Shown here: piece by piece, positions 1 through 64,000 of the stretch
How positions within the stretch are numbered: position 1 is the stretch's first letter
Layout of the letters: each line of letters begins with the position of its first letter
From: SAR202 cluster bacterium bin22
GTDB lineage: Bacteria; Chloroflexota; Dehalococcoidia; Lucifugimonadales; UBA3495
NCBI GenBank assembly: GCA_002238505.1
Contig: MPMM01000003.1
Coordinates: 62,001-126,000 of the forward strand
Direction of reading: 5' to 3'
DNA length: 64,000 nt
The notes under the pieces: model-generated
Told to the model about the DNA's origin: nothing
Databases searched by the model: none
What the model saw: the letters and a program-made list of their open reading frames with translations, nothing else
Translations under genes and position numbers: made by a program

Positions 1-11
1 GGAGGGGGCAG

Positions 12-1016
12 ATGACTCAGGAAACAAGCGTGGCGCTGGCAATGGACTGGGGTGGTACCTGGTGCCGCATTGCGGTGGTCGGTCGTGATGGCCGGATTTT
101 GTGGCAGTCGCGGGTGCGCAACGCGGCCGGCGCGGATAAGGACAAGCTGCTGGCTGACGCGGAGGACCTGATTCAACAGGCCCGCACCTGGTGCGGCGCA
201 GGCCGAAAAATTGCCGGCCTGGGAATCGCCGCTGCCGGTCCGGTGGACGCAGACACAGGGACATTACAGGAGCCCCCGAACCTGCCTGCGCTTAACGGAA
301 TTTCGCTTAAGGCTGCCTGGGAATCCCGTCTTAATGTGCCGGTTAACGTGGGCAATGATGCCAATATGGCCGCGTTGGGAGAATACGCTTACGGTGCAGG
401 CCTGGAGGCGCGACAATTCCGGGCAGATGCCAACAGTCTTGTGTACGTCACTGTCAGCACCGGCATTGGCGGAGGCGTAATTGACCGAGGGAGGCTGATG
501 CTGGGGGCACGCGGACTGGCCGCAGAAGTGGGCCACATGGTTATTGACCGTAGCCCCGACGCTCCAACCTGCCAGTGCGGCAACAGCGGATGCCTGGAGG
601 CGCTGGCGTCCGGCACCTCGATCGCGAAAATCGCCCGACGGAGACTTGCCGATCCCGGTACCAATGGGGGCGTCCTGTCCGAACTGGAGCCAGGTCTGGT
701 CACCGCAGAAAGGGTCTTGGATGCGGCCGGCGAGGGAGACTCCCTGTCGTGGAGCATCCTCGAGGATGTCATTGACGCTCTTTCCACGGGACTGACCAAT
801 CTTCTTCACCTGTATAACCCGGACCTGATTGTAATGGGAGGTGGCGTGACCTTTGGCATGGTACGCATGGGCTTGCTGCCCAGGCTGTACGTCCAGATGC
901 AGCAGCGGGCAATGACTGAGGGCCACCGCAGCTTCCACTTGATTCCAAGCCGGTTGGGCGATGCCCCGGGAATGCTGGGCGCCGCCAGCCTGGTCTGGAA
1001 CTCTTCAAGCGGATAG
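12..1016 (+). CDS. ROK-family sugar kinase (glucokinase-like)
   Basis: Predicted cytoplasmic ATP-dependent hexose kinase of the ROK family, 334 residues, a normal length. The N-terminal phosphate-binding loop reads MDWGGTWCRI (residues 11-20). The catalytic Asp lies in GNDAN (114-118), the sugar-contacting His in GHMVID (174-179), and the ROK zinc motif CQCGNSGCLE follows at 187-196. A GGAGGGGG ribosome site lies directly before the ATG, so the start is secure. It stands alone on the plus strand, facing the SDR gene downstream. The complete zinc motif argues for an active kinase rather than a ROK repressor, and there is no N-terminal helix-turn-helix. Substrate (glucose, N-acetylmannosamine or another sugar) cannot be told from sequence. 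Confidence 0.9.
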   Translation: MTQETSVALAMDWGGTWCRIAVVGRDGRILWQSRVRNAAGADKDKLLADAEDLIQQARTWCGAGRKIAGLGIAAAGPVDADTGTLQEPPNLPALNGISLKAAWESRLNVPVNVGNDANMAALGEYAYGAGLEARQFRADANSLVYVTVSTGIGGGVIDRGRLMLGARGLAAEVGHMVIDRSPDAPTCQCGNSGCLEALASGTSIAKIARRRLADPGTNGGVLSELEPGLVTAERVLDAAGEGDSLSWSILEDVIDALSTGLTNLLHLYNPDLIVMGGGVTFGMVRMGLLPRLYVQMQQRAMTEGHRSFHLIPSRLGDAPGMLGAASLVWNSSSG

Positions 1017-1206
1017 CGTTGCGCATGGGATAGAAAACCCGACTGATGCTTGCCTGCCGTTTGGTATTGGCAGGGAACTGCCTGGCAGATCTTCAGTAGC
1101 TATAGCCATCCAATTAATCGAACCCGCCTCGCCGGCAAATGCCAGTTTGACGGGTTCTCTCTTTGCTTGTCTGGGGAAAAGTGCAGTCTCTGCAGAGAGG
1201 ACACCT

Positions 1207-1974
1207 CTAGAATATATAGCGGCTACCCATAACGTTCAGGCGGTCTCCAGTAATGTAGCTGGATTCGTCCGAGGCAAAGAAGAGGCAGGCCTCTGCAATG
1301 TCGTGGACTGTACCCTGGCGGCGCATGGGAATGCTGGATACGTGCGCTTCGGACCCCCTGGCTACGTCCTCGAATTCTGGGTACCACTCGGGGTGCGCAC
1401 GGGTTGTGTCGGTAGAACCTGGATTGACCATGTTGGCACGGATGTTGTAGGGAGCCATTTCTGCTGCCACCGCTCGAATGAGGCCCAGCAGTCCGGTCTT
1501 GGCGGTGGTTACCAGGGCGGTTTCCGGGCGGCCGGTTACCGCCGACTGGCCACCCAGGGCAATGATACTGCCGCTGCGCCTTTCCATCATGCCCGGCAAT
1601 GCTGCCTTGATAAGGTAGAAGGCCGGGTAAAGGTTGATTTCCATTACCTGCTGCCATTCCTCATTGGAAATCTCGAGGATGGGTTTGTGTGGGCGAATCG
1701 CCACATTGCTGACCAGGATATCTACCTTGCCCAGCGCTTCGATTCCCTCTTCTACAATCCCGGCCGCCCGGTCCGGATCCGATACGTCTCCCATAGCCAG
1801 ATGGGTGTTAACTCCCAGCTCCCGGCACTCTGCGGCAACTTCATCCAGTTCCCGCTGGCTCTGGCGGGTATTTAACACCAGGTCGGCCCCCTCCCTGGCG
1901 AAAGTCAGTGCGATTTGCCGTCCGATATTTCTGCTGGCGCCGGTGATCAGGGCGGTTTTTCCCTGCAGCTTCAT
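1207..1974 (-). CDS. SDR-family oxidoreductase with Val in place of the catalytic Tyr
   Basis: Rossmann-fold short-chain dehydrogenase/reductase, 255 residues. The nucleotide-binding motif TGASRNIG is at 11-18 and the structural N-x-A-like motif SNVAIRP at 89-95. The usual catalytic Tyr-x3-Lys should fall around 155-159, but the sequence has Val155 and Lys159 (ALVTTAK), so canonical SDR chemistry is doubtful. A GGAGGA ribosome site precedes the ATG. It is monocistronic and convergent with the ROK kinase. A second SDR at 20818-21570 shares the AIRPHKP segment and the same Tyr-to-Val change, so the two look like members of one paralogous group. Annotation as 3-oxoacyl-ACP reductase would be unsafe. 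Confidence 0.85.
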   Translation of the reverse strand: MKLQGKTALITGASRNIGRQIALTFAREGADLVLNTRQSQRELDEVAAECRELGVNTHLAMGDVSDPDRAAGIVEEGIEALGKVDILVSNVAIRPHKPILEISNEEWQQVMEINLYPAFYLIKAALPGMMERRSGSIIALGGQSAVTGRPETALVTTAKTGLLGLIRAVAAEMAPYNIRANMVNPGSTDTTRAHPEWYPEFEDVARGSEAHVSSIPMRRQGTVHDIAEACLFFASDESSYITGDRLNVMGSRYIF

Positions 1975-2155
1975 AAGTCCTCCAGAGTGCCCGTCCCCAA
2001 TTTGGAAGGGCGTATTGCAAATGGGTAATCACTTCGAGGAAATTAACATACCTGGCTGGACGGCGCAAACGAATCTCGAACCGAAGAGGCCGGTCCATAA
2101 GTCTGTGCTGGTATGATGTCTTAACACCCCTGTACATAAACTGCGCGTGGGCCCA

Positions 2156-2184
2156 TTGACAGGGTCATGTCCTTGATATAGGAT
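2156..2184 (+). promoter_or_regulatory. Sigma-70-type promoter of the cobalamin leader
   Basis: A perfect TTGACA (-35) at 2156-2161, a 17-nt spacer and TAGGAT (-10) at 2179-2184. Transcription would begin near 2191, about 30 nt before the riboswitch aptamer. Confidence 0.65.
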
Positions 2185-2213
2185 TCCCGCAAGTAAACCG
2201 GAACTTTAACAAT

Positions 2214-2410
2214 TGAATCTGGTCTGAAGGTGGCCCCAATAGGGGCTGAAAAGGGAAGCCGGTGTAATTCCGGCGTGGTCGCGCCACTGTGACTGGCAAG
2301 AACTGACCCATACCGAAAGGTAAGCCACTGGTCCTCCACAGGAGGCTGGGAAGGCGGGAAGGTTCGTCAATAGCCAGAAGCCAGGAGACCTGCCATCAGG
2401 CTGAAACAAG
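2214..2410 (+). ncRNA. Cobalamin (B12) riboswitch
   Basis: Adenosylcobalamin-type aptamer in the leader of the cob operon. The core AGGGAA ... GGTGTAATTCCGGC ... CGCCACTGTGAC lies at about 2252-2292, and the B12 box (ending CCAGGAGACCTGCC) at 2372-2394. Outer helix P1 can form between GGTCTGA (2221-2227) and TCAGGCT (2396-2402). It is followed by an intrinsic terminator, so B12 probably switches off transcription of the downstream genes. The boundaries are by eye. Confidence 0.93.
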
Positions 2411-2450
2411 ATACGCTTCGCGGAAGGGTGTATGTTAGAGCGCAACAGAT

Positions 2451-2479
2451 AGCCTGACCACGAAGGTCAGGCTTTTTTT
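2451..2479 (+). terminator. Riboswitch expression-platform terminator
   Basis: A perfect 9-bp stem AGCCTGACC (2451-2459) / GGTCAGGCT (2465-2473) with loop ACGAA, followed by six T. Its 5' arm is also complementary to TCAGGCT at 2396-2402, giving a competing antiterminator. Confidence 0.9.
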
Positions 2480-2561
2480 GTTGGGGGCGCCAAATCGGAA
2501 GCCCAATATTTGCCATTAACTTGTCTGATGCTCGCGGTGTCGGACTTGCCAAGTGGGAGAT

Positions 2562-2651
2562 GACTGGATGGACTCCACCTCGGTCGCGCAGGACCTCCTC
2601 CCCTCGTGACCACACGGCGCAGCATGCTGCGCCATGGGAGACCATCCAGTC
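2562..2651. repeat. Nested inverted repeats between riboswitch and first cob gene
   Basis: Outer arms GACTGGATGG (2562-2571) and CCATCCAGTC (2642-2651) enclose a perfect 18-bp palindrome, GGCGCAGCATGCTGCGCC (2616-2633). No T-run follows, so it is not a simple terminator. It could be a DNA operator or a structured part of the mRNA leader. The function is unknown. Confidence 0.6.
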
Positions 2652-2758
2652 CACTCTTTATATTCGGCCAGGTCGCCTGACGAGATTTTCTGTCCGGTGG
2701 CATTATACCTCTTAAGTAGGCATAATGTTTGCCAACCAGCGCCTGTGCGGAGGGTCAG

Positions 2759-3160
2759 ATGTTACGCCAAATCCTGGAAGAGTGCCACCAGGGCTTCGAT
2801 GAAGTGGGATTTAACGAGGTTGTGCTGATGTTGTCTAACACGGCAGCCACCTCGGAGGTTTACATGATGCTGGACGACCTTCGGTTTTCCGAAGACGGTA
2901 ACATCGTAACCTTCCTGGCGGAGGGTGGCACCCACCTGCACATGTATCTGGACAAGATCGAAGAAGTCCGGTTTCTTCATCGCATGAACGAGGAAGGTCT
3001 TCCCAGCTACTCGGTATGGTTCATGGACGAGAATCGGGACCCTGTCCTGCGCATCTACCTCCGTAAGTCCGAGGAAGATGAAACAAACCAGCCTCGCCAC
3101 GATCTGTTCATGGCCTTGTTGGATAAGTATGGAACAACTCTAGACCCGAGGGTGGCTTAA
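2759..3160 (+). CDS. Small conserved-looking protein heading the cob operon
   Basis: 133-residue soluble protein without signal peptide or membrane segment. The start at 2759 is chosen because GGAGGG lies 5 nt upstream; a longer frame from 2729 lacks such a site. I cannot place it firmly in a family. Its alternating strands, ending in SYSVWFMDENRDPVLRIYL, resemble the HemS/ChuX heme-binding fold (a pattern of W/F-x-x-D-x2-G/D-x-V-L-x-I-Y), which is only a hint. As the first gene after the B12 riboswitch it is expected to be B12-repressed and may serve in tetrapyrrole or corrinoid handling. The next gene starts 92 nt downstream. Confidence 0.7.
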   Translation: MLRQILEECHQGFDEVGFNEVVLMLSNTAATSEVYMMLDDLRFSEDGNIVTFLAEGGTHLHMYLDKIEEVRFLHRMNEEGLPSYSVWFMDENRDPVLRIYLRKSEEDETNQPRHDLFMALLDKYGTTLDPRVA

Positions 3161-3252
3161 GCCCCGTAATCTCCTTTCAGGGCGCCTCCCTTGTCTGGAT
3201 TACGGTTCGCCGGTAAGAGAGTATGGACGGAACTCAGGATGAGCAGAACTGA

Positions 3253-4614
3253 ATGACCAACGCGATAGTCATTGCGGGCGTCCGCAGCGGCGTGGGTAAA
3301 ACCACGATTGCCACAGGCATCATGGGCGCATTGACTCGCCGTGGCTACAGGGTGCAACCTTTCAAAGCCGGGCCTGATTACATTGACCCGTCTTACCACC
3401 AGCTTGCGTGCGGGGTGCCTTCCCGCAACCTGGATACGTGGCTGATTCCGCATCCCACGGTTACTGAACTATTCCGCCGGGCAGGCGGGGACGACAAGAT
3501 ATGCGTAGTTGAAGGGGTAATGGGCGTCTTTGACGGCCACTCCAGCCTCACGGAGGAGGGATCCACCGCCCAACTGGCCAAGCTGCTGAACGCCCCGGTA
3601 ATTCTCGTAGCGGACGCTGCCAAGGTGGCCCGCAGTGTGGCCGCTGAGGTGCTGGGTTACCAGATGTTCGACCCCGACCTTCGCATAGCCGGGGTGATAC
3701 TTAATGGGGTGGGTGGGCCCCGCCACATGGAGTTTTGCCAGCCGCAGATTGAAGCTACCACCGGCTTGCCAGTGCTTGGTTACCTGCCCAGGCGAGAGGA
3801 CTTTGTCCAACCTGAACGCCACCTGGGACTGATACCCACCGTGGAGGGGACGGTCGTTCAGCAGTGGTACGACGCTCTTATCGCCCAGGTCGAAGAGTCC
3901 ATTGACCTGGACCGAATTCTTGATCTGGCTTCCGGCGCCAGCCCCCAAGAGGATGCCCCGCAAGTATATCCGGCAGAGCCGCAGGGGAAGCGTGCCCGCA
4001 TCGCTGTAGCCCAGGACAAGGCCTTCAGCTTTTATTACCAGGATTCCCTTGACTTGCTGGAAGCCTGGGGAGCCGAACTGGTTCCTTTCAGCCCATTGAC
4101 TGACAAGAGTGTGCCCGCTGGAGTCGGTGGCATTTATATCGGCGGCGGCTTCCCCGAAATGTTTGCCCGGGAATTATCAGAGAATCATTCAATGCTGGAT
4201 TCCATGAGGGCAGCGCTGAAGAGGGAAGTGCCGGTGTACGCCGAGTGTGGCGGCCTGATGTACCTGGCTCAAAGCCTGTCAGACCTGGAAGGCAACGATT
4301 ATCCCATGGTGGGCGCGCTTCCCGTAGTTTCGTCCATGAGCAACAGCAGGCTGACGCTGGGATACCGTGAGGTGGAAGCTCGCGAAGACACTCCGCTTCT
4401 GAAAAAAGGGCAGCGGGTCCGTGGCCATGAGTTTCACTGGTCGGTACTGGCCGAGCAACCCCGCGCCGACCAATCCGTTTACCGGGTGGTGAACCAGGAT
4501 AACCGGCCGGAGGGATTCCAGGTGGGCAGCATCTGGGCTTCGTACATACACATTCACCTGGGAAGCAGTCCCGGCCTGGCCCGCCGGTTTGTAGATACCT
4601 GCGTGGTAGAATGA
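3253..4614 (+). CDS. cbiA: Cobyrinate a,c-diamide synthase
   Basis: Glutamine- and ATP-dependent amidation of the corrin a and c side chains (CbiA/CobB), 453 residues, the usual length. The N-terminal dethiobiotin-synthetase-like domain has the P-loop GVRSGVGKTT (9-18) and the early motif AGPDYIDPSYH. The C-terminal class I glutamine amidotransferase-like domain has its Cys nucleophile in AECGGLMYL (Cys332) and a late His in SYIHIHLGS. It lies second in the riboswitch-controlled operon, before the adenosyltransferase, which is the pathway order. No corrin-ring methylases or precorrin enzymes are present in this window, so its substrate comes from genes elsewhere or from salvage. Confidence 0.95.
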   Translation: MTNAIVIAGVRSGVGKTTIATGIMGALTRRGYRVQPFKAGPDYIDPSYHQLACGVPSRNLDTWLIPHPTVTELFRRAGGDDKICVVEGVMGVFDGHSSLTEEGSTAQLAKLLNAPVILVADAAKVARSVAAEVLGYQMFDPDLRIAGVILNGVGGPRHMEFCQPQIEATTGLPVLGYLPRREDFVQPERHLGLIPTVEGTVVQQWYDALIAQVEESIDLDRILDLASGASPQEDAPQVYPAEPQGKRARIAVAQDKAFSFYYQDSLDLLEAWGAELVPFSPLTDKSVPAGVGGIYIGGGFPEMFARELSENHSMLDSMRAALKREVPVYAECGGLMYLAQSLSDLEGNDYPMVGALPVVSSMSNSRLTLGYREVEAREDTPLLKKGQRVRGHEFHWSVLAEQPRADQSVYRVVNQDNRPEGFQVGSIWASYIHIHLGSSPGLARRFVDTCVVE

Positions 4615-4685
4615 AATCCCATCTCCTATGGGTTTTGCGGAGGGGGCGTTTCCAGTATTTCATGCCACCAGGAGGACTGTAAGTA

Positions 4686-5258
4686 ATGAGCACCGATCAA
4701 GAAAGCAGAGAGGGACCCCAGTCGGTTAAGGGTCCTCGAATCAACAAGGGACTGGTAATCGTCAATACCGGCAACGGCAAAGGCAAGACTACGGCCGCCA
4801 TGGGCGTGCTGTTCCGAGCCTGGGGCCGGGGATTGCGCGTAGTGATGCTTCAGTTCATCAAGCACACAACCGCAAACTTTGGCGAGCAGCGGGCGGCCCA
4901 GAAAATCGGCGTAACCATGCGGGCCATGGGCGACGGTTTTACCTGGCGCTCCCAGGATCTGGACCAGAGTGCGGACCTGGCCAGGGCTTTGTGGGAAGAT
5001 GCCAAGGAAGTGCTGGCGTCAGGCGAGTACGATGTCGTAGTGCTGGACGAATTTACCTATCCCATGCACTACGGATGGATTCCCACCGAAGAGGTCATTG
5101 AAACCCTCAAGAACCGGCCCGAGATGTTGCACGTCATTATTACCGGGCGCCATGCTCCTGAAGACCTGGTTGAGTATGCGGACCTGGTAACCGAAATGAA
5201 CGTGGTAAAGCATCCTTACCAGAGTGGCATTAAGGCCCAGCCCGGTATTGAGTTCTAG
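4686..5258 (+). CDS. cobO: Corrinoid adenosyltransferase (CobA/CobO type)
   Basis: Transfers the 5'-deoxyadenosyl group of ATP to cob(I)yrinic acid a,c-diamide or other cob(I)alamin forms. It has 190 residues. The P-loop variant NTGNGKGKTTAAMG starts at residue 27 and the family Walker-B-like segment VVLDEFTYPMHYGWI lies mid-protein. A charged 20-residue N-terminal extension precedes the core, as in CobO. AGGAGG stands about 9 nt upstream of the ATG. It sits between the diamide synthase and cobT. It is the CobA/CobO family, not the unrelated PduO or EutT type. Confidence 0.95.
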   Translation: MSTDQESREGPQSVKGPRINKGLVIVNTGNGKGKTTAAMGVLFRAWGRGLRVVMLQFIKHTTANFGEQRAAQKIGVTMRAMGDGFTWRSQDLDQSADLARALWEDAKEVLASGEYDVVVLDEFTYPMHYGWIPTEEVIETLKNRPEMLHVIITGRHAPEDLVEYADLVTEMNVVKHPYQSGIKAQPGIEF

Positions 5259-5315
5259 GCAGGCATAGCCGCATCCAGGATTGCGCTGACAGTCTCTAAC
5301 ATTTCAGGAGGCTCC

Positions 5316-6392
5316 ATGACCATATCTCCACTGGTGGACGCCACTGTTGAAGGCATTTCCTCCCTCGACCAGAACGCCATGGCTAATGCCAGGGCCAGGC
5401 AGGACACCCTTACCAAGCCACTGGGCAGCCTGGGGCGACTTGAGGACTTGTCGGTCATGCTGGCAGGAATGTTTGGTGAGACCGTGCCGCAGATCAGCCG
5501 TAAGTCCGTAATTCTTGCAGCGGCAGACCACGGTGTGGTAGCGGAGGGAGTAAGCGCATATCCTCAGGAAGTTACTCCCCAGATGGTGTACAACTTCTTG
5601 CGAGGCGGCGCGGGCATCAACGTGCTGGCACGCCATGCCGGGGCCGAGATTGTAATCCTGGATGCTGGTGTTGCCGCTGATCTGGACCCGCATCCCTTGC
5701 TCAGGTCAGTCAAGGTAGCTTACGGGACTGCCAACATGGCAGTTGGGCCAGCGATGACCCGTGACCAGGCTGTTCGTTGCCTGGAGATTGGCATTGATGC
5801 CGCCAGGGAGCAGATCGGAGAAGGGGCAGACATCATAGCCTGTGGCGACATGGGGATCGGGAACACTACTGCCTCCAGCGCAATTACTGCTGTGGCGACC
5901 GGCGCCGACCCGGCGGTAACCACGGGACGCGGGACAGGGCTGGACGACCCGGGCCTGGCCCACAAGGTTGAAATTGTGCGCCGGGCTATTGAAGTAAACC
6001 GGCCCGACCCGAAGGACGGGCTTGACGTCTTAACCAAGGTCGGGGGACTGGAAATCGGGGTGCTAGCCGGTGCAATGCTGGGCACGGCAGCCAGCCACCG
6101 CCCAGTCGTGGTGGACGGGTTCATATCGGGAGCCGCCGCATTGATTGCGTGGCTTATATCTCCGGCGGCAAAGGACTACTTTATCGCTGCCCACCAATCC
6201 GTGGAGCCCGGGCACCGCGTGGGACTTGATGCCATGGGATTGACCCCTCTCCTGGACATGGGAATGCGTCTGGGTGAAGGCACAGGCGCCGCTCTGGCCA
6301 TGCATCTGATCGAAGCTGCGTCGTTGTGCCTGGCGGAAATGGCAACATTTGCTGAGGCCGGCGTGTCTGAACGCAGCGACGACGAAGAGTAA
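5316..6392 (+). CDS. cobT: Nicotinate-nucleotide:dimethylbenzimidazole phosphoribosyltransferase
   Basis: Activates the lower-ligand base by moving phosphoribose from nicotinate mononucleotide to 5,6-dimethylbenzimidazole or a related base, giving alpha-ribazole phosphate. It has 358 residues, the family length. Diagnostic segments are AADHGVVAEGVSAYPQEVT and GAGINVLARHAGAE near the N-terminus. The catalytic Glu is Glu321 in LGEGTGAALA. AGGAGG lies just before the ATG. Followed by cobS, whose product uses the ribazole. Confidence 0.96.
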   Translation: MTISPLVDATVEGISSLDQNAMANARARQDTLTKPLGSLGRLEDLSVMLAGMFGETVPQISRKSVILAAADHGVVAEGVSAYPQEVTPQMVYNFLRGGAGINVLARHAGAEIVILDAGVAADLDPHPLLRSVKVAYGTANMAVGPAMTRDQAVRCLEIGIDAAREQIGEGADIIACGDMGIGNTTASSAITAVATGADPAVTTGRGTGLDDPGLAHKVEIVRRAIEVNRPDPKDGLDVLTKVGGLEIGVLAGAMLGTAASHRPVVVDGFISGAAALIAWLISPAAKDYFIAAHQSVEPGHRVGLDAMGLTPLLDMGMRLGEGTGAALAMHLIEAASLCLAEMATFAEAGVSERSDDEE

Positions 6393-6504
6393 TCTAAGGG
6401 GCCAGGCAGTCCATGGCACAGAGTTCTCAACCCATGTTGGAACCCACTAAAAGTACGTCCGCCGAGACTAGTACCTGTGCCTGCCCTGGCTGAGGAAGGA
6501 AGAA

Positions 6505-7296
6505 TTGGCACCCTTTCTGGCTGCGTTAAGCTTCTTGACGATCTTCCCTTCCCCCAGGCCTGCTGACCTGCCCCAGAGGGCCATCAGCGACTCTCGTGCC
6601 TGGTTTCCCCTGGTGGGCCTTATCCTGGGCCTCATGTTAGTTGGCCTGGAATGGGTCCTGGGTTATGCTTTTTCCCCCTACGTTACTTCCGCGGCGCTGG
6701 TGGTCTTCCTGGTGATTGTCAATCGGGCCCTCCACCTGGATGGGCTGATGGACACCTGTGATGGACTGTTTGGTGGGGACAGCCCGGAACGCCGTCGCGA
6801 AATAATGCGAGATTCTCACGTTGGGGCCTTTGCGGTCGCCGGCGCTGCGTGCGCATTGCTCATCAAGTATGCGGCCCTCCTTTCCCTGCTGTCTCTAGAC
6901 TTGCCCGGAAAGGAAGCTGCCCTGCTGCTATTCCCGGTGTTTAGCCGATATACCATGGTACTGCAGCTGATGGTCTTCCCGTATGTGCGGACACCCGGGT
7001 TGGGGTCCCCATTTCATGAGTACCCTGCTACGGTGCCTTCGGCAATAGCTGCCGTAGTGTCCCTGGTTGCGGCGCTGGTTATCGGCGGCGCAGGCGGCAT
7101 GCTGGTGCTGGCCGGGATATGTATATTCGCCTTATTGGTGGGCCAGGGAATGGCAGGCCTGGCCGGCGGGATGACCGGGGACACATATGGCGCAACAAAT
7201 GAATTGTCGGAGGCTGTTGGACTGCTGGTATTGGTAGCCATCATGCCCTTTGGACTGGTTGCTCCCATTTGGTACCAAGTCGGTGGACTGCTTTAG
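6505..7296 (+). CDS. cobS: Adenosylcobinamide-GDP ribazoletransferase (cobalamin synthase)
   Basis: Integral-membrane enzyme joining adenosylcobinamide-GDP to alpha-ribazole (or its phosphate) in the last assembly step. It has 263 residues with six or more hydrophobic segments. The family motif HLDGLMDTCDGLFGG starts at residue 77. The start is TTG at 6505, supported by AGGAAGGA 4-11 nt upstream. A second conserved stretch, GGMTGDTYGATNELSEA, lies near the C-terminus. It lies between cobT and cbiB, matching its partners in the nucleotide-loop pathway. Confidence 0.94.
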   Translation: MAPFLAALSFLTIFPSPRPADLPQRAISDSRAWFPLVGLILGLMLVGLEWVLGYAFSPYVTSAALVVFLVIVNRALHLDGLMDTCDGLFGGDSPERRREIMRDSHVGAFAVAGAACALLIKYAALLSLLSLDLPGKEAALLLFPVFSRYTMVLQLMVFPYVRTPGLGSPFHEYPATVPSAIAAVVSLVAALVIGGAGGMLVLAGICIFALLVGQGMAGLAGGMTGDTYGATNELSEAVGLLVLVAIMPFGLVAPIWYQVGGLL

Positions 7297-7459
7297 CAGC
7301 CAATATCCCGTTTGAGATAAATGCATCCAGCGCAGGTATAAGTCGAAGGAAAGAGTGCGCGCTGTGTCGTAGGGCACCCATTCCTTTGCCAAGGATATGA
7401 TTCAGTCTATACCTGTGATCCCCGAGAATCCCCGTAGAGGCTGTCAATAGAATTTCCCG

Positions 7460-8464
7460 TTGTCGGCAGGAACGTTCTGGCAGGTTAACCAGGCTTATAT
7501 GTCCCATCTGTCTCCGTACATAGCTGGATTCCCCCTGGAACTTGGAGTGCTGTTTCTTGCTGTGTTGTTGGACCTGTTCGGCAGAGAGCTGCCAGGCAAG
7601 ATTCACCCTACAGTCTGGATGGGTTACACGGTCAAGGTCACTGAAAGGCTGGCTCCACGGACCAGGGTAGGGGGCCTGGCTGCAGGGACACTGATCGCTT
7701 TGTTGATTCCTTCCTTTTGGGCCGCCTGCGCCTGGCTGGCAGTCTGGGGCCTGGCGGAACTCCACTGGCTGGCATATCTGCTGGGTGGGGCTGTGCTGCT
7801 CAAATCAACCTTTGCCATAAGGATGCTTCACCGGGCAGCTTCCGAGACAAGATTTCTGGTGGTTCAGAATGACCTGCCTGGTATGCGACACAGTATGCGT
7901 TCCCTGGTGAGCCGGGATGCTTCGGAAATGACAGCAGGGCAGGCCATTGCCGCCACCATAGAATCGGTGTCAGAGAACACCACCGACAGCTTTATCGGTA
8001 CCTGGTTGGCCTTTGCCCTTTTTGGGCTGCCCGGCGCCTTCGCTTACCGAGCTATCAACACCCTGGACAGTATGATAGGCTATCGGGGCGAGTATGAGTA
8101 CGTGGGGAAAGTGGCGGCCAGGGTGGATGATCTGGTGAACCTGGTTCCTGCGAGAATGACGGCCCTGTTGTTGGGGCTTGGCAGCCTGGTACTCCCCGGG
8201 CAGCGGGCCGGTGAAGCGTTCAGGGTAATGTGGCGCGACCACGGTCGCACCTCCAGCCCCAATGCTGGCTGGACTATGGCCGGGATGGCAGGAGCCCTGG
8301 GCGTGGAACTGGAGAAAGAGGGCCACTACCGGTTGGGCGACGCCACCCGCCCTCTGGAACCCGAGGACATTACCCGGTCTGTGCAGTCCATGTACATTAT
8401 TGCCGGCTTGGGGATTGCCATCACTCTGGCCTTGCTGTTACTCAAGGAGCGCATCTTCGGATAG
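7460..8464 (+). CDS. cbiB: Adenosylcobinamide-phosphate synthase (CbiB/CobD)
   Basis: Membrane protein that attaches aminopropanol phosphate to adenosylcobyric acid. It has 334 residues from a TTG at 7460, or 321 from ATG 7499; neither has a strong ribosome site, so the start is open. Family signatures are HPTVWMG near the N-terminus, ESVSENTTDSFIGTWLAF, and the run AYRAINTLDSMIGYR in the middle, with hydrophobic helices at both ends. The stop codon abuts the ATG of the following decarboxylase gene (TAGATG), so the two are translationally coupled. That fits, because the next enzyme makes the aminopropanol phosphate used here. Confidence 0.94.
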   Translation: MSAGTFWQVNQAYMSHLSPYIAGFPLELGVLFLAVLLDLFGRELPGKIHPTVWMGYTVKVTERLAPRTRVGGLAAGTLIALLIPSFWAACAWLAVWGLAELHWLAYLLGGAVLLKSTFAIRMLHRAASETRFLVVQNDLPGMRHSMRSLVSRDASEMTAGQAIAATIESVSENTTDSFIGTWLAFALFGLPGAFAYRAINTLDSMIGYRGEYEYVGKVAARVDDLVNLVPARMTALLLGLGSLVLPGQRAGEAFRVMWRDHGRTSSPNAGWTMAGMAGALGVELEKEGHYRLGDATRPLEPEDITRSVQSMYIIAGLGIAITLALLLLKERIFG

Positions 8465-9589
8465 ATGAGCGAACGCGTTGGTGAAATTTCCTCCGCAAAA
8501 CGCCCGGTCCACGGTGGGATCCGGCCGGCCCAGTTGCGAGCCTTGGGACTTGAGCAGGCGGACGTGCTGGACTTTAGCGCAAGCGTCAGTCCACTGGGCC
8601 CTCCCGTTGGATTGTGGTCTTCGCTGGAGAGGGTCGATCTGACCGCCTACCCGGACCCGGAATGCCTGGAATTGAGGGAAGCTCTTGCCGACCACCACGG
8701 CATCAGCGTAGACAACATTCTGGTAGGTAACGGTTCCACGGAGTTGATCCACCTGCTGGCCCGTGCGTACATTTCCGAGTCCTCGGCCCACGCGCCTCCC
8801 CGCTGTTTGCAGTTTTCCCCTACATACGGCGAATACGCGGGAGCCTGCGAGATGGGCAGGGCTGACATGCTGGAAATCAGGGCTCAGCGAGAAGCGGGTT
8901 TCAGCTGGGACCTCGATCGGGCTGAGGCCGAGATCCGTGAAAGGGAACCTGCGATGGTTTTTCTTTGCAATCCTAACAATCCCACCGGTGTTTACCTGGA
9001 GAACAAGCAGGTATCGAGACTATGCAAGGCCGCCGGAGCGGTTGATTCGCTGCTGGTGCTGGACGAGGCCTATATCAACTTCGTAGAGGACCGGTGGGAT
9101 GCCTTGACTCTAATGGCGGAGGAATCGGGGCCCAACCTGGTGCTGTTGCGCTCGATGACCAAGGACTATGCTCTGACGGGTCTCCGGCTGGGTTACATGG
9201 TGGCGGCGCAGGAAGTAGTCCAGCGTCTGGCTGCGCTGCAACCGGACTGGAGCGTAAACGCCCTGGCCCAGGTGGCCGGAGTGGTAGCCCTTGACGACGA
9301 GGGTTATCTGCCAAAGGCCAGGCATGCCGTCAACGCATCCAAAAAATTCCTGACTCGAGAACTGAACGAGGCTGGCTTTTGTGTCCTGCGATCGGCTGCG
9401 AATTTCTTGTTGGTAGAGGTAGGAGACGGGGCAAAGTGGCGCGAAAGGTTGATGTCGAGGGGAGTATTTGTTCGGGACTGCGCTTCCTTCGGCCTTCCTG
9501 ATTGCATCCGTATTGGAATACGGTCCATGCCAGACTGTCAAAGATTGGTCGAGGCGGTGAGGCTGGAAATGGCGAAAGACGGGGACTGA
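8465..9589 (+). CDS. cobD: L-threonine-O-3-phosphate decarboxylase (CobD/CobC-type aminotransferase fold)
   Basis: PLP enzyme of fold type I, 374 residues, expected to convert threonine phosphate to (R)-1-amino-2-propanol O-2-phosphate. The N-terminus HGGIRPAQL and LDFSASVSPLGPP are typical of CobD decarboxylases. NPNNPTG and the PLP Lys233 in SMTKDYALTGLRLGY follow. Histidinol-phosphate aminotransferase (HisC) has the same fold and is the main alternative. The position immediately after cbiB and in one operon with a PduX-like threonine kinase makes the decarboxylase role much more likely. Confidence 0.88.
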   Translation: MSERVGEISSAKRPVHGGIRPAQLRALGLEQADVLDFSASVSPLGPPVGLWSSLERVDLTAYPDPECLELREALADHHGISVDNILVGNGSTELIHLLARAYISESSAHAPPRCLQFSPTYGEYAGACEMGRADMLEIRAQREAGFSWDLDRAEAEIREREPAMVFLCNPNNPTGVYLENKQVSRLCKAAGAVDSLLVLDEAYINFVEDRWDALTLMAEESGPNLVLLRSMTKDYALTGLRLGYMVAAQEVVQRLAALQPDWSVNALAQVAGVVALDDEGYLPKARHAVNASKKFLTRELNEAGFCVLRSAANFLLVEVGDGAKWRERLMSRGVFVRDCASFGLPDCIRIGIRSMPDCQRLVEAVRLEMAKDGD

Positions 9590-9666
9590 CAGAGGCGTAA
9601 TTCGACACTGTCCGGATTCTGGAGCGCATGTTCGAGAGCCGGCCTTTACAGGGGAGACAAGCAATA

Positions 9667-10281
9667 ATGACCACCTTTTACATTGTGCGGCATGGGGAGA
9701 CGTTGTGGAACGCAGAGGGACGCATCCAGGGCCATACCGACGTCGGCCTCATTGAGCGGGGCAGGGAGCAGGCTCGGGCCACAGCTAGACGGCTTGCAGG
9801 CAATGCCTTTGGCGTAGCCTATTCCAGCGATATGAGCCGCACTATAGAAACGGCCCAGATTATACTGGGAGAGAGAGACATACCTCTAAACTCGGTCCCC
9901 GAACTTCGGGAATACAATAAGGGAGTTTTCGAAGGACTGACGCCGGATGAATACCGGGAACAATACCCGCATCTGTATGAGTCGTCATTGGTAAATGATC
10001 CGGATTTTGCGCCTCCTGGTGGTGAAACCATCCGCCAGTGCCAGTCCCGCCTTTCCCAGTTTTTTTCCTGCTTAAGAGAGCAGCACCCGAATGACGAAGT
10101 GCTGATTGTGGGCCACGGCGGGTCCCTTCGCAGTGGCATAGTCGCGCTGCTAGGGCTGCCGCTGGAAGCCAATTGGAAGTTTGTCATGCATAATTGCGCC
10201 GTGTCTATGGTTCGGACTTACCCGGACAATTCAGTAATGCACCTGTATAACGATACTTCGCACTTGAAGGATGTCAGGTAG
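9667..10281 (+). CDS. cobC: Histidine phosphatase, probable alpha-ribazole phosphatase
   Basis: Phosphoglycerate-mutase-like phosphatase of 204 residues. The phosphohistidine motif is RHGETLWN (8-15), with the second catalytic His in IVGHGGSLRSG. The ATG at 9667 is chosen because GGGGAGA lies 8 nt upstream; a frame-open start at 9628 has no such site. In cob operons this family removes the phosphate from alpha-ribazole phosphate or adenosylcobalamin phosphate. The sequence alone does not exclude another small phosphoester. Its end overlaps the annotated start of cbiP by 11 nt. Confidence 0.85.
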   Translation: MTTFYIVRHGETLWNAEGRIQGHTDVGLIERGREQARATARRLAGNAFGVAYSSDMSRTIETAQIILGERDIPLNSVPELREYNKGVFEGLTPDEYREQYPHLYESSLVNDPDFAPPGGETIRQCQSRLSQFFSCLREQHPNDEVLIVGHGGSLRSGIVALLGLPLEANWKFVMHNCAVSMVRTYPDNSVMHLYNDTSHLKDVR

Positions 10282-11896
10282 GGCATCCGAAGACATCTTT
10301 ATGGAAGAAACTAAAGCATTGTCCGGCTACGGAGCCGCTCCCCTCGGCAGGGTCTTGATGGTGCAGGGTACTGCTTCCCACGTTGGGAAGAGTGTTCTGG
10401 TTTCGGCCCTTTGTCGCATATTCCGCCAGGACGGATTTCGTGTCGCCCCTTTCAAGGCCCAGAACATGTCCAACAACTCCTACGTGACCAGGGATGGCGG
10501 GGAGATTGGGAGGGCGCAGGCGGTACAGGCCGAAGCCGCCGGAGTCGAAGCCCGCGTTGAGATGAACCCGGTGCTGCTAAAACCGGAAGCCGACCATATT
10601 GCCCAGGTCGTGCGGATGGGACGCCCCATGGTCTCCGCCAGGGTGAGGGACTATTTTGGACTCAAGGCCCAATTGTGGGAGTCGGTACACTCTTCCCTCG
10701 ACGCCCTGAGAAAGGAATTCGACGTGGTGGTCATTGAGGGGGCGGGCAGTCCGGCCGAAATCAACCTGAAAGCCACCGAGATAGTTAACATGAGGGTGGC
10801 CCTCTATTCCGGCGCCCCGGTACTGCTTTGCGGTGACATTGACCGTGGAGGAGTTTTCGCTTCGCTGGTAGGGACCATGGTGCTCCTGGAGCCCGAGGAA
10901 CGCGAGGTCATCAAAGGGTTCATTATTAACAAGTTCCGTGGCGACGCCAGCTTGTTGACCGATGGGCTGACCATGCTGGAAGAGCGCACCGGGATTCCCG
11001 TGGCTGGCGTAGTTCACCACTACCGGGACATCCACATTCCGGAAGAGGACTCGGTTGCCCTGGATATTCCCTTGCGGACGGGGAATGACTCGCAAACTGC
11101 CGCGCTGGATGTGGCGGTGATTCAATTGCCCCACATTTCCAACTTTGACGATTTTGATCCCCTCAACCGGGAACCCGGGGTGCGCCTGAGGTACGTAAGT
11201 GGCGCAAATGAGCTAGGGCAGCCTGACTTAATTGTCCTCCCTGGCTGCAAGACAACCATCCCAGACCTGGCCTGGCTCAACGCCCAGGGTCTGGCGCTGG
11301 CCATTAAGCGCCTGCATCAAGGAGGTACGGCAATACTGGGCATCTGCGGCGGATATCAAATGCTGGGTAACCATCTTTACGACCCGGATGGCATTGAGTC
11401 CACACTGCCAGAGATGGAAGGCCTGGGATTGCTGCCTCTGACCTCTGTATTTGCTGGGACGAAGGAGACTCACCGCATACGGGGAGAAGTGGTGGAAGGG
11501 TCAGGCCTGTTGCGAGGAGCTGCCGGCGCACCGATAACTGGCTATGAGATTCATATGGGTCGTACGACGGGAGAGGGAGTGTCTTTACCCTTCCGGATTG
11601 ACGACCGTACCGATGTGTCGGTTTCTCCGGAAAGCGCCTATGACGGGGCCATGGATGAGTCGGGCCTGGTGCTTGGCACCTATGTGCATGGTCTTCTGCA
11701 CAATGGCCAATTGCGCCGAGCCATGCTGGAAGAGCTGGCGCGGCGGAAGGGCGTTACGCTGCCCCAATCGGATGATTTGGGCGCTATGGATGCGGAGTTC
11801 GACAAGCTGGCCGACTGGGTTCGCGGCAGCATCGATATGGACCTGGTCTATTCCATTACAGGCCTCAACCGCGACTTTGACCGGACCGGCGCCTGA
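10271..11896 (+). CDS. cbiP: Cobyric acid synthase
   Basis: ATP- and glutamine-dependent amidation of the b, d, e and g side chains of adenosylcobyrinic acid diamide. It has 541 residues (531 if started at ATG 10301). The N-terminal P-loop-type motif is QGTASHVGKS, followed by PFKAQNMSNNSYVT, which is highly characteristic of CbiP/CobQ. The glutaminase-like domain has its Cys in GICGGYQMLG and a C-terminal His in YVHGLLHN. The 10271 start overlaps the phosphatase gene, suggesting coupling. Next gene begins 3 nt after the stop. Confidence 0.96.
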   Translation: MSGRASEDIFMEETKALSGYGAAPLGRVLMVQGTASHVGKSVLVSALCRIFRQDGFRVAPFKAQNMSNNSYVTRDGGEIGRAQAVQAEAAGVEARVEMNPVLLKPEADHIAQVVRMGRPMVSARVRDYFGLKAQLWESVHSSLDALRKEFDVVVIEGAGSPAEINLKATEIVNMRVALYSGAPVLLCGDIDRGGVFASLVGTMVLLEPEEREVIKGFIINKFRGDASLLTDGLTMLEERTGIPVAGVVHHYRDIHIPEEDSVALDIPLRTGNDSQTAALDVAVIQLPHISNFDDFDPLNREPGVRLRYVSGANELGQPDLIVLPGCKTTIPDLAWLNAQGLALAIKRLHQGGTAILGICGGYQMLGNHLYDPDGIESTLPEMEGLGLLPLTSVFAGTKETHRIRGEVVEGSGLLRGAAGAPITGYEIHMGRTTGEGVSLPFRIDDRTDVSVSPESAYDGAMDESGLVLGTYVHGLLHNGQLRRAMLEELARRKGVTLPQSDDLGAMDAEFDKLADWVRGSIDMDLVYSITGLNRDFDRTGA

Positions 11897-11899
11897 CCC

Positions 11900-12454
11900 A
11901 TGGCGTCAACATTGACGCTCGTCTTGGGCGGTGTGCGCTCGGGCAAGAGCGCCCACGCGGAAGCGCTAGCCGGACTGTCCGGCCGGTCAGTCCTCTACGT
12001 TGCTACCGGGCAAGCCGTCGACCATGAGATGGCCGAACGTATCCGGCGACATCGTGAGCGTCGTCCGGAACATTGGAATACTCTGGAAGAACCACTTTCA
12101 CTGGCCGAAGGCGTTGAAAAGGCTCTCTCTCAGCCCCAACCGCCCGAGGTCTTGCTCCTGGACTCGCTGGATGTCTGGGTTTCCAACTTGCTGCTGGCCC
12201 ACGAGCATGACGACCCTGATGAGGTTGAGTCGCTTGTCCTGACGGATTTTGAAGCCTTGGCGGAGGTGTTGGTCCGGGCTGGGTTGCCGGCTGTTGTGGT
12301 CAGCAGCGAAGCAGGCCTGGCTCCGGTGCCTCCCAACCGCCTTGGCCGGCAGTTTCAGGACCTGTTGGGGAGCGTAAACCAGCGAGCGGCACAACTTGCT
12401 GACTTCGTGCTCCTCGTGGTGGCCGGCATTCCAGTGCAGGTAAAGCCTCAATAA
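11900..12454 (+). CDS. cobU: Adenosylcobinamide kinase / guanylyltransferase
   Basis: Bifunctional enzyme phosphorylating adenosylcobinamide and then transferring GMP to it. It has 184 residues. The P-loop GGVRSGKSAHAE begins at residue 9. The GMP-accepting His lies in RIRRHRERRP, and LLDSLDVWVSNLL and VVVSSEAGLAPVPPNRLGRQFQD are standard CobU/CobP segments. It follows cbiP with a 3-nt gap. With cobT, cobS and cobC this completes the nucleotide-loop assembly set. Confidence 0.96.
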   Translation: MASTLTLVLGGVRSGKSAHAEALAGLSGRSVLYVATGQAVDHEMAERIRRHRERRPEHWNTLEEPLSLAEGVEKALSQPQPPEVLLLDSLDVWVSNLLLAHEHDDPDEVESLVLTDFEALAEVLVRAGLPAVVVSSEAGLAPVPPNRLGRQFQDLLGSVNQRAAQLADFVLLVVAGIPVQVKPQ

Positions 12455-12557
12455 TACGGTCAATTCGGCCGACTGGGGTATAATCCCAGTTGTCTCCCGA
12501 AGGGACCGACTGTCAGGAGTCCCATACCCAGTCGTCCACACTGGAACTGTTACTGTC

Positions 12558-13493
12558 TTGCCTGAACAACAGCCAAATTCAATTCATTCCGCCGACTTGA
12601 CCCCTCAGCCCGGTGCACTGGCTGGGTCGGCAACTGTGCGCGCTCCGGGTGTGTGCGGCGAGTTGGTCCAGGGCATGCTGGGTGACTCCCACTTCCTGGT
12701 CACCTGTCCCGTGGATTTTTTTGCACGGGTAAGGGTGGATATCCGGGAAGAATCCTCCGGCGTGCGAGGTCCGGCGCACTGCCCCAAGGCTGCCGCGGCA
12801 GTTACTCATACCCTGGCCTTCCTGGGAAAGCCGCAACTGGGCGCCGAGGTAAGTGTCAGCAACCCCATACCCCGGGGCAAGGGATTTGGCAGCAGCAGCG
12901 CCGATGTGGCGGCGGCAATCGCAGCCACGGGCTTTGCCCTGGGAGTGAAACTCACGCCCGGGCAAATTGGACAGGTGGCGATCGAAATAGAACCCACTGA
13001 CGGCATAATGTTCCCGGGCATTGCGCTGTTCGATCACCGTGAAGGGCTGCGATCGGAACAGTTGGGACTACCCCTCCCCATGGAAATTGTGGCGCTGGAC
13101 TTTGGTGGCGAGGTTGATACGCTGGCCTTCAATCGCGAGGACCGGAGGCTGGAGTGGCAGGCGATCAGCGGCGAGACTAGCAGGGCCCTGGAAATGGTCA
13201 GGGAAGGGCTCAAACTGAGAGATACGGGCCTGGTAGCCAAAGGGGCAACGCACAGCGCCTTGGCAGCCCAGAAAGTGTTGTTCAAGCCTCGGCTGTCGGA
13301 GGTTCTGGAGTTCGCGGAGTCCGTTGGAGCAGTTGGAATTAACGTGGCGCACAGCGGTACCGCTATCGGAGTATTGCTGGACGCGACACAGCGGAGAGGC
13401 AAGTCCACATACCGCATGACCCAGCGAACATTTCCTGACGCAGAGGCTGTCCATCACCTGCGCCTCCTGGGCGGTGGTGTTCAGCGGGTTTAG
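12558..13493 (+). CDS. pduX: GHMP-family kinase, probable L-threonine kinase (PduX-like)
   Basis: GHMP small-molecule kinase of 311 residues, starting at TTG 12558. The ATP-binding glycine/serine motif is PIPRGKGFGSSSADV. The opening APGVCGELVQG followed by a PVDFFARVRV segment is typical of PduX, which phosphorylates L-threonine for the aminopropanol arm. Its product is the substrate of the CobD decarboxylase encoded upstream, so the operon carries the threonine-to-aminopropanol-phosphate branch. About 100 nt separate it from cobU, including a TATAAT (12479-12484) inside a small inverted repeat, so it may have some independent transcription. Confidence 0.85.
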   Translation: MPEQQPNSIHSADLTPQPGALAGSATVRAPGVCGELVQGMLGDSHFLVTCPVDFFARVRVDIREESSGVRGPAHCPKAAAAVTHTLAFLGKPQLGAEVSVSNPIPRGKGFGSSSADVAAAIAATGFALGVKLTPGQIGQVAIEIEPTDGIMFPGIALFDHREGLRSEQLGLPLPMEIVALDFGGEVDTLAFNREDRRLEWQAISGETSRALEMVREGLKLRDTGLVAKGATHSALAAQKVLFKPRLSEVLEFAESVGAVGINVAHSGTAIGVLLDATQRRGKSTYRMTQRTFPDAEAVHHLRLLGGGVQRV

Positions 13494-13500
13494 GCCGGCG

Positions 13501-13528
13501 GTGACCGGAGCAACGATTCGGCTATAAT
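13501..13528 (+). promoter_or_regulatory. Probable promoter of the tartrate/malate dehydrogenase gene
   Basis: GTGACC at 13501-13506 (4 of 6 matches to -35), 16-nt spacer, and a perfect TATAAT at 13523-13528, about 60 nt before the ATG. Confidence 0.5.
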
Positions 13529-13589
13529 CACTTACTCTTGTAAGGGTGTGTAAGCGACAATCTACGTAAAATTGAAGGAGCAAATCCCC

Positions 13590-14663
13590 ATGGCAGAGCA
13601 CAACCTGGCGATCATAGGCGGCGACGGCATTGGCCCTGAGGTGATTAACGAAGGCAAGAAAGTGCTGGACTATCTGGCCGCCAATACCCCTAGCCTCAGC
13701 TTCAAGTACACCGAGTTTCCCTGGGGTTCCGCCTACTACCGGGAGATGGGCCGAATGATGCCGGAAGACGGGCTGGAGCAGGTCGCCTCAAATGAGGCAA
13801 TACTGTTCGGAGCCGTTGGCGACCCGGACATTCCGGACCACATAACCCTGCAGGGGCTGTTGCTGCCCATGCGCCGGGCCTATGACCAGGGCGTCTGTGT
13901 GCGTCCTGCCTACTTGCACCCGGGCGTTACTTCCCCGCTGGCAGACAAGTCGCCCGGCGAGATCGACCTGGTCATTTTCCGCGAGAACACTGAAGGGGAG
14001 TACGCGCCTGTTGGTGGCCGCCTGTATCCCGGCACTCCTCACGAAACTGTGATGCAGACCAACGTCTTTACCCGCCGGGGTACCGAGCGTATCATTCGCG
14101 CCGCCTTCGAATACTGCGTGCGGCGCAACCGGCGGATGAAGGTCACGTCAGTAACCAAGTCCAACGCCCAGGCTTTCGGCATGGTCTTCTGGGACGAGGT
14201 GTTCCAGGTGGTGGCAGCCGAATATCCCCAGGTGGAAACGGAGTCGCTACTGGTGGACCGGGTGGCCATGGACCTGGTGCGCTGGCCCGAGGACTTTGAC
14301 GTGATGGTCGCTTCCAACCTGTTTGCCGACATTATCTCGGACATTGCTGCCGTGGTGACGGGCAGCATGGGCCTGGCTCCCAGCGCCAACATCAACCCGG
14401 AGAGGGAATATCCTTCCATGTTCGAGCCGGTTCACGGGGCCGCATTTGACATAACTGGCAAGGGCATTGCCAACCCGCTGGCAACTATCTCGGCCGTAGC
14501 CATGATGCTGGACCACCTGGGCGAGACGGAAACCGCCCAACGCGTCGATGTGGCGGTGGTACGCAGCCTGGAGGAACGGAAAGTGATGACCCCGGACCTG
14601 GGCGGAACGGCGACAACCTCGCAGGTGGGGGATGAGGTGGTGAGGTTGCTGAGGGAAGGGTAG
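13590..14663 (+). CDS. Isocitrate/isopropylmalate-type dehydrogenase, tartrate or D-malate dehydrogenase-like
   Basis: NAD-dependent beta-decarboxylating dehydrogenase, 357 residues from ATG 13590 (GAAGGAG 9 nt upstream; a TTG at 13572 overlaps that site and is not the start). Family motifs are GDGIGPEV near the N-terminus, FRENTEGEY in the middle, DVMVASNLFADIISD (metal and cofactor region) and EPVHGAAFDITGKGIANP. The segment DHITLQGLLLPMRRAYDQGVCVRP matches tartrate/D-malate dehydrogenases better than leucine-pathway LeuB, since it has LLLPMRR in place of the LeuB-type substrate loop. A role in leucine synthesis cannot be fully excluded, but no leu genes are nearby. Confidence 0.85.
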   Translation: MAEHNLAIIGGDGIGPEVINEGKKVLDYLAANTPSLSFKYTEFPWGSAYYREMGRMMPEDGLEQVASNEAILFGAVGDPDIPDHITLQGLLLPMRRAYDQGVCVRPAYLHPGVTSPLADKSPGEIDLVIFRENTEGEYAPVGGRLYPGTPHETVMQTNVFTRRGTERIIRAAFEYCVRRNRRMKVTSVTKSNAQAFGMVFWDEVFQVVAAEYPQVETESLLVDRVAMDLVRWPEDFDVMVASNLFADIISDIAAVVTGSMGLAPSANINPEREYPSMFEPVHGAAFDITGKGIANPLATISAVAMMLDHLGETETAQRVDVAVVRSLEERKVMTPDLGGTATTSQVGDEVVRLLREG

Positions 14664-14665
14664 GG

Positions 14666-15463
14666 CTAGTCTTCCCCCAGCAATATCCTGTATCTTCCGC
14701 TCCGAAGTAAATGAATGCTGTTGTAGTCGTCAGGATTTGCAAATGAGAACTGCCAGAGGTTATAAATTCCGTCCCTGTCTCTCTGAAAGAATAATGTCGA
14801 GACTTCCTTGTCGGTATGATATTGCCACTGCCGAAATGGGTAATACATCTGCCTGATTATGGTATTAGTGGCTTCTCCGCCTTTAGCTTCGATTAGAACT
14901 ACCTGTTCCACCCCTTCATACCCGGCATCGACTTCTGTCTGTACTCCATCTACATGTATCTGAAACTCTCCCGTCACAAAGTCAAACTCTGGGGAATATT
15001 TCCTACCGCGAATTGTAAGTACCAGCGATTCATCCTCAGCAAAGTGTCTAATGAGGCTCATGGCATAAGCCCTGTCCAAATGCTGCATTTCAGAGTCACC
15101 GATTTGTGAAGTTTCCAGTTCGAATGGAAATTGACTGTTGTAGTCTATGATGGGCTCTTCAATTATTGGGACGTCAATATAACCTTCACCCATTATGATG
15201 GAATATACGCCATTGCTGATTGGCAATATGAACAGACCTTTATCACTAAAGACTTGAGGCCGAGATTCCCTGGTGTCTTGTTTGCAAAGGATTCGAACCT
15301 CTTTTTCGCTAGTCCTTTCGAAGTGCTGACAAGCGACTTTTATCTGCTCTGCAGAGATTTCAAAAGGTCCCGCATTGAAATCGTGATCATGAATGTCGAA
15401 TCTGTCGAAGATTGCCTGCCAACTTGCAGAATGGGTTCGATCAATTCTAGGGCGAGGAGACAT
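14666..15463 (-). CDS. Type II restriction endonuclease (predicted, PD-(D/E)XK)
   Basis: 265-residue protein of no family I can name exactly. A probable nuclease core is Asp179 in TEVDAGYEG followed by Glu192-Ala-Lys194 in VVLIEAKGG, the D...ExK pattern of PD-(D/E)XK nucleases. It overlaps the end of an adenine/cytosine methyltransferase gene by 17 nt on the same strand, the normal arrangement of a type II restriction-modification operon. Its bases are visibly poorer in G+C than the neighbouring genes, which suggests horizontal acquisition. It ends 2 nt from the stop of the convergent dehydrogenase gene, so it shares no spacer terminator. Confidence 0.78.
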   Translation of the reverse strand: MSPRPRIDRTHSASWQAIFDRFDIHDHDFNAGPFEISAEQIKVACQHFERTSEKEVRILCKQDTRESRPQVFSDKGLFILPISNGVYSIIMGEGYIDVPIIEEPIIDYNSQFPFELETSQIGDSEMQHLDRAYAMSLIRHFAEDESLVLTIRGRKYSPEFDFVTGEFQIHVDGVQTEVDAGYEGVEQVVLIEAKGGEATNTIIRQMYYPFRQWQYHTDKEVSTLFFQRDRDGIYNLWQFSFANPDDYNSIHLLRSGRYRILLGED

Positions 15464-16367
15464 TAGATAACCTCAGGTCAAGTTCCACCGGTTCATTTGT
15501 ATAGCTTGCTGCAGATTCCAAGAGTCGCTTCTGCGATATTGGAGTTTCTGTTTCTACGGATGCACCGTTTCCGACTTGAATACAAGCACATTCTTCAAGA
15601 CGTTGCCTTCCGATTCTTGCAAAATCAATATCTTTCTCGATTCCGTTGAAATACCTGCCCAAGGTTAAGGCGGCAACTCCTGTAGCTGCTGTGCCCGCAA
15701 ATGGGTCAAACACAAGGTCTCCAGGGTTTGTGCTAGCACGAATGCACCTCTCAATTAGGGCTACTGGTTTTTGGGTCGGGTGCTTACCATGGAGCTTTTC
15801 GTCCTTTCCAGCAGCGGGAATTCTCCAGACGGTCTTCATTTGCTTCCCGCCATTTTCCTCTTTCATGACATTATAGTTGAATGTGTATTTGTGCTTGCTT
15901 CCCTTTGGTGCCTTGGTCGCCCACAAGACAGTCTCAGTGGAGTGTGTGAAGCAACGGCAACCCAGGTTAGGAGGTGGATTGTTCTTCTCCCATACAATAT
16001 CGTTCAATATCCTGAATCCTAATTGCATCATCGCCATGCCTACGCTGAGGTATATGTGCAGAGTGCCGGTAACCCAAATCGTTCCGGTCGGCTTTAGGAT
16101 TCGGTGGCATTCGCTAAGCCAAGAAAGGTTGAATTCGTGGTCCTTTTCTATCCCGTTACTGCGGTCCCACGCTCCCTTATTGACACTTACCATCTTACCG
16201 GCAACGCACGTTATACCGTCATTTGACAAAAGGTAAGGCGGGTCTGTCCAGATGCAATCTATTGAATTGTCCGAAATTTCGCTCATTAGGTTAAATGCAT
16301 CACCGCAGTAGAGTGCGGATAAGCCATCTTCAGACAGCCAAGCGATTTCCTGCGTATCTAAAGTCAT
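15447..16367 (-). CDS. Site-specific DNA methyltransferase, beta class (N6-adenine or N4-cytosine)
   Basis: 306-residue amino-methyltransferase. The catalytic motif IV is DPPY (42-45), and the AdoMet-binding motif I, DPFAGTAATG (221-230), lies toward the C-terminus after HPTQKPVALIERCI (motif X). This order (IV, target-recognition region, X, I) defines the beta class. A DPPY motif fits either adenine-N6 or cytosine-N4 methylation. It is the first gene of the two-gene restriction-modification operon, so the protective enzyme is made before the nuclease. A stretch of about 450 nt without genes lies upstream. Confidence 0.92.
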   Translation of the reverse strand: MTLDTQEIAWLSEDGLSALYCGDAFNLMSEISDNSIDCIWTDPPYLLSNDGITCVAGKMVSVNKGAWDRSNGIEKDHEFNLSWLSECHRILKPTGTIWVTGTLHIYLSVGMAMMQLGFRILNDIVWEKNNPPPNLGCRCFTHSTETVLWATKAPKGSKHKYTFNYNVMKEENGGKQMKTVWRIPAAGKDEKLHGKHPTQKPVALIERCIRASTNPGDLVFDPFAGTAATGVAALTLGRYFNGIEKDIDFARIGRQRLEECACIQVGNGASVETETPISQKRLLESAASYTNEPVELDLRLSNVSSP

Positions 16368-16819
16368 TTGCTCGAACTAGCCTCCCTGTATCCTTCAAAT
16401 CCCAGTATTCTGAGGGTATTCAGCAAGTGCAAATTCTTCTCGTTGGTTCCCACGTGGGCCCATTCGGATTCCACAACCTCTCTCTGTTGGTTGAGGTCAA
16501 GAATATGCTACATTGTTTTAGATGTGGTGCTCTCGAGAACTGAACTGAAATCAGGGATGAACTCTCAACAAGGGGCTTGAACGTCATCCTTGAAATAAAT
16601 TGGGGACTCTTGGGCCACATGTTGAGGTGGAAATAATTCTGAACGTTGTTCGAATAAAATCACGAACTGTTTGGCCGACGAGTTAGCAATCTGATTTGGC
16701 ACCACCACTTACCTAGCTCAACCAAACTGAAGATACAGTAAAAGTAGAGCAGTTTTGCCAATGTGGTCAAGGACCAAGTGTCACCTGGTCCCAATTTTCC
16801 CATCATTCAGCTGTTGAAA
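16368..16819. other. Gene-free stretch upstream of the restriction-modification operon
   Basis: About 450 nt, AT-richer than its surroundings. No coding frame, RNA gene or terminator stands out. It should hold the promoter of the methyltransferase (minus strand). A CCCACGTGGG palindrome near 16450 is the only notable motif. It may be residue of the insertion that brought in the restriction system. Confidence 0.5.
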
Positions 16820-17488
16820 CTAAATCGCCCCCAACACCACTTGGACTATTCGCTTTTCCAGGGCCAGGGCAAGCTGGCCGGCCAGGTCGAGACGGTCGTG
16901 GTTGCCTACGGCGCCAACAAAGGCTACTCCCAGTATTCGGCCTACCCTGAAGTCAACGACGGTTGAGGAGACCACGCCCTGGGGCCCACCTTGCACAGCC
17001 TTGAGGGCCACTGCTTCGTCAAAAAACCCGGAAGGTTCTAGGCGGTCCACCGAAATAAGCTGGTGGCCTTCCCCTACGCCTTCGCCTACGTTGCTTTCGA
17101 AGTCCTTGAGAAATACATCCGTCATCCATCCGGTTACCGATTCAGGGTTCTCAAAGAGGTGAGTGACGGTGGATCCCACAAAGTTGAAACCGTCAAATAC
17201 GTTCATGTCTGACGTCGGGCCGAATTCACGCATGTATCCGGTAATTCGGCCGGCCTCACGGAACCGGGCTGCGGTGCTGCCGGTGAATCCGTGGGCGGCC
17301 ATGTTCTCGTTATCCAACGGCCCGACCCGGACCTGCTGGTAGCCTGCAAACTCAAGCGGCAGTTCCGCCCGGTCCAGGACCATGTATTCCAGGTCCTGCT
17401 CGGATATTCGAAAGGTTGCGCGTTCCAAAGCTGCGGATGTCAATTGAGGGCCTCGCTTTCCTCGGTAAGTGGTGTTTGCCAAGGGCAT
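16820..17488 (-). CDS. Uncharacterised protein downstream of the Asp-box protein
   Basis: 222 residues from the ATG at 17488. The open frame extends to 17806, but that part lies over the preceding gene and looks like a shadow, so I cut it. There is no signal peptide or membrane helix. The C-terminal part ends in strand-rich VVDFRVGRILGVAFVGAVG followed by a helix LAGQLALALEKRIVQ, a pattern seen in extracytoplasmic ligand-sensing domains of unknown function; this is only a resemblance. It follows the Asp-box repeat gene on the same strand with a gap of about 46 nt, so the two are probably co-transcribed. Confidence 0.65.
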   Translation of the reverse strand: MPLANTTYRGKRGPQLTSAALERATFRISEQDLEYMVLDRAELPLEFAGYQQVRVGPLDNENMAAHGFTGSTAARFREAGRITGYMREFGPTSDMNVFDGFNFVGSTVTHLFENPESVTGWMTDVFLKDFESNVGEGVGEGHQLISVDRLEPSGFFDEAVALKAVQGGPQGVVSSTVVDFRVGRILGVAFVGAVGNHDRLDLAGQLALALEKRIVQVVLGAI

Positions 17489-17534
17489 CCCTTTTTTCGC
17501 AATGAGGGACACCCCTGGCGATCGGGTGCTGGTA

Positions 17535-18614
17535 TTAGCCGCAAACCATGGGATAGACGTGCTGGATCCGGGACATTTCGCCCGGAACCTTGCTCTTGCT
17601 CCAGGACTCTCCACCGTCATTGCTGCGAAAGACCAGGCCGTCCCGGTCGCTGCAATAGACGTTGTGGGGAGCATTGGGGTCGATAGCGATCTGGAACATG
17701 CGGCTGGGGGCCATTTCGCCCAACTCCACCCGTTCCCAGGTCTCTCCGGCGTCGCGACTACGAACAAGAACACCGGCCTCGGTGGTGCCCGGAGGGGCGC
17801 TGCCACCGCCAGCGCCGGCGGCCAGGTACATGGTATTGGGGTTATCCGGGGCCACTACCAGATCGCGGCAGTAACTGCCGCCGGGGAACATTTCATCAAT
17901 GTCCACAAACTCCCAGTTGCTGCCGCTGTTCCTACTGCGGAACATGGCCAATTGGGTAATGATGTAAACCAGGCCCGGAGAGGTGGGATTCACCTGGACT
18001 CCGTGCAGGTCCACCGGCCCGGTGCGGGTATAGTGACCGTCGGTAATGGACTCCCAGTTGTCTCCGCCGTCGCGGCTGGCAATCAGTCCGCCGACTTCGA
18101 TGGCGCCGTAAACGTCCTGGGGATTGTGAGAATCGATGGCCAGGCCGATTACCCGTTTGCAGATGGGGTAGGGGTTCATGGTTATGTGGGGGAAGGTCAC
18201 GTTGTCAGTGTTGCCCTTCTTCCATGTGGAGCCGCCATCATTGGACCGGGCTACCATGCAGTTGTCGTAGCCAGCGTACATGATGCTGTGGTCATTGGGG
18301 TGAACTGCCAGAGACCAAACATCCCCGTCGGGAGAGTCGGTGGCTTCCCAACTCTCGCCCCGGTCACTGCTGCGGTACACGCCCGACTGAGTGCCGGCGA
18401 AAACAAGGGAAGGGTCGTCGGGGTGCACCACCAATGCCCGGACCTGCGGTTCCTCGGGCAATCCGTTGGTAATGCTCTTCCAATCGTCTTCGCCGTCGCG
18501 CTGCCGGAACAGGCCCCCGTTGCCCAGGGGGCGGACCTCCTGGGAGTTCGTAATTAACGGAGCTTCTCCAGCTATTCCTACGTACAGGTGGGTCTGATGC
18601 TTTCCGGTTGCCAT
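17535..18614 (-). CDS. BNR/Asp-box repeat beta-propeller protein (sialidase/VPS10-like)
   Basis: 359 residues made largely of six-fold or greater beta-propeller repeats. Asp-box motifs S-x-D-x-G-x-x-W recur: SSDRGESW, SNDGGSTW, SRDGGDNW, SRNSGSNW, SRDAGETW and SNDGGESW. The start at 18614 has a strong GGGAGGG site 6 nt upstream; the frame opens further to 18644 without support. No secretion signal is visible at the chosen start, which is odd for this fold, as most relatives are secreted. The propeller may bind glycans or act as a hydrolase, but catalytic residues of true sialidases (Arg triad) are not evident. Function not assigned. Confidence 0.85.
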   Translation of the reverse strand: MATGKHQTHLYVGIAGEAPLITNSQEVRPLGNGGLFRQRDGEDDWKSITNGLPEEPQVRALVVHPDDPSLVFAGTQSGVYRSSDRGESWEATDSPDGDVWSLAVHPNDHSIMYAGYDNCMVARSNDGGSTWKKGNTDNVTFPHITMNPYPICKRVIGLAIDSHNPQDVYGAIEVGGLIASRDGGDNWESITDGHYTRTGPVDLHGVQVNPTSPGLVYIITQLAMFRSRNSGSNWEFVDIDEMFPGGSYCRDLVVAPDNPNTMYLAAGAGGGSAPPGTTEAGVLVRSRDAGETWERVELGEMAPSRMFQIAIDPNAPHNVYCSDRDGLVFRSNDGGESWSKSKVPGEMSRIQHVYPMVCG

Positions 18615-19175
18615 GCTAGCCCTCCCTTGTGCCAATACGTTCAATCGTTTCTGCGGGATTTATTCCATTACCCGCCATTTTCCCAATGGATTGTTCTGCT
18701 AATCTGCTTCCTTGTCAAGTGTTGTATCAATTCGACAGGCTCAAAGCCAACCTGATAACGCCCCAATTTTCATTGCTTCGATGCGGCATGGAAAAATATG
18801 AAAATTCATTCCACTTATTACGATTTGCGCTTGTTTCATATTTGAGGATTGCCTCTTGGTGAGCAGGGTATTCATGAGAATGAGCAGCTTGCTGAGATCA
18901 CCCATACAGGCGGTGGAACCAGGAAACATCAACAGGCAGCGATAGAGACGCAATTCAGTGTGTTCCTGTCTGTTGAGATTCTGTTTAGTCTACTTAATAG
19001 TAGGTGATGGTTATGCAATAGCAAAAGGGGAGAACGTCATTTGCCCGAAATTGAAAATGGAAATAAGGGAGACAAATCGTCGAGATTGGGGGGATCATGA
19101 CCCAGGAATAAGATGTGGCAACGAAGGGCTGGGTGCGGTAGTATGTAGGACAGATTGTCCCCAGGAGCAGACCCA
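18615..19175. other. Intergenic region between divergent genes
   Basis: About 560 nt of AT-rich DNA between the Asp-box gene (minus) and the CoA-transferase genes (plus). It must hold both promoters. It contains TTCGACAGGCTCA at about 18730, a single arm of the dispersed repeat also seen near 31.7 and 48.4 kb. I see no coding frame with protein-like composition. Confidence 0.5.
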
Positions 19176-19874
19176 ATGAAGAATAAAATCTACCAGTCTT
19201 TTGACGAGGCGGTGGCTGACGTTGCCGACGGCTCCGCGTTTATGGCACCGGGATTCAGCGGTGTCGGTGTGCCCCGCAACTTGCTGGCCGCCTTAAACCG
19301 CCAGGGAGCGAAAAACCTTACGGGCATATCCAACAATTGTGGGACACTGGACGAGAAAATCGATGTTGGGACGCTGATTGCAGCGCACCAGGTAAAGAAG
19401 ATGTACGCGGCCTTCACTTCGCCCACTCATCCTTCCCAGATCTCTCCCTTTGTTCAGATGTATAACGACGGGGAGATTGATGCTGAGACGGTTCCCCAGG
19501 GAACCCTGGCCGAACGCCTTCGCGCCGCGGCTTCGGGAATTGGGGCGTTTTTCACTCCGGCCAGCGTAGGCACGGAACTGGCGGAGGGCAAGGAGCACCG
19601 GGAGATCAATGGCCGCACTTACGTGCTGGAATTTCCTCTCCACGCCGACTACGCATTTATTCGAGCTTTCCGGGCCGACACATTCGGCAATTTGCAGTTC
19701 CGGCTGTCCCAGCGGAATTTCAATCCCATTATGGCTATGGCCGCACGGGTTACCATTGTAGAAGTTGAAGATGAGATTGTGCCGGTGGGTGAGCTGGACC
19801 CGGACAAAATTCACGTTCCCGGTGTTTACGTTAACCGCCTGGTGAAAATTCCGCCTGACGGGATTTTCGATTAG
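19176..19874 (+). CDS. 3-oxoacid CoA-transferase subunit A
   Basis: Family I CoA-transferase alpha subunit, 232 residues from ATG 19176, with CAGGAG 8 nt upstream (the frame opens at 19155 without support). The glycine-rich N-terminal segment APGFSGVGVPRNLL is typical of ScoA/AtoD subunits, and GIGAFFTPASVGTELAEGKE lies mid-protein. It forms a heterodimer with the product of the next gene to move CoA between acyl-CoA and a free oxoacid. The pairing implies use of succinyl-CoA or acetyl-CoA in ketone-body or short fatty acid metabolism. The exact acyl substrate is open. Confidence 0.92.
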   Translation: MKNKIYQSFDEAVADVADGSAFMAPGFSGVGVPRNLLAALNRQGAKNLTGISNNCGTLDEKIDVGTLIAAHQVKKMYAAFTSPTHPSQISPFVQMYNDGEIDAETVPQGTLAERLRAAASGIGAFFTPASVGTELAEGKEHREINGRTYVLEFPLHADYAFIRAFRADTFGNLQFRLSQRNFNPIMAMAARVTIVEVEDEIVPVGELDPDKIHVPGVYVNRLVKIPPDGIFD

Positions 19875-19921
19875 CCTTAAACCCTGCACTGTTTTAAAAG
19901 ATTCCTCAAGGAGGAACCCAG

Positions 19922-20599
19922 ATGACCGAAGAGAAACCCAAACTGCAGCGACAAGCCATGTGCGACCGGCTGGCCATGGAGTTCCAGGACGACTGGATTG
20001 TCAACCTGGGTGTCGGAATGCCGACCCTCTGCTCTAACTATGTTGACCCCACCAAGGACCTCATTTTTCACTCGGAGAATGGCGTTATTGGCTACGGGCC
20101 CCTGGCGCCTGCGGGTGAGGAAGACCGACATCTGGTCAACGCCGGTGGGCAAAATGTCGTACCCATACCCGGAATGGCCATTGTGCATCATGCTGACTCT
20201 TTTGCCCTGATTCGTGGCGGAATGGTTGACGTTACGGTCATGGGCGCCTACGAGGTGGCGGAAAACGGAGACTTCGCCAACTGGCGGATTCCCAACCGGA
20301 AGGGCGGCGGTATAGGCGGCGCGATGGATCTGGCGGCCTGTGCCAAGCAGGTATTCATTGCCCTGGAACACACCACCCGAGATGGCAAACCCAGGATGCT
20401 GAAGCGCTGCGCATTGCCCATTACGGCACCGGGTGTGGTAACCCTGGTGGCCACCGATCTGGGCCTTTTCAAGGTGACGCCGCAAGGGTTTGAACTTCGG
20501 GAACATGCGCCTGGCTGGACGCCTGAGGAAATTCAGGAGTTGACTGAGGCCACGCTGGTTATCCCGCCGGACCTGAAGGAGTTCCGGTTCAGGGACTAG
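19922..20599 (+). CDS. 3-oxoacid CoA-transferase subunit B
   Basis: Beta subunit of the family I CoA-transferase, 225 residues. The catalytic Glu is in the ENG signature, HSENGVIGYGP, which forms the glutamyl-CoA thioester. LNAGGQ-like VNAGGQNVVPIPGMA follows. AAGGAGGA lies just upstream of the ATG, and it starts 47 nt after subunit A. The pair ends at a strong bidirectional hairpin (20644-20670). Confidence 0.93.
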   Translation: MTEEKPKLQRQAMCDRLAMEFQDDWIVNLGVGMPTLCSNYVDPTKDLIFHSENGVIGYGPLAPAGEEDRHLVNAGGQNVVPIPGMAIVHHADSFALIRGGMVDVTVMGAYEVAENGDFANWRIPNRKGGGIGGAMDLAACAKQVFIALEHTTRDGKPRMLKRCALPITAPGVVTLVATDLGLFKVTPQGFELREHAPGWTPEEIQELTEATLVIPPDLKEFRFRD

Positions 20600-20643
20600 A
20601 GGGAGGGCAGTAAACCAGAGAATCCTTTCGAGGTTATGAAAAA

Positions 20644-20670
20644 ACGGGGGCGAGTTTTTCTCGCCCCCGT
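20644..20670. terminator. Bidirectional intrinsic terminator
   Basis: A perfect 11-bp stem ACGGGGGCGAG / CTCGCCCCCGT with loop TTTTT lies between the convergent CoA-transferase and SDR genes. On the minus strand it is followed by TTTTTT; on the plus strand by TCCTTTTCC. Confidence 0.9.
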
Positions 20671-20817
20671 TCCTTTTCCTGATTTTCGCCGTTTACCTGG
20701 AAGTCGTTTCCAGAACCATCAATGGGCTGGCAGTTGTGCTTAGAGTGGACTTCTGGAAGAGCGTCATTTCCATCCTGGCCTTCCTCCGACAAGAGGCAAA
20801 GGACTTTGAAATGGCTT

Positions 20818-21570
20818 CTAGAAGAAAGCCGCGCCACCGTTTACGTGCAGGGTCTGGCCGGTAATGAACCCGCCGTCGTCGCTGACCAGGAAAAGGCAGG
20901 CGGCGGCAATCTCATCGGTCTTGCCCTGGCGGCCCAGGGGTATCCCGGCGGCGTTGGGGGGACGGCTTTCAGGGTACCAGTCCGGGTTGGCCCGGCTGGT
21001 GTCAATGCTGCCCGGGGAGACCACGTTGACCCTGACGTTGTGGGGGGCAAATTCGGTGGCCAGGCTGCGGCTGAAGCCCACGAGCCCCATCTTGGCAGCG
21101 GAAACGTGCCCACGCTGAGCGCCGCCGGCCCAGGCGCCATCACCGGTAAAGAAGAGCACCCGCCCGTAGTTGTTCTCCACCATGGAGGGCATGACTGCGT
21201 GGGTGCAGTAGAACGCGCCGTCGAGCACCACTCCGCGAACGTATTCCCAGTCCTCCACGGTCAGGTCCAGGAAGGGTTTGTGGGGGCGTATGGCAGCGTT
21301 GTTCAACAGTATGTCGATGCGGCCGAACTCGTCCAGGGCCATTTTGACCATGCTGTCCACCTGTTCCTTGTTGGACACGTCCGCCAAAACGGGAAGGGCG
21401 CGGCGTCCCAAGGCACGCACCTCTTCGGCGACCGCTTCGGCTTCCTCCCGGTTGCTGCGGGCATTAACAATAATGTCGGCGCCCTCCTCAGCAAACTTCA
21501 GCGCGGTCGCCCGGCCAATATTGCGGCCTGAGCCGGTTATAAGAGCTATCCTGCCGTCCAACTTTCCCAT
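20818..21570 (-). CDS. SDR-family oxidoreductase with Val in place of the catalytic Tyr
   Basis: 250-residue short-chain dehydrogenase/reductase. The start at 21570 is set by GGAGAAAG a few nt upstream; the frame is open to 21795 but that part is not protein-like. The nucleotide motif is TGSGRNIG (12-19), and NNAAIRPHKP (90-99) is the NNAG-equivalent. The expected Tyr-x3-Lys is Val156-x3-Lys160 (GHVSAAK), and the usual Ser region reads TGDGAW. It ends in a typical LHVNGG segment. It resembles the SDR at 1207-1974, including both the AIRPHKP segment and the missing Tyr. Substrate unknown. Confidence 0.87.
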   Translation of the reverse strand: MGKLDGRIALITGSGRNIGRATALKFAEEGADIIVNARSNREEAEAVAEEVRALGRRALPVLADVSNKEQVDSMVKMALDEFGRIDILLNNAAIRPHKPFLDLTVEDWEYVRGVVLDGAFYCTHAVMPSMVENNYGRVLFFTGDGAWAGGAQRGHVSAAKMGLVGFSRSLATEFAPHNVRVNVVSPGSIDTSRANPDWYPESRPPNAAGIPLGRQGKTDEIAAACLFLVSDDGGFITGQTLHVNGGAAFF

Positions 21571-21632
21571 TTCTTTCTCCTTGAAAATATTGTGATGGTT
21601 CCTGGTTGCCTTTTTCGGCTGATGAAGGCGAC

Positions 21633-22754
21633 TCAGGCAGTGTTGTAAAGGCGGTTTATGTTGGCGCACCGCTCGGGGTCGAGGTCCTTGCCAATCAGGG
21701 CAGGATGGTCGGGGCCGTAACGATGGGCCCGAAAAACGCCGTTCTGGGGAGGCCCCCCACCGGCTTCTCCAAAGAATGGATTGACGTACTCCCAAACAAT
21801 CTCCCTGGACTGGCTTACTTCAAAGATACGGCCCGGCGCGCCTTCGCAAATGACAGTATTGCCGTTGGGTTGACGTTCCGCGCTGCTGATGTTGTAGCTG
21901 AAGAAGGATATGTCGGGAGTGCCGGTATATTCCCAGCCGATTTCGCTGGTTTCCGGGTCAACCTCGATGATTCGCGAACGGCTGGCGCCACGTCGGTGGC
22001 AGCCATTGTCGAAGAGCATGACCTTGCCGCTGGGTAGCCAGGTGGGGTGATGCTGGTGGTTTACTTCCCCAGGTCCCCACTTCCACCGAAACTGGCCGCT
22101 GGCCTTGTCCACGATTCCCACGGTACTGGTTTGGCGATAGCTGACCAGCAAATCACCTTCGGGTGTAACGTTGAGCGCGTTCTGGTGTGACCACTCGTGG
22201 CGACCTTCCATGGGGCAGATTACGTCCTCATCCACACTGAGAAACTCCCAGGACTTCCACTCGTATACGACTTCTCCGTCGGGAGTGATTTCCTGGACCA
22301 CGTCGCCCCACATTTCTTCCGACTCGGCCGCCTCGTAACCGCCCTTGACCTGGGCAGCCAGGTCTTCCGGCACCGGGGCCCAGAGCAGGACCAGGGTGTT
22401 GCCGTTGAGCAGGCGTTCGAAGTCGTGGTGCAGGAACATGTCGGGGCTCTCGTATTTCCAGACCAGATTGCCGTCCCAGTCCAACTCGATCAACGATATG
22501 GAGCGGCCCCCGAATTGCGGTCCCTCGCCCTCGTGACGGGCTGTCCTGCTGCGGAACAAGAGGTGGCCGTTGGGCAGGAGGTAGCCGTAAACAATTTCCT
22601 CGGGGTGATGCCACCGGTGGCAGACCCTGCCTTCCATGTCTATCAGGTTGGCGAATGAACCTCCCCGGTTGGTGGCAACCAGGGTATAACCCCGGTAACT
22701 CTGCTGGGGGTTGTAATAAATTAAACCGTTCTTGTGGTGGCTGGACCAGCCCAT
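21633..22754 (-). CDS. Arylsulfotransferase-like (ASST-fold) protein
   Basis: 373 residues with repeated WD-like blades (DWDGNLVWKYESP, TPDGEVVYEWKSW, SGQFRWKWGPG, ETSEIGWEYTG), as in the beta-propeller of the arylsulfotransferase/ASST family. Histidine-rich stretches FLHHDFERL, RHEWSHQNAL and NHQHHPTW stand where ASST places its active-site histidines. There is no signal peptide, whereas classical AssT is periplasmic. It starts 184 nt upstream of the SDR gene on the same strand and may be in one unit with it. Assignment to the fold is good; sulfotransferase activity is not shown. Confidence 0.82.
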   Translation of the reverse strand: MGWSSHHKNGLIYYNPQQSYRGYTLVATNRGGSFANLIDMEGRVCHRWHHPEEIVYGYLLPNGHLLFRSRTARHEGEGPQFGGRSISLIELDWDGNLVWKYESPDMFLHHDFERLLNGNTLVLLWAPVPEDLAAQVKGGYEAAESEEMWGDVVQEITPDGEVVYEWKSWEFLSVDEDVICPMEGRHEWSHQNALNVTPEGDLLVSYRQTSTVGIVDKASGQFRWKWGPGEVNHQHHPTWLPSGKVMLFDNGCHRRGASRSRIIEVDPETSEIGWEYTGTPDISFFSYNISSAERQPNGNTVICEGAPGRIFEVSQSREIVWEYVNPFFGEAGGGPPQNGVFRAHRYGPDHPALIGKDLDPERCANINRLYNTA

Positions 22755-23046
22755 CTACGCCTCCTCGGCCACCCTGGGTCGGGCGGAAGTTTCGGTGGAT
22801 TGTGGGCCAGAGTGTCGAAACTGTCAAACGTGGGTTGCTGCGACGATGGCGTTCAGGCCGTAGTTGAACGGCCGGAGACGGGGCAAATACACTGGTCTGT
22901 ACTCAGGTTGGAGTTGGTAGCCGCCGCTCCTGAATCCGAATGCAATCGTGCAAAGGGCGGTATTCACCGGCTGGCTGGCAGGTGGTCGTACAGGTTGCGG
23001 CAGTATGTGTTCCCCACAAGTGCTGAGCCAACGCCGGGCCGATGGG
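22755..23046. other. Spacer without recognised genes
   Basis: About 290 nt between the EamA transporter stop and the ASST-like gene, both on the minus strand. Nothing beyond likely promoter sequence for the ASST-like gene is visible. Confidence 0.4.
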
Positions 23047-23949
23047 TCAGAACAGACCCAATGAACTGACACCCGCAACGATCATGGCGATGGCGGCAAA
23101 CTTCATTGCCAGCGCCCGGGGAGACAGGGCTTCCTCCATGAGGTGCCATCGTGCCTGGCTTAACAGGGTTGCCAGCATGAACACGAACAGAGGCGTGGTT
23201 GCCAGGAAGGCGGTAACCAGCGATACGGGACCCAGGCTGGTTGCCAGCAGAGCGCCGACAACAACTACCAGGGGAAGCATTCCCTCACCTACGAGCAGCA
23301 GACCCACGGTACTGGGTTGCCTCATTGCGCGGAACAGTTGTACGCATACCCTGGGACGGCAAAAAGGAAGAAAAGCCAGCAATGTCCCTGCCTGCTGGTA
23401 AATGAACACCGTGGTCAAGGAGCTTTCAGACAGTGCCAACTTGGCCAAGAAGAAGCCTACCGCAAGGAACAGCCCGCTGGCTACGGATGCCGGTACGCCG
23501 CGGGTTGGCTTGAACGCGTCCCGGCTGCGGGGTATGGCGGGCAGGGAGATCATCATGGTTCCCATGACAACCAGAATAATGGATGCCCATTGAAAGGGAC
23601 TCAAGCGCTCACCCAGGAACGGAACTGCCAGGAGGGCGACAAAAATCGGGTAAATTTGGGAGATGGCCACGGCCCTGGATGCCTCATCAACCTTTAACGC
23701 CACGAAGAGGAGGGCGTAGCCTATGCCAAGGGCCAGGCCGGATGCCAGAGCGACCAGGATGAACGAAAGCGATGTGTCGTCAGGAACGCCGAAAATGGCC
23801 AGCGCGCCCGCGATATAGACCGCCAGACCAATGGCAACCCAGGCATACAACGTATCGATGCTGGGAAGGTGGTGGTCCAGCAGGCGCTTGTCGGTGAGGT
23901 GGACAAGGGCCAGGGTTGCGGCCGAAACCAGCGCTACAAGAATCCACAT
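23047..23949 (-). CDS. EamA/DMT-superfamily transporter
   Basis: 300-residue inner-membrane protein with about ten hydrophobic helices in two EamA repeats. The first repeat ends around FVALLAVPFLGERLSPFQWASIILVVMGTMM, where the GERL segment is the usual EamA signature. The second repeat has a weaker counterpart near FVFMLATLLSQARWHLMEEALSPR. The family exports metabolites, amino acids or nucleotide sugars. No neighbour indicates the cargo. Confidence 0.85.
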   Translation of the reverse strand: MWILVALVSAATLALVHLTDKRLLDHHLPSIDTLYAWVAIGLAVYIAGALAIFGVPDDTSLSFILVALASGLALGIGYALLFVALKVDEASRAVAISQIYPIFVALLAVPFLGERLSPFQWASIILVVMGTMMISLPAIPRSRDAFKPTRGVPASVASGLFLAVGFFLAKLALSESSLTTVFIYQQAGTLLAFLPFCRPRVCVQLFRAMRQPSTVGLLLVGEGMLPLVVVVGALLATSLGPVSLVTAFLATTPLFVFMLATLLSQARWHLMEEALSPRALAMKFAAIAMIVAGVSSLGLF

Positions 23950-24061
23950 CTAGCGCAGGCCCTGGATAGTGGCGTGAAAGGAATGGTAAATGGCGGTTAA
24001 CCGTTCAAGTAGACGCGGGTTGGGCCCGAGCACGGAAGGAAACATACCAAAGCGACTAGCG

Positions 24062-24748
24062 TTATTTCTCACCAATTGCGGACAGTCTTCCCACAGATTT
24101 CCTGGCGCTCATCATGTGAATCACGCCCACCAGTGCCGGAATTGCCGCGATCCAGGCAACCCAGGCGAGCGAATAGCCAAAGTGGCCATAATACCCCAGG
24201 ACGATGGCAACGGCGACCGTACCGATGAAGAAGGAGGCCAGCCCCCAGGTCGTGCTGCGGAAAATACACATCAAGACGAAGGCTGGCAGGGCAACCAGAA
24301 GGGCCGGAAAAGTTGCAATTCCCAGCAAAACTCCTGTGGCTGTAGCCGCTCCCTTTCCCCCCGATCCTTTCAAATAAGCCGGCCAGCGGTGGCCAACGAC
24401 AGCTGCGGCGCCTGCCAGCAGCATTACCCCCTGCCGGTATCCCTCGGGATGTATTGGCAGATTGTTGGCAAGCTCCCCAAAGACTGCGGGACTCAGAGCG
24501 CGGGCCAGCGCAACAGCCACCAGTCCCTTGGCAATGTCTATAGCCGCTACCACTATGGCCGGCTTGATGCCGATAAGGCGGCCCACATTCTCGGAACCCG
24601 GGTTGCCGTCACCCAGTTGTCGGACGTCGCGTCCCAGCCGACGGCGCACCACGATGTATGCGGGGGAAACGCTCCCCACCAGGTAGGCGATTCCCGCTAT
24701 AGAAATAGCAAGAACCACGAAGCCCAGGTTTTCAGAGGACTGCAGCAC
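24062..24748 (-). CDS. plsY: PlsY-like acyl-phosphate:glycerol-3-phosphate acyltransferase
   Basis: Membrane protein of 228 residues starting at GTG. The three PlsY motifs are recognisable: GSVSPAYIVVRR, GDGNPGSENVGR and KGSGGKGAATATG. The second is normally GSGNPGATN, so this is a divergent copy. PlsY acylates glycerol 3-phosphate in phosphatidic acid synthesis. The gene stands between the EamA transporter and ilvE on the same strand with short gaps. The divergent motif leaves open a different acceptor. Confidence 0.82.
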   Translation of the reverse strand: MLQSSENLGFVVLAISIAGIAYLVGSVSPAYIVVRRRLGRDVRQLGDGNPGSENVGRLIGIKPAIVVAAIDIAKGLVAVALARALSPAVFGELANNLPIHPEGYRQGVMLLAGAAAVVGHRWPAYLKGSGGKGAATATGVLLGIATFPALLVALPAFVLMCIFRSTTWGLASFFIGTVAVAIVLGYYGHFGYSLAWVAWIAAIPALVGVIHMMSARKSVGRLSAIGEK

Positions 24749-24827
24749 CGGCTCTCTTCTCCAGGCAGGAAGGTGGCAGGAAGGGAGTGTCTCGGGAATC
24801 GGCGGTGCCGGGAAACGTGAACTCTGA

Positions 24828-25790
24828 CTAGACGGTCACCAGCCTGGGAGAAGCCGGGGTGCACCAGTGGCGATACTTCTCGTTCCGACCGACGACAATT
24901 TCAAAGTACATCTTTTGGAGTTTGGAGGAAACCGGTCCAGCGTTACCGTCAGCAATGAGGCGATGGTCCAGTTCCACAACCGGAGTAAGGTGGGCCGCAG
25001 TGCCGGTGAGAAAAACCTCATCGGCCAAATAAAGTTCGCTGCGGTCGATGCTGCGCTCAACCACGTCCAGCCCCAGTTCTGTCTGGGCAAGCTCGATCAC
25101 GGTGTCTCGAGTAATGCCTGGCAACACATTATCTTCGAGATTAGGCGTAATCATACGACCGTCGGAAACGACAAACAGGTTCTCTCCGGAGCCCTCGCAG
25201 ACGTGGCCGTCCTGGTTCAGAATGATTGCTTCATCGAATCCTGCCAGTGTGGCCTCAGTCTTGGCCAGAATGCTGTTTACATAAATGCCACAGATCTTCA
25301 GGCGAGCTGGAATCATGGGGTCGTCCACCCGTCGCCAGGAGGAGGTACAGCAGTGAAGCAGGTCGGAGCCAAGATAATTGCCGAAGGGGACGGTGATGAG
25401 GGTAAAGTCGCTTTCCAAATCCTGGAGCTTCAGGTTGGCGACCATTTCGGCGCTCTTGTACACCAGCGGACGAATGTAGATGTCCTGGTTGTGTTCGTTG
25501 CGCTCGACAAGTTCTACTGTGATTTCGCAGAGGTCTTCAACGGAATAGGGGATGTCCAACATGAGCAGACGGGTACCGCGCAGCAATCGCTCGTAGTGTT
25601 CCCGCAGTCGGAAGATGTTGACTACGCCCTGGTCTTCGTTCCAGTTGCCTCGAATCCCTTCGAAAACGCCAGTGCCGTAGTGGAGGGCATGGGTCATAAC
25701 GCTGACCTTGGCCTGGCTCAACGGAACGTAATCACCACGGAAGAAAGCTAACAACTCTCCGGCCTGGCTTCTGGTCTGACCTGTAGTCAC
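24828..25790 (-). CDS. ilvE: Branched-chain amino acid aminotransferase
   Basis: Class IV PLP aminotransferase, 320 residues from a GTG start. Typical features are FEGIRGNW near residue 45, YIRPLVYKS, the PLP Lys in YVNSILAKTEA, FDEAIILNQDGHVCEGSGENLFVV and the late DEVFLTGTAAHLTPV. It converts branched-chain 2-oxo acids to Leu, Ile and Val with glutamate. D-amino-acid aminotransferase and aminodeoxychorismate lyase share the fold, but the overall pattern is IlvE. A good -10 box lies on the minus strand about 40 nt upstream. Confidence 0.92.
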   Translation of the reverse strand: MTTGQTRSQAGELLAFFRGDYVPLSQAKVSVMTHALHYGTGVFEGIRGNWNEDQGVVNIFRLREHYERLLRGTRLLMLDIPYSVEDLCEITVELVERNEHNQDIYIRPLVYKSAEMVANLKLQDLESDFTLITVPFGNYLGSDLLHCCTSSWRRVDDPMIPARLKICGIYVNSILAKTEATLAGFDEAIILNQDGHVCEGSGENLFVVSDGRMITPNLEDNVLPGITRDTVIELAQTELGLDVVERSIDRSELYLADEVFLTGTAAHLTPVVELDHRLIADGNAGPVSSKLQKMYFEIVVGRNEKYRHWCTPASPRLVTV

Positions 25791-26176
25791 GGCGGTTCCC
25801 CCTTAGTTTCCCAATACTATTGTGGAAAGATTATAAGCGGCTTTTCCCAATCAGCACAAGGTATGGATAGATAGCTTCACACCTTTATATTGCCCTCCAG
25901 CGGAGTTGCCTCGTCGCCAATGCTCAATGGCGGTATACCCTGTCAAAGTTCCAGCAGTCTCGGGCAGGGGGCAATGAGATGGACACGTCGGCCTGGTCTT
26001 CAACTTGCCTCGCCATTCCCATGGCCCACTGATATCCGGTCGGGGATGAAGACAAAACCATAATTGAACGAGCACAATTTAACGCGCGCAGTCACGACTC
26101 GCTCTTGGGCCTGGGTGAAGGTCCATACTGTATAATCGGCGCAACAGTCCGGAATTCCGGCAAAGGTGGTGCTGCC
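25791..26176. other. Divergent intergenic region (ilvE / M20 peptidase)
   Basis: About 385 nt holding the ilvE promoter (minus) and an isolated TATAAT at 26131-26136 on the plus strand that may serve the peptidase, though no good -35 is spaced from it. No gene seen. Confidence 0.5.
25830..25859 (-). promoter_or_regulatory. Probable ilvE promoter
   Basis: On the minus strand: TTGTGC (25859-25854), 18-nt spacer and perfect TATAAT (25835-25830), about 40 nt before the GTG start. Confidence 0.5.
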
Positions 26177-27259
26177 ATGGCCAACCGAGAGCGTCTCGTA
26201 GAAACCCTGGTGAATCTGATTCAGATTGACAGCCCGACTGGTGAAGAGGATGAAATGGACCGCGAGGTTTCCTCGCGTCTTCAGAGACTTGGGTTCACGG
26301 TGAAGCATGATGCTTACGGGAATGTGATTGCACATCTTGATGGGACTGGAGAACCAGCAATCCTGTCGGCTCACCTGGACACGGTGGAACCAGGGCGGGG
26401 CATCAGACCCAGGCTGGACGGCGATGTGCTGCGCTCCGATGGCACTACCATTCTCGGCGGCGACTGCAAGGCAGGGGTGGCGATAGTGCTGGAAGCCCTT
26501 TCGTCCGTGGTGGAGTCGAACTCGCCGCATCTGCCGGTGGAGGTTATCTTTTCCCGGGCTGAAGAGGGCGGCCTTAATGGGGCGCGCAACCTGGATTTCA
26601 GCCTGATTTCCGCTACGCGAGGTGTAGTATTCGATGGAGAGGGCGCGGTCAACCGGATGACGGCTGCCGCTCCGGCGCAGAACGTGGTCAAGGCTGAAAT
26701 AACTGGTCGGGCATCTCACGCGGGGCTGGAACCCGAAAAGGGCCTCTCGGCGCTGGTAGTCGCGGCCCATATCCTGACCAGGCTGCCCCTGGGCCGCATT
26801 GATGACGAGACCACGTCTAATGTTGGCTATCTGGAGGGCGGACTCAAGCGGAATATTGTTCCCGAGCGGGCCTTCCTGGATGGTGAAATTCGCAGCCGTG
26901 ACCAGCAAAAGCTTGATCGCCTTACTGATCAGTTCCGGCAGGTGTTTGACGAGGTGGGGAGTATGTTCCCGGAAGCGGTGCTGGATGTGGAAATTACCAA
27001 CAGTTATCGAGCCTACCGGGTAGATGCCGAACATCCTGCAGCGATGATGGTTGCTCGGGCGCTGGGGCAAATTGGACTGGAACCGCAATTGGCTGGAAGC
27101 GGCGGCGGTTCAGACGCCAACGTCTTCTTTGAACATGGTATAGCCGCTCTGCCGGTGGGTATTGGCGTGCGTTCATTCCATACCAAAGAAGAGACGGCGC
27201 TGATTCCTGAAGTGTTGCAGGGGGCAGAAATGTGCCAGCGACTCATTACAGCGGTGTAA
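26177..27259 (+). CDS. M20-family metallopeptidase (tripeptidase T-like)
   Basis: Zinc aminopeptidase/deacylase of 360 residues from ATG 26177 (AAAGGTGG upstream; the frame is open to 26105 but unsupported). The metal ligands are His in SAHLDTVEPG, Asp in GGDCKAGV, the Glu-Glu pair in FSRAEEGGLNGA, and His in VRSFHTKEE. The DCKAG spelling and the lid domain (ITGRASHAG) are as in PepT-like members. It likely trims small peptides in the cytoplasm. Monocistronic, facing the lipoprotein operon. Confidence 0.88.
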   Translation: MANRERLVETLVNLIQIDSPTGEEDEMDREVSSRLQRLGFTVKHDAYGNVIAHLDGTGEPAILSAHLDTVEPGRGIRPRLDGDVLRSDGTTILGGDCKAGVAIVLEALSSVVESNSPHLPVEVIFSRAEEGGLNGARNLDFSLISATRGVVFDGEGAVNRMTAAAPAQNVVKAEITGRASHAGLEPEKGLSALVVAAHILTRLPLGRIDDETTSNVGYLEGGLKRNIVPERAFLDGEIRSRDQQKLDRLTDQFRQVFDEVGSMFPEAVLDVEITNSYRAYRVDAEHPAAMMVARALGQIGLEPQLAGSGGGSDANVFFEHGIAALPVGIGVRSFHTKEETALIPEVLQGAEMCQRLITAV

Positions 27260-27372
27260 CAGAAGCAGAACGGTGGACGCTAAGGTTTGGCAAGAGCCTG
27301 CGACCGCGTTAACAGTTCAAGCTGATTCCGGTTTGCGGGTTTAACCGGGCGCCTGCTCATTCGGGGTGGGAA

Positions 27373-27393
27373 GGGCAGCCAATTCGGCTGCCC
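27373..27393. terminator. Hairpin between convergent genes
   Basis: Stem GGGCAGCC / GGCTGCCC (8 bp, loop AATTC) between the M20 peptidase and the lipoprotein gene. Neither side has a strong T-run, so termination is plausible but unproven. Confidence 0.45.
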
Positions 27394-27421
27394 GTTCTGC
27401 GTTACCCTGGCTTGCTGTTGC

Positions 27422-29131
27422 CTACTGTTGAAGGCCGTTTCTCTCCATAAGCTCTTGCGTTCGGCGGATGGCCAGCCGGCGCAGGTTGTCGGCATTGGAC
27501 CTTTCTTCGTCCAGCCCCCGATAAACGTCACTCTCGTAGGGAGCCCAGGTGTTGGCCAGGCTGCGCAACGCGGCGCCCTCCCGGTTAGCCGCCTCCACAA
27601 TCAAGTCCGAACTGGGTCGCAGGTAAGAAGCCTGGGAGAGGTTCCTGACCCTGGTTCCCAATTCATTGAAGCGCTGGCTGTACTGGTTCAAGGAGGTGAT
27701 GGCGCTGGCCCGATTGCAGTCGCCTTCAGTGCGAACCCATGCGTCAAAGTCCTCGTGGAAGGAGTCCCAGTCCCGCATCAGGGCCCTGAAGGCGGTGACG
27801 AACTCGGACAGGTCCTGCCGGTCGGACTCGCTAAACCCTTCTACCAGGTCTTCCAGGTCCCGACCAGCCTTCCGGCGAATTCCCCTGGTATCGTCAAGGG
27901 TATCCTCAAAGGCGTCGAAGTGTTCGGTGTAATCTGCAGTCTCACCGCCAGACTCTGAAGAATCTTCACTCTCCTGGGCCTGTCCATGCTGATTGGTTGG
28001 GACAGGGAAGGGGCCGGTAACCAGGGATTCTATATCACCCGCTATATCGGCCGGGCTATCGACACTGGCTGGACCGTCAGCGGGTACGTTGTTCATATGG
28101 CCCTGGAGGCCTTCGCTTGAAGTTCCCGGCGCGGATACGAAACCTGGGTCGGGTAGATCCGGTTCTGGCCCTTCGGACATTGCATCGCCATTAGCATCTG
28201 TCTCTTCGGCACTGGAATCCGTGGAAGGCTCACTTTCCTCGCCGTTGTCGCTTTCGCCGTTTCCACGCGCTTCACGGCGCATGGCGTCAACCAGTTCTTC
28301 CAATGCGTCGGCTTCGGACTCTGCGGCTTCAATGAGGGGGTCATGGACAGGGTCTGTGACTTTGTCGGATGGAATATCTTCGAGGGCGAAAAGGACGTCC
28401 TCGTGATCGCTGGCCAATTCCCTCAACCGGGCTACAATTTCGGCGGCGTCGAGGTCCAGTTGTTCATCTGCCAGGGCGTTGTAAGAGTCGTAAAAGGCGT
28501 CCCAGTCTTCATCGACTGCAGCAAGTTCCCCGGCAAATTCTTTGGCAATTTCCCGGTCTTCCGGATCATCCATTTCCTGCAGCTTGTCCACCTCAATTTG
28601 GGTGGAACGGAGCAAAGCGGCAGCATTGGCACGTTCACTCTGGGTCTGTTCCATAAGGGCCGGGTTTCCAGGTTGCCACTTGTCGCGAAGAAGCCTCAGG
28701 GAAGCCTCTTCTCCGTTGGCCGCGGCTATGGCGTCATCGGGCAGTTCGCGGGCAATTCCTTTCCCAGGAAGGCCTCTTGCCTGCTGGGTAATGGCGGCAA
28801 AGTCGCTTGCGAATTCCCGCAGCGCTGATTCCACTGCGGTCCGGTCACAAGCCGTCAAGCCGGCGCGCCACTTGTCAAAATCGACGTGGAACTGGTCCCA
28901 ATCTGCGTTAATGCTGTCCTGAGAGGAAGCAAAGTCGGACACCACTTCGTCTGATACTGTGACCGCCATTGCTGACCCTGATCCGCCAGTATCCGACCCT
29001 GGGTGCTGAGCCGGGACAGCTTCACGGGGCTCTTCATCGGGTTGGTTGGAACAGGCGGCTACTCCTGCCATCAGGAAAATAGCGATGAGTGCCTGGACAA
29101 TGAAAAGATTCCGGACCAGCTTTCTTATCAT
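27422..29131 (-). CDS. Lipoprotein with three diverged helical repeats
   Basis: 569-residue predicted lipoprotein: signal helix followed by lipobox MAGVAAC with Cys27. Three copies of one domain are visible: about 78-175 (DWDQFHVDFDKW ... AAANGEEASLRLLRDKW), about 209-285 (DWDAFYDSYNAL ... EAAESEADALEEL) and about 453-555 (DWDSFHEDFDAW ... EAANREGAALRSLANTW). Copies 2 and 3 are joined by a long Ser/Glu/Asp/Pro-rich disordered linker. I know no named family for it. Its ATG overlaps the stop of the DUF4350-like gene by 4 nt, so it is the last gene of an operon with that protein and an S49 protease. A cell-surface role is inferred from the lipobox only. Confidence 0.8.
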   Translation of the reverse strand: MIRKLVRNLFIVQALIAIFLMAGVAACSNQPDEEPREAVPAQHPGSDTGGSGSAMAVTVSDEVVSDFASSQDSINADWDQFHVDFDKWRAGLTACDRTAVESALREFASDFAAITQQARGLPGKGIARELPDDAIAAANGEEASLRLLRDKWQPGNPALMEQTQSERANAAALLRSTQIEVDKLQEMDDPEDREIAKEFAGELAAVDEDWDAFYDSYNALADEQLDLDAAEIVARLRELASDHEDVLFALEDIPSDKVTDPVHDPLIEAAESEADALEELVDAMRREARGNGESDNGEESEPSTDSSAEETDANGDAMSEGPEPDLPDPGFVSAPGTSSEGLQGHMNNVPADGPASVDSPADIAGDIESLVTGPFPVPTNQHGQAQESEDSSESGGETADYTEHFDAFEDTLDDTRGIRRKAGRDLEDLVEGFSESDRQDLSEFVTAFRALMRDWDSFHEDFDAWVRTEGDCNRASAITSLNQYSQRFNELGTRVRNLSQASYLRPSSDLIVEAANREGAALRSLANTWAPYESDVYRGLDEERSNADNLRRLAIRRTQELMERNGLQQ

Positions 29132-30426
29132 TCGGTTTTGTACACCCCTGCATAATCATCAGCCAGTCCGGCTCTGAAGGTTCCGGCATCAAGCTTATTG
29201 ACCATTTCCCCCAATCCCTCCGGCGTGTTGGAGAGGATAATCAGGACATCCCGTTCACCGGTGCGGTGAAGCAGAAGGACCGAAGAGCCTTCCAGGGGAA
29301 TTCCGGTGGAAAAGGGAGCGGAAAGAGTTTCATCGATGCGGACGCCAGTGGAGTCCAGATACCTGGCTACCGCGGCGTGATCTTCGTAGAGACCCAGAAA
29401 TACGGTATCTCTGCTGGCGTTTTCCGACCCCCGGACCTCCGACGACACTCCGGACTCCAACAGGACCTGCCGCATTTCAGCGCCAAGGTCGAACAGGTCC
29501 GGGCGGCCCAGCAGAATGTCCACGCCACCCTTAAGGAAACCGGGGAAGTCGGCCAATTGGTAGTCTTTTTGTTCCTCGGTGAGGAATTCGGCGATATTGG
29601 TGACCAGTTGGTCGTTATCCCTGACCGCGTTGTAGGGCGGAATCATAAAAGTCAGGTCGTAAACGGCCAGTACGTTCCGGTTGGCGCCCATGGCCAAGGG
29701 AGAACGGGGGAAGTTTCTTTCCGAAATGTTGGAGTAAGTGTTCTCGTCAGTCAGCGCCAGGCCTTCACCTGCAGATTCAATGGAACCGGCATAGTAGAAA
29801 ACCATTTCATTGATGCCGGCAGTTATTTCGTGGGCCGGAAAGTCGCGGACATAGAATTCCTGGAAGTTGGAGTCATGCTCAGCCACGTTGTATAGATAGT
29901 CCGGCTGAAAGGCAACGCCCAAACTCTCGGAAAGACTATTAATCCGATGCGGGCGACCGGGGTCGGCAATTACAAGAACCTTTCCGCCCCGCTCAACGAA
30001 GTCCACCACATGGTCAGTCTCACCAGGGGTATAGGGCACATTGGGCAGAACGACCAGGAATGCATCTGCCGTCCGCAGACCTTCGGAAAGGAGGGTCGCC
30101 CCCGGTTGGGAGACATACTCTACGTCATAACCCCTGGCGTGAACGCGGTTAAGCAGAGTCGAAATCTCGCGGGTGGAGAAGGCATTACGGTGACCGGTAT
30201 CAACCAGCAGAGTGCCCCGGTTTGTGGATCCTAATGGATTCGCGGAGAACACGGGCTGATCTGTAAAGTCCTCGGCCGGCGCCGGTATGGCCATTATTTC
30301 TTCAAAGTAAATTTCCGGCGCAACCGGAGGACTGTATCCTCCCCGGTAAAAAAACTGATATGACGACAGGAAAGTTACCAGAAAAAACGCAATCGCGCAG
30401 ACCGGAAATATGAGAAGCTTCCACAC
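29128..30426 (-). CDS. DUF4350-like membrane-anchored protein
   Basis: 432 residues with one N-terminal membrane helix (about 5-25) and a large exported domain. The segment GTLLVDTGHRNAFSTREISTLL followed by ADAFLVVLPN and VDFVERGGKVLVIADPGRP is the glutamine-amidotransferase-like fold seen in DUF4350 and GldG-like proteins; it usually lacks catalytic residues. It lies in the middle of a three-gene operon, one nt after the S49 protease gene and overlapping the lipoprotein gene. Function is unknown. Membrane topology and partners suggest work at the outer face of the membrane. Confidence 0.75.
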   Translation of the reverse strand: MWKLLIFPVCAIAFFLVTFLSSYQFFYRGGYSPPVAPEIYFEEIMAIPAPAEDFTDQPVFSANPLGSTNRGTLLVDTGHRNAFSTREISTLLNRVHARGYDVEYVSQPGATLLSEGLRTADAFLVVLPNVPYTPGETDHVVDFVERGGKVLVIADPGRPHRINSLSESLGVAFQPDYLYNVAEHDSNFQEFYVRDFPAHEITAGINEMVFYYAGSIESAGEGLALTDENTYSNISERNFPRSPLAMGANRNVLAVYDLTFMIPPYNAVRDNDQLVTNIAEFLTEEQKDYQLADFPGFLKGGVDILLGRPDLFDLGAEMRQVLLESGVSSEVRGSENASRDTVFLGLYEDHAAVARYLDSTGVRIDETLSAPFSTGIPLEGSSVLLLHRTGERDVLIILSNTPEGLGEMVNKLDAGTFRAGLADDYAGVYKTE

Positions 30427-30427
30427 T

Positions 30428-31528
30428 TTAGGGGTTGGCTCCTATGTGTAGATAGTAGAACTTGGGCTGGCTGAATTCCACTGGCAATTCAGGGAATGCC
30501 TCTTCGGGAGGTACTCCCAAGACGCCATACTCCAGCGGTCTCTGCAGGCCGTCCACGTTTACCCACTGATCTAATTCAGAGGAAGGGTCCACCTGCGAAG
30601 GGTCTTCCGATTCACTGAAGACATCTGTGGAAGACGTACCGGAACTGGGGATACCTGGTGACTGGCGACTGACAAAGATGTCCATCAGGCGGGCGTCCGC
30701 CTCAGTGAGGGGGGCACCTGCATCGCCGTTGGAAGAATAGATCCGTCGCAAGTTCTGTACGAACTGCCGATTGACCTCAACGTTAACGTTAACCATTTCG
30801 TAGTTGGCTATGCCGGCCAGTTCAGCTGCCTTTTCGAGCGCTTTGGCATCGCTGCCAATGCCGTCGGCAAATCCAAGCCGCACCGCGTCCACACCCGCGT
30901 ACAGGCGTCCCTCTGCCAGTTCGTTGCGGGAAACCTTCAGCCGGTCGCCACGTTCACGGACCGTCATTTCGATGAAAGCCTCGTTCAGGCGGTCGAGGGT
31001 GGCAATCCAGTCGCGGCGGGAACTGCCGGACAGCTTGTATGGGCCGGTGTAGGCGATAAACTCGGGAGCAAGAGGGGGGAGAACGGGTGGACTACCGGCA
31101 ACCACGCCCACATTTCCCACCAGGGTGGAGGTCTTGGTGTAGGTGTAGTTGGTTCCCAGCGCCATCATATAGCCGCCGCTGGCTACGATACCGTTCATTG
31201 CCATTACGACGGGTTTTTCTTCGCGAAGGCGGCGGGTCTCGATGTAAAGCTGTTCACTGGCGGACGCACCGCCACCGGGGCTGGCCAGCTTTATGACGAC
31301 CGCCTTTATGTCAGGGTCTCTGCGGCAGTAGTCCAGATATGCCGTAATAACGAAGGCCGCGTCCTCGTTGATGCCCGTGAAGGGGATGTCTATTACCCCT
31401 ATCTTGGGCTTTCCCGGAAATCCATGGAAGAAGACCGCATATCCGATGGCTATACCGAGGATGGCCAAAACCGGAGCAGCTACATACCAGCTAATAAGGA
31501 CCCGCCCCAATGTGGAGAAAATTCTCAT
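30428..31528 (-). CDS. sppA: S49-family signal peptide peptidase-like protease
   Basis: 366-residue membrane-anchored serine protease. The start at 31528 is chosen from AAGG 6-9 nt upstream; the frame opens at 31579 without support. An N-terminal helix (VAAPVLAILGIAIGYAVFF) is followed by an S49 domain: IGVIDIPFTG, AVVIKLASPGGGASASEQLY, and the nucleophile Ser in NGIVASGGYMMA. It has a single S49 domain, like Gram-positive SppA and SohB. It opens an operon with the DUF4350-like protein and the repeat lipoprotein. It may clear signal peptides or process those partners. The C-terminal 100 residues are an extension without a match I know. Confidence 0.85.
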   Translation of the reverse strand: MRIFSTLGRVLISWYVAAPVLAILGIAIGYAVFFHGFPGKPKIGVIDIPFTGINEDAAFVITAYLDYCRRDPDIKAVVIKLASPGGGASASEQLYIETRRLREEKPVVMAMNGIVASGGYMMALGTNYTYTKTSTLVGNVGVVAGSPPVLPPLAPEFIAYTGPYKLSGSSRRDWIATLDRLNEAFIEMTVRERGDRLKVSRNELAEGRLYAGVDAVRLGFADGIGSDAKALEKAAELAGIANYEMVNVNVEVNRQFVQNLRRIYSSNGDAGAPLTEADARLMDIFVSRQSPGIPSSGTSSTDVFSESEDPSQVDPSSELDQWVNVDGLQRPLEYGVLGVPPEEAFPELPVEFSQPKFYYLHIGANP

Positions 31529-31618
31529 CCCTACCTTCGTATTCCCACGGCCCACGCCTCGGGAAAAAGCGCCTTGCAAACCCGGAAACCGGTTGAAGTC
31601 GCCAATTTCTAGCTATCG

Positions 31619-31647
31619 ATGGTATCCCACGTGTTACTAGGTGTCAA
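31619..31647 (-). promoter_or_regulatory. Promoter of the sppA operon
   Basis: Minus strand: perfect TTGACA (31647-31642), 17-nt spacer, TACCAT (31624-31619, 4 of 6). About 90 nt upstream of the chosen ATG. Confidence 0.6.
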
Positions 31648-31701
31648 CGACATTTAACGATGAGACTAGGTATTCTATTATCTGCAGGGTACCAACCATT
31701 T

Positions 31702-31760
31702 CGTTCGCTGAGCTTGTTGAAGGGTCGTCCGCCCGTGTTTCGACAGGCCAGACCTGAGCC
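31702..31760. repeat. Degenerate dispersed inverted repeat (TTCG...CTGAGCTTG type)
   Basis: Left arm CGTTCGCTGAGCTTGTTGAAG (31702-31722, minor mismatches to the common CTGAGCTTGTCGAAG repeat) and a right arm beginning TTTCGACAGGCC and ending CTGAGCC (31738-31760). A related pair is at 48393-48455 and a single arm near 18730. Confidence 0.5.
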
Positions 31761-32001
31761 TGCCTGGGGTTCTCATGAAAGTATTCCAGGGGTTGCGACC
31801 GACATTCGGAGGGTTCTGCACAATGAAAGCCGGTTGCTGTTCGAACACAATGGTCCCCCTGCTTGGTTTATGTCCGCCGTTTGCCGATGGATCTATTGGT
31901 CCAAGCAGTGCAGGATTATTTCGACAGAAGATAACCGGCAATTGTCAAGAAAATATCGGCTTGCAATGCGGATGAGGGCAGAAGGGGGATCGCAGGCCCA
32001 A

Positions 32002-32775
32002 CTAATCGCTGCCTGCCCGCAGGTCGAACTTGCGGAATGCTGCGGCTCCAAGAACTGCCAGGCCGGCAATGTACCCGATCGAAATGGGGATGTACCAGGC
32101 GGCCGAGAGGATGCCGTTATCACCCGGCAATCCCCGAGATATTCCCCAGAGGGTCCATGCCGTTACTTCGGCTACGGGCCAGTTTTGCAGCGAGCCCAAC
32201 CCATTGGCGACGGGATAGAAGATGGCTTCGACAAAGATGATGGATATGCCCACTCCCACGGTGAATGAACCCGATTGCTGCCATTGGGACAGCGCGATTC
32301 CCAGGCCGAGGTAAAGCAACGAAACCATCCAGGACGCGAACACCGAACCGGTTCCTGCCTGCCACCCGGAAAAGTGCGGGTCCAAAGCGCTGGCAAAGAG
32401 AAAGGCAGCCACCAAAACTATGAGATGAAAACCCAGGAGCAGGGCTGCGGCTACCAGACTCTTGGCAGCGATAACGGCTTCCCTTGAGGCGCCTCGGGCT
32501 GTCAGAGTGCGACAGGCGCCGTTTTGCAAGTCATTGGCGTGGGTAAAAGATGAAAGAACAATTGCCAGTATGGGAGACACAATGGCGAGGGAACCGGCCG
32601 CGACCTCGAAATAGCCTGAATCGCCCAGGGTCGGCAGCCAACCGGTCTGCTGGACTGCTCTGACGACCAGAGACAAAAGAGGAATGACGAAGGCCAGGCC
32701 TGCCAAAACCAGGAAGGGGATGCGGTGGTGCAATCGGAACCACTCCCACCTGGCCAATCTCAATGCGGACTGCAT
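32002..32775 (-). CDS. ABC-2-type transporter permease
   Basis: 257 residues from ATG 32775, which overlaps the stop of the ATPase gene; the longer frame to 32922 lies inside that gene. Six hydrophobic segments are visible (for example FLVLAGLAFVIPLLSLVV and IPISIGYIAGLAVLGAAAF). A short cytoplasmic loop, NDLQNGACRTLTARGASREAVIAAK, resembles the coupling region of NatB/DrrB-like exporters. It forms an efflux transporter with the ATPase. Cargo is unknown. Confidence 0.85.
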   Translation of the reverse strand: MQSALRLARWEWFRLHHRIPFLVLAGLAFVIPLLSLVVRAVQQTGWLPTLGDSGYFEVAAGSLAIVSPILAIVLSSFTHANDLQNGACRTLTARGASREAVIAAKSLVAAALLLGFHLIVLVAAFLFASALDPHFSGWQAGTGSVFASWMVSLLYLGLGIALSQWQQSGSFTVGVGISIIFVEAIFYPVANGLGSLQNWPVAEVTAWTLWGISRGLPGDNGILSAAWYIPISIGYIAGLAVLGAAAFRKFDLRAGSD

Positions 32776-33758
32776 CAGCAAGCCTCCTTCCCGGGATGGC
32801 CGGCGTGGCTCACAGCGGCCAAATATCTCTGTTCTAGCGAACCGCCTTGCAACCTCCGTGTTGCCGGTCGCATGAATCTGGGGTAGATGCCATCTTCGGC
32901 CAGGTCTCTGGCAATTTCCCATTCCTGGCCCTGAATCGCTTCGACAATCAGGCAGCCCGCAATCCCAGACTCATTTGAGACCTCCTGGACCGGCCATTCC
33001 TTTCTCTTGAGGCAATTCAAAGCGGAAGCGTTGTCGGTAGTTTCAATCTGAACAGCGGCGGTGACCGTTTCCGTTTCAGATATGTCGCCCTGGTCCACCA
33101 GTTTGCCCTTATATATGATGGCGTAACTGTCGCAGGTTAATTCCACCTCGTGGAGCAGGTGGCTGGACATTATGACAGTACGTCCTGACTCTTTGCCCAG
33201 CGATCGGACGAGATCCCGAATCTCCACCATACCCTCCGGGTCGAGGCCGGTGGTCGGCTCGTCCAGCAGCAGCAATTCGGGATTGCCGACCAAAGCAGTG
33301 GCAATACCCAGGCGCTGTTTCATGCCCATTGAGCATTGGCCGAACTTGCGGCCGGCTCCATTCCCGTCCAGACCTACCTGGGCTAACAGGGAATTGACGT
33401 TCTCCCGTCCGGAATCCATTCCAAACATGCCCAGAACACAGCGCAGGTTGTCGCGGCAGGAAAGATGAGGCCAGAGGAGAGGCTTGGAAATGAGAGAACC
33501 GGTGCGGGCCAGCGCCTGACGGTGGCTGGATAGTCCCAACAGCTGGAAGGAGCCTGAGGTCGGAGAAATGAATCCGGCCAGGATGCTTAGCAGCGTTGTT
33601 TTGCCTGAGCCGTTGGGTCCCAGCAATCCCAGCAGGGTGCCGGCAGGAACCTCGAGATTCACATCCTGGAGTGCGGAAACGCCCCCGTATTTTCGGGTAA
33701 GGCCCTGGGTGACCACAGCAGGGCCGAAGGGAGTCAACCCGTCGGATATACCTTGCAT
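32775..33758 (-). CDS. ABC transporter ATP-binding protein (ABC-2 exporter)
   Basis: 327-residue ATPase, start at 33758 chosen because upstream sequence is not protein-like. Walker A GPNGSGKTT, signature CSMGMKQRLGIA (a variant in which S-G-G-Q is replaced by S-M-G-M-K-Q), Walker B LLLLDEPTTGLD and the switch His in VIMSSHLLHEVE. The C-terminal extension of about 90 residues is typical of DrrA/NatA-type exporters. It is the first gene of a two-gene unit with the permease, coupled by overlapping codons. Confidence 0.92.
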   Translation of the reverse strand: MQGISDGLTPFGPAVVTQGLTRKYGGVSALQDVNLEVPAGTLLGLLGPNGSGKTTLLSILAGFISPTSGSFQLLGLSSHRQALARTGSLISKPLLWPHLSCRDNLRCVLGMFGMDSGRENVNSLLAQVGLDGNGAGRKFGQCSMGMKQRLGIATALVGNPELLLLDEPTTGLDPEGMVEIRDLVRSLGKESGRTVIMSSHLLHEVELTCDSYAIIYKGKLVDQGDISETETVTAAVQIETTDNASALNCLKRKEWPVQEVSNESGIAGCLIVEAIQGQEWEIARDLAEDGIYPRFMRPATRRLQGGSLEQRYLAAVSHAGHPGKEAC

Positions 33759-33965
33759 ACTGAATCCATGCCCACTAAAACTATTTGGCCGGTTCTTTTG
33801 CTTTCCAGGCGGACTTTGGCCTGGCGATGAGCTAATGACGGTCTTCTGGTGGCAGGGGCCCGACATCCAGAGGGGGTGAAAGAGAGGATATCAATGACCC
33901 CTACCAATATATACTACGCTCAATATTGTGGGTTGGATCTATAGTGTTAACGGCAATTGTGGTGA

Positions 33966-34472
33966 CTAATCTCCCGCCGGTGGAGGATAGTCATCCAGAT
34001 TGAAAGGACTGCCGTTCAGGTTAATGGTGTCCTCGAACATTTCCGGGCGACCAAAAGACTGCCGGGCATAGCAACCGTTGCGAGCGTTCCGCATGAGGCC
34101 GGCAACCCTTTCGGGCGGGTCGCTGGACTCAACGTCATAATGGATAAGGACCTTGTCGGCCTTGGCCTGGATGGTCTGCCGCAGCACGGACCCCTCGGAG
34201 GAAACCGAAAAGCCAATGTTGGCCTTAACCTGACCCAGGTCAACTTTCATCATTTGAGCGTACCGCTCAAGCTGGGTCATTTCTCAAAACAGGATAGAAA
34301 CGGCAAAGTAGGTCATGGGTGACGGGGCCGTGTTGTCGCCCATGGGTGGGCCTTCGTCGCACATGATGGTAAAACCGCGGGCTTCAGCCTGTTTCTTCAT
34401 TCCGTCCAGGGTCATAGCGTCGCCGTTTATCGTAAAGGAACGGGAGACTCGGTCATTGTCCGCTGTGGTCAT
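33966..34472 (-). CDS. OsmC-like selenoprotein (in-frame TGA at 34284-34286)
   Basis: Read through one TGA, the frame gives a complete 168-residue OsmC/Ohr-fold protein. Residues 1-62 end in NTAPSPMTYFAVSILF, residue 63 is encoded by TGA, and EMTQLERYAQ follows in the same frame. OsmC-family proteins have the peroxidatic Cys exactly at the start of this central helix, and the partner Cys134 (RNARNGCYARQ) is present. The ATG has AGGAGGA 6 nt upstream. A SECIS-like hairpin starts 13 nt after the TGA. The protein would reduce organic peroxides by selenol/thiol chemistry in the cytoplasm. It is divergent from the cupin gene. A nonsense mutation is the alternative, but no other damage is visible. 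Confidence 0.88.
34254..34270 (-). promoter_or_regulatory. SECIS-like hairpin of the OsmC-like gene
   Basis: Minus strand: stem TTGAGCG / CGCTCAA, 7 bp, loop GTA. The loop begins 21 nt after the TGA. Bacterial SECIS elements need a short stem with a small loop bearing G in its first two positions, roughly 16-37 nt from the UGA. All are met. Confidence 0.82.
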
Positions 34473-34532
34473 GGCTTCCTCCTGTGAATTTTTGTGGTGG
34501 AGAGTATAGCACGTGAGCAACTTTCGTCATTC

Positions 34533-34568
34533 TCCAGTCTGGATTTCCATCCTGCCTCCAGACCTGGA
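34533..34568. promoter_or_regulatory. Two TCCAG-CTGGA inverted repeats, possible operator
   Basis: TCCAGTCTGGA (34533-34543) and TCCAGACCTGGA (34557-34568) share the same arms, with centres about 24 nt apart, in the 216-nt region between the divergent OsmC-like and cupin genes. Repeated dyads on one face of the helix suggest a regulator-binding site. No regulator gene is nearby. Confidence 0.5.
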
Positions 34569-34688
34569 ATCGAGACTCGGAAAGCGGACCAGACTGCCCA
34601 ATCCCGGGTTATATTTGCGGTACAATGGCCCAAAATGTTGATCCTGCCGCGGCCAGTAAACGACAAGCTTGATCCGAGGAGAACAGAG

Positions 34689-35075
34689 ATGCCCATTATT
34701 GACCATTCCCAGACTCCTGAAGTTCCGTGGAGGCCCGGCTACCGGAAGTGGGATGTAGCCGGTCACGAGCAGGGAGTGACCAGCACCTTCAGTATAAATA
34801 CCGCCGAACCAGGGACGGGGGCGCCCCTTCATACCCACACCATTGATGAGCTGATTGTCATCATGGAGGGAACTCTGGAAGTTGTGATGGACGGCGAAAC
34901 CCGGACGGTGGGTCCCAACCACACGGTGGTAATTCCACCGGGGGCAGAGCATGGTTTCAGGGTTACCGGCGAGGGCGCGGCGCATCTGCTGGTCTTCTTC
35001 CCTGCCCTGAATCCGTACTCGGAAGAGCATACGCACTACCTGGAGGGCGCGCGCCCCGCGTCGGTTTCCGAGTAG
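34689..35075 (+). CDS. Cupin-domain protein
   Basis: 128-residue single-cupin protein from ATG 34689, with GAGGAGA upstream; the frame is open to 34494 without support. Metal-binding motif 1 is G-x5-H-x-H-x3-E: GAPLHTHTIDELIVIMEG. Motif 2 is PPGAEHGFRV. With three His and one Glu, a metal site is likely. It sits between two predicted selenoproteins and probably shares a transcript with the AhpD-like gene 58 nt downstream. Its substrate is unknown. Confidence 0.88.
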   Translation: MPIIDHSQTPEVPWRPGYRKWDVAGHEQGVTSTFSINTAEPGTGAPLHTHTIDELIVIMEGTLEVVMDGETRTVGPNHTVVIPPGAEHGFRVTGEGAAHLLVFFPALNPYSEEHTHYLEGARPASVSE

Positions 35076-35133
35076 CCGCAGATTTTGCCAGGCCACAACG
35101 CAATAGTTGACGAAGGAAGGACAGGAGACAACC

Positions 35134-35694
35134 ATGACCTGGATACGACAGGAAGAAGTGGGACTGCCAGGGATAATCAGTTCCATGTCAATCAACCCCA
35201 AAATGATGGAGGCGGTCCGAAATCTCAACCAGGCCATCAGTTTTGGAGCATCGGAACTGACCCGCGTACAGGAGGAGTCAATCGCGGTGGCTGTTTCAGT
35301 AATCAACAGGTGTCGTTATTGAGCCTCGTCTCACGGAGGGTTCCTCCGTCAACACTCCGACGACCCTGAATATGCCAGTCATATCCTCCACGATTACACC
35401 ACAGCTGATCTGGACCCTCAGACCCGGGGAATACTGGACTTCGCGGTGAAACTCACCAAGGAACCCACCGAAATGAGGGAATCGGATGTGGATGGTTTGC
35501 GGAGCCTTGGCCTGACCGACGAACAGGTGCTTTCGGTGGTGGGTATTACCTGCCTGTTTAACTTCATGAACCGCCTGGCTGATGGCTTGGGGGTGGATAT
35601 CGAAGCTGAGCGCCAGAGGTCCATGGACGGCTGGGTTACCGGTCCTGCGAGAGAGTTGGACTGGCTGTGGGTTTTCAAGGGGCAGCGGGTCTAG
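35134..35694 (+). CDS. AhpD-like (carboxymuconolactone decarboxylase fold) selenoprotein, TGA at 35320-35322
   Basis: Read through one TGA, the frame codes for 186 residues matching the peroxidase-related AhpD/CMD family throughout: ISFGASELTRVQEESIAVAVS, then VINRCRY-[TGA]-ASSHGGFLR, then LDFAVKLTKEP and YLFNFMNRLADGLGV-like LFNFMNRLADGLGVD. The family active site is C-x-x-C-x3-H; here it is Cys60-R-Y-Sec63-x3-His67, so the TGA replaces the second Cys. AGGAG precedes the ATG. A SECIS-like hairpin begins 10 nt after the TGA. It follows the cupin gene, and the pair ends in a strong terminator at 35719-35749. It would act as a thiol/selenol peroxidase. Confidence 0.9.
35333..35349 (+). promoter_or_regulatory. 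SECIS-like hairpin of the AhpD-like gene
   Basis: Stem ACGGAGG / CCTCCGT, 7 bp, loop GTT, loop beginning 18 nt after the TGA. The same architecture (7 bp, 3-nt loop starting G) as in the OsmC-like gene although the sequences are unrelated. Confidence 0.83.
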
Positions 35695-35718
35695 TCAGGA
35701 AGTTGGGACGATTTAAAC

Positions 35719-35749
35719 CGGGGCGGGTTCCGAACCCGCCCCGTTTTTT
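35719..35749 (+). terminator. Strong intrinsic terminator after the AhpD-like gene
   Basis: An 11-bp stem CGGGGCGGGTT / AACCCGCCCCG with loop CCG, followed by TTTTTT. It separates the convergent AhpD-like and hydrolase genes. Confidence 0.92.
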
Positions 35750-35769
35750 GTGCAGAAACGGGCGTGCCT

Positions 35770-36615
35770 TTAGTCTGGTCTGTCGGTGTGCAGGCCAGAC
35801 TTGTTCCAGTAATCCCAAAGGTTGGCGGCGTTCATCTTCATCACGCGAGGCGATGTGCCGTCCTGACCCACGTCCATAGGGTAGCGGTCGGTAAGGTCGG
35901 TAAGATTCTCTACAGCCTCGTCTCGGGTCATTCCCCGTTCCACCGCCTGGCGGGCGTATTCCCTCCATTCCAGGATGTACTCGCCCTGTTCATCCAGGTA
36001 ACCCTTGTCGCACCGCCGGCCGTGGCCCGGGATGAAGATTTCTTCGTCAAGCCGGCGCAAGGATTCCAGGGCCCGCAGCCACTGGTCCGGGTTTGCCTCC
36101 TGGATGTAAGTCTGCACCTTGTGAAAGATGTTGTCGCTGGTGAAGACTACTCCTTCTTCCTTAATCAGGATGGCAGCCTGGTAGAGGGTATGGCCGGGCA
36201 TGTGGATCATCTCGAAGGTGTGGTCGCCCACGTGCAGAGTCATACCATTCTGGAAGGTGACAACCGGGGCGTTGGGAGTGTAGTTCTCCAGCAGGGCTGG
36301 TTCATCGGGACCCATGCCGGCCACGCGGGCCACATGTTCCTCCAGGTTGGTGTCCAGGATGCGCTGCCGGACACCCTCGTGGGCAATGACCGGCGCTTCG
36401 AAATAGGCGTTGCCGGTCCAGTGGTCGCCGTGGGGTTCCGTGTTGATGATATAGAGCAACTCGCCGTGCCTGGCGATTTCTTCCTTGAGCTTTAGCGCGT
36501 CGCTGGGCTTCTGGGGGCTGTCAATCATCACCACCCCTTCGGACGTCACCACGAAGCCGTGGTTGCACCCCCGAATCTGGGTTTCGGCAAAAACGGCGCT
36601 TGTTACCTGTTCCAT
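35770..36615 (-). CDS. Metallo-beta-lactamase-fold hydrolase with altered metal motif
   Basis: 281-residue MBL-fold protein. The metal motif is TEPHGDHWTGN, so the usual H-x-H-x-D-H has Glu in place of the first His (E-P-H-G-D-H). The later ligands are MIHMPGHTLYQA (His) and FTSDNIFH (Asp), and IFIPGHGRRC gives the last His. The C-terminal region WREYARQAVERGMTRDEAVENL is helical. The family includes glyoxalase II-, SoxH- and lactonase-like enzymes. The changed ligand suggests an altered metal site. It is monocistronic on the minus strand. Confidence 0.87.
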   Translation of the reverse strand: MEQVTSAVFAETQIRGCNHGFVVTSEGVVMIDSPQKPSDALKLKEEIARHGELLYIINTEPHGDHWTGNAYFEAPVIAHEGVRQRILDTNLEEHVARVAGMGPDEPALLENYTPNAPVVTFQNGMTLHVGDHTFEMIHMPGHTLYQAAILIKEEGVVFTSDNIFHKVQTYIQEANPDQWLRALESLRRLDEEIFIPGHGRRCDKGYLDEQGEYILEWREYARQAVERGMTRDEAVENLTDLTDRYPMDVGQDGTSPRVMKMNAANLWDYWNKSGLHTDRPD

Positions 36616-36771
36616 TTTGGTACTCCTTCAAGTGGATTTGGGCCAGTCCCCCGGGGTCTGCACGCCCGGGGAATCAGCCTGGGCACGTATCGGGCGGATA
36701 CTATCACAAGGCGTGGACTGTGGCTATTGCGGGTTTCCGTATGTTTCTCCTGGATGAGTTATGCAAAAGAT

Positions 36772-36796
36772 TGGGGGCAGAATTGTTCTGCCCCCA
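36772..36796 (-). terminator. Intrinsic terminator after the esterase gene
   Basis: An 11-bp stem TGGGGGCAGAA / TTCTGCCCCCA with 3-nt loop. On the minus strand it is followed by ATCTTTTGC, a partial T-run. Confidence 0.7.
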
Positions 36797-36846
36797 TGCC
36801 TTTTCCTGTAGATGCCGGAGCCGCAGCCCAGCAATTCAGGTTTTGG

Positions 36847-37788
36847 TTACCTGCCTACCGGTGCTCCGGCGAAGGCCTCCCGAAGGCTGGTGGCTGCCTG
36901 ATCCACGGCTTCCTTTGCCTTATCGACGGCGGCAGACATCCCGAAGAAACCGTGAATCATGCCGTCGTAGCGGGTGCAGACTGTGGGTACGCCGGCTGCT
37001 GCCAACTTCTTGCCAAACACCTCCCCTTCGTCGCGGAGGGGATCATACTCGGCGGTTATGACCAGGGCTGGCGGCAGACCGCTCAGGTCGTCGGCATGCA
37101 TTGGCGCGGCGTAGGGATTGGTGGCATCGGCGTCGCTGGCCAAGTAGTGGTCCCAGAACCAGACCATTCCCTCCCGGGTAAGGGAGTAGCCCTGGCCATT
37201 GTCAATGTAAGAGACGGTGTCGAAATTTCGCTCGGTGACGGGATACACGAGCAACTGGAATACCAGGTCGCAGCCGCCCCGGTCTCTTGACATAAGTGAA
37301 ATGGCAGCAGACAGGTTTCCGCCGGCGCTGTCACCACCGGTTGCGATGCGGCTGGAGTCCACGTTCAGGGAAGCGGCATTGGCTGCCAGCCACTGGGTGG
37401 CGGCGTAGCAATCGTCGGCGGCGCCCGGGAACTTGGTTTCAGGAGCCAGGCGGTAGTCCACGGATACCACCACGCAACCGGCGCCGGCGCACATGTGCCT
37501 GGAGACGCCGTCGGCGGTATCCAGGTCACCGACTACCCAGCCACCGCCATGGAACCAGGCCAACCCGGGGAAAGGACCGGAGACTGACGGGGTGTATATT
37601 CGGACAGGTATTTCGCCCCCGGGGCCGGGAATGGTCCTGTCTTCCACCTTGCCGACTTCGGGGCCCGGGGCGCGGGGACGCATTTTCCCATTTATCCGCG
37701 CTTGCTCCGGGGAAACTTCATTGTTGGGTGGCAGCCCAAGGGCAGCCACAGCCTCCATCACTGTTACGATTTGCGGATCCAGTGGCAT
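36847..37788 (-). CDS. Alpha/beta hydrolase, hormone-sensitive-lipase (HSL) family esterase
   Basis: 313 residues from ATG 37788, fixed by AGGAGGT 7 nt upstream (the frame opens at 37863). The oxyanion motif is WFHGGGWVVG and the nucleophile Ser is in GDSAGG. The catalytic Asp lies in EYDPLRDEGE and the His in MIHGFFG. This is the HSL (family IV) pattern. It probably hydrolyses short-chain esters in the cytoplasm. It sits between the glycine-cleavage genes and the MBL gene on the same strand, separated from each by hairpins. Confidence 0.93.
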   Translation of the reverse strand: MPLDPQIVTVMEAVAALGLPPNNEVSPEQARINGKMRPRAPGPEVGKVEDRTIPGPGGEIPVRIYTPSVSGPFPGLAWFHGGGWVVGDLDTADGVSRHMCAGAGCVVVSVDYRLAPETKFPGAADDCYAATQWLAANAASLNVDSSRIATGGDSAGGNLSAAISLMSRDRGGCDLVFQLLVYPVTERNFDTVSYIDNGQGYSLTREGMVWFWDHYLASDADATNPYAAPMHADDLSGLPPALVITAEYDPLRDEGEVFGKKLAAAGVPTVCTRYDGMIHGFFGMSAAVDKAKEAVDQAATSLREAFAGAPVGR

Positions 37789-37891
37789 GGCAATACCTCC
37801 TGAAGCGATTTGATGGTTCGAACTGGTTTCCGGCATTGTAACGCCTGCGCCCAGTTCAGCCAATGGCTGGAATAAAGAGTGGGATAAACCA

Positions 37892-37923
37892 AGGGCCGCC
37901 CGGACAATTCACCGGGCGGCCCT
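37892..37923 (-). terminator. Terminator-like hairpin after gcvPB
   Basis: A 12-bp stem AGGGCCGCCCGG / CCGGGCGGCCCT with an 8-nt loop, 27 nt beyond the gcvPB stop. The T-run on the minus strand is weak (TTGGTTTATCC). Confidence 0.65.
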
Positions 37924-37949
37924 CAATGTGCGTGCATACTGCAGGTCTG

Positions 37950-39422
37950 TCAGACGGATGGCCGCCACCGCAAGTCCGGATGCCGCGCCGCGCCGGCTTC
38001 GTCCAGCCGCGAGACCGGAGTTGTGTGTGGGGCGTGGTGCACCATGTCCGGGTCATCTTCAGATTCCCGGTTGATCTGGCGCAGGGCTTCAATGAAAGCG
38101 TCCAGGGTGTACCGGTTCTCCGATTCCGTGGGCTCTATCATCAGGGCCTCGTGTACGATCAAAGGGAAATACATGGTTGGGGCGTGGAATCCGTAGTCCA
38201 GCAGCCGCTTGGCCACATCCAGGCCGCTGACACCCCTGGGGCGTTGCCAGTCCGCCGAAAGCACTACCTCGTGCATGCAGGTCCGGTCGTAGGGGAGATA
38301 GTAGATGTCCTTGAGCGCCTGCATGATGTAATTGGCGTTCAGGACAGCATTTCCGCTTATGGACTTAATGCCAGCATCCCCCAGTGTGCGAATGTAGGTA
38401 TAGGCCCGAACCAGCACGCCAAAGTTACCGTGGTAGCCGCTCATCTTCCCGATGCTCTGCTCCGGAGTGGACAGCGAGTATGAAGGGCCCGCCCCATTGC
38501 CGCTGGAGGTTACGATGGGCGCTGCCAGGAAAGGCTCCAGGGTGGGGGCGCAGCAAACTGGACCTGCGCCGGGCCCGCCACCGCCGTGGGGTGTGCTGAA
38601 GGTCTTGTGCAAGTTCAGGTGGATGACGTCAAAACCCAGGTCTCCCAGCTTGGTACGACCCAGCAAGGCGTTCATGTTGGCGCCGTCGCCGTAAACCAGG
38701 CCGCCCGCCTCGTGGACGATTCGGCAGACTTCCACAATGTTCTGGTCAAACAAGCCCAGAGTGCTGGGGAGAGTGATCATCACTCCGGCCAGGTCTGGCC
38801 CGGACAATTCGTGCAGGGCTTCCAGGTCCACATTGCCGTCCTTGTCCGAAGGCAGGGTAACTACATCAAAGCCGGCCATGGCCGCGGAGGCGGGGTTGGT
38901 GCCGTGGGCGCTGTCAGGTATGGCCATCTTGGTACGCCCAAGGTCGCCCTGGGCGTGATGGTAGGCGCGCATCATCAGCACGCCGGCCAGTTCACCGTGG
39001 GCGCCGGCCAGGGTGGCGAGGCTGACGCCGGACATGCCGGTAATTTCGCCCAGATATTCCTGTAGCGTGTGGAGCAGTTCCAGGGCGCCCTGGCTCTGGT
39101 CGGGGGGCTGCAGGGGATGGATGGCCGCAAATCCCGGCAGGAAGGCAATCTCGTCGTTAATTTTGGGGTTGTACTTCATGGTACAACTGCCCAGGGGATA
39201 GAAATGGGTGTCTATGGAAAAGTTCTGCTGGCTCAGGGCAGTGAAGTACTGTACCACCTCGGGTTCGGAAACCTCGGGCAGCGCCAGATCATCCCGTAGT
39301 ATGGCCGCATCGGGCAATGGTTGTTCGGGCACGTCCAGCGGCGGGGTGACAACGCCAGCCCGGCCCGGGACGCTGCGCTCCATCAGGAGCATTCCGGTAT
39401 CTCTGGATCCACCTTTGAGCAT
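37950..39422 (-). CDS. gcvPB: Glycine dehydrogenase (decarboxylating) subunit 2
   Basis: C-terminal half of the P-protein as a separate subunit, 490 residues. The PLP Lys is in NLHKTFSTPHGGGGPG, preceded by DSAHGTNPASA. It decarboxylates glycine and passes the aminomethyl group to lipoyl GcvH. It directly follows gcvPA; the last nt of gcvPA is the first nt of this gene. The split P-protein is usual in Chloroflexota, Firmicutes, Thermotogota and archaea, unlike the single-chain enzyme of proteobacteria. Confidence 0.96.
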   Translation of the reverse strand: MLKGGSRDTGMLLMERSVPGRAGVVTPPLDVPEQPLPDAAILRDDLALPEVSEPEVVQYFTALSQQNFSIDTHFYPLGSCTMKYNPKINDEIAFLPGFAAIHPLQPPDQSQGALELLHTLQEYLGEITGMSGVSLATLAGAHGELAGVLMMRAYHHAQGDLGRTKMAIPDSAHGTNPASAAMAGFDVVTLPSDKDGNVDLEALHELSGPDLAGVMITLPSTLGLFDQNIVEVCRIVHEAGGLVYGDGANMNALLGRTKLGDLGFDVIHLNLHKTFSTPHGGGGPGAGPVCCAPTLEPFLAAPIVTSSGNGAGPSYSLSTPEQSIGKMSGYHGNFGVLVRAYTYIRTLGDAGIKSISGNAVLNANYIMQALKDIYYLPYDRTCMHEVVLSADWQRPRGVSGLDVAKRLLDYGFHAPTMYFPLIVHEALMIEPTESENRYTLDAFIEALRQINRESEDDPDMVHHAPHTTPVSRLDEAGAARHPDLRWRPSV

Positions 39423-40780
39423 CAGTTAAACTCCGCCAGCCCTGCTACCAGGGCGTCGATATCTTGCTTGCTGTTCATTTCCGTGACACATAACAGCATT
39501 CCCTTGTCCAGGTCGGGCGGCAAGGGGTCGCTGTAGGGCGGAACGGTGATGTCCAGGCCGCCCAGGATATTGCGCTCCATAAGCTTCCGATTGATCTCGG
39601 CCGGAGGCGCCGGGCACTGCACCACAAACTCCTGGAAGAAGGGTCCCCGCTGGAAGGGAAGGCTATATCCAGGCAGCGCCTCTATCTGGGAGGCAGCGTA
39701 ATGAGCCTTGTGGTAGCAGAGTTCAGCTACTTGTTTCAGACCCTGCCTGCCCATGGCGGCCAGATAAATGGTTGAAGCCAGTGCGTACAGGGCCTCGTTG
39801 GTGCAGATGTTGCTGGTGGCCCTTTCCCGGCGAATATGCTGCTCCCGAGTCTGGAGGGTGAGCACGTAGCCGTTACGCCCCTGGCTGTCCACGGTCCGTC
39901 CCACCAGACGGCTGGGCATCTGCCGGATGTACTGCTCCTTGCACGTGAAGAGGCCCAGGTAAGGGCCGCCATAACTGGTAGGTATGCCCAGGGGCTGTCC
40001 TTCGCCCGTAACTATGTCTGCGCTGTAGTGTCCGGGAGGGTTCAGCATGCCGCAGGCGGTGGGGTCGGTGGAAACCACCAGCAGGGCCCCATGACCGTGG
40101 GCCAGTTGGGCGAAATCTCCCAGGTCTTCCAGGCCGCCATAGAAATTGGGGTATTGAACCACGAGACAGGCGGTGTCGTCGCCGACTTTCGGTTCCCAGT
40201 GCCGGACCACCTCAATATCTATGCCGTGGGCCTGGCAGTAGGTGCGAGTCACCTGCAAGTAAGCCGGGGAAACTGTGTCGGACACGGCCACTCGCTCGCG
40301 GTTGGTGACTCGACAGGCCATCAGGACACCTTCGGCCAGGCTGGTAGCGCCGTCGTACATGCCGGCATTGGCTACTTCCATGCCGAACAGGCTGCTGATG
40401 AGGGTTTGAAACTCGTAAATAACCTGCAGGGTACCCTGGCTTACTTCGGGCTGGTAAGGGGTGTAGGCAGTAAGAAACTCTCCCCGGGTCATGAGCGCCT
40501 TGACGATGGCTGGAATGAAATGGTGATAGGAGCCTGCGCCCAGGAAGGACGGACCGCTCCCAAGGGCCCGATTCTTCGAGGCGAGGCCGGCCAACTCCCG
40601 CTGAATCTCCAGTTCGGACAGTGGTTCCGGCAGATTCAGGGCTGGATTACGAAACTCATCGGGGATGTCGTGAAACAGTTGGTCGATGGTAGTGAGGCCA
40701 AGGGTGGCCAACATTTCGGACTGTTCCAACTCCGTGTTGGGGATGTAATGAGATTGAAAGTGGGCAGTAGTCAAGGGCAA
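39422..40780 (-). CDS. gcvPA: Glycine dehydrogenase (decarboxylating) subunit 1
   Basis: N-terminal half of the P-protein as a separate subunit, 452 residues. Characteristic segments are FLGAGSYHHFIPAIV, FLTAYTPYQPEVSQGTLQ and NAGMYDGATSLAE. It lacks the PLP lysine, which is in subunit 2. A 124-nt gap separates it from gcvH. It carries the heterotetramer contact surface in known enzymes. Confidence 0.96.
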   Translation of the reverse strand: MPLTTAHFQSHYIPNTELEQSEMLATLGLTTIDQLFHDIPDEFRNPALNLPEPLSELEIQRELAGLASKNRALGSGPSFLGAGSYHHFIPAIVKALMTRGEFLTAYTPYQPEVSQGTLQVIYEFQTLISSLFGMEVANAGMYDGATSLAEGVLMACRVTNRERVAVSDTVSPAYLQVTRTYCQAHGIDIEVVRHWEPKVGDDTACLVVQYPNFYGGLEDLGDFAQLAHGHGALLVVSTDPTACGMLNPPGHYSADIVTGEGQPLGIPTSYGGPYLGLFTCKEQYIRQMPSRLVGRTVDSQGRNGYVLTLQTREQHIRRERATSNICTNEALYALASTIYLAAMGRQGLKQVAELCYHKAHYAASQIEALPGYSLPFQRGPFFQEFVVQCPAPPAEINRKLMERNILGGLDITVPPYSDPLPPDLDKGMLLCVTEMNSKQDIDALVAGLAEFN

Positions 40781-40904
40781 TTCTCCTGAATGGCGCCTAC
40801 GGTAATGGGAGGAACTGTCCTTCCCGCGATTACGGCTTTCGCGCCGCGCGCTCTCGATGTGTTCTTTTCTTTTCCACCGCCCCGCATCAGCCCCTTAGAC
40901 TTCG

Positions 40905-41294
40905 TTAACTTGCTCCGGTATATTCGTCGTACTCCGAGGCGGACATGAGAGTGTCCAGTTCTCCCAAGTCCTCCAGGACAACGCGCATGATCCACCCAGA
41001 ATCGAAGGGGTCGTCGTTGACCAGTTCCGGGTGGTCAACCAGTTCATTGTTGACAGATTCAATCCTGCCAGTAACGGGAGAAAACAGGTCGGAGACGGCC
41101 TTTACGGACTCGACTTCGCCCATCTTTTGCATATAAGAGACGTTTTCACCGACATTGGGCAGGTCGAAGTAAACAATGTCCCCCAATTCGTCCTGGGCGA
41201 AGTGGGTGATCCCCACAGAAACCAGTTTGGCGTCGGCGTCTTCCACCTTGGCCCATTCATGCTCACGGGTATATTTGCGGTCCTCGGGACTCAT
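40905..41294 (-). CDS. gcvH: Glycine cleavage H protein
   Basis: Lipoyl carrier protein of 129 residues. The lipoylated Lys65 is in VESVKAVSDLFSPV, and the start SPEDRKYTREHEWAK is typical. It shuttles the aminomethyl group among the P, T and L proteins. Located between gcvT and gcvPA on one transcript. No lipoate ligase or L-protein gene is in the window. Confidence 0.97.
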   Translation of the reverse strand: MSPEDRKYTREHEWAKVEDADAKLVSVGITHFAQDELGDIVYFDLPNVGENVSYMQKMGEVESVKAVSDLFSPVTGRIESVNNELVDHPELVNDDPFDSGWIMRVVLEDLGELDTLMSASEYDEYTGAS

Positions 41295-41325
41295 CCTATG
41301 GTGACCTCCTGGTCGTCGGGTTGAT

Positions 41326-42420
41326 TCAGCTTCTGCTGTAGAAGGGCAGAGGAACTACTGTCGCAGTTGCCGTACGGCCCCGAATGTCCACATCCAGGGT
41401 CGTGCCGGATTCTGAATGGCCCGCCAAAACGTAGCCCATTGCAATGCTGGTGTCAAGGGTAGGCGAAAAGCTGCCGCTGGTTATACGGCCAACTTCCTGC
41501 CCTGCTGCCAGAATCGGGTATTCGGCGCGTGGCGCGCTGCGGCCGGGCAATGTCAGGCCCACCAACTTTCGCTCCGTTCCATCGTTGCGCTGCTGTGCCA
41601 GAACTGGTTGCCCAATGTAGTCGCCTTCGCGACGGACAAACCGGTCCAGGCCCGCCTCAATGGGGGACGTGCTGGCATCTATTTCATGACCATGCAGAGG
41701 GAGGGCCGCTTCCAGGCGAAGCACATCCCGGGCTCCCAGGCCGCAAGGTAGAGCGCCCGCCTCCGCCAGGGCGTTCCAAACTGCAGCCGCATCCTGGTTG
41801 GACATGGAAAGCTCAAACCCGTCTTCGCCGGTATAGCCGGTGCGCCCGACAAAAACCTGGTGAGATCCGAGGTCGCCCTCCCCCCAGGTGAAAAACCTTA
41901 GCGAGGAGGGTAGTTCTCCACCGGATAGTGTGCAGATGCCGTCTAATAGAGCCGCCGCGCCGGAGCCCTGAAGGGCTATCAGGCCGGTTTCGGTTGTCCG
42001 GTCATCAATGCTGACGCCGCCCGAGAACTCCGACTCGATCCACTGGTTGAACCATTCAACTACCGAGGGACGGTTACCTGCGTTGGGAATCAGCAAGTAT
42101 TCGTCGTCGCCCAGGCGATAGAAGATAGTGTCATCAATTACTCCCCCGGACTCGTTGCAAATCAGGCAATAGCGGGCGCGTCCCTGCCTTAAGCCGGTCG
42201 CGGAACCCGTCAGCATCCGGTCCAGAAAAGCTCCCGCCTGGGGGCCGGAAATGTACAGCCGACCCATATGCGAAACGTCGAAAATGCCTGACGCGGTGCG
42301 GACTGCTTTTACTTCATTGATGATGCCCGAATACTGGACTGGCATATCCCAGCCGCCGAAGGGCACCATCTTGGCCTCGAGGTCCAAGTGGGTTTGGTAG
42401 AGAGTGGTTTGTTGGTTCAT
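41326..42420 (-). CDS. gcvT: Glycine cleavage T protein (aminomethyltransferase)
   Basis: Tetrahydrofolate-dependent aminomethyltransferase of 364 residues, first gene of the gcv operon. The segments MVPFGGWDMPVQYSGI, FDVSHMGRL and GYTGEDGFELS are family signatures. The remaining order is gcvT-gcvH-gcvPA-gcvPB. The upstream 335 nt show no glycine-riboswitch consensus. Confidence 0.96.
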   Translation of the reverse strand: MNQQTTLYQTHLDLEAKMVPFGGWDMPVQYSGIINEVKAVRTASGIFDVSHMGRLYISGPQAGAFLDRMLTGSATGLRQGRARYCLICNESGGVIDDTIFYRLGDDEYLLIPNAGNRPSVVEWFNQWIESEFSGGVSIDDRTTETGLIALQGSGAAALLDGICTLSGGELPSSLRFFTWGEGDLGSHQVFVGRTGYTGEDGFELSMSNQDAAAVWNALAEAGALPCGLGARDVLRLEAALPLHGHEIDASTSPIEAGLDRFVRREGDYIGQPVLAQQRNDGTERKLVGLTLPGRSAPRAEYPILAAGQEVGRITSGSFSPTLDTSIAMGYVLAGHSESGTTLDVDIRGRTATATVVPLPFYSRS

Positions 42421-42755
42421 GCTTCAATTATACGGGGTGGATGGGGCCTTTACCAACGCCGTCATTCCCGGAGAAGATTCCATTCAAGGACGCTGGCGTG
42501 GATTGGTGGCATTCCCTCTTCCTTTCCGGCGTCGGCCAGTACAGCACAGTGACGGGACGAAATGGGCGGCGAGGCGATTTCCCCGTGGCTCAAGTCCATG
42601 ATCGCCGGAACAGCGTAAAACTATTGTGACCGGCAGGATTTTGGAAGAAACCCTATTGGCTCTATAATGGTCGAAGGCTCTTTTATTATCCCACGCTGGT
42701 GGGACGATTCCTGGCCAGGAGGGCGCCTGGCCCAACTTATACTTAAAGGTTAGAC
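42421..42755. other. Divergent intergenic region (gcvT / secreted peptidase)
   Basis: About 335 nt between divergent genes. A plus-strand promoter lies at 42641-42668. I looked on the minus strand for a glycine riboswitch and did not find its conserved GGAGAG/ACCGAAGGGG segments. Confidence 0.5.
42641..42668 (+). promoter_or_regulatory. Promoter of the secreted peptidase gene
   Basis: TTGGAA (42641-42646, 4 of 6), 16-nt spacer, perfect TATAAT (42663-42668); the ATG is 88 nt further on. Confidence 0.55.
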
Positions 42756-44285
42756 ATGAGAAGAGTATCCGTATTGTTGGGGATTGCCGCCATTAGCATT
42801 GCGGCAATGGTTGCGGCGATATCAGGGCTGGGTACGGCGGAGGCCCAGCAGTCCGAAATTCAGATATTGAATCACCGGGTAGATACGAACTTCCCCACGG
42901 ACGTCAAGTTCTTCATTGAAGTGGCAGGACCTGATGAGATTGAAGAAGTTCGGGTAATAATGAAAACCATAGGCCAGACCACTCGCAGCGCCTACCGGCA
43001 GGTGGAATTCGAGCCCGGGATAACGGTCAGTGGGGAAGCCGAACTGCTGACCAGCGGCAATAACTATGTTCCGCCGGGCACCAGGATGGCCTACTCCTTC
43101 GAGGTCAGAGACACGGCGGGCAGGGTTCTCCAGACGGAAGAGCAGGTCTTCGTTTACCTGGACACCCGGTTCGAGTGGTTCACGGTCTCGGAAGGCATCG
43201 TTACTGTCTATTACAACGATCCCCTGGTGAAGAGCAGGGCTGAGCATGTGCTGGAGACAGCCCTGGAGTCCATGAGGATAACGGGACCACTGCTGGGCAT
43301 CAACCCGGAACTGCCGCTCCACATCGTCACTTACCACAATTACCGAGAAATGTTTGGCGCCTTGCCTTTTCGCTCTCAGGCCACCAGCAGCCAGTTGATT
43401 ACAGCGGGCATGGCCTTCGATGAGGAACGGGTTTTGATGGTCCACTCCGGCAGCGGTTCGGTAACCAGTACCACAGCCCACGAGTTCGTTCACCTCCTGG
43501 TGGGTGATGCACTGGGACGGGCGTATCCCCAGGCGCCGGCGTGGCTAAATGAAGGTTTGGCGGAGTATGGCTCATACCACGGCGGCAACCGGGAGATCCT
43601 GAACGGCACGGTGAAGGAAGCCATAGACAAGGACAGGCTGCGACCGCTATGGCACCTGGGCTCCTACAGCGGCACTCCCGAGGAGATCCTGTACGCCTAT
43701 GGGCATGGCGATTCCGTTGTCACCTTCATGGTCCAGAAATATGGCGAAGAAAAGATGTCCGAACTAATGAAGGCCCTGAAACGCACCCTGGATATTGACT
43801 CTTCCCTGATGGCGGTTTATGGCCTGGACCAGCATGGAATTGACTCGGCTTGGCGCCAGGAGATTGGTCTGGACCCATTGCCCAAGCCGGAAGCGCCTTC
43901 CCGCCGGCCTCTGCTGGAGAATATTCCGGACTCTACAGTAGCACCCATCCTTATGCCTACCTTCGCCCCCAAGCAGATCGAACCGGCGGCATCTTCGGAC
44001 CCTGAGCCGGTTCCAACCCATGCGCCTGCTGACAGCACAATGCGTCCCACCCCGGAGCCCACAGCAGCCCCTGAAGCGTCAGTGGTTGAACCGGCTGCGT
44101 CAGAAACCAGGTCGGAAGCCCCGGAGCCCCAAGCTCCGTCGGAGAGCACTCCCGAAGCGGCCAATGGAGGCTGTGGCCCGCCATCGGTACAGGGAGGATT
44201 TGTCGGGGAAATAGCCCTGCTCTTGGTGCTGGGAACGCCCTTCGGTCTGGTGCTGGGCAGGCGTTGGGGAATCTGGAAGTTGTAG
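42756..44285 (+). CDS. Exported gluzincin-type metallopeptidase (peptidase MA-like)
   Basis: 509 residues. An N-terminal signal peptide (about 1-30, ending TAEA-QQ) leads to an immunoglobulin-like region, then a zinc peptidase domain with HEFVH at 242-246 and the downstream Glu in WLNEGLAEY. This is the HExxH-x(n)-E gluzincin arrangement of the MA family. A Pro/Glu/Ala/Ser-rich linker follows (about 380-475), and the C-terminus ends in a hydrophobic helix (EIALLLVLGTPFGLVLG) with basic residues after it. That places the peptidase outside the membrane, tethered by its C-terminus. Substrate unknown. Monocistronic. Confidence 0.87.
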   Translation: MRRVSVLLGIAAISIAAMVAAISGLGTAEAQQSEIQILNHRVDTNFPTDVKFFIEVAGPDEIEEVRVIMKTIGQTTRSAYRQVEFEPGITVSGEAELLTSGNNYVPPGTRMAYSFEVRDTAGRVLQTEEQVFVYLDTRFEWFTVSEGIVTVYYNDPLVKSRAEHVLETALESMRITGPLLGINPELPLHIVTYHNYREMFGALPFRSQATSSQLITAGMAFDEERVLMVHSGSGSVTSTTAHEFVHLLVGDALGRAYPQAPAWLNEGLAEYGSYHGGNREILNGTVKEAIDKDRLRPLWHLGSYSGTPEEILYAYGHGDSVVTFMVQKYGEEKMSELMKALKRTLDIDSSLMAVYGLDQHGIDSAWRQEIGLDPLPKPEAPSRRPLLENIPDSTVAPILMPTFAPKQIEPAASSDPEPVPTHAPADSTMRPTPEPTAAPEASVVEPAASETRSEAPEPQAPSESTPEAANGGCGPPSVQGGFVGEIALLLVLGTPFGLVLGRRWGIWKL

Positions 44286-44342
44286 GCCGCTTCAAAGCAG
44301 AACCCCTTTACCTCACTCTGTTGAACCCACAGACATAACCAA

Positions 44343-44379
44343 TGGGCCCGCCGATCGTAATGGATACTCGGCGGGCCCA
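44343..44379. terminator. Hairpin between convergent genes
   Basis: A 12-bp stem TGGGCCCGCCGA / TCGGCGGGCCCA with a 13-nt loop between the peptidase gene and the ABC permease gene. T-runs are weak on both sides. Confidence 0.65.
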
Positions 44380-44408
44380 ATTGCTGTTCTCTTTAAGATG
44401 GTATCGCG

Positions 44409-45386
44409 TCAACGTGCTCGGGGGTTGAAGGCGTCGTTCAGGCCGTCTCCCAGCAGGCTGAAGGTGAACAACAGCAGCACCAGCACGCTGGAGGGTACGA
44501 GCGTCAAGTGCGGGTCGCTGCGAAGTACGGAGATGTTGCCGTTCTCGAAGATCATCACGCCCAGGCTGGGGGTTGGTGGCTGAATGCCGATGCCCAGCCA
44601 GCTGAGGACTACTTCCGCCCCGGCAACCGCCCCCAGGCCGGCGGAGACTGAGACGATGACAGGGCTGATGACGTTGGGGAGCAGATGCTTGCCCAGTATT
44701 CTGCGGGTAGAAGAACCCATGGCCCGGGCTGCTTCAACGTATTGATTTTCCCTGGCCTGGAGAACCTGACCCCGTACCAGGCGGGCCATGCCAAACCAGG
44801 AAAAGGCGGCCAGCGCCAGGGAAATTACGGTGTAATCCACAATCCCGAGGCGGATTATCCAGTCAATACCAGTAGCATCCTCAAACCCTCGAACCCACTG
44901 CAGGATTCTGGGCTTCACCGTAGCCACGATTATCAGCACCAGGAAAATGTCAGGAAAAGCGGAGGTTACCTCGCCGACTCTCATGATTATTCCATCGGCC
45001 ATCCTGCCGAAATAGCCGGCGATGAGGCCCAGGGTCACGCCGATAATCAAGGCCCCTGTAACCAATGAGGTAACTGTAATGATGACGGTTGTGCGGAGCG
45101 AGAACATGACGCGGCTCAGCAAATCCCGCCCAAGCCTGTCCGTCCCCAAAGGGTGTCCGAGGCTGGGACCCTCCTTGGCAATGGACAAGTTCTGCTCGTT
45201 GTACCCGTAAGGCGCAACCACGGGCGCAAATATCCCCGACCCATACAATATGACTATGATGGTCAGGCAGGCCATTGACAGCTTCTTGCGCGACAGGCGC
45301 CTGAGGGACAGGTAGAAATACCCGCGGGACCTGCGGTCGGTATCCGGTAGCTGGAGGCTCTGGGCATCACCCTGCAACGAAGTCAC
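44409..45386 (-). CDS. dppC: Peptide/nickel-type ABC transporter permease (DppC-like)
   Basis: 325 residues from GTG 45386, which overlaps the DppB-like gene by 20 nt (the frame continues to 45434 inside that gene). The N-terminal helix and YGYNEQNLS...GHPLGTDRLGRDLLSR are typical of DppC. The inner-membrane-protein coupling motif is EAARAMGSSTRRILGKHLLPN, the EAA loop that meets the ATPase. It would form a heterodimer with the next-described permease. The ATPases DppD and DppF are not in this window. Confidence 0.93.
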   Translation of the reverse strand: MTSLQGDAQSLQLPDTDRRSRGYFYLSLRRLSRKKLSMACLTIIVILYGSGIFAPVVAPYGYNEQNLSIAKEGPSLGHPLGTDRLGRDLLSRVMFSLRTTVIITVTSLVTGALIIGVTLGLIAGYFGRMADGIIMRVGEVTSAFPDIFLVLIIVATVKPRILQWVRGFEDATGIDWIIRLGIVDYTVISLALAAFSWFGMARLVRGQVLQARENQYVEAARAMGSSTRRILGKHLLPNVISPVIVSVSAGLGAVAGAEVVLSWLGIGIQPPTPSLGVMIFENGNISVLRSDPHLTLVPSSVLVLLLFTFSLLGDGLNDAFNPRAR

Positions 45387-46314
45387 CTCCCAGCCGGATC
45401 CTGGGGTCAAGAACGGGGTAAACCAGGTCCACAATCAGGTTAGCCAAGACAAACAGGGTAGTTCCCAAAAGGGTTACCGCCATAATTATTGGATAGTCCC
45501 TTGAAAAGAGAGATTCGATGGTCAGCAATCCGACACCGGGAATGCCGAAGTACAACTCTACGATGAAAGACCCGCTGGCCAGCCCAGCCAGGGAAAAGCC
45601 CAGTGTTGTTACCACCGGTATCAGGGAGTTTCGCAGGATGTGCCGGACCCGCACCAGCCTTTCCGGCAAGCCCTTGGCCCTGGCGGTCCGAATGTAGTCC
45701 TGCCCGATGACGTCCAGGGTGCTGGCGCGGGTCAGGCGGGTAACTATGGCAACTCCCGGAATACCCAGCACCAGGGCCGGCAGAATGATGCTGGTGGAGA
45801 AAAAGCCGTCCCACCCGTGGGTGGGCAGCCATTGTAGCTTGAGTGAAAAGATGAGCAGGGCTATGGGAATGGTCAGGAACACGTGCATGGACTGCCCCAC
45901 CAGGGTGAAGGCCACCATGGCGCTGTCCCACCAACTGCCCTGCTTGAGAGCGGCGAAGAGACCGGCCGCGACTCCGAGCGAGATTGAAATCAGCAATGCC
46001 GCGAAATTCAACTGGGCGGAAATCCAGATCTTGTTCTTCAGCAGATCTGTAACGCTGCGGCCGCGGTACTGGTAGCTCTCTCCAAAGTCCCCGCGCAGCG
46101 TATTGCCAATGTACCTTGCGTACTGGACGGCAATGTTGTCGTCCAGCCCCTGCTGCTTGCGGATGCGTTCGTAGGCGTCCTCACGGAAGTTCTGCCCCAG
46201 GAGTATTTGCACCGGATCCCCTGGGCCGAAGCGGCCCAGGGCAAAGGTGATAAACGATACGATGAGCAAGAGTACCGGCACCCACAGTAACCGGCGGGCT
46301 ATGTAAGTTGCCAA
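45367..46314 (-). CDS. dppB: Peptide/nickel-type ABC transporter permease (DppB-like)
   Basis: 315 residues with six membrane helices. The start ARRLLWVPVLLLIVSFITFALGRFGPGDPV is typical of DppB. The EAA-type loop reads YIRTARAKGLPERLVRVRHILRNS. It follows the binding-protein gene by 21 nt on the same strand. Together with DppC it forms the transmembrane pore. Confidence 0.93.
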   Translation of the reverse strand: MATYIARRLLWVPVLLLIVSFITFALGRFGPGDPVQILLGQNFREDAYERIRKQQGLDDNIAVQYARYIGNTLRGDFGESYQYRGRSVTDLLKNKIWISAQLNFAALLISISLGVAAGLFAALKQGSWWDSAMVAFTLVGQSMHVFLTIPIALLIFSLKLQWLPTHGWDGFFSTSIILPALVLGIPGVAIVTRLTRASTLDVIGQDYIRTARAKGLPERLVRVRHILRNSLIPVVTTLGFSLAGLASGSFIVELYFGIPGVGLLTIESLFSRDYPIIMAVTLLGTTLFVLANLIVDLVYPVLDPRIRLGGDFVAG

Positions 46315-46335
46315 GGCTCGTTCCTCGCTACTGGC

Positions 46336-48174
46336 CTACTGTTCCGCGAAATGTACGTACCGGAACTTGGGTATGGTGAGGGGCAGCAGGAAATAGTCCC
46401 TCACATTCGACTTAATCAGGAAGTACCAGTCCTCGTCGTTCCAGAGCAAAACCCACGGAGCATCTTCGAGGATCTTTTCCTCAACTTGGTTGTAAAGCTC
46501 GAACCGCTGGGTCAGGTCCTGTTCCACTCGAGCCTGCTCGAGAATGGCATCCACTTCCGGATTGGAGTAATTGGTGCGGTTGCCATCGCTCTCGCTGTGG
46601 AAGAGGAGGTCCAGGAAGTTTTCAGGGTCCGGGTAGTCGGCGCCCCAGCCCAGGGAGAACATCTGGTAGCGCTCCTGGTTGACGTCCTCCAGGAATGTTG
46701 CCCATTCCGTCTGCTGGATTTCAACCTGCAGACCCAGTTCCTGGTTCCAGGACTCCATCATTACTTCCAGGCCCAGGGGAACTGCCGCGCCCAGACTGCC
46801 TGAAATGCTCAGGACCATGCGGGGTACGCTGTCCGGGTCTGCGCCGTACTTGGATTCGGCCAGCAGGCGTCGCGCTTCCTCAGGGTCATAGGGGTAGGGA
46901 TCCAGGTCAGGGTTGTATGACGGGAAACGGGGCGGAATAATGGTCTTGGCCGGCCGCACCGCGCCTTCGTACACTACTGAAGCTATCTGGTCACGGTCAA
47001 AGGCCAGGTTCAGGGCCTTTCGGAACTTGGGGTCATCCAGGGGTGGCTGGTCAGTGTTCAGGCCAATATAGCTGGTTGTGAAGCGGGCCGGGTATGGGTG
47101 GACCAGCGGATTCAGCGGGCTGGACGGGTCCAGAATCCGCTCCAGATCAGCCAGGCCCACGCCGGTAACGTCGATTTCGTCATTCTCGAAAAGGATCATG
47201 CGGTTGCCGCCGCTGAGAATCATTTCCACATCATCCACGTGGGGCGGGCCGAGGTGGAAATACTCGTTGCGGCCCAGTCGGATTGTTTCTCCGATTGTGT
47301 ATTCGTCCAGTCGGAATGCCCCGGTGCCGTTGGGTGTTTCAAACCAGTTGTCGCCGATTTCCACGTTTTCCTGGTCCAGGATAAATCCAGTGGGGTAGGT
47401 GAGTTTGGCCAGGAAGTAGGCCTTGGGCGCGTCAATGGTGAAGCGGACTGTCTGGTCGTCAACTACCTGGACGCCGGAGACCTCGGAGGCGGACTCATCA
47501 AGCCTGGCCTGGACGCCCACAATGTCGTTGAGGTACTGGTCAACCACGGGAGACACTAACTCAGGATTTGCAACCCGTTCAATGGACCACTTTACGTCCT
47601 GGGCCGTTACGGGCGTGCCATCGTGGAACTTGGCGTCGGGCCGAAGCCTGAAGGTGTAAATTGTGCCGTCCTCATTGATTTCCCAGCTTTCTGCCAGGTC
47701 CGGAGCGACGGAGAAGTTAAAGGGTTCAATTGTTACCAGACCACCGAATATCTCGTTGACCAGAAGGCCGGAAATATTGTCCTCGGCCAGGTGGGGGTCA
47801 AAAGTGGGCGGGTCTGCAAAGAGCAGCCGCAGAGTTCCGCCGTCGGTAGCCATACCGTTGCCGCTGTTGGCGGGGCGGGTTCCTCCGGTGTAGGGCCCGG
47901 CGGTAACTGACGTATCAGGTTCGGGGGTGGCAATGACAGGAACCGCAGGGACTACTGCGCTAACTGTGGGAGGTGCAGACTGCTGAGCCACAGCCGTTGG
48001 CTGGGCTTCCGGCGCTGCTGCGGGCTCGGTTGCCTCTGGTTCCATAGCAGCCTCGGAGCTGGCTACCGGCGTTGGTTCAGCCTGGGTTTCGGCGCCGTTC
48101 TCTGAGTCGCCAGGGAAGCAAGCTACTACGAAAAGGCCGAGAACGGCCAATATAAGCAAAGTCGTCCAGCGCAT
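46336..48174 (-). CDS. ABC transporter substrate-binding lipoprotein (SBP_bac_5)
   Basis: 612-residue lipoprotein of the peptide/nickel binding family. The lipobox LFVVAC puts the acylated Cys at 19. A Glu/Pro/Ala-rich linker (about 25-110) precedes the mature domain, which opens with GGTLRLLFADPPTFDPHLAEDN. The family segment ESWEINEDGTIYTFRLRPDAKFHDGTPVTAQDVKWSIER follows. It likely delivers peptides or related ligands to the adjacent permeases; the ligand is not predictable. The promoter lies about 95 nt upstream on the minus strand. Confidence 0.92.
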   Translation of the reverse strand: MRWTTLLILAVLGLFVVACFPGDSENGAETQAEPTPVASSEAAMEPEATEPAAAPEAQPTAVAQQSAPPTVSAVVPAVPVIATPEPDTSVTAGPYTGGTRPANSGNGMATDGGTLRLLFADPPTFDPHLAEDNISGLLVNEIFGGLVTIEPFNFSVAPDLAESWEINEDGTIYTFRLRPDAKFHDGTPVTAQDVKWSIERVANPELVSPVVDQYLNDIVGVQARLDESASEVSGVQVVDDQTVRFTIDAPKAYFLAKLTYPTGFILDQENVEIGDNWFETPNGTGAFRLDEYTIGETIRLGRNEYFHLGPPHVDDVEMILSGGNRMILFENDEIDVTGVGLADLERILDPSSPLNPLVHPYPARFTTSYIGLNTDQPPLDDPKFRKALNLAFDRDQIASVVYEGAVRPAKTIIPPRFPSYNPDLDPYPYDPEEARRLLAESKYGADPDSVPRMVLSISGSLGAAVPLGLEVMMESWNQELGLQVEIQQTEWATFLEDVNQERYQMFSLGWGADYPDPENFLDLLFHSESDGNRTNYSNPEVDAILEQARVEQDLTQRFELYNQVEEKILEDAPWVLLWNDEDWYFLIKSNVRDYFLLPLTIPKFRYVHFAEQ

Positions 48175-48261
48175 ATTTACCTTCCAACCAGAGTTTGTGA
48201 GAGTAGGTTACCGAAGTAATAGTGCTTGTGAACCTAGTAAGTCATCACGTTCACCCCCGGC

Positions 48262-48291
48262 ATTATATTCATAAACTACCTCGAAGGGCAA
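48262..48291 (-). promoter_or_regulatory. Promoter of the ABC substrate-binding gene
   Basis: Minus strand: TTGCCC (48291-48286), 18-nt spacer, perfect TATAAT (48267-48262). Confidence 0.5.
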
Positions 48292-48392
48292 TAAACAGTA
48301 CTGAGAATCAATAAGCGCTGGCAGGTGTCAGGAGTGAACCTGGTGGCCCTCCACACTCAGGTCATTTAGACAATTACAGAGACCAAATTCTT

Positions 48393-48455
48393 CCGTTCGT
48401 CCTGAGTTTGTATCAGCGCCGTGCTTTAGTTGCTCGAAAAGCTCACAATGAACGG
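48393..48455. repeat. Degenerate dispersed inverted repeat
   Basis: Arms CCGTTCGTCCTGAGTTTG (48393-48410) and CTCGAAAAGCTCACAATGAACGG, broken, (48433-48455). Outer CCGTTC/GAACGG pair exactly. Related to the repeat near 31.7 kb and the arm near 18.7 kb. Confidence 0.5.
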
Positions 48456-48597
48456 GCTCGTGGGATTGCCTCCCGTAATCGAAGGCTCCTGCCTGTTCCT
48501 CCGGCCAATGTTGAAAGCGGGCCGCCTTTTTGCTACCATAGCCGTTGCCATTTTCTCGGAAGCCTTCAGTGAGGGCTTCATAATGGCCAGGCAATAT

Positions 48598-48675
48598 GGC
48601 GAGCGTAGCCAAGAGGCCTAAGGCGCCTGTCTGTGGCACAGGAGATCACGGGTTCGAATCCCGTCGCTCGCCCCA
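48598..48675 (+). tRNA. tRNA-His (anticodon GTG)
   Basis: Cloverleaf with encoded G-1 (48598) opposite discriminator C (48672), acceptor GCGAGCG/CGCTCGC, anticodon stem CCTGT/ACAGG with loop CTGTGGC, T stem ACGGG/CCCGT around TTCGAAT. The genomically encoded 3' CCA is 48673-48675. The extra G-1:C73 pair is the identity mark of tRNA-His. Confidence 0.97.
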
Positions 48676-48706
48676 ACTAACCTTCCAGAGTTTTCCTACC
48701 CCTTTT

Positions 48707-48782
48707 GCGCCTGTAGCTCAATGGATAGAGCACTGGGCTTCGGACCCAGGGGTTGCGGGTTCGAGTCCTGCCAGGCGCGCCA
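48707..48782 (+). tRNA. tRNA-Arg (anticodon TCG)
   Basis: Acceptor GCGCCTG/CAGGCGC, D arm GCTC...GAGC, anticodon stem CTGGG/CCCAG with loop CTTCGGA, T arm GCGGG TTCGAGT CCTGC (one wobble pair), discriminator G and encoded CCA (48780-48782). Reads CGA codons; 31 nt after tRNA-His. Confidence 0.97.
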
Positions 48783-48992
48783 CTAACTTCTTCGCAATTC
48801 CTGGAAACCGACTGCGTCACCCACATGCATCCCTTGCCACGGGCAGTTGGGCTGCTTTCCTTTTCTTGCCTGTTTATACGTGGCAGTTACAGATTTGGAT
48901 GCTGACGATGGGTAAGGAAGTCGTTTGGAAATAAGACGGCGCTGATGAATGGAACAAGAAAAGCTATCTGGTTGCTGGGACACCAATTCAGC

Positions 48993-49235
48993 ATGGCAGG
49001 CCGCGTGGATCTAGCTTGAGACCTGCGAGACCTGGCAGGTCGGGCTGACCTGAGCAATGAGGAAGCAGCCTCACAGGCCCTGGCAATAATTGGTTATCGG
49101 GGAGAAGACCGTGAGTGGCGAGGCAAGGGCATTACGGCTGGAGAGGCGATCGAACTGGTACGGCGCCTGAGCAGTCAAACTCAAGGTGCCGCGATTCTAT
49201 CGGCCAGTGGGCAGGCCGGGTTAGAGGGGGTCTAG
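48993..49235 (+). pseudogene. Protein-like frame interrupted by TGA (possible broken small gene)
   Basis: From ATG 48993 the frame reads eight residues, then TGA (49017-49019), then 71 more residues with strongly protein-like composition (DLSNEEAASQALAIIGYRG, GITAGEAIELVRRL) to TAG. No start codon lies in frame after the TGA. I recognise no family, so this is most simply a broken or remnant gene; recoding is not supported by homology. It overlaps the convergent SEC-C gene at its end. Confidence 0.3.
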
Positions 49236-49393
49236 CGTCCGTGGCAGCGCTTGTATTTGCTGCCGCTGCCGCAGGGGCACTTTTCGTTTCGGCCGATCTT
49301 GCGCCCTTCTTGACGCATTATGGCCTTCTTCTCTTCACAGTTGTTGCAGGTACATGCCGGCGGGTGATCGGTGTACCAGTTAGCTCTTACCAT
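49232..49393 (-). CDS. SEC-C motif zinc microprotein
   Basis: 53-residue protein, too short for usual gene finders. The C-terminus is a complete SEC-C zinc motif, [14 protein letters not shown] (39-52), as at the end of SecA and in many small proteins. A second Cys cluster, CTCNNC (14-19), lies near the N-terminus, so two zinc sites are possible. The start ATG at 49393 lacks a clear ribosome site. SEC-C domains bind zinc and often mediate contacts with SecB or ribosomes; the role here is not known. It is downstream of the FKBP gene's terminator-free end on the same strand. Confidence 0.8.
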
Positions 49394-49465
49394 TTCGTTA
49401 ATTGACCGCCTGAATTTTCTTTAACCGAGGGTACACTTCCGCCCTATGGAACACCAGGGCAAGCC

Positions 49466-49873
49466 TTACTTGATTTCCAGGAGTTCGACTTCGAACACCA
49501 GGGTAGAGTTGGCGGGGATCAGCCCATTTCCAATGCTTCGTTCGCCATAGGCCAGTTCTGAAGGTATGGTGAATTTCCATTTGTCGCCCACCTTCATCAA
49601 GGCTACTCCTTCGTCCCATCCCTCGATGACCCGTCCCTGCCCTACCGGAAACTCGAAGGGGGTGCCCCGGTCCACTGAGCTATCGAACTTGGTGCCGTCG
49701 GTAAGCCATCCCGTGTAATGAACTACCGCAATATCGCCGAGTGAGGGAGACTCGCCGTTCCCAGATGCCAGCACCTCGTACTGGAGCCCGGATTCGGTGG
49801 TATTCATGCTGTCGGACTGCGAGCAGGCAACCAGAGCCAGAGCCAGCAGGAAAGTTACTATCCAGATTTTCAC
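49466..49873 (-). CDS. FKBP-type peptidyl-prolyl cis-trans isomerase lipoprotein
   Basis: 135 residues: lipobox ALVAC with Cys17, then a short linker and one FKBP domain. Family segments are [59 protein letters not shown] and [16 protein letters not shown]. It catalyses proline isomerisation in proteins outside the cytoplasmic membrane. Its start overlaps the stop of the YbaK-like gene by 4 nt, so the two are coupled. Confidence 0.95.
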
Positions 49874-50346
49874 GGGTCCCTCCGTGTCAGATTAAAGACT
49901 TCGGCTCTGGAGGCGGCAATCAGGTCCGAAGGTGTCATCACGATTTCGTTGCCCCATACCCCCGCGCCAACACCCAGTTCGGAGTATTCGGTTAACGCAG
50001 AATCCAGAAATGACCGGAATCCCGGCGGTTGCCAGTGAAAGGGCGGTATGGACCCCACGGCATAGCCGGTTACCTCCAGCACCATATCCGGATTTGCCAG
50101 GCTGATATTTCGAGAACCCAATGCTCGCTTTAACTGGCCGGAAATTGCGTGCTGGTCGCCGCCGAGCATCACCAATACCAGCTCCCCTGTACCAGTTCGA
50201 AAAAGGAGGGTCTTGACCATTTGACCTTCTCCAAAGCCCAGGGCATGGGCCACGTTGGCCGCGCCCTTCTCCGTTTCCGCAGAGAATTCCAGCCTCCGGT
50301 AGGGGATTCTTCTTTCGTTTAGGTAGGAATGCGCCGGCAGGTCCAT
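49870..50346 (-). CDS. YbaK/EbsC-family aminoacyl-tRNA deacylase-like protein
   Basis: 158 residues from ATG 50346; a TTG at 50385 gives 171. The fold is that of the ProRS editing domain: [25 protein letters not shown] holds the conserved Lys, and [11 protein letters not shown] is the GxxPPF motif of the family. Members hydrolyse mischarged Cys- or Ala-tRNA(Pro). The exact specificity is not shown. Upstream gene of the FKBP lipoprotein. Confidence 0.85.
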
Positions 50347-50490
50347 CTTTGTTCGTCCATCCCGGTATGCACCTGGTAACGACAAACCAGGGCACAGAGT
50401 AGGTTAGGCCAATTTGCAGCCCCGGTCAATCTGCGGGAACAGGCGCAGGCGGGCTGAATATGACAGCGCAAATAGTCGGCCCTAAATAAA

Positions 50491-50520
50491 AGGAGGGCGG
50501 ACTGACTGTCCACCCTCCCT
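50491..50520 (-). terminator. Intrinsic terminator after the HtrA-like gene
   Basis: On the minus strand an 11-bp stem (GGAGGGUGGAC / GUCCGCCCUCC, one U-G pair) followed by TTTTATTT. On the plus strand the same bases give a mismatch and no T-run, so it serves the minus-strand protease gene. Confidence 0.85.
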
Positions 50521-50554
50521 GGTTTCGGGACTCCTGGCGTGTGGCGAATCGGCG

Positions 50555-52084
50555 CTATGGGGTCGGACGCTTGCCCAGCTTTACGGTAATCTCCTGCGGG
50601 GTTCCGTTCCGGATAATTTCAAACACAACCTCCTGGTCGGGCTTGGTCTTTGCCACCAGGTAGGCAATCACATCGTCAATGGTTTCAACAGGCGACCCGT
50701 CAATGGCGACAATGATGTCTCCCCCATAGGGTATTTCCAGCCCCTCTATTTCGACTGTTTCGTCGCTGCCCTGCAGCCCCCCTTCGTCGGCGGGACCGTC
50801 GGTGATCACGTCGATGACCATGGCGCCCCGGGTATTAGGGAGCAACTCCATGGCTTTAGCAGCATCGGGACCCAGGCTGGTTCCGCTGATGCCCAGCCAG
50901 GAATACTCATACTCGCCACTGCTGATGATGGTGGGCACTACCTGCCTGGCGATATTTATGGGCACGGCAAACCCGATTCCCGAGCTTACGCCGGCGCGGC
51001 TGATTATCTGGGTGTTGACCCCGATTACATGACCGTTCCGGTCCAGCAGGGGCCCCCCGGAGTTGCCCGGGTTGATCGGGGCGTCGGTCTGCAGCACTTC
51101 CGGAATGGAAAACTGGCTGTGTCCGCTGCGAATGGTGCGCCCAATTCCGCTGATGATGCCGGTGGTGATGCTGAACTGCTGGCCAAATGGATTGCCTATC
51201 GCGACGGCCAGCTGACCCATTTTCACCTGGTCGCTGTCTCCCTGGGTGACCGGGACCAGAAAACCGTCTGGGTCGGAAACTTTCAGGACGGCCAGATCTG
51301 AGTCCGGGTCGCTGCCGAGAAGCTCCGCTTCCATTTCTACCCGGTTGGGCAGCACAACAATCACCCTGTCGGCTTCCGTGACCACGTGGTGATTGGTGAT
51401 AATGTGGCCCTGGTCATCCCATACGAATCCGGTGCCTCCGCTTCGTTCAAAGAAGTCGTTTGGTATGTCCGGCAGGCCCGGAATAGATGGTCGGTCTGCC
51501 AGAGAGCCCAGGTTTCTGGACACCCGAATCAGCACCACGGACGGCAGGGTTGACTCGTAAATCTCCTCCAGCACCTGGTCCTGGGCCGCAACAATGTCCA
51601 GGGGGGAAAGGCCCAGGGAGGGGACTGAGGACCCACTATCCTTGTCGTCCGTTGGCGAAGCAACCTCTGGAACATTGTCGCCCAGAATGGCGTTCAACGG
51701 GCCCGCGCCCGCCGAATTGGCCGTTTCGGTCAGCTCCGGCTCGCTGGCGGCCGGATCAGTTGCCTGGGTGGCGTCGATGGTCTCGCCAGACTCCCCTGCC
51801 CCTTCGGAAATTGTGGATTCCACCGTAGCCGGGGAAATGTCCGCGGAACCCCCGTCATTCCCCTGCTCAACGGCAATGGACCGGACCTGGCTGGATTCCA
51901 CCGCCGGTGCGACCGTTTCCACCTCCGGCTCACCGTTGGAAAAATCGGGTTGCAGGAAGGAGCAACCGGCCAGGGAAGCCCCCAGGGCAACTAAAACCAG
52001 GGGAGCAAAAATGCTGTGAGGAACAGAACGCCAATGGCCCCGGCGTTTGGAAGCAAAGAAGATTGACTTGAGGAAGTGTTGCAT
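50555..52084 (-). CDS. HtrA/DegP-like serine protease lipoprotein with PDZ domain
   Basis: 509 residues. The lipobox LAGC gives acylated Cys41, followed by an acidic Ser/Thr/Glu-rich linker (about 45-160). The trypsin-like domain has the triad in ITNHHVVTE (His), SDLAVLKV (Asp) and NPGNSGGPLLD (Ser). A C-terminal PDZ-like domain (EIPYGGDIIVAIDGSPVETIDDVIAYL) ends the protein. It would degrade or refold damaged exported proteins, tethered by lipid rather than a membrane helix. Monocistronic with its own terminator. Confidence 0.94.
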   Translation of the reverse strand: MQHFLKSIFFASKRRGHWRSVPHSIFAPLVLVALGASLAGCSFLQPDFSNGEPEVETVAPAVESSQVRSIAVEQGNDGGSADISPATVESTISEGAGESGETIDATQATDPAASEPELTETANSAGAGPLNAILGDNVPEVASPTDDKDSGSSVPSLGLSPLDIVAAQDQVLEEIYESTLPSVVLIRVSRNLGSLADRPSIPGLPDIPNDFFERSGGTGFVWDDQGHIITNHHVVTEADRVIVVLPNRVEMEAELLGSDPDSDLAVLKVSDPDGFLVPVTQGDSDQVKMGQLAVAIGNPFGQQFSITTGIISGIGRTIRSGHSQFSIPEVLQTDAPINPGNSGGPLLDRNGHVIGVNTQIISRAGVSSGIGFAVPINIARQVVPTIISSGEYEYSWLGISGTSLGPDAAKAMELLPNTRGAMVIDVITDGPADEGGLQGSDETVEIEGLEIPYGGDIIVAIDGSPVETIDDVIAYLVAKTKPDQEVVFEIIRNGTPQEITVKLGKRPTP

Positions 52085-52444
52085 AGTCAGCCTCCATAAA
52101 AAGTGGCAAACACGCCCTGTAAATTGTCAACTAATTTCAGTATAGCGCACAAATATGTGGAAAATGTTTGGCGCTTGCCAATTGGTGATACGAATGCCTG
52201 TGAGCGGCGGATTTGCTGTTGCGGCCTTCAGCACAAAATTGTTCAACCGCAACTCACCTATAGCACGCCGACGCCAGGCCCTGCTCTGACTCAGTGAGCC
52301 AGGTTGCTAAATTCGAAACAAACCAGGGTAAACAGGTATGAAATATGGTATGCCGACATTGAAAATCCGATACCGCTATGCTAACGTTATGCGGGATTTC
52401 CTCGACTTTTATCTTCGTCAAAATTACCTCTGGGGACCCTTTGA
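52085..52444. other. Divergent intergenic region (HtrA-like / DUF255)
   Basis: About 360 nt with low coding potential. It should hold promoters for both genes. A TTGACA on the minus strand near 52125 has no clear -10 partner. Confidence 0.4.
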
Positions 52445-54238
52445 ATGGCAGGCGCTTCCGGCACAAACGAGCAGGGTAACGGCATCCGGTGGTCGCACTG
52501 GAACGCTGAAGCCATTGACAGGGCACAGCAGCAGGACAAGCCCGTCTTGCTGTCCATCACCGCCGTATGGTGCTACTGGTGCCACGTTATGGAAGAGACT
52601 ACCTATGCCGATGGCGAAGTAGCCAGGTTCGTAAACGAGCATTTCGTGCCCTTGCTGGTTGACAACGACCACCGCCCCGACGTCAATGCCAGATACAACG
52701 TGGGGGGCTGGCCCACTACCGCCTTCCTGACTCCTCATGGCGGGTATATCGCCGGCGCTACTTACCTTCCGCCTGATCAGATGATGGCCATGCTCATTGA
52801 AGTCAAACGAGCCTACGACGAGGACAGGTCCGGCATTTACGACCAGTCTGCCCAGCTGCACCGCCAACGCCAGGAATATGTGGGTCAGGTCGCCGCTGGG
52901 GGCGAGGTTGGGCACCGGCTGGTCGACATAATTGCCCGTCGCATGGCCGGCGCCTACGACGCTCGCAATGGCGGCTTCGGCGAAGAGCCCAAGTTTCCGT
53001 CCGCTCCCATCATCCGTCTATTTCTGCACTTGTTCAGGACCACCGGTGAGGACTTTTACGGGTCCATATTGAGGAAATCCCTGGACAGCATGCTTGAAGG
53101 AGAGTTATACGACAGGATTGATGGAGGATTCTTCCGCTTTTGTGCCCTGGGGGATTGGACCGAGGCCCAGCACGAAAAGATGCTGGAGGACAATGTCCAG
53201 TTGGCCGGAGTATTCCTGGATGCCGGGGTGTTGCTGGAGGAACCTCGTTACACCAGAGTAGCATCGTCAACCCTGGATTTCCTCATTGAAACGCTGTTGG
53301 ATAAGCAGGCAGGTGGCTTCCGTGGCAGCCAGGGCGCCCACTCCGACTATTTCAGCATGCCCGAAGAGGCCAGACGGATCAGCGCCCCTCCCATCCCTGA
53401 TCAATTCACTTATACCAACTGGAACTGCCAGGCCAGTTCCCTGATGCTGGAAGCCTCGTGGAAATTGCCCCGGCCAGAGCTTTCGTCAATCGCATTTGAA
53501 CTGTTGGATCGACTGGTGGACCGGGCCGCTGCCCAACACCTTCCCCACGTTGTTGACAGCGAAGGCAATGCGTCGGAGCAAACCCAGCCTCAAAGTGACC
53601 TGCTCTGCGACTGGGCCGCCTGGTTCAACGCCCTGATGGATGCCCACAACTGTGCGCCGGAATCTCCCCAATACCTGCAGGCGGCAATAGAAGCTGCGAA
53701 GCTGCTGGATGAACGATTCTACGACCGAGCCAGGGGCGCTTACTTTGATATCCAGGCGGACCCCGAAGCCGTTGGTTACCTGCGGCTCAGGGAAAAGCCA
53801 TTACCCGAAAACGTCCAGGTGGCCGAGGCCCTGCTGAAGCTGCACCACGCAACCGGAGAGAGCAGTTACCAGTTGCGGGCGGATAACACGCTGAGCGCCT
53901 ATGCAGAAGCGAACAGAGACTTCGGCGAGCATGCCGCCTCCTACGCTCTGGCCGTGGACCATTTCCTGCATCCACCGGTGGAAATTACCGTGGAGGGGCC
54001 CATGGGGCAAGCTGAGGCTCACTCCCTGGCTGTGGCGGCCAGCAGGGTCAGCCATCCCCACGTGATAGTAAAACCCGTTAATACGGAGGGAGAGGGCGCC
54101 CTGGCCCACGTCTGTGTTGAAACCCTCTGCTTCCCGCCCGTCAGCCTGCCCGAAGAGATTGCGGAATCGGTGGAAGAGGCCTTGAATGGCCCTCAACCAA
54201 CCGCCGGCAGCATATTTCAGAATTTTGTCAGCTTTTAG
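52445..54238 (+). CDS. DUF255 (thioredoxin-fold, YyaL/SPATA20-like) protein
   Basis: 597 residues, somewhat shorter than the usual 650-700. The N-terminal thioredoxin-like domain begins with WSHWNAEAIDRAQQQDKPVLLS and has the CxxC-like WCYWCHVM near residue 43. The family marker YNVGGWPTTAFLTPHG follows. The rest is an (alpha/alpha)6-barrel-like region of the glycosidase type (for example YDRIDGGFFRFCALGDW). Bacterial members are often called thioredoxin-domain proteins; biochemical function is unknown. Upstream of aspS by 42 nt on the same strand. Confidence 0.9.
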   Translation: MAGASGTNEQGNGIRWSHWNAEAIDRAQQQDKPVLLSITAVWCYWCHVMEETTYADGEVARFVNEHFVPLLVDNDHRPDVNARYNVGGWPTTAFLTPHGGYIAGATYLPPDQMMAMLIEVKRAYDEDRSGIYDQSAQLHRQRQEYVGQVAAGGEVGHRLVDIIARRMAGAYDARNGGFGEEPKFPSAPIIRLFLHLFRTTGEDFYGSILRKSLDSMLEGELYDRIDGGFFRFCALGDWTEAQHEKMLEDNVQLAGVFLDAGVLLEEPRYTRVASSTLDFLIETLLDKQAGGFRGSQGAHSDYFSMPEEARRISAPPIPDQFTYTNWNCQASSLMLEASWKLPRPELSSIAFELLDRLVDRAAAQHLPHVVDSEGNASEQTQPQSDLLCDWAAWFNALMDAHNCAPESPQYLQAAIEAAKLLDERFYDRARGAYFDIQADPEAVGYLRLREKPLPENVQVAEALLKLHHATGESSYQLRADNTLSAYAEANRDFGEHAASYALAVDHFLHPPVEITVEGPMGQAEAHSLAVAASRVSHPHVIVKPVNTEGEGALAHVCVETLCFPPVSLPEEIAESVEEALNGPQPTAGSIFQNFVSF

Positions 54239-54280
54239 TCCTGAACAGCGCAGGACTATACCCGATATGGAGGCAACCCC

Positions 54281-56068
54281 CTGAAGAGCGTAAACTGCAG
54301 CGAATTGACTCTGTCCGACATAGACAGCCGGCAAACTCTTGCTGGCTGGGTTGACAGCCGGCGGGACCACGGCGGAGTGATCTTCGTTGACCTTAGAGAC
54401 CGGTCTGGAATCATACAGGTAGTATTCAGTCCTGAGCTTTCTCCAGAAGCCTACGGCACCGCCGAGCAACTGCGTTCCGAGTGGGTGATTGAGGTCAAGG
54501 GCCAGGTCCGCCGGCGTCCGCCCGAATCTGAAAACCCGGGCCTGCCCACCGGCTTCGTGGAAGTGTTTGCCGACGAGGTAAAGGTTTTGAATTCGTCGCT
54601 GACCCCACCCTTCTACATTGAGGATGACGTGCGGGCGGACGAGGCGCTGCGCCTCAGGTACCGCTACCTGGATTTGCGGCGGCCCCAGATGCAGCGAAAT
54701 CTCATCCTTCGGCACCAGGTGGTCAAGTACATCCGCGACTTCCTGGACGCACGGGGTTTCCTGGAAATTGAGACTCCCATTCTAATCAAGAGCACTCCCG
54801 AAGGCGCCAGAGACTACCTGGTGCCCAGCCGCATGCAAAAGGGCAGCTTTTACGCCCTGCCTCAGTCGCCCCAGCAGTTGAAGCAGTTGCTGATGGTCTC
54901 CGGAGTGGAGCGGTATTTCCAGATTGCCCGCTGTTTCCGCGACGAGGATTTGCGCGCCGACCGGCAGCCCGAGTTCACCCAGCTTGACCTCGAGATGAGC
55001 TTTGTAGAGCAGGAGGATGTGCTCCAGCTTACTGAAGAACTCTACACTGGCATGGTGGAGAAACTGGCTCCCGACAAGAAACTCATCCAGCCCTTTCCCC
55101 GCCTTCCCTATGATGAAGTAATTGCAAAGTACGGCAGCGACAAGCCGGACTTGCGGTTTGGACTGGAAATGACCGAGGTTACGGACCTTGCCGGCGAGAC
55201 CGAATTTCGCGTGTTCCTGTCCACCATCGAAAACGGCGGCATTGTCAAGGGATTCGTGGCCCCAGGGCAGGGCCACTACACCGGCTCGGACATGCGGCGG
55301 CTGGAAGAAACAGCCAAGGAGTTCGGGGCCGCAGGCATGAGCCACGTCCGCATTCAGGGCGAAGGCCAGCCACAAGGTCTGGAGGAGGACAATTTTCTTC
55401 TGTCCCCCGGTCTTCGTATGCCCGTCGAGTGGTCGCGACGACTGGCCGAGAAAATGGGCGCGTCTGGCGGTGACCTGATAGTCCTGATGGCTGGACCGCC
55501 AAACCGGGTTAACCTTTGGCTCAGCGCCATGCGCGAGTATTTCGGTGACCGCCTGGGGCTGGCAGACGAGAACACTCTTTCATTTGCCTTCGTGACCGGT
55601 TTCCCACTCTTCGAGTGGGATGAGAATAACAAAAGGTGGGATTCTTCCCATCATCCCTTCACTTCGCCTGCCGATGGGAAAGAAGTATTGCTCGACGGAG
55701 AAAATCTGGCGGGAATTGAGTCCAAGGCCTATGACCTGGTCTGCAATGGATCGGAGTTGGCCAGCGGGAGCATTCGAATCCACCGAAGGGAACTCCAGGA
55801 AAAGATCTTTGGTGTCCTCGGCTACAGCAAGGAACAGGTGGAGGAACGCTTTGGACACATACTTGAGGCCTTCGAGTATGGAGCGCCTCCCCACGGGGGC
55901 ATTGCTCCCGGTATTGACCGTCTGGTAACTATCCTGGCCGGCGCCGATTCCATACGCGACGTCATCGCTTTCCCCAAGACCCAGAGCGGTACTGACCTGC
56001 TCTTTGGCTCGCCGTCACCTGTAGATGCAGCTCAATTGCGGGATCTGTCCCTCCGCGTCACGGAATAA
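54281..56068 (+). CDS. aspS: Aspartyl-tRNA synthetase (probable CTG start)
   Basis: Class IIb synthetase charging tRNA(Asp) (or also tRNA(Asn)), 595 residues. OB-fold anticodon domain first (LTLSDIDSRQTLAGWVDSRRDHGG), then motif 2 FRDEDLRADRQPEFTQLD, a GAD insertion, and motif 3 in GIAPGIDRLVT. No ATG, GTG or TTG exists upstream of TTG 54305, and that TTG would remove the N-terminal residues preceding the OB fold and has no ribosome site. CTG at 54281 has GGAGG 7 nt before it and restores the usual start (KSVNCSELTL, resembling MKR-x-YCGELTL). I therefore call CTG. Confidence 0.93.
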   Translation: MKSVNCSELTLSDIDSRQTLAGWVDSRRDHGGVIFVDLRDRSGIIQVVFSPELSPEAYGTAEQLRSEWVIEVKGQVRRRPPESENPGLPTGFVEVFADEVKVLNSSLTPPFYIEDDVRADEALRLRYRYLDLRRPQMQRNLILRHQVVKYIRDFLDARGFLEIETPILIKSTPEGARDYLVPSRMQKGSFYALPQSPQQLKQLLMVSGVERYFQIARCFRDEDLRADRQPEFTQLDLEMSFVEQEDVLQLTEELYTGMVEKLAPDKKLIQPFPRLPYDEVIAKYGSDKPDLRFGLEMTEVTDLAGETEFRVFLSTIENGGIVKGFVAPGQGHYTGSDMRRLEETAKEFGAAGMSHVRIQGEGQPQGLEEDNFLLSPGLRMPVEWSRRLAEKMGASGGDLIVLMAGPPNRVNLWLSAMREYFGDRLGLADENTLSFAFVTGFPLFEWDENNKRWDSSHHPFTSPADGKEVLLDGENLAGIESKAYDLVCNGSELASGSIRIHRRELQEKIFGVLGYSKEQVEERFGHILEAFEYGAPPHGGIAPGIDRLVTILAGADSIRDVIAFPKTQSGTDLLFGSPSPVDAAQLRDLSLRVTE

Positions 56069-56132
56069 GACCTGACGGGAGACCGCCGGACCATTATTCA
56101 GAAAAGACCCGAATACAAAGGAGGAAACTGAA

Positions 56133-57332
56133 GTGACGACCTCAAGTCCTTTCAGCTACGATGGCCTCTATTCCCAGCAATCCGTTCCGGTCGTGCGAGG
56201 TGAGAGCCGCCACGCCAAGTATGATTTCGCGGTGGCCTACCCCGACCCGGATACCCTTCCGCTTGAAGGACTTGCCGACTCGCTCCGGGTAGCCCTGGAA
56301 CGGGAAGGAAGGGATCTGGCAATTTATCCGGTTCCCGCCGGTCTTCCCTCCCTGAGGGAGTGGGTCGTCGAAAAGCTGGCCCGCGACCGCAACATGGAGG
56401 TCACCGTGGATGATGTAGTCCTGACCTCCGGTTCCGGAGAAGCGATTTCCATGCTTATTGCGGCGTTGACGGACCCCGGCGACGTGCTCCTAACTGAGGA
56501 GTACGTTTACCTGGGCACCCTGCGCACCATGCGCCGTTTTGGCGCCGATGTCCGCAGCGTCAAATGCGACGATGAAGGCTTCATCCCGGAGGAACTTGAA
56601 AGCATTCTTGCTTCTGTCGCCGCTGAGGGCAAGAAGGTCAAGTTCCTCTACACAATTCCGTCATTCCAGAACCCGCTAGGCTGGAGCATGAGCCTGGACC
56701 GGCGGGTAAAGACCCTGGAGATTACCCAGAAATATGGGGTTCCCGTGCTGGAAGACGACTGCTACGTGGACCTGCGGTTTGAAGGCGAAGACGTAACTTC
56801 CATGCACTCTTTGGACGACAGCGGGCGGGTGCTGTACGTGGGTTCCTTCTCCAAGATTGTTGCTCCGGGGGTTCGCCTGGGCTACATGGTCGCTCCCCAG
56901 GAAGTGATCCAGCGGGCCATGAGCTTTAAGGGGGGCGGTGGAGTAAACCAGTTCGCGGCCCTGGCGGTTCAGGAATACGCCAGGGGCAACATGGACGCCC
57001 ACATAGATGACCAGAACCAGTCCCTCAGAGTAAAGCGGGATGCCATGCTGGCGTCCCTGGGTGAGAACTTCGGCGATGCCGCCCAATGGAGCAAGCCTGA
57101 GGGTGGCCTGTACGTCTGGCTGGAAATGCCCGAGGATGTGGACCTGGCAGCGATGCAGGAAACTTCATTCAACGAAGGTGTCGGCTACTATAACGGCACC
57201 ATGTTTTCCCCGGAAGGACGGGGCGCCAACTGTGCCCGCCTCTGCTTTGGCCACCCCACAGCAGAAACGGTGGCCGAAGGGGTAGCGGAACTGGCCCATA
57301 TTTTCGAGCGCCACGGTTTGCTAAGGGGGTAA
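56133..57332 (+). CDS. PLP-dependent aminotransferase (LysN/MocR-like class I/II)
   Basis: 399 residues from GTG 56133 with AAAGGAGG upstream. Fold-type I features: LPSLREWVVEKLARDRNMEVTVDDVVLTSGSGEAISML, FLYTIPSFQNPLGWSMS, the PLP Lys in YVGSFSKIVAPGVRLGY and a C-terminal Arg in GANCARLCFGHP. This is the 2-aminoadipate aminotransferase (LysN) / MocR-domain group; there is no GntR helix-turn-helix, so it is an enzyme rather than a regulator. Substrate is not predictable; no lysine genes are adjacent. It lies 64 nt after aspS. Confidence 0.88.
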   Translation: MTTSSPFSYDGLYSQQSVPVVRGESRHAKYDFAVAYPDPDTLPLEGLADSLRVALEREGRDLAIYPVPAGLPSLREWVVEKLARDRNMEVTVDDVVLTSGSGEAISMLIAALTDPGDVLLTEEYVYLGTLRTMRRFGADVRSVKCDDEGFIPEELESILASVAAEGKKVKFLYTIPSFQNPLGWSMSLDRRVKTLEITQKYGVPVLEDDCYVDLRFEGEDVTSMHSLDDSGRVLYVGSFSKIVAPGVRLGYMVAPQEVIQRAMSFKGGGGVNQFAALAVQEYARGNMDAHIDDQNQSLRVKRDAMLASLGENFGDAAQWSKPEGGLYVWLEMPEDVDLAAMQETSFNEGVGYYNGTMFSPEGRGANCARLCFGHPTAETVAEGVAELAHIFERHGLLRG

Positions 57333-57399
57333 CTTGCCCTGCTCCCCAGGCAGCAGGTCAAATCAGCATTGCTGCTGAAGTCCAACAACTTAAAGATAA

Positions 57400-57424
57400 G
57401 GCCCGGGCTGCGCAAGCCCGGGCC
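57400..57424. terminator. Bidirectional hairpin between convergent genes
   Basis: A 10-bp stem GGCCCGGGCT / AGCCCGGGCC with a short loop, then GTTCTTTG on the plus strand, between the aminotransferase and the FBP aldolase/phosphatase gene. Confidence 0.7.
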
Positions 57425-57457
57425 GTTCTTTGTCCTTCAGGAGATTGCCGGTTGGGA

Positions 57458-58636
57458 TTAATCGTTGTCGGCGGTGCCGGCCTTCTCGGGAATTTCGGCG
57501 CCGTGGCCGTTGCGGAAAGCGAAACGATCAACCAGATCGCCAATGCTCTGGCGGAAGCCGGAGTATTCAAGCTCACCGTAGGGAAGCATGGCCGCGCCGG
57601 ACCAACCCTGGGACCGCATTTCGATTCCCTTTTGCTGGGCCAGCATGCGGACGTGATCCCAGGACTGGTTGTCGAAGAAGTCAATGCTGGAATCGGAGAA
57701 GGTGCCGTCGGGAGCGATGGAGAATCCTACGCAAGATACGAGCGGCAGGCAGTACATGCCCGTGACCGGTGTGTTGATGGGCACTGGCATCAATGGCATG
57801 ACGTGAGACCCACGGGCGTCGCCACCGATGTAATGAGCCTTGGCGTAAGGGGAAGTCAGTTCCTCCGGAGCCGGGAAGATGCCCTGGTTTCGGACCACCG
57901 CGACCGGGTCGTCCTTGCCGGTATAGCTACCCGCGATGTTGTGCAGGCGGGTGGCAGAAATGGCTGCCGCCGTCTCACCGGAGTACCGGGACACGATGGA
58001 GTCAATGCCGAAGCGCTCGTTGTCACGCAGCAGCACCGCCAGCTTGTAGTAGTCTTCCGGAGCGTTGAGGGCAATTATGCTGTCGCCTTCGGTGTTGTCC
58101 ATGTCGATAATGTTGAAGGTGAATCCGTCGCTAAGCCTGGGAAGCATTAGGCCGCCGCAATACATGGGGTCGGCGAAGCCCAGGAACATGGGAAGGTTGT
58201 AGGCGCCGGGACCACACTTGTCGGCAGCCAGGACGAAGAAAGACTCGGCCGGACGTACGGGGTTGGTCTTGATCGGGTCGTGATCGAACTCGACCTCAGC
58301 CACGGCCGGACCTGCGCCTCGTATGTTGCCGGACGGGGCGTCGGCCAGAAGGTCCTGACCCGCGCCATAGAGACCGTACTGGCGTGCAATATCCGTGGCT
58401 TGCAGGAAAGTAGTCCACGCAAACTGGTGGACATCAGTGTCGTTGGGGCCGCGGGTATGGGTGGTGGTCATGCAAATGTCGTCGCCCGTGTGGCCGACGT
58501 AGCCGTCAATCAACAAGCCGCTGCTGATGGCGTCAGCCACCGCCTGCTCAACGGCATCCATCATTCGCTGGGAAGGCTTGGTGTGACCGCCTATGGAGCC
58601 CACATCGGCTTTCAGTATGGAAATAGTAAGTTTCAT
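57458..58636 (-). CDS. fbp: Bifunctional fructose-1,6-bisphosphate aldolase/phosphatase
   Basis: 392 residues, the family length. The opening TISILKADVGSIGGHTKPS is diagnostic (Asp and Lys ligands for Mg2+ and the aldolase intermediate). DGYVGHTGDDICMTTTH and GAGPAVAEVEFDHDPIKTNP follow. The enzyme condenses triose phosphates and removes a phosphate, making gluconeogenesis one-way. It is typical of archaea and deep-branching bacteria, including Chloroflexota. The promoter is close to consensus (58754-58782) with an untranslated leader of roughly 110 nt. Confidence 0.95.
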   Translation of the reverse strand: MKLTISILKADVGSIGGHTKPSQRMMDAVEQAVADAISSGLLIDGYVGHTGDDICMTTTHTRGPNDTDVHQFAWTTFLQATDIARQYGLYGAGQDLLADAPSGNIRGAGPAVAEVEFDHDPIKTNPVRPAESFFVLAADKCGPGAYNLPMFLGFADPMYCGGLMLPRLSDGFTFNIIDMDNTEGDSIIALNAPEDYYKLAVLLRDNERFGIDSIVSRYSGETAAAISATRLHNIAGSYTGKDDPVAVVRNQGIFPAPEELTSPYAKAHYIGGDARGSHVMPLMPVPINTPVTGMYCLPLVSCVGFSIAPDGTFSDSSIDFFDNQSWDHVRMLAQQKGIEMRSQGWSGAAMLPYGELEYSGFRQSIGDLVDRFAFRNGHGAEIPEKAGTADND

Positions 58637-59160
58637 ACCCTTTTCTCCTTAATTCCTCTCAGCAATCGAAAGTTTCTGGAGCTGGCTTGAGGTTGCAATG
58701 CCTGGCCAAAGTCTGCTACTGATTGGAAATAACAGGGAGTTTGGCAATGCGGGATTATAGCAATATTGTACTTACGGGTCAAACCAGAAAGGACTTCCCG
58801 AATCTCGCCGGGAACGTTTCCAAGCACTTGTGGGACAGTCCGAGCTTCATTCGAGCGATGCAATAGCTGAAGCGCCCATAAGCGGCAGGGTTCAGGGTTA
58901 AGATTCACGACGGAGTGCTGATTACCCTGATTCTCGGACAGATACACTCTGCGGGCTCGAATAAATTATGGCAAACAAGGCTTAAGGCCAGGTATTCCAC
59001 TGGATTTCTTGTCTAGCCTGAAGGCTCAGGTCCCGGCTGGAAGGCTGGCCCTCTGAATGCCAGCCATTGTGAAGTGCTTTTGTAGAGTGTATATTCTAGT
59101 TAACGGGCCTATGCCTGATATACCAGACTCGATGAGGAACTTACTCTCTATCTGACCATT
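58637..59160. other. Divergent intergenic region (fbp / TPR protein)
   Basis: About 520 nt holding the fbp promoter on the minus strand. A minus-strand frame at 58633-58947 overlaps the fbp leader but is Leu/Gln/Pro-rich and has no homologue I know, so I do not call it. Confidence 0.5.
58754..58782 (-). promoter_or_regulatory. Promoter of the FBP aldolase/phosphatase gene
   Basis: Minus strand: TTGACC (58782-58777, 5 of 6), 17-nt spacer, perfect TATAAT (58759-58754). The best match to consensus in the window. Confidence 0.72.
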
Positions 59161-59949
59161 ATGCCTACTCAGGATGTGCTGCTTCTCATTTCACTGGGGA
59201 TAATCGTTTTGTGGACAACGCGATTAGCCCGTTCCAAAGGCCTGAACCCCTGGCTCTGGGGTGCTGGGGTGGTAACCTTGATCGTGCTGGGATGGACCTT
59301 CGGCAAGCAATATCTTGCGCCCGTGGCCATGACCCCGCTGATTTTTCTGTTGCTGTTCCGCAGTCCCCTCTTTCGCCGTAATAACCGGCCTGAGACTTCG
59401 CCCTGTCCCAACTGCCAGGCTTCAGACACGGGTGGAATGAACTTTTGCGTGCAATGCGGTTGGGAGTTGTCGCGCGCCGATGCGGTGGCGCAGGATACGC
59501 ACGAAGAAACAGCTCCGCAGATGCACGAGACTTCGGCCCCGCCGACCGCTACGGTAGAAGACCCTGCCCACGCCCAGGGACAGCCATCAGAAGCTGTAGA
59601 GCCGGCAGCCGAAGATAGCCTTGCTCAACCGGAAGAGACTCCGCGATATGCCCCGGCTTCAGAACCCGTCTTGGCTCAAGATGCCGTGGCGGCACCGGTT
59701 GAGCCTGAAGCTCTCGCCCAGCCTGAACCAAAGCCTGCCAGACCTCTCCCTACGCCCACAAACTTGACGGAGAGAGGCATTGAACTCTTTAACCAGGGCA
59801 GGTTCCAGGAAGCGATTGACCAGTTTACCAAGGCTATTGCAATGGACCCCAACTACCGGGAAGCCTGGGCGCACCGGGCGGAGGCCTACGGGCGAATGGG
59901 CCGTCCAGAACGCCAGAAGGCCGACCAGAGCCGCCTGGAAGCCATCTAG
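59161..59949 (+). CDS. Membrane protein with zinc ribbon and TPR repeat
   Basis: 262 residues. Two N-terminal membrane helices (about 5-18 and 33-63) precede a zinc ribbon CPNCQ...FCVQCGWEL (about 81-103). A Pro/Ala/Glu/Gln-rich linker (about 110-200) leads to a C-terminal TPR (RGIELFNQGRFQEAIDQFTKAIAMDPNYREAWAHRAEAYGRMGR). The membrane domain with a cytoplasmic zinc ribbon and TPR suggests an adaptor or scaffold; no enzyme activity can be proposed. Monocistronic. Confidence 0.75.
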   Translation: MPTQDVLLLISLGIIVLWTTRLARSKGLNPWLWGAGVVTLIVLGWTFGKQYLAPVAMTPLIFLLLFRSPLFRRNNRPETSPCPNCQASDTGGMNFCVQCGWELSRADAVAQDTHEETAPQMHETSAPPTATVEDPAHAQGQPSEAVEPAAEDSLAQPEETPRYAPASEPVLAQDAVAAPVEPEALAQPEPKPARPLPTPTNLTERGIELFNQGRFQEAIDQFTKAIAMDPNYREAWAHRAEAYGRMGRPERQKADQSRLEAI

Positions 59950-60062
59950 CCGGTGCAATTCCCCCTGATCGCTCTCTCTGATAGTCCGTAGAAAAGGCGG
60001 GTAAACCCGTAGCAGGCTGAGCTACTGGGTACTTTTGACCGTGCCCCGCACTCGCATCACCA

Positions 60063-60836
60063 TCACACCGCCATAATGTGGTAGCCGGCATCCACCGGAA
60101 TTACTGACCCGGTAATGCCGCTGGACATGTCACTGCACAGGAACAGGGCGGTCTTGGCTACTTCTTCTGCAACGATGTTGCGCTTTAGCGGCGCCTTTTC
60201 CGCGTGGATTTTCTTCATGTCGAGGAAACCGTGAATGCCCCTGGCCGCCAGGGTGTCTATGGGCCCCGCCGAAATGGCATTGACCCTGACGTTGTCCTCA
60301 CCAAACTCTGAAGCCAGTTGCCTGACGCAGTGCTCCAGGGCCGCTTTGGCGGTACCCATGACGTTATAACCGGGATAGACCTTTTGCGAAGCCTGGAAGG
60401 TCATGGCAATGACGCTGCCGCCACTGGACATAAGGGGAGCAGCGTACTTAACCAGGGGAATCAGGGTATAGGCGCTGACATCCAGGGCCACCCGAAATCC
60501 TTCGCGGCCGGTGTCGGCGAAGCGACCTGCCAGATCCTCCCGGTTGGCGAAGGCTATGCTGTGAACCAGGAAGGATATGTCTCCAAATGCCTCGCCAACC
60601 TGCTGGAAGACTTCTTCGATCTGGCTGTCCTCGGAAGCGTCGCAAGGCAGGGCGATCGAACCTTCCATCGAGTCCGCCAGACGTACCACGCGGTCTTTCA
60701 AACGGTCATTCTGGTAGGTCAGGGCCAACTGCGCCCCGGCCTCGCCCAATATCTGGGCAATGGACCAGGCAATGCTGCGGTCATTGGCCACGCCGAATAC
60801 TACGCCTTTCTTGCCGCTCAGGTCGATGGGATACAA
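60063..60836 (-). CDS. fabI: Enoyl-ACP reductase FabI-like (SDR)
   Basis: 257 residues from TTG 60836, fixed by GGAGG 7 nt upstream; the frame opens at 60932. The divergent Rossmann start is YPIDLSGKKGVVFGVANDRSIAW, typical of FabI. The active site Tyr-x6-Lys is YNVMGTAK. ISAGPIDTLAARGI and SGITGSVIPVDAGYHI close the protein. It reduces enoyl-ACP in the last step of fatty acid elongation. Follows the LLM gene on the same strand by 67 nt, but belongs to a different pathway. Confidence 0.92.
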   Translation of the reverse strand: MYPIDLSGKKGVVFGVANDRSIAWSIAQILGEAGAQLALTYQNDRLKDRVVRLADSMEGSIALPCDASEDSQIEEVFQQVGEAFGDISFLVHSIAFANREDLAGRFADTGREGFRVALDVSAYTLIPLVKYAAPLMSSGGSVIAMTFQASQKVYPGYNVMGTAKAALEHCVRQLASEFGEDNVRVNAISAGPIDTLAARGIHGFLDMKKIHAEKAPLKRNIVAEEVAKTALFLCSDMSSGITGSVIPVDAGYHIMAV

Positions 60837-60903
60837 GGGTTTTCCTCCAATGGCTACATGGCCGGTCCTTGCCCGCTCTCGCGGGAAAAGACAAACATGG
60901 GGT

Positions 60904-61902
60904 TTACATAAACTCGGGAGCAACCTGCTCAAGGAAGGTGCTTAACTGCTGCTCGGGCTCAAAGGAAGCGAACCGCACCACAACCGTATCGGCGCCAGCC
61001 TCCAGGTACTCGGAAATTCGTTCCTTTACCCTTTCCGGCCCGCCGAAAGGTCCCCAGCGGTCGCCCCAAATCTCCGCTCCGTAATAACCCAGCAGGTACC
61101 GCTCTGACTCAGCTTCGGCCCGGGCCAAATCCGTGTCCATGTTGACGGTAAGGTACATGACCGTTTCGATGGAATTGGGGTCCCGGCCGGCCTCGGCGGC
61201 TTCTGCTCTTACAGCCTCAATTACCCTGGTATGTTCTTCCGGCGTGTCGGAAATGGAGATAACGCCGTCGGCCAGCGTGGCCGCCCGCCTGATCTGCGCA
61301 TCCTTCGCATTGGAGCGCCAGTGGCAGGCCAGGTATATGGGGACACCATTCTGCTGCACCGGCCAGGGTTTTACGGTTACGGAATCCAGTTCAAAGTGGC
61401 GCCCGGAAAAGTCCACTGACTCACCCTGTCCCAGGGATTTGATGATCTTCACCATTTCTTCGAGACGGCTCGCCCTGCGCCTTGCGGACACTCCGGCAGC
61501 CTTCCATTCACCTTCCTGTTCCGCGTTAAAGGCGCCTCCCACCCCGGCGGCGATCATCAGTCTGCCCTGGGATATCAGGTCCACGGTCCCAAGGGTCTGG
61601 GCCAATAGAACGGGGTGACGCAAGGCCATCAACAGCACCGCAGTGCCCAGCCGCACCCGGCTTGTTCGTGCCGCCACTGCCGCCAGGGTGGTCAAGGGTT
61701 CAAGTCGTGGCTTGGCGGTCAGGCTGTCCCCTACCCATACCGAGTCGAGCCCTGCTTCTTCCGCTCGACACGCCAAATCCAGGATTCGGTTGGCGCTTTG
61801 GGGGCGGTCTTCAGCCAGCAGCAGACCTCGGGTCGGCAACAGGAAGCCGATTTTCGGCATCTTCTTGTTGCTTTGATTGGAATTAGATTGCGGTTGGGTC
61901 AC
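60904..61902 (-). CDS. LLM-class (luciferase-like) flavin/F420-dependent oxidoreductase
   Basis: 332 residues from GTG 61902 with AGAGG upstream, overlapping the end of cofC by 20 nt. TIM-barrel LLM features: KIGFLLPTRG, EEAGLDSVWVGDSL, LGTAVLLMALRHPVLLAQTLGTVDLISQGRLMIAAGVGG and a late RVKERISEYLEAGADTVVVRF. Location directly behind cofC and cofD suggests it uses F420 rather than FMN. Substrate is unknown. SAR202-type Chloroflexota are known for expanded families of this kind. Confidence 0.9.
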   Translation of the reverse strand: MTQPQSNSNQSNKKMPKIGFLLPTRGLLLAEDRPQSANRILDLACRAEEAGLDSVWVGDSLTAKPRLEPLTTLAAVAARTSRVRLGTAVLLMALRHPVLLAQTLGTVDLISQGRLMIAAGVGGAFNAEQEGEWKAAGVSARRRASRLEEMVKIIKSLGQGESVDFSGRHFELDSVTVKPWPVQQNGVPIYLACHWRSNAKDAQIRRAATLADGVISISDTPEEHTRVIEAVRAEAAEAGRDPNSIETVMYLTVNMDTDLARAEAESERYLLGYYGAEIWGDRWGPFGGPERVKERISEYLEAGADTVVVRFASFEPEQQLSTFLEQVAPEFM

Positions 61903-62590
61903 CTTCGCCTCTCAAATTGGGGAACTCGGTCAATGGATTTGCGGTTTTGTGCGGAGTGAGTCGGTCAAGCAGACCTGGCTCCCTTTGCTGGAAAAATTCC
62001 AGGTCTTCGGTAATGTCCAGGTCGAAGCCCAGCCCTTCGCTATAACAAATGGCAACGGAAATGCCCAGTTTCCCGGCCTGTCCAAGGTGCTTGGTAAAGC
62101 TGCGGTTGCCCAGCTCAGGCTTGAAAGCCAGCTTGGGGGGAATCAGGATGCCGTTAGTTCCGCTGTCGCGCCGGGCCGGCGCCAGGACCAGGTTGCGTCC
62201 GTTCCCAGTGGACCGAATCATGTTGGTTATGTCGGCAGGCCGGATGAAGGGCAGGTCTCCGGGCAAATACAGGGCCCCGTACCCACGCTGGGACGCCCGG
62301 TCAAAGGACTTGTCCACGGTGTCATTGAGGTTTCGACCCAGGTCCTCCAGCCAGATTCCATCGAAATTGCGGGTCAGGTTGCGGATGCGCCAGTCGCCGC
62401 CAACAACCCAGAAAGACTCTATAGCGGCTCCCCTGATGGCCATAAGTACGCGCCGCAGCATGCCAATGACCAGGTCTCCCCGCTCTTCTGCCGTCAGTGT
62501 GCGGGAAAGCCGGGTTTTGCAGTCGGCGAGGGGCTTCATCGGAATAATCGGAATTATGCTGCTTTCATCCACCAGGCCTTCATTCATCAT
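61883..62590 (-). CDS. cofC: 2-phospho-L-lactate guanylyltransferase (CofC)
   Basis: 235 residues from ATG 62590, chosen because GGGAGGCGG lies 8 nt upstream in the cofD tail; two ATGs are adjacent. The N-terminal IIPMKPLADCKTRLSRTLTAEERG is the nucleotide-binding start, and LYLPGDLPFIRPADI is the family metal-binding motif. It activates 2-phospholactate or a related phosphoacid with GTP to give the donor for CofD. It overlaps cofD by 11 nt. Confidence 0.92.
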   Translation of the reverse strand: MMNEGLVDESSIIPIIPMKPLADCKTRLSRTLTAEERGDLVIGMLRRVLMAIRGAAIESFWVVGGDWRIRNLTRNFDGIWLEDLGRNLNDTVDKSFDRASQRGYGALYLPGDLPFIRPADITNMIRSTGNGRNLVLAPARRDSGTNGILIPPKLAFKPELGNRSFTKHLGQAGKLGISVAICYSEGLGFDLDITEDLEFFQQREPGLLDRLTPHKTANPLTEFPNLRGEGDPTAI

Positions 62591-63545
62591 GTTGAAAGCC
62601 GCCTCCCAGTTCAAGGATGATTCTCGCCAGGGCTACCTTGTCCTCTTCAGTGTTCATTATCGTGGGCGCCGTCACCGGCTTCACGCCCAGACCGGCGATA
62701 GCCGGAGCCTCTTTCGCGTCCTGCTCGTCAATTACGAAGGTGTCGCAGATATCCTGGTACATCTTCGCAACGCCCAAGCTGGTAGCGTCGTGGCCCAGAT
62801 CCGTCATAATCCTTGCTGCTGGACCTCGCACCGCTGCCCCTCCGATTATGGGGCTGACCGCTACCCTGAGTCTGCCGGACCTTTTTCTTGCCAATTCCTC
62901 CCTTACCGTGGGCAGGACCAGAATGGGTCCGGTGCTGAGCAGCGGATTGGATGGGCAGAGCGCCACCAGGTCGGCCTCTTCCAGGGCATGGCTAAAGCCT
63001 TCCGAAGGCCTGGCGTCCTCTGCCCCCATGTATGACACCGATGCAACGGTCGGCTCGCAGCGCAACCGGACGAAGTAGTCCTGCATCGCCAGTTCGCCCT
63101 GGTCCGTACCGATAAACGTCCTGACCGAGTCGTCCGACATTGGAATAATCCGGTGCTGCACACCCAGTTTCAGGCATAGCTCAGCAGTTACTTCGGAAAG
63201 GGTTGCCCCTTCTCGCAGCAATTGAGTGCGCCGGATGTGGGTCGCCATATCCATGTCTCCCAGGTTGAACCAGGTATCTGCGCCATATCGGTTCAACATT
63301 TCCAGGACACGAAACGACTCGCCCGCCAGTCCCCATCCGGTTTCCGGATTGGAAAGGCCCGCTAAAGTATATAACATCGTGTCCAGATCGGGGGATACGT
63401 GGAGACCGTGGAAGGTTTCGTCGTCACCCGTGTTGACGACTATGGTCAACTGGTCGGGCGACAAGATGCGCGACAGCCCTAACGCCAGCTTGGCGCCACC
63501 GACGCCTCCCGCCAGGGCCAGGACTTTTCCGGAGAAGTGTGCCAT
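62580..63545 (-). CDS. cofD: 2-phospho-L-lactate transferase (CofD)
   Basis: 321 residues. ALAGGVGGAKLALGLSRIL at the N-terminus, VNTGDDETFHGLHVSPDLDTMLYTLAG and CPSNPLLSTGPILVLP are CofD signatures. It transfers the phospholactyl or phosphoenolpyruvyl group to the deazaflavin FO, giving F420-0 or dehydro-F420-0. It follows the cofH gene and precedes cofC. CofE (gamma-glutamyl ligase) is not in the window. Confidence 0.95.
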   Translation of the reverse strand: MAHFSGKVLALAGGVGGAKLALGLSRILSPDQLTIVVNTGDDETFHGLHVSPDLDTMLYTLAGLSNPETGWGLAGESFRVLEMLNRYGADTWFNLGDMDMATHIRRTQLLREGATLSEVTAELCLKLGVQHRIIPMSDDSVRTFIGTDQGELAMQDYFVRLRCEPTVASVSYMGAEDARPSEGFSHALEEADLVALCPSNPLLSTGPILVLPTVREELARKRSGRLRVAVSPIIGGAAVRGPAARIMTDLGHDATSLGVAKMYQDICDTFVIDEQDAKEAPAIAGLGVKPVTAPTIMNTEEDKVALARIILELGGGFQHDE

Positions 63546-63565
63546 CCGCTCAGAAGGGGGTCTGG

Positions 63566-64000
63566 CTACCGTGTTTCTGCGCCAGAGTCGGCGGTATGGC
63601 GAGGGTGTTCAAACCGGTAGGTATCCAGCTTTACCAGGCGCTGGTAGGAACCGAAAATCTCCTCCACGTTGTCCCCTACCAGGTCCAGGGGATCAACCTG
63701 TTCGTCGTCCTTATCGAATACCCGATTCAGACCGTAAGTGGTGAAGCGTTCAGCAGGTATTCGTCCGGCCTGCCGGATCATCTCCCGAAACTCCGAAGGG
63801 CGCATTAGCTGTCCGTGCTGGGCCCCTGCCGATGTGGAAATGCTCTCGTTGATCAGGGTCCCGCCCAGGTCATTCACTCCGGTGGTAAGGAGCAACTGGG
63901 ACATCCGGCTGCCCTCCTTGACCCAGGATGCCTGGATATTGGGAATCCAGTTGTTCAGCATTATGCGGGCGATGGCGTGGACTTTGATTACATCCATGCC
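63566..64000 (-). CDS. cofH: FO synthase subunit CofH, 3' end (runs off the window)
   Basis: The C-terminal 144 or so residues of a radical-SAM FO synthase component; the 5' part and its CxxxCxxC cluster lie beyond the window. The visible part, IKVHAIARIMLNNWIPNIQASWVKEG, LLTTGVNDLGGTLINESISTSAGA and RIPAERFTTYG, matches CofH and the C-terminal half of fused FbiC. Whether it is CofH alone or FbiC cannot be decided here. It opens the F420 block followed by cofD and cofC. Confidence 0.88.
   Translation of the reverse strand, partial: GMDVIKVHAIARIMLNNWIPNIQASWVKEGSRMSQLLLTTGVNDLGGTLINESISTSAGAQHGQLMRPSEFREMIRQAGRIPAERFTTYGLNRVFDKDDEQVDPLDLVGDNVEEIFGSYQRLVKLDTYRFEHPRHTADSGAETR

Follow-up and report, generated by a model that had tools for sequence, protein, structure and literature searches.

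Is the TGA that interrupts an AhpD-like reading frame in this SAR202 cluster bacterium a codon for selenocysteine, or the mark of a damaged gene? The frame occupies positions 35134..35694 (+ strand) of the window (the whole stretch of 64,000 nucleotides that was analysed), and specifies 186 residues if its one and only TGA, codon 63 at 35320..35322 (+), is read through, in the context NRCRY-U-ASSHGG. It begins with ATG, with AGGAG upstream at 35123-35127, and 3' of its stop codon there is a terminator-like element, as read from the sequence: a GC-rich hairpin (GGGGCGGGTT-CCG-AACCCGCCCC) and a T run (T6), at 35720..35749 (+). A first-pass annotation had proposed that this is a selenoprotein gene in which the second cysteine of the AhpD active site is replaced, and that the part after the TGA has no start codon of its own nearby. 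The frame is as that annotation described it, and the first listed start downstream of the TGA (under the standard code) is a GTG at 35446.

How well does the joined protein fit the family? It matches TIGR01926 ('peroxidase-related enzyme') with 128.8 bits against a cut-off of 81.8, over profile positions 23-174 of 178, and PF02627 with 41.7 bits against a cut-off of 23. Both matches run uninterrupted across the TGA into the 123 codons that follow it. The TGA falls at the second position of the AhpD redox motif (C60-R-Y-U63-x3-H67), and the active-site pattern of TIGR01926 (C-x-x-C-x3-H with an upstream Glu) is present as E48, C60, Y62, U63 and H67. In 31 sequences E48 and C60 are invariant, and the column of U63 is occupied by Cys in distant relatives. 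The predicted structure is the all-helical AhpD fold (pLDDT 92.7), for which the best Foldseek matches are 3c1l (TM 0.80), 2prr and 2pfx; sequence comparison with the PDB likewise found peroxidase-related proteins, 2pfx (1.6e-27) and 3c1l.

Could this be an ordinary ahpD gene of the Cys type, broken by a nonsense mutation or garbled in assembly? A single substitution (TGT or TGC to TGA) would suffice, and the assembly is a draft in 58 contigs. The distribution of the TGA is a different matter. Homologues were sought in the genome of the window itself and in those of relatives at the rank of genus, family or order, 59 genomes in all, of which 34 had a match. Among the matches listed, the 20 that are full-length and at least 58% identical (one of them the window copy) each have exactly one TGA, at the same alignment column. 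When more distant paralogues were added, 39 copies had TGA at the Sec column and 18 did not; the latter comprised ten with Cys (TGT or TGC), six with Gly, one with Glu and one with TAA. Orthologues thus keep the in-frame UGA where other copies have Cys, and the Cys copies among distant relatives are, judged from the alignment, the expected Sec/Cys exchange. The first-pass expectation that homologues would carry TGA or Cys at this position was therefore borne out, with the nuance that one paralogous clade has Gly (once Glu). That independent genomes, from several genera and families, share a TGA at this codon refutes the idea of a chance lesion, and selection tells the same story: in comparisons with the nearest relatives the part downstream of the TGA has dN of about 0.05 and dS of about 0.77-0.82, and the upstream part is similar, so the 123 codons after the TGA appear to be translated and under selection. 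Four tandem AhpD-type genes, each with a TGA at the Sec position and its own hairpin, were seen within about 3 kb in one relative (G040:C22; L078).

The sequence ACGGAGG-GTT-CCTCCGT (35333..35349, +) begins 10 nt after the TGA, just as the first-pass annotation had it. It forms a 7-bp hairpin, also seen in the predicted fold, with the apical loop GTT at 35340-35342, 17 nt after the TGA, the first base of the loop being G; these features agree with the published model of the bacterial SECIS element (PMC13188914). Of the 1780 TGA trinucleotides on both strands of the window, about 5% are followed by a loose bacterial-SECIS pattern, and this one alone has, 8-12 nt downstream, a hairpin of seven perfect Watson-Crick pairs whose 3-nt loop holds an early G. 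The 63-nt hairpin region has a predicted folding energy of -18.1 kcal/mol, but the single-sequence z-score is only -1.6 (equally good folding was seen in 15 of 200 shuffles), and the strong evidence for the hairpin is therefore comparative rather than thermodynamic. Of the 39 TGA copies, 33 can form the full set of seven pairs and 37 at least six; of the 18 non-TGA copies, one (that with TAA) can form all seven and three at least six. Among 27 distinct sequences, four of the seven pairs have changed on both sides; the covariation score is 0.359, a value reached by no shuffle (0.132, sd 0.021), and 94.7% of cells are paired, against 35-57% when the partner is slid by one to three columns. Even the choice of codons is constrained: among comparisons in which the amino acid has not changed, 109 of 113 (96%) within the hairpin show the identical codon, compared with 942 of 2089 (45%) elsewhere. 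The hairpin thus fits the SECIS model and is conserved and covarying among TGA copies, which argues further against a pseudogene, as do the low dN/dS on both sides of the TGA and the presence in this genome of the machinery described below. We give virtually no credence to nonsense mutation or misassembly.

The search for Sec machinery that the first-pass annotation had called for found all of it in the same genome: selA (542 bits), selB (348 bits), selD (386 bits; L019, G000:C57:40142-41065) and a tRNA-Sec (67.5 bits) with the anticodon TCA (UCA in the RNA). The selD gene has an in-frame TGA of its own, in the motif C-A-G-U, a CxxU form found in a minority of Sec-containing SelD proteins (about 5.6%; PMC2398784). 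A tRNA-Sec scoring above the cut-off was detected in 17 of the 18 genomes checked (the window's own and 17 relatives), and the best tRNA-Sec of each genome examined has the anticodon TCA. The possibility that UAA or UAG also serves as a Sec codon was considered and rejected, since the TAA and TAG codons checked, which lay within the matched stretches of other relatives, were ordinary terminal stops with one exception, and every relative's best tRNA-Sec has the TCA anticodon. The exception is the TAA copy already mentioned (L045, at a contig edge, G023:C85), in which the SECIS-type hairpin is intact. The tRNA-Sec of that genome also has the anticodon TCA, which should not read TAA, and the copy may either have been knocked out recently or contain an error in its sequence.

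The genome contains a second tRNA gene with the anticodon TCA (called by ARAGORN at G000:C19:22389-22478; L131 1501-1593), which is class II and Ser-like, with a 7-bp acceptor stem. It lies on another contig, where it adjoins a tRNA-Ala gene and is near a transposase-like open reading frame; against the tRNA-Sec family it scores 42.6 bits, below the cut-off of 47. From its sequence it is a possible UGA-reading tRNA, and might be supposed to insert serine at codon 63 as a suppressor, independently of the Sec system. Yet a 100% match to it was found in this genome only, with a single TCA relative (G003, L132), and many genomes that lack this tRNA keep the in-frame TGA; serine would, moreover, be unsuited to a redox Cys position, and the hairpin, the Sec/Cys exchange and SelA, SelB and SelD all fit selenocysteine. 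Suppression by this tRNA is accordingly very improbable. Taking together the conserved UGA, the Sec/Cys exchange, the covarying hairpin, the Sec machinery and the purifying selection downstream of the TGA, we have high confidence that these sequences describe an AhpD-like (TIGR01926) selenoprotein, in which SelB and tRNA-Sec(UCA) would insert selenocysteine at UGA codon 63 under the direction of the hairpin that starts 10 nt after it.

What might such a protein do? It would be a small all-helical oxidoreductase, with Sec63 as its main nucleophile, activated (by analogy) through a relay of Glu48, Tyr62 and His67. Sec63 might attack a peroxide or similar electrophile, or join in disulfide exchange; Cys60 could then resolve it as a selenenyl-sulfide, as the analogy with its relatives suggests, to be reduced by a cellular thiol system. 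A peroxidase or reductase activity may be inferred from such likenesses, among them that to PA0269, whose five proton-relay residues (Glu36, Cys48, Tyr50, Cys51 and His55; PMC3141380) have the same spacing as E48, C60, Y62, U63 and H67 here. Members of TIGR01926 are annotated 'peroxidase-related', but some fold relatives do other chemistry (the debrominase Bmp8), and the wider fold family, which also includes CMD and Sestrin, is functionally mixed. Selenocysteine might therefore be inserted into a protein with some other redox or transferase role (dehalogenase-like, disulfide reductase or stress-adaptor). This we consider somewhat unlikely, in view of the five-residue relay pattern with its unchanged spacing, and of the annotation of the closest solved relatives as antioxidant or peroxidase-related.

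The paralogous clade in which Gly occupies the Sec/Cys position (CxxG, in copies L043, L046, L047, L059, L084 and L085; Glu in L044) shows about 45-51% identity, never has TGA, and has a mostly decayed hairpin. It is conceivable, though we think it rather doubtful, that this clade arose from the Sec-AhpD family within the present Chloroflexota lineage, lost the redox dyad and took on a non-peroxidatic role, Sec copies having multiplied elsewhere, as in the relative with four tandem Sec genes; if so, the CxxG clade would be a natural record of the loss of Sec to a residue other than Cys.

The first-pass annotation had also drawn support from a nearby OsmC-like gene (33966..34520, - strand, start provisional; PF02566, 42.6 bits), and this second selenoprotein is supported on evidence of its own. 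Its in-frame TGA (34284..34286, -; ILF-U-EMTQ) is kept in relatives, the U-E-M-T so formed matching the UxxT of known OsmC-like selenoproteins, and is followed by a SECIS-like hairpin, TTGAGCG-GTA-CGCTCAA (34254..34270, -), which shows paired changes in relatives (GAGCG-GTA-CGCTC versus GAGAG-GTA-CTCTC). Between the two selenoprotein genes is a cupin gene (34690..35075, +, start provisional, scanned as 34692-35072; PF07883), in which no selenium feature was seen. All three congeners examined retain the OsmC, cupin and AhpD neighbourhood, and one further genus retains OsmC with AhpD, but none of these neighbours was found beside AhpD in five more distant genomes examined. A shared operon was rejected, because the OsmC-like gene is on the opposite strand and the other window genes are absent beside AhpD beyond this near group of relatives. 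Elsewhere in the same genome, two further OsmC-domain frames have an in-frame TGA, one in the context AAWAA-U-TVVT (L067, G000:C40:106387) and the other close to the C-terminus (L066, G000:C53:430826).

AhpD-like selenoproteins with CxxU, and OsmC-like proteins with UxxT, are known from the Sargasso Sea and from the Global Ocean Sampling survey (PMC1088965; PMC2398784). The first account of the AhpD-like kind, assigned to COG2128, was from the Sargasso Sea (PMC1088965), and a 2026 review catalogues 'AhpD-like protein, TIGR01926, CxxU' (PMC13188914). Since both families are already listed as prokaryotic selenoproteins, the present gene adds an example to a catalogued family and leaves the list of families unchanged; a literature search of limited coverage found no paper on the Sec-AhpD copies of this Chloroflexota lineage. 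Its value is as a clean selenoprotein case, with strong SECIS covariation within a coding sequence. Standard gene calling would cut the enzyme at residue 62 or annotate a C-terminal fragment only, and so give a false picture of the antioxidant repertoire that these uncultured bacteria possess.

The Cys-type peroxidase-related AhpD proteins (PDB 2pfx, 3c1l, 2oyo, 2prr and 6k40) have the same fold at about 29-34% identity, but have C-x-x-C-x3-H, with Cys in place of Sec and no in-frame TGA. The alkylhydroperoxidase-related (seleno)protein family NF041238 (CFYUT) likewise combines an AhpD-type domain with a CxxU Sec motif; membership of it was rejected, the score being 58.1 bits against a cut-off of 175. 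The OsmC-like neighbour resembles the known PF02566 UxxT selenoproteins in its U-E-M-T and its SECIS-like hairpin, the one difference seen being in host lineage. The known AhpD-like selenoprotein of TIGR01926 shares the family model, the CxxU motif with Sec in second place and a bacterial SECIS element directly downstream; what sets the present case apart is its host, a member of the Chloroflexota (Dehalococcoidia-related), and the Gly-bearing paralogue clade nearby.
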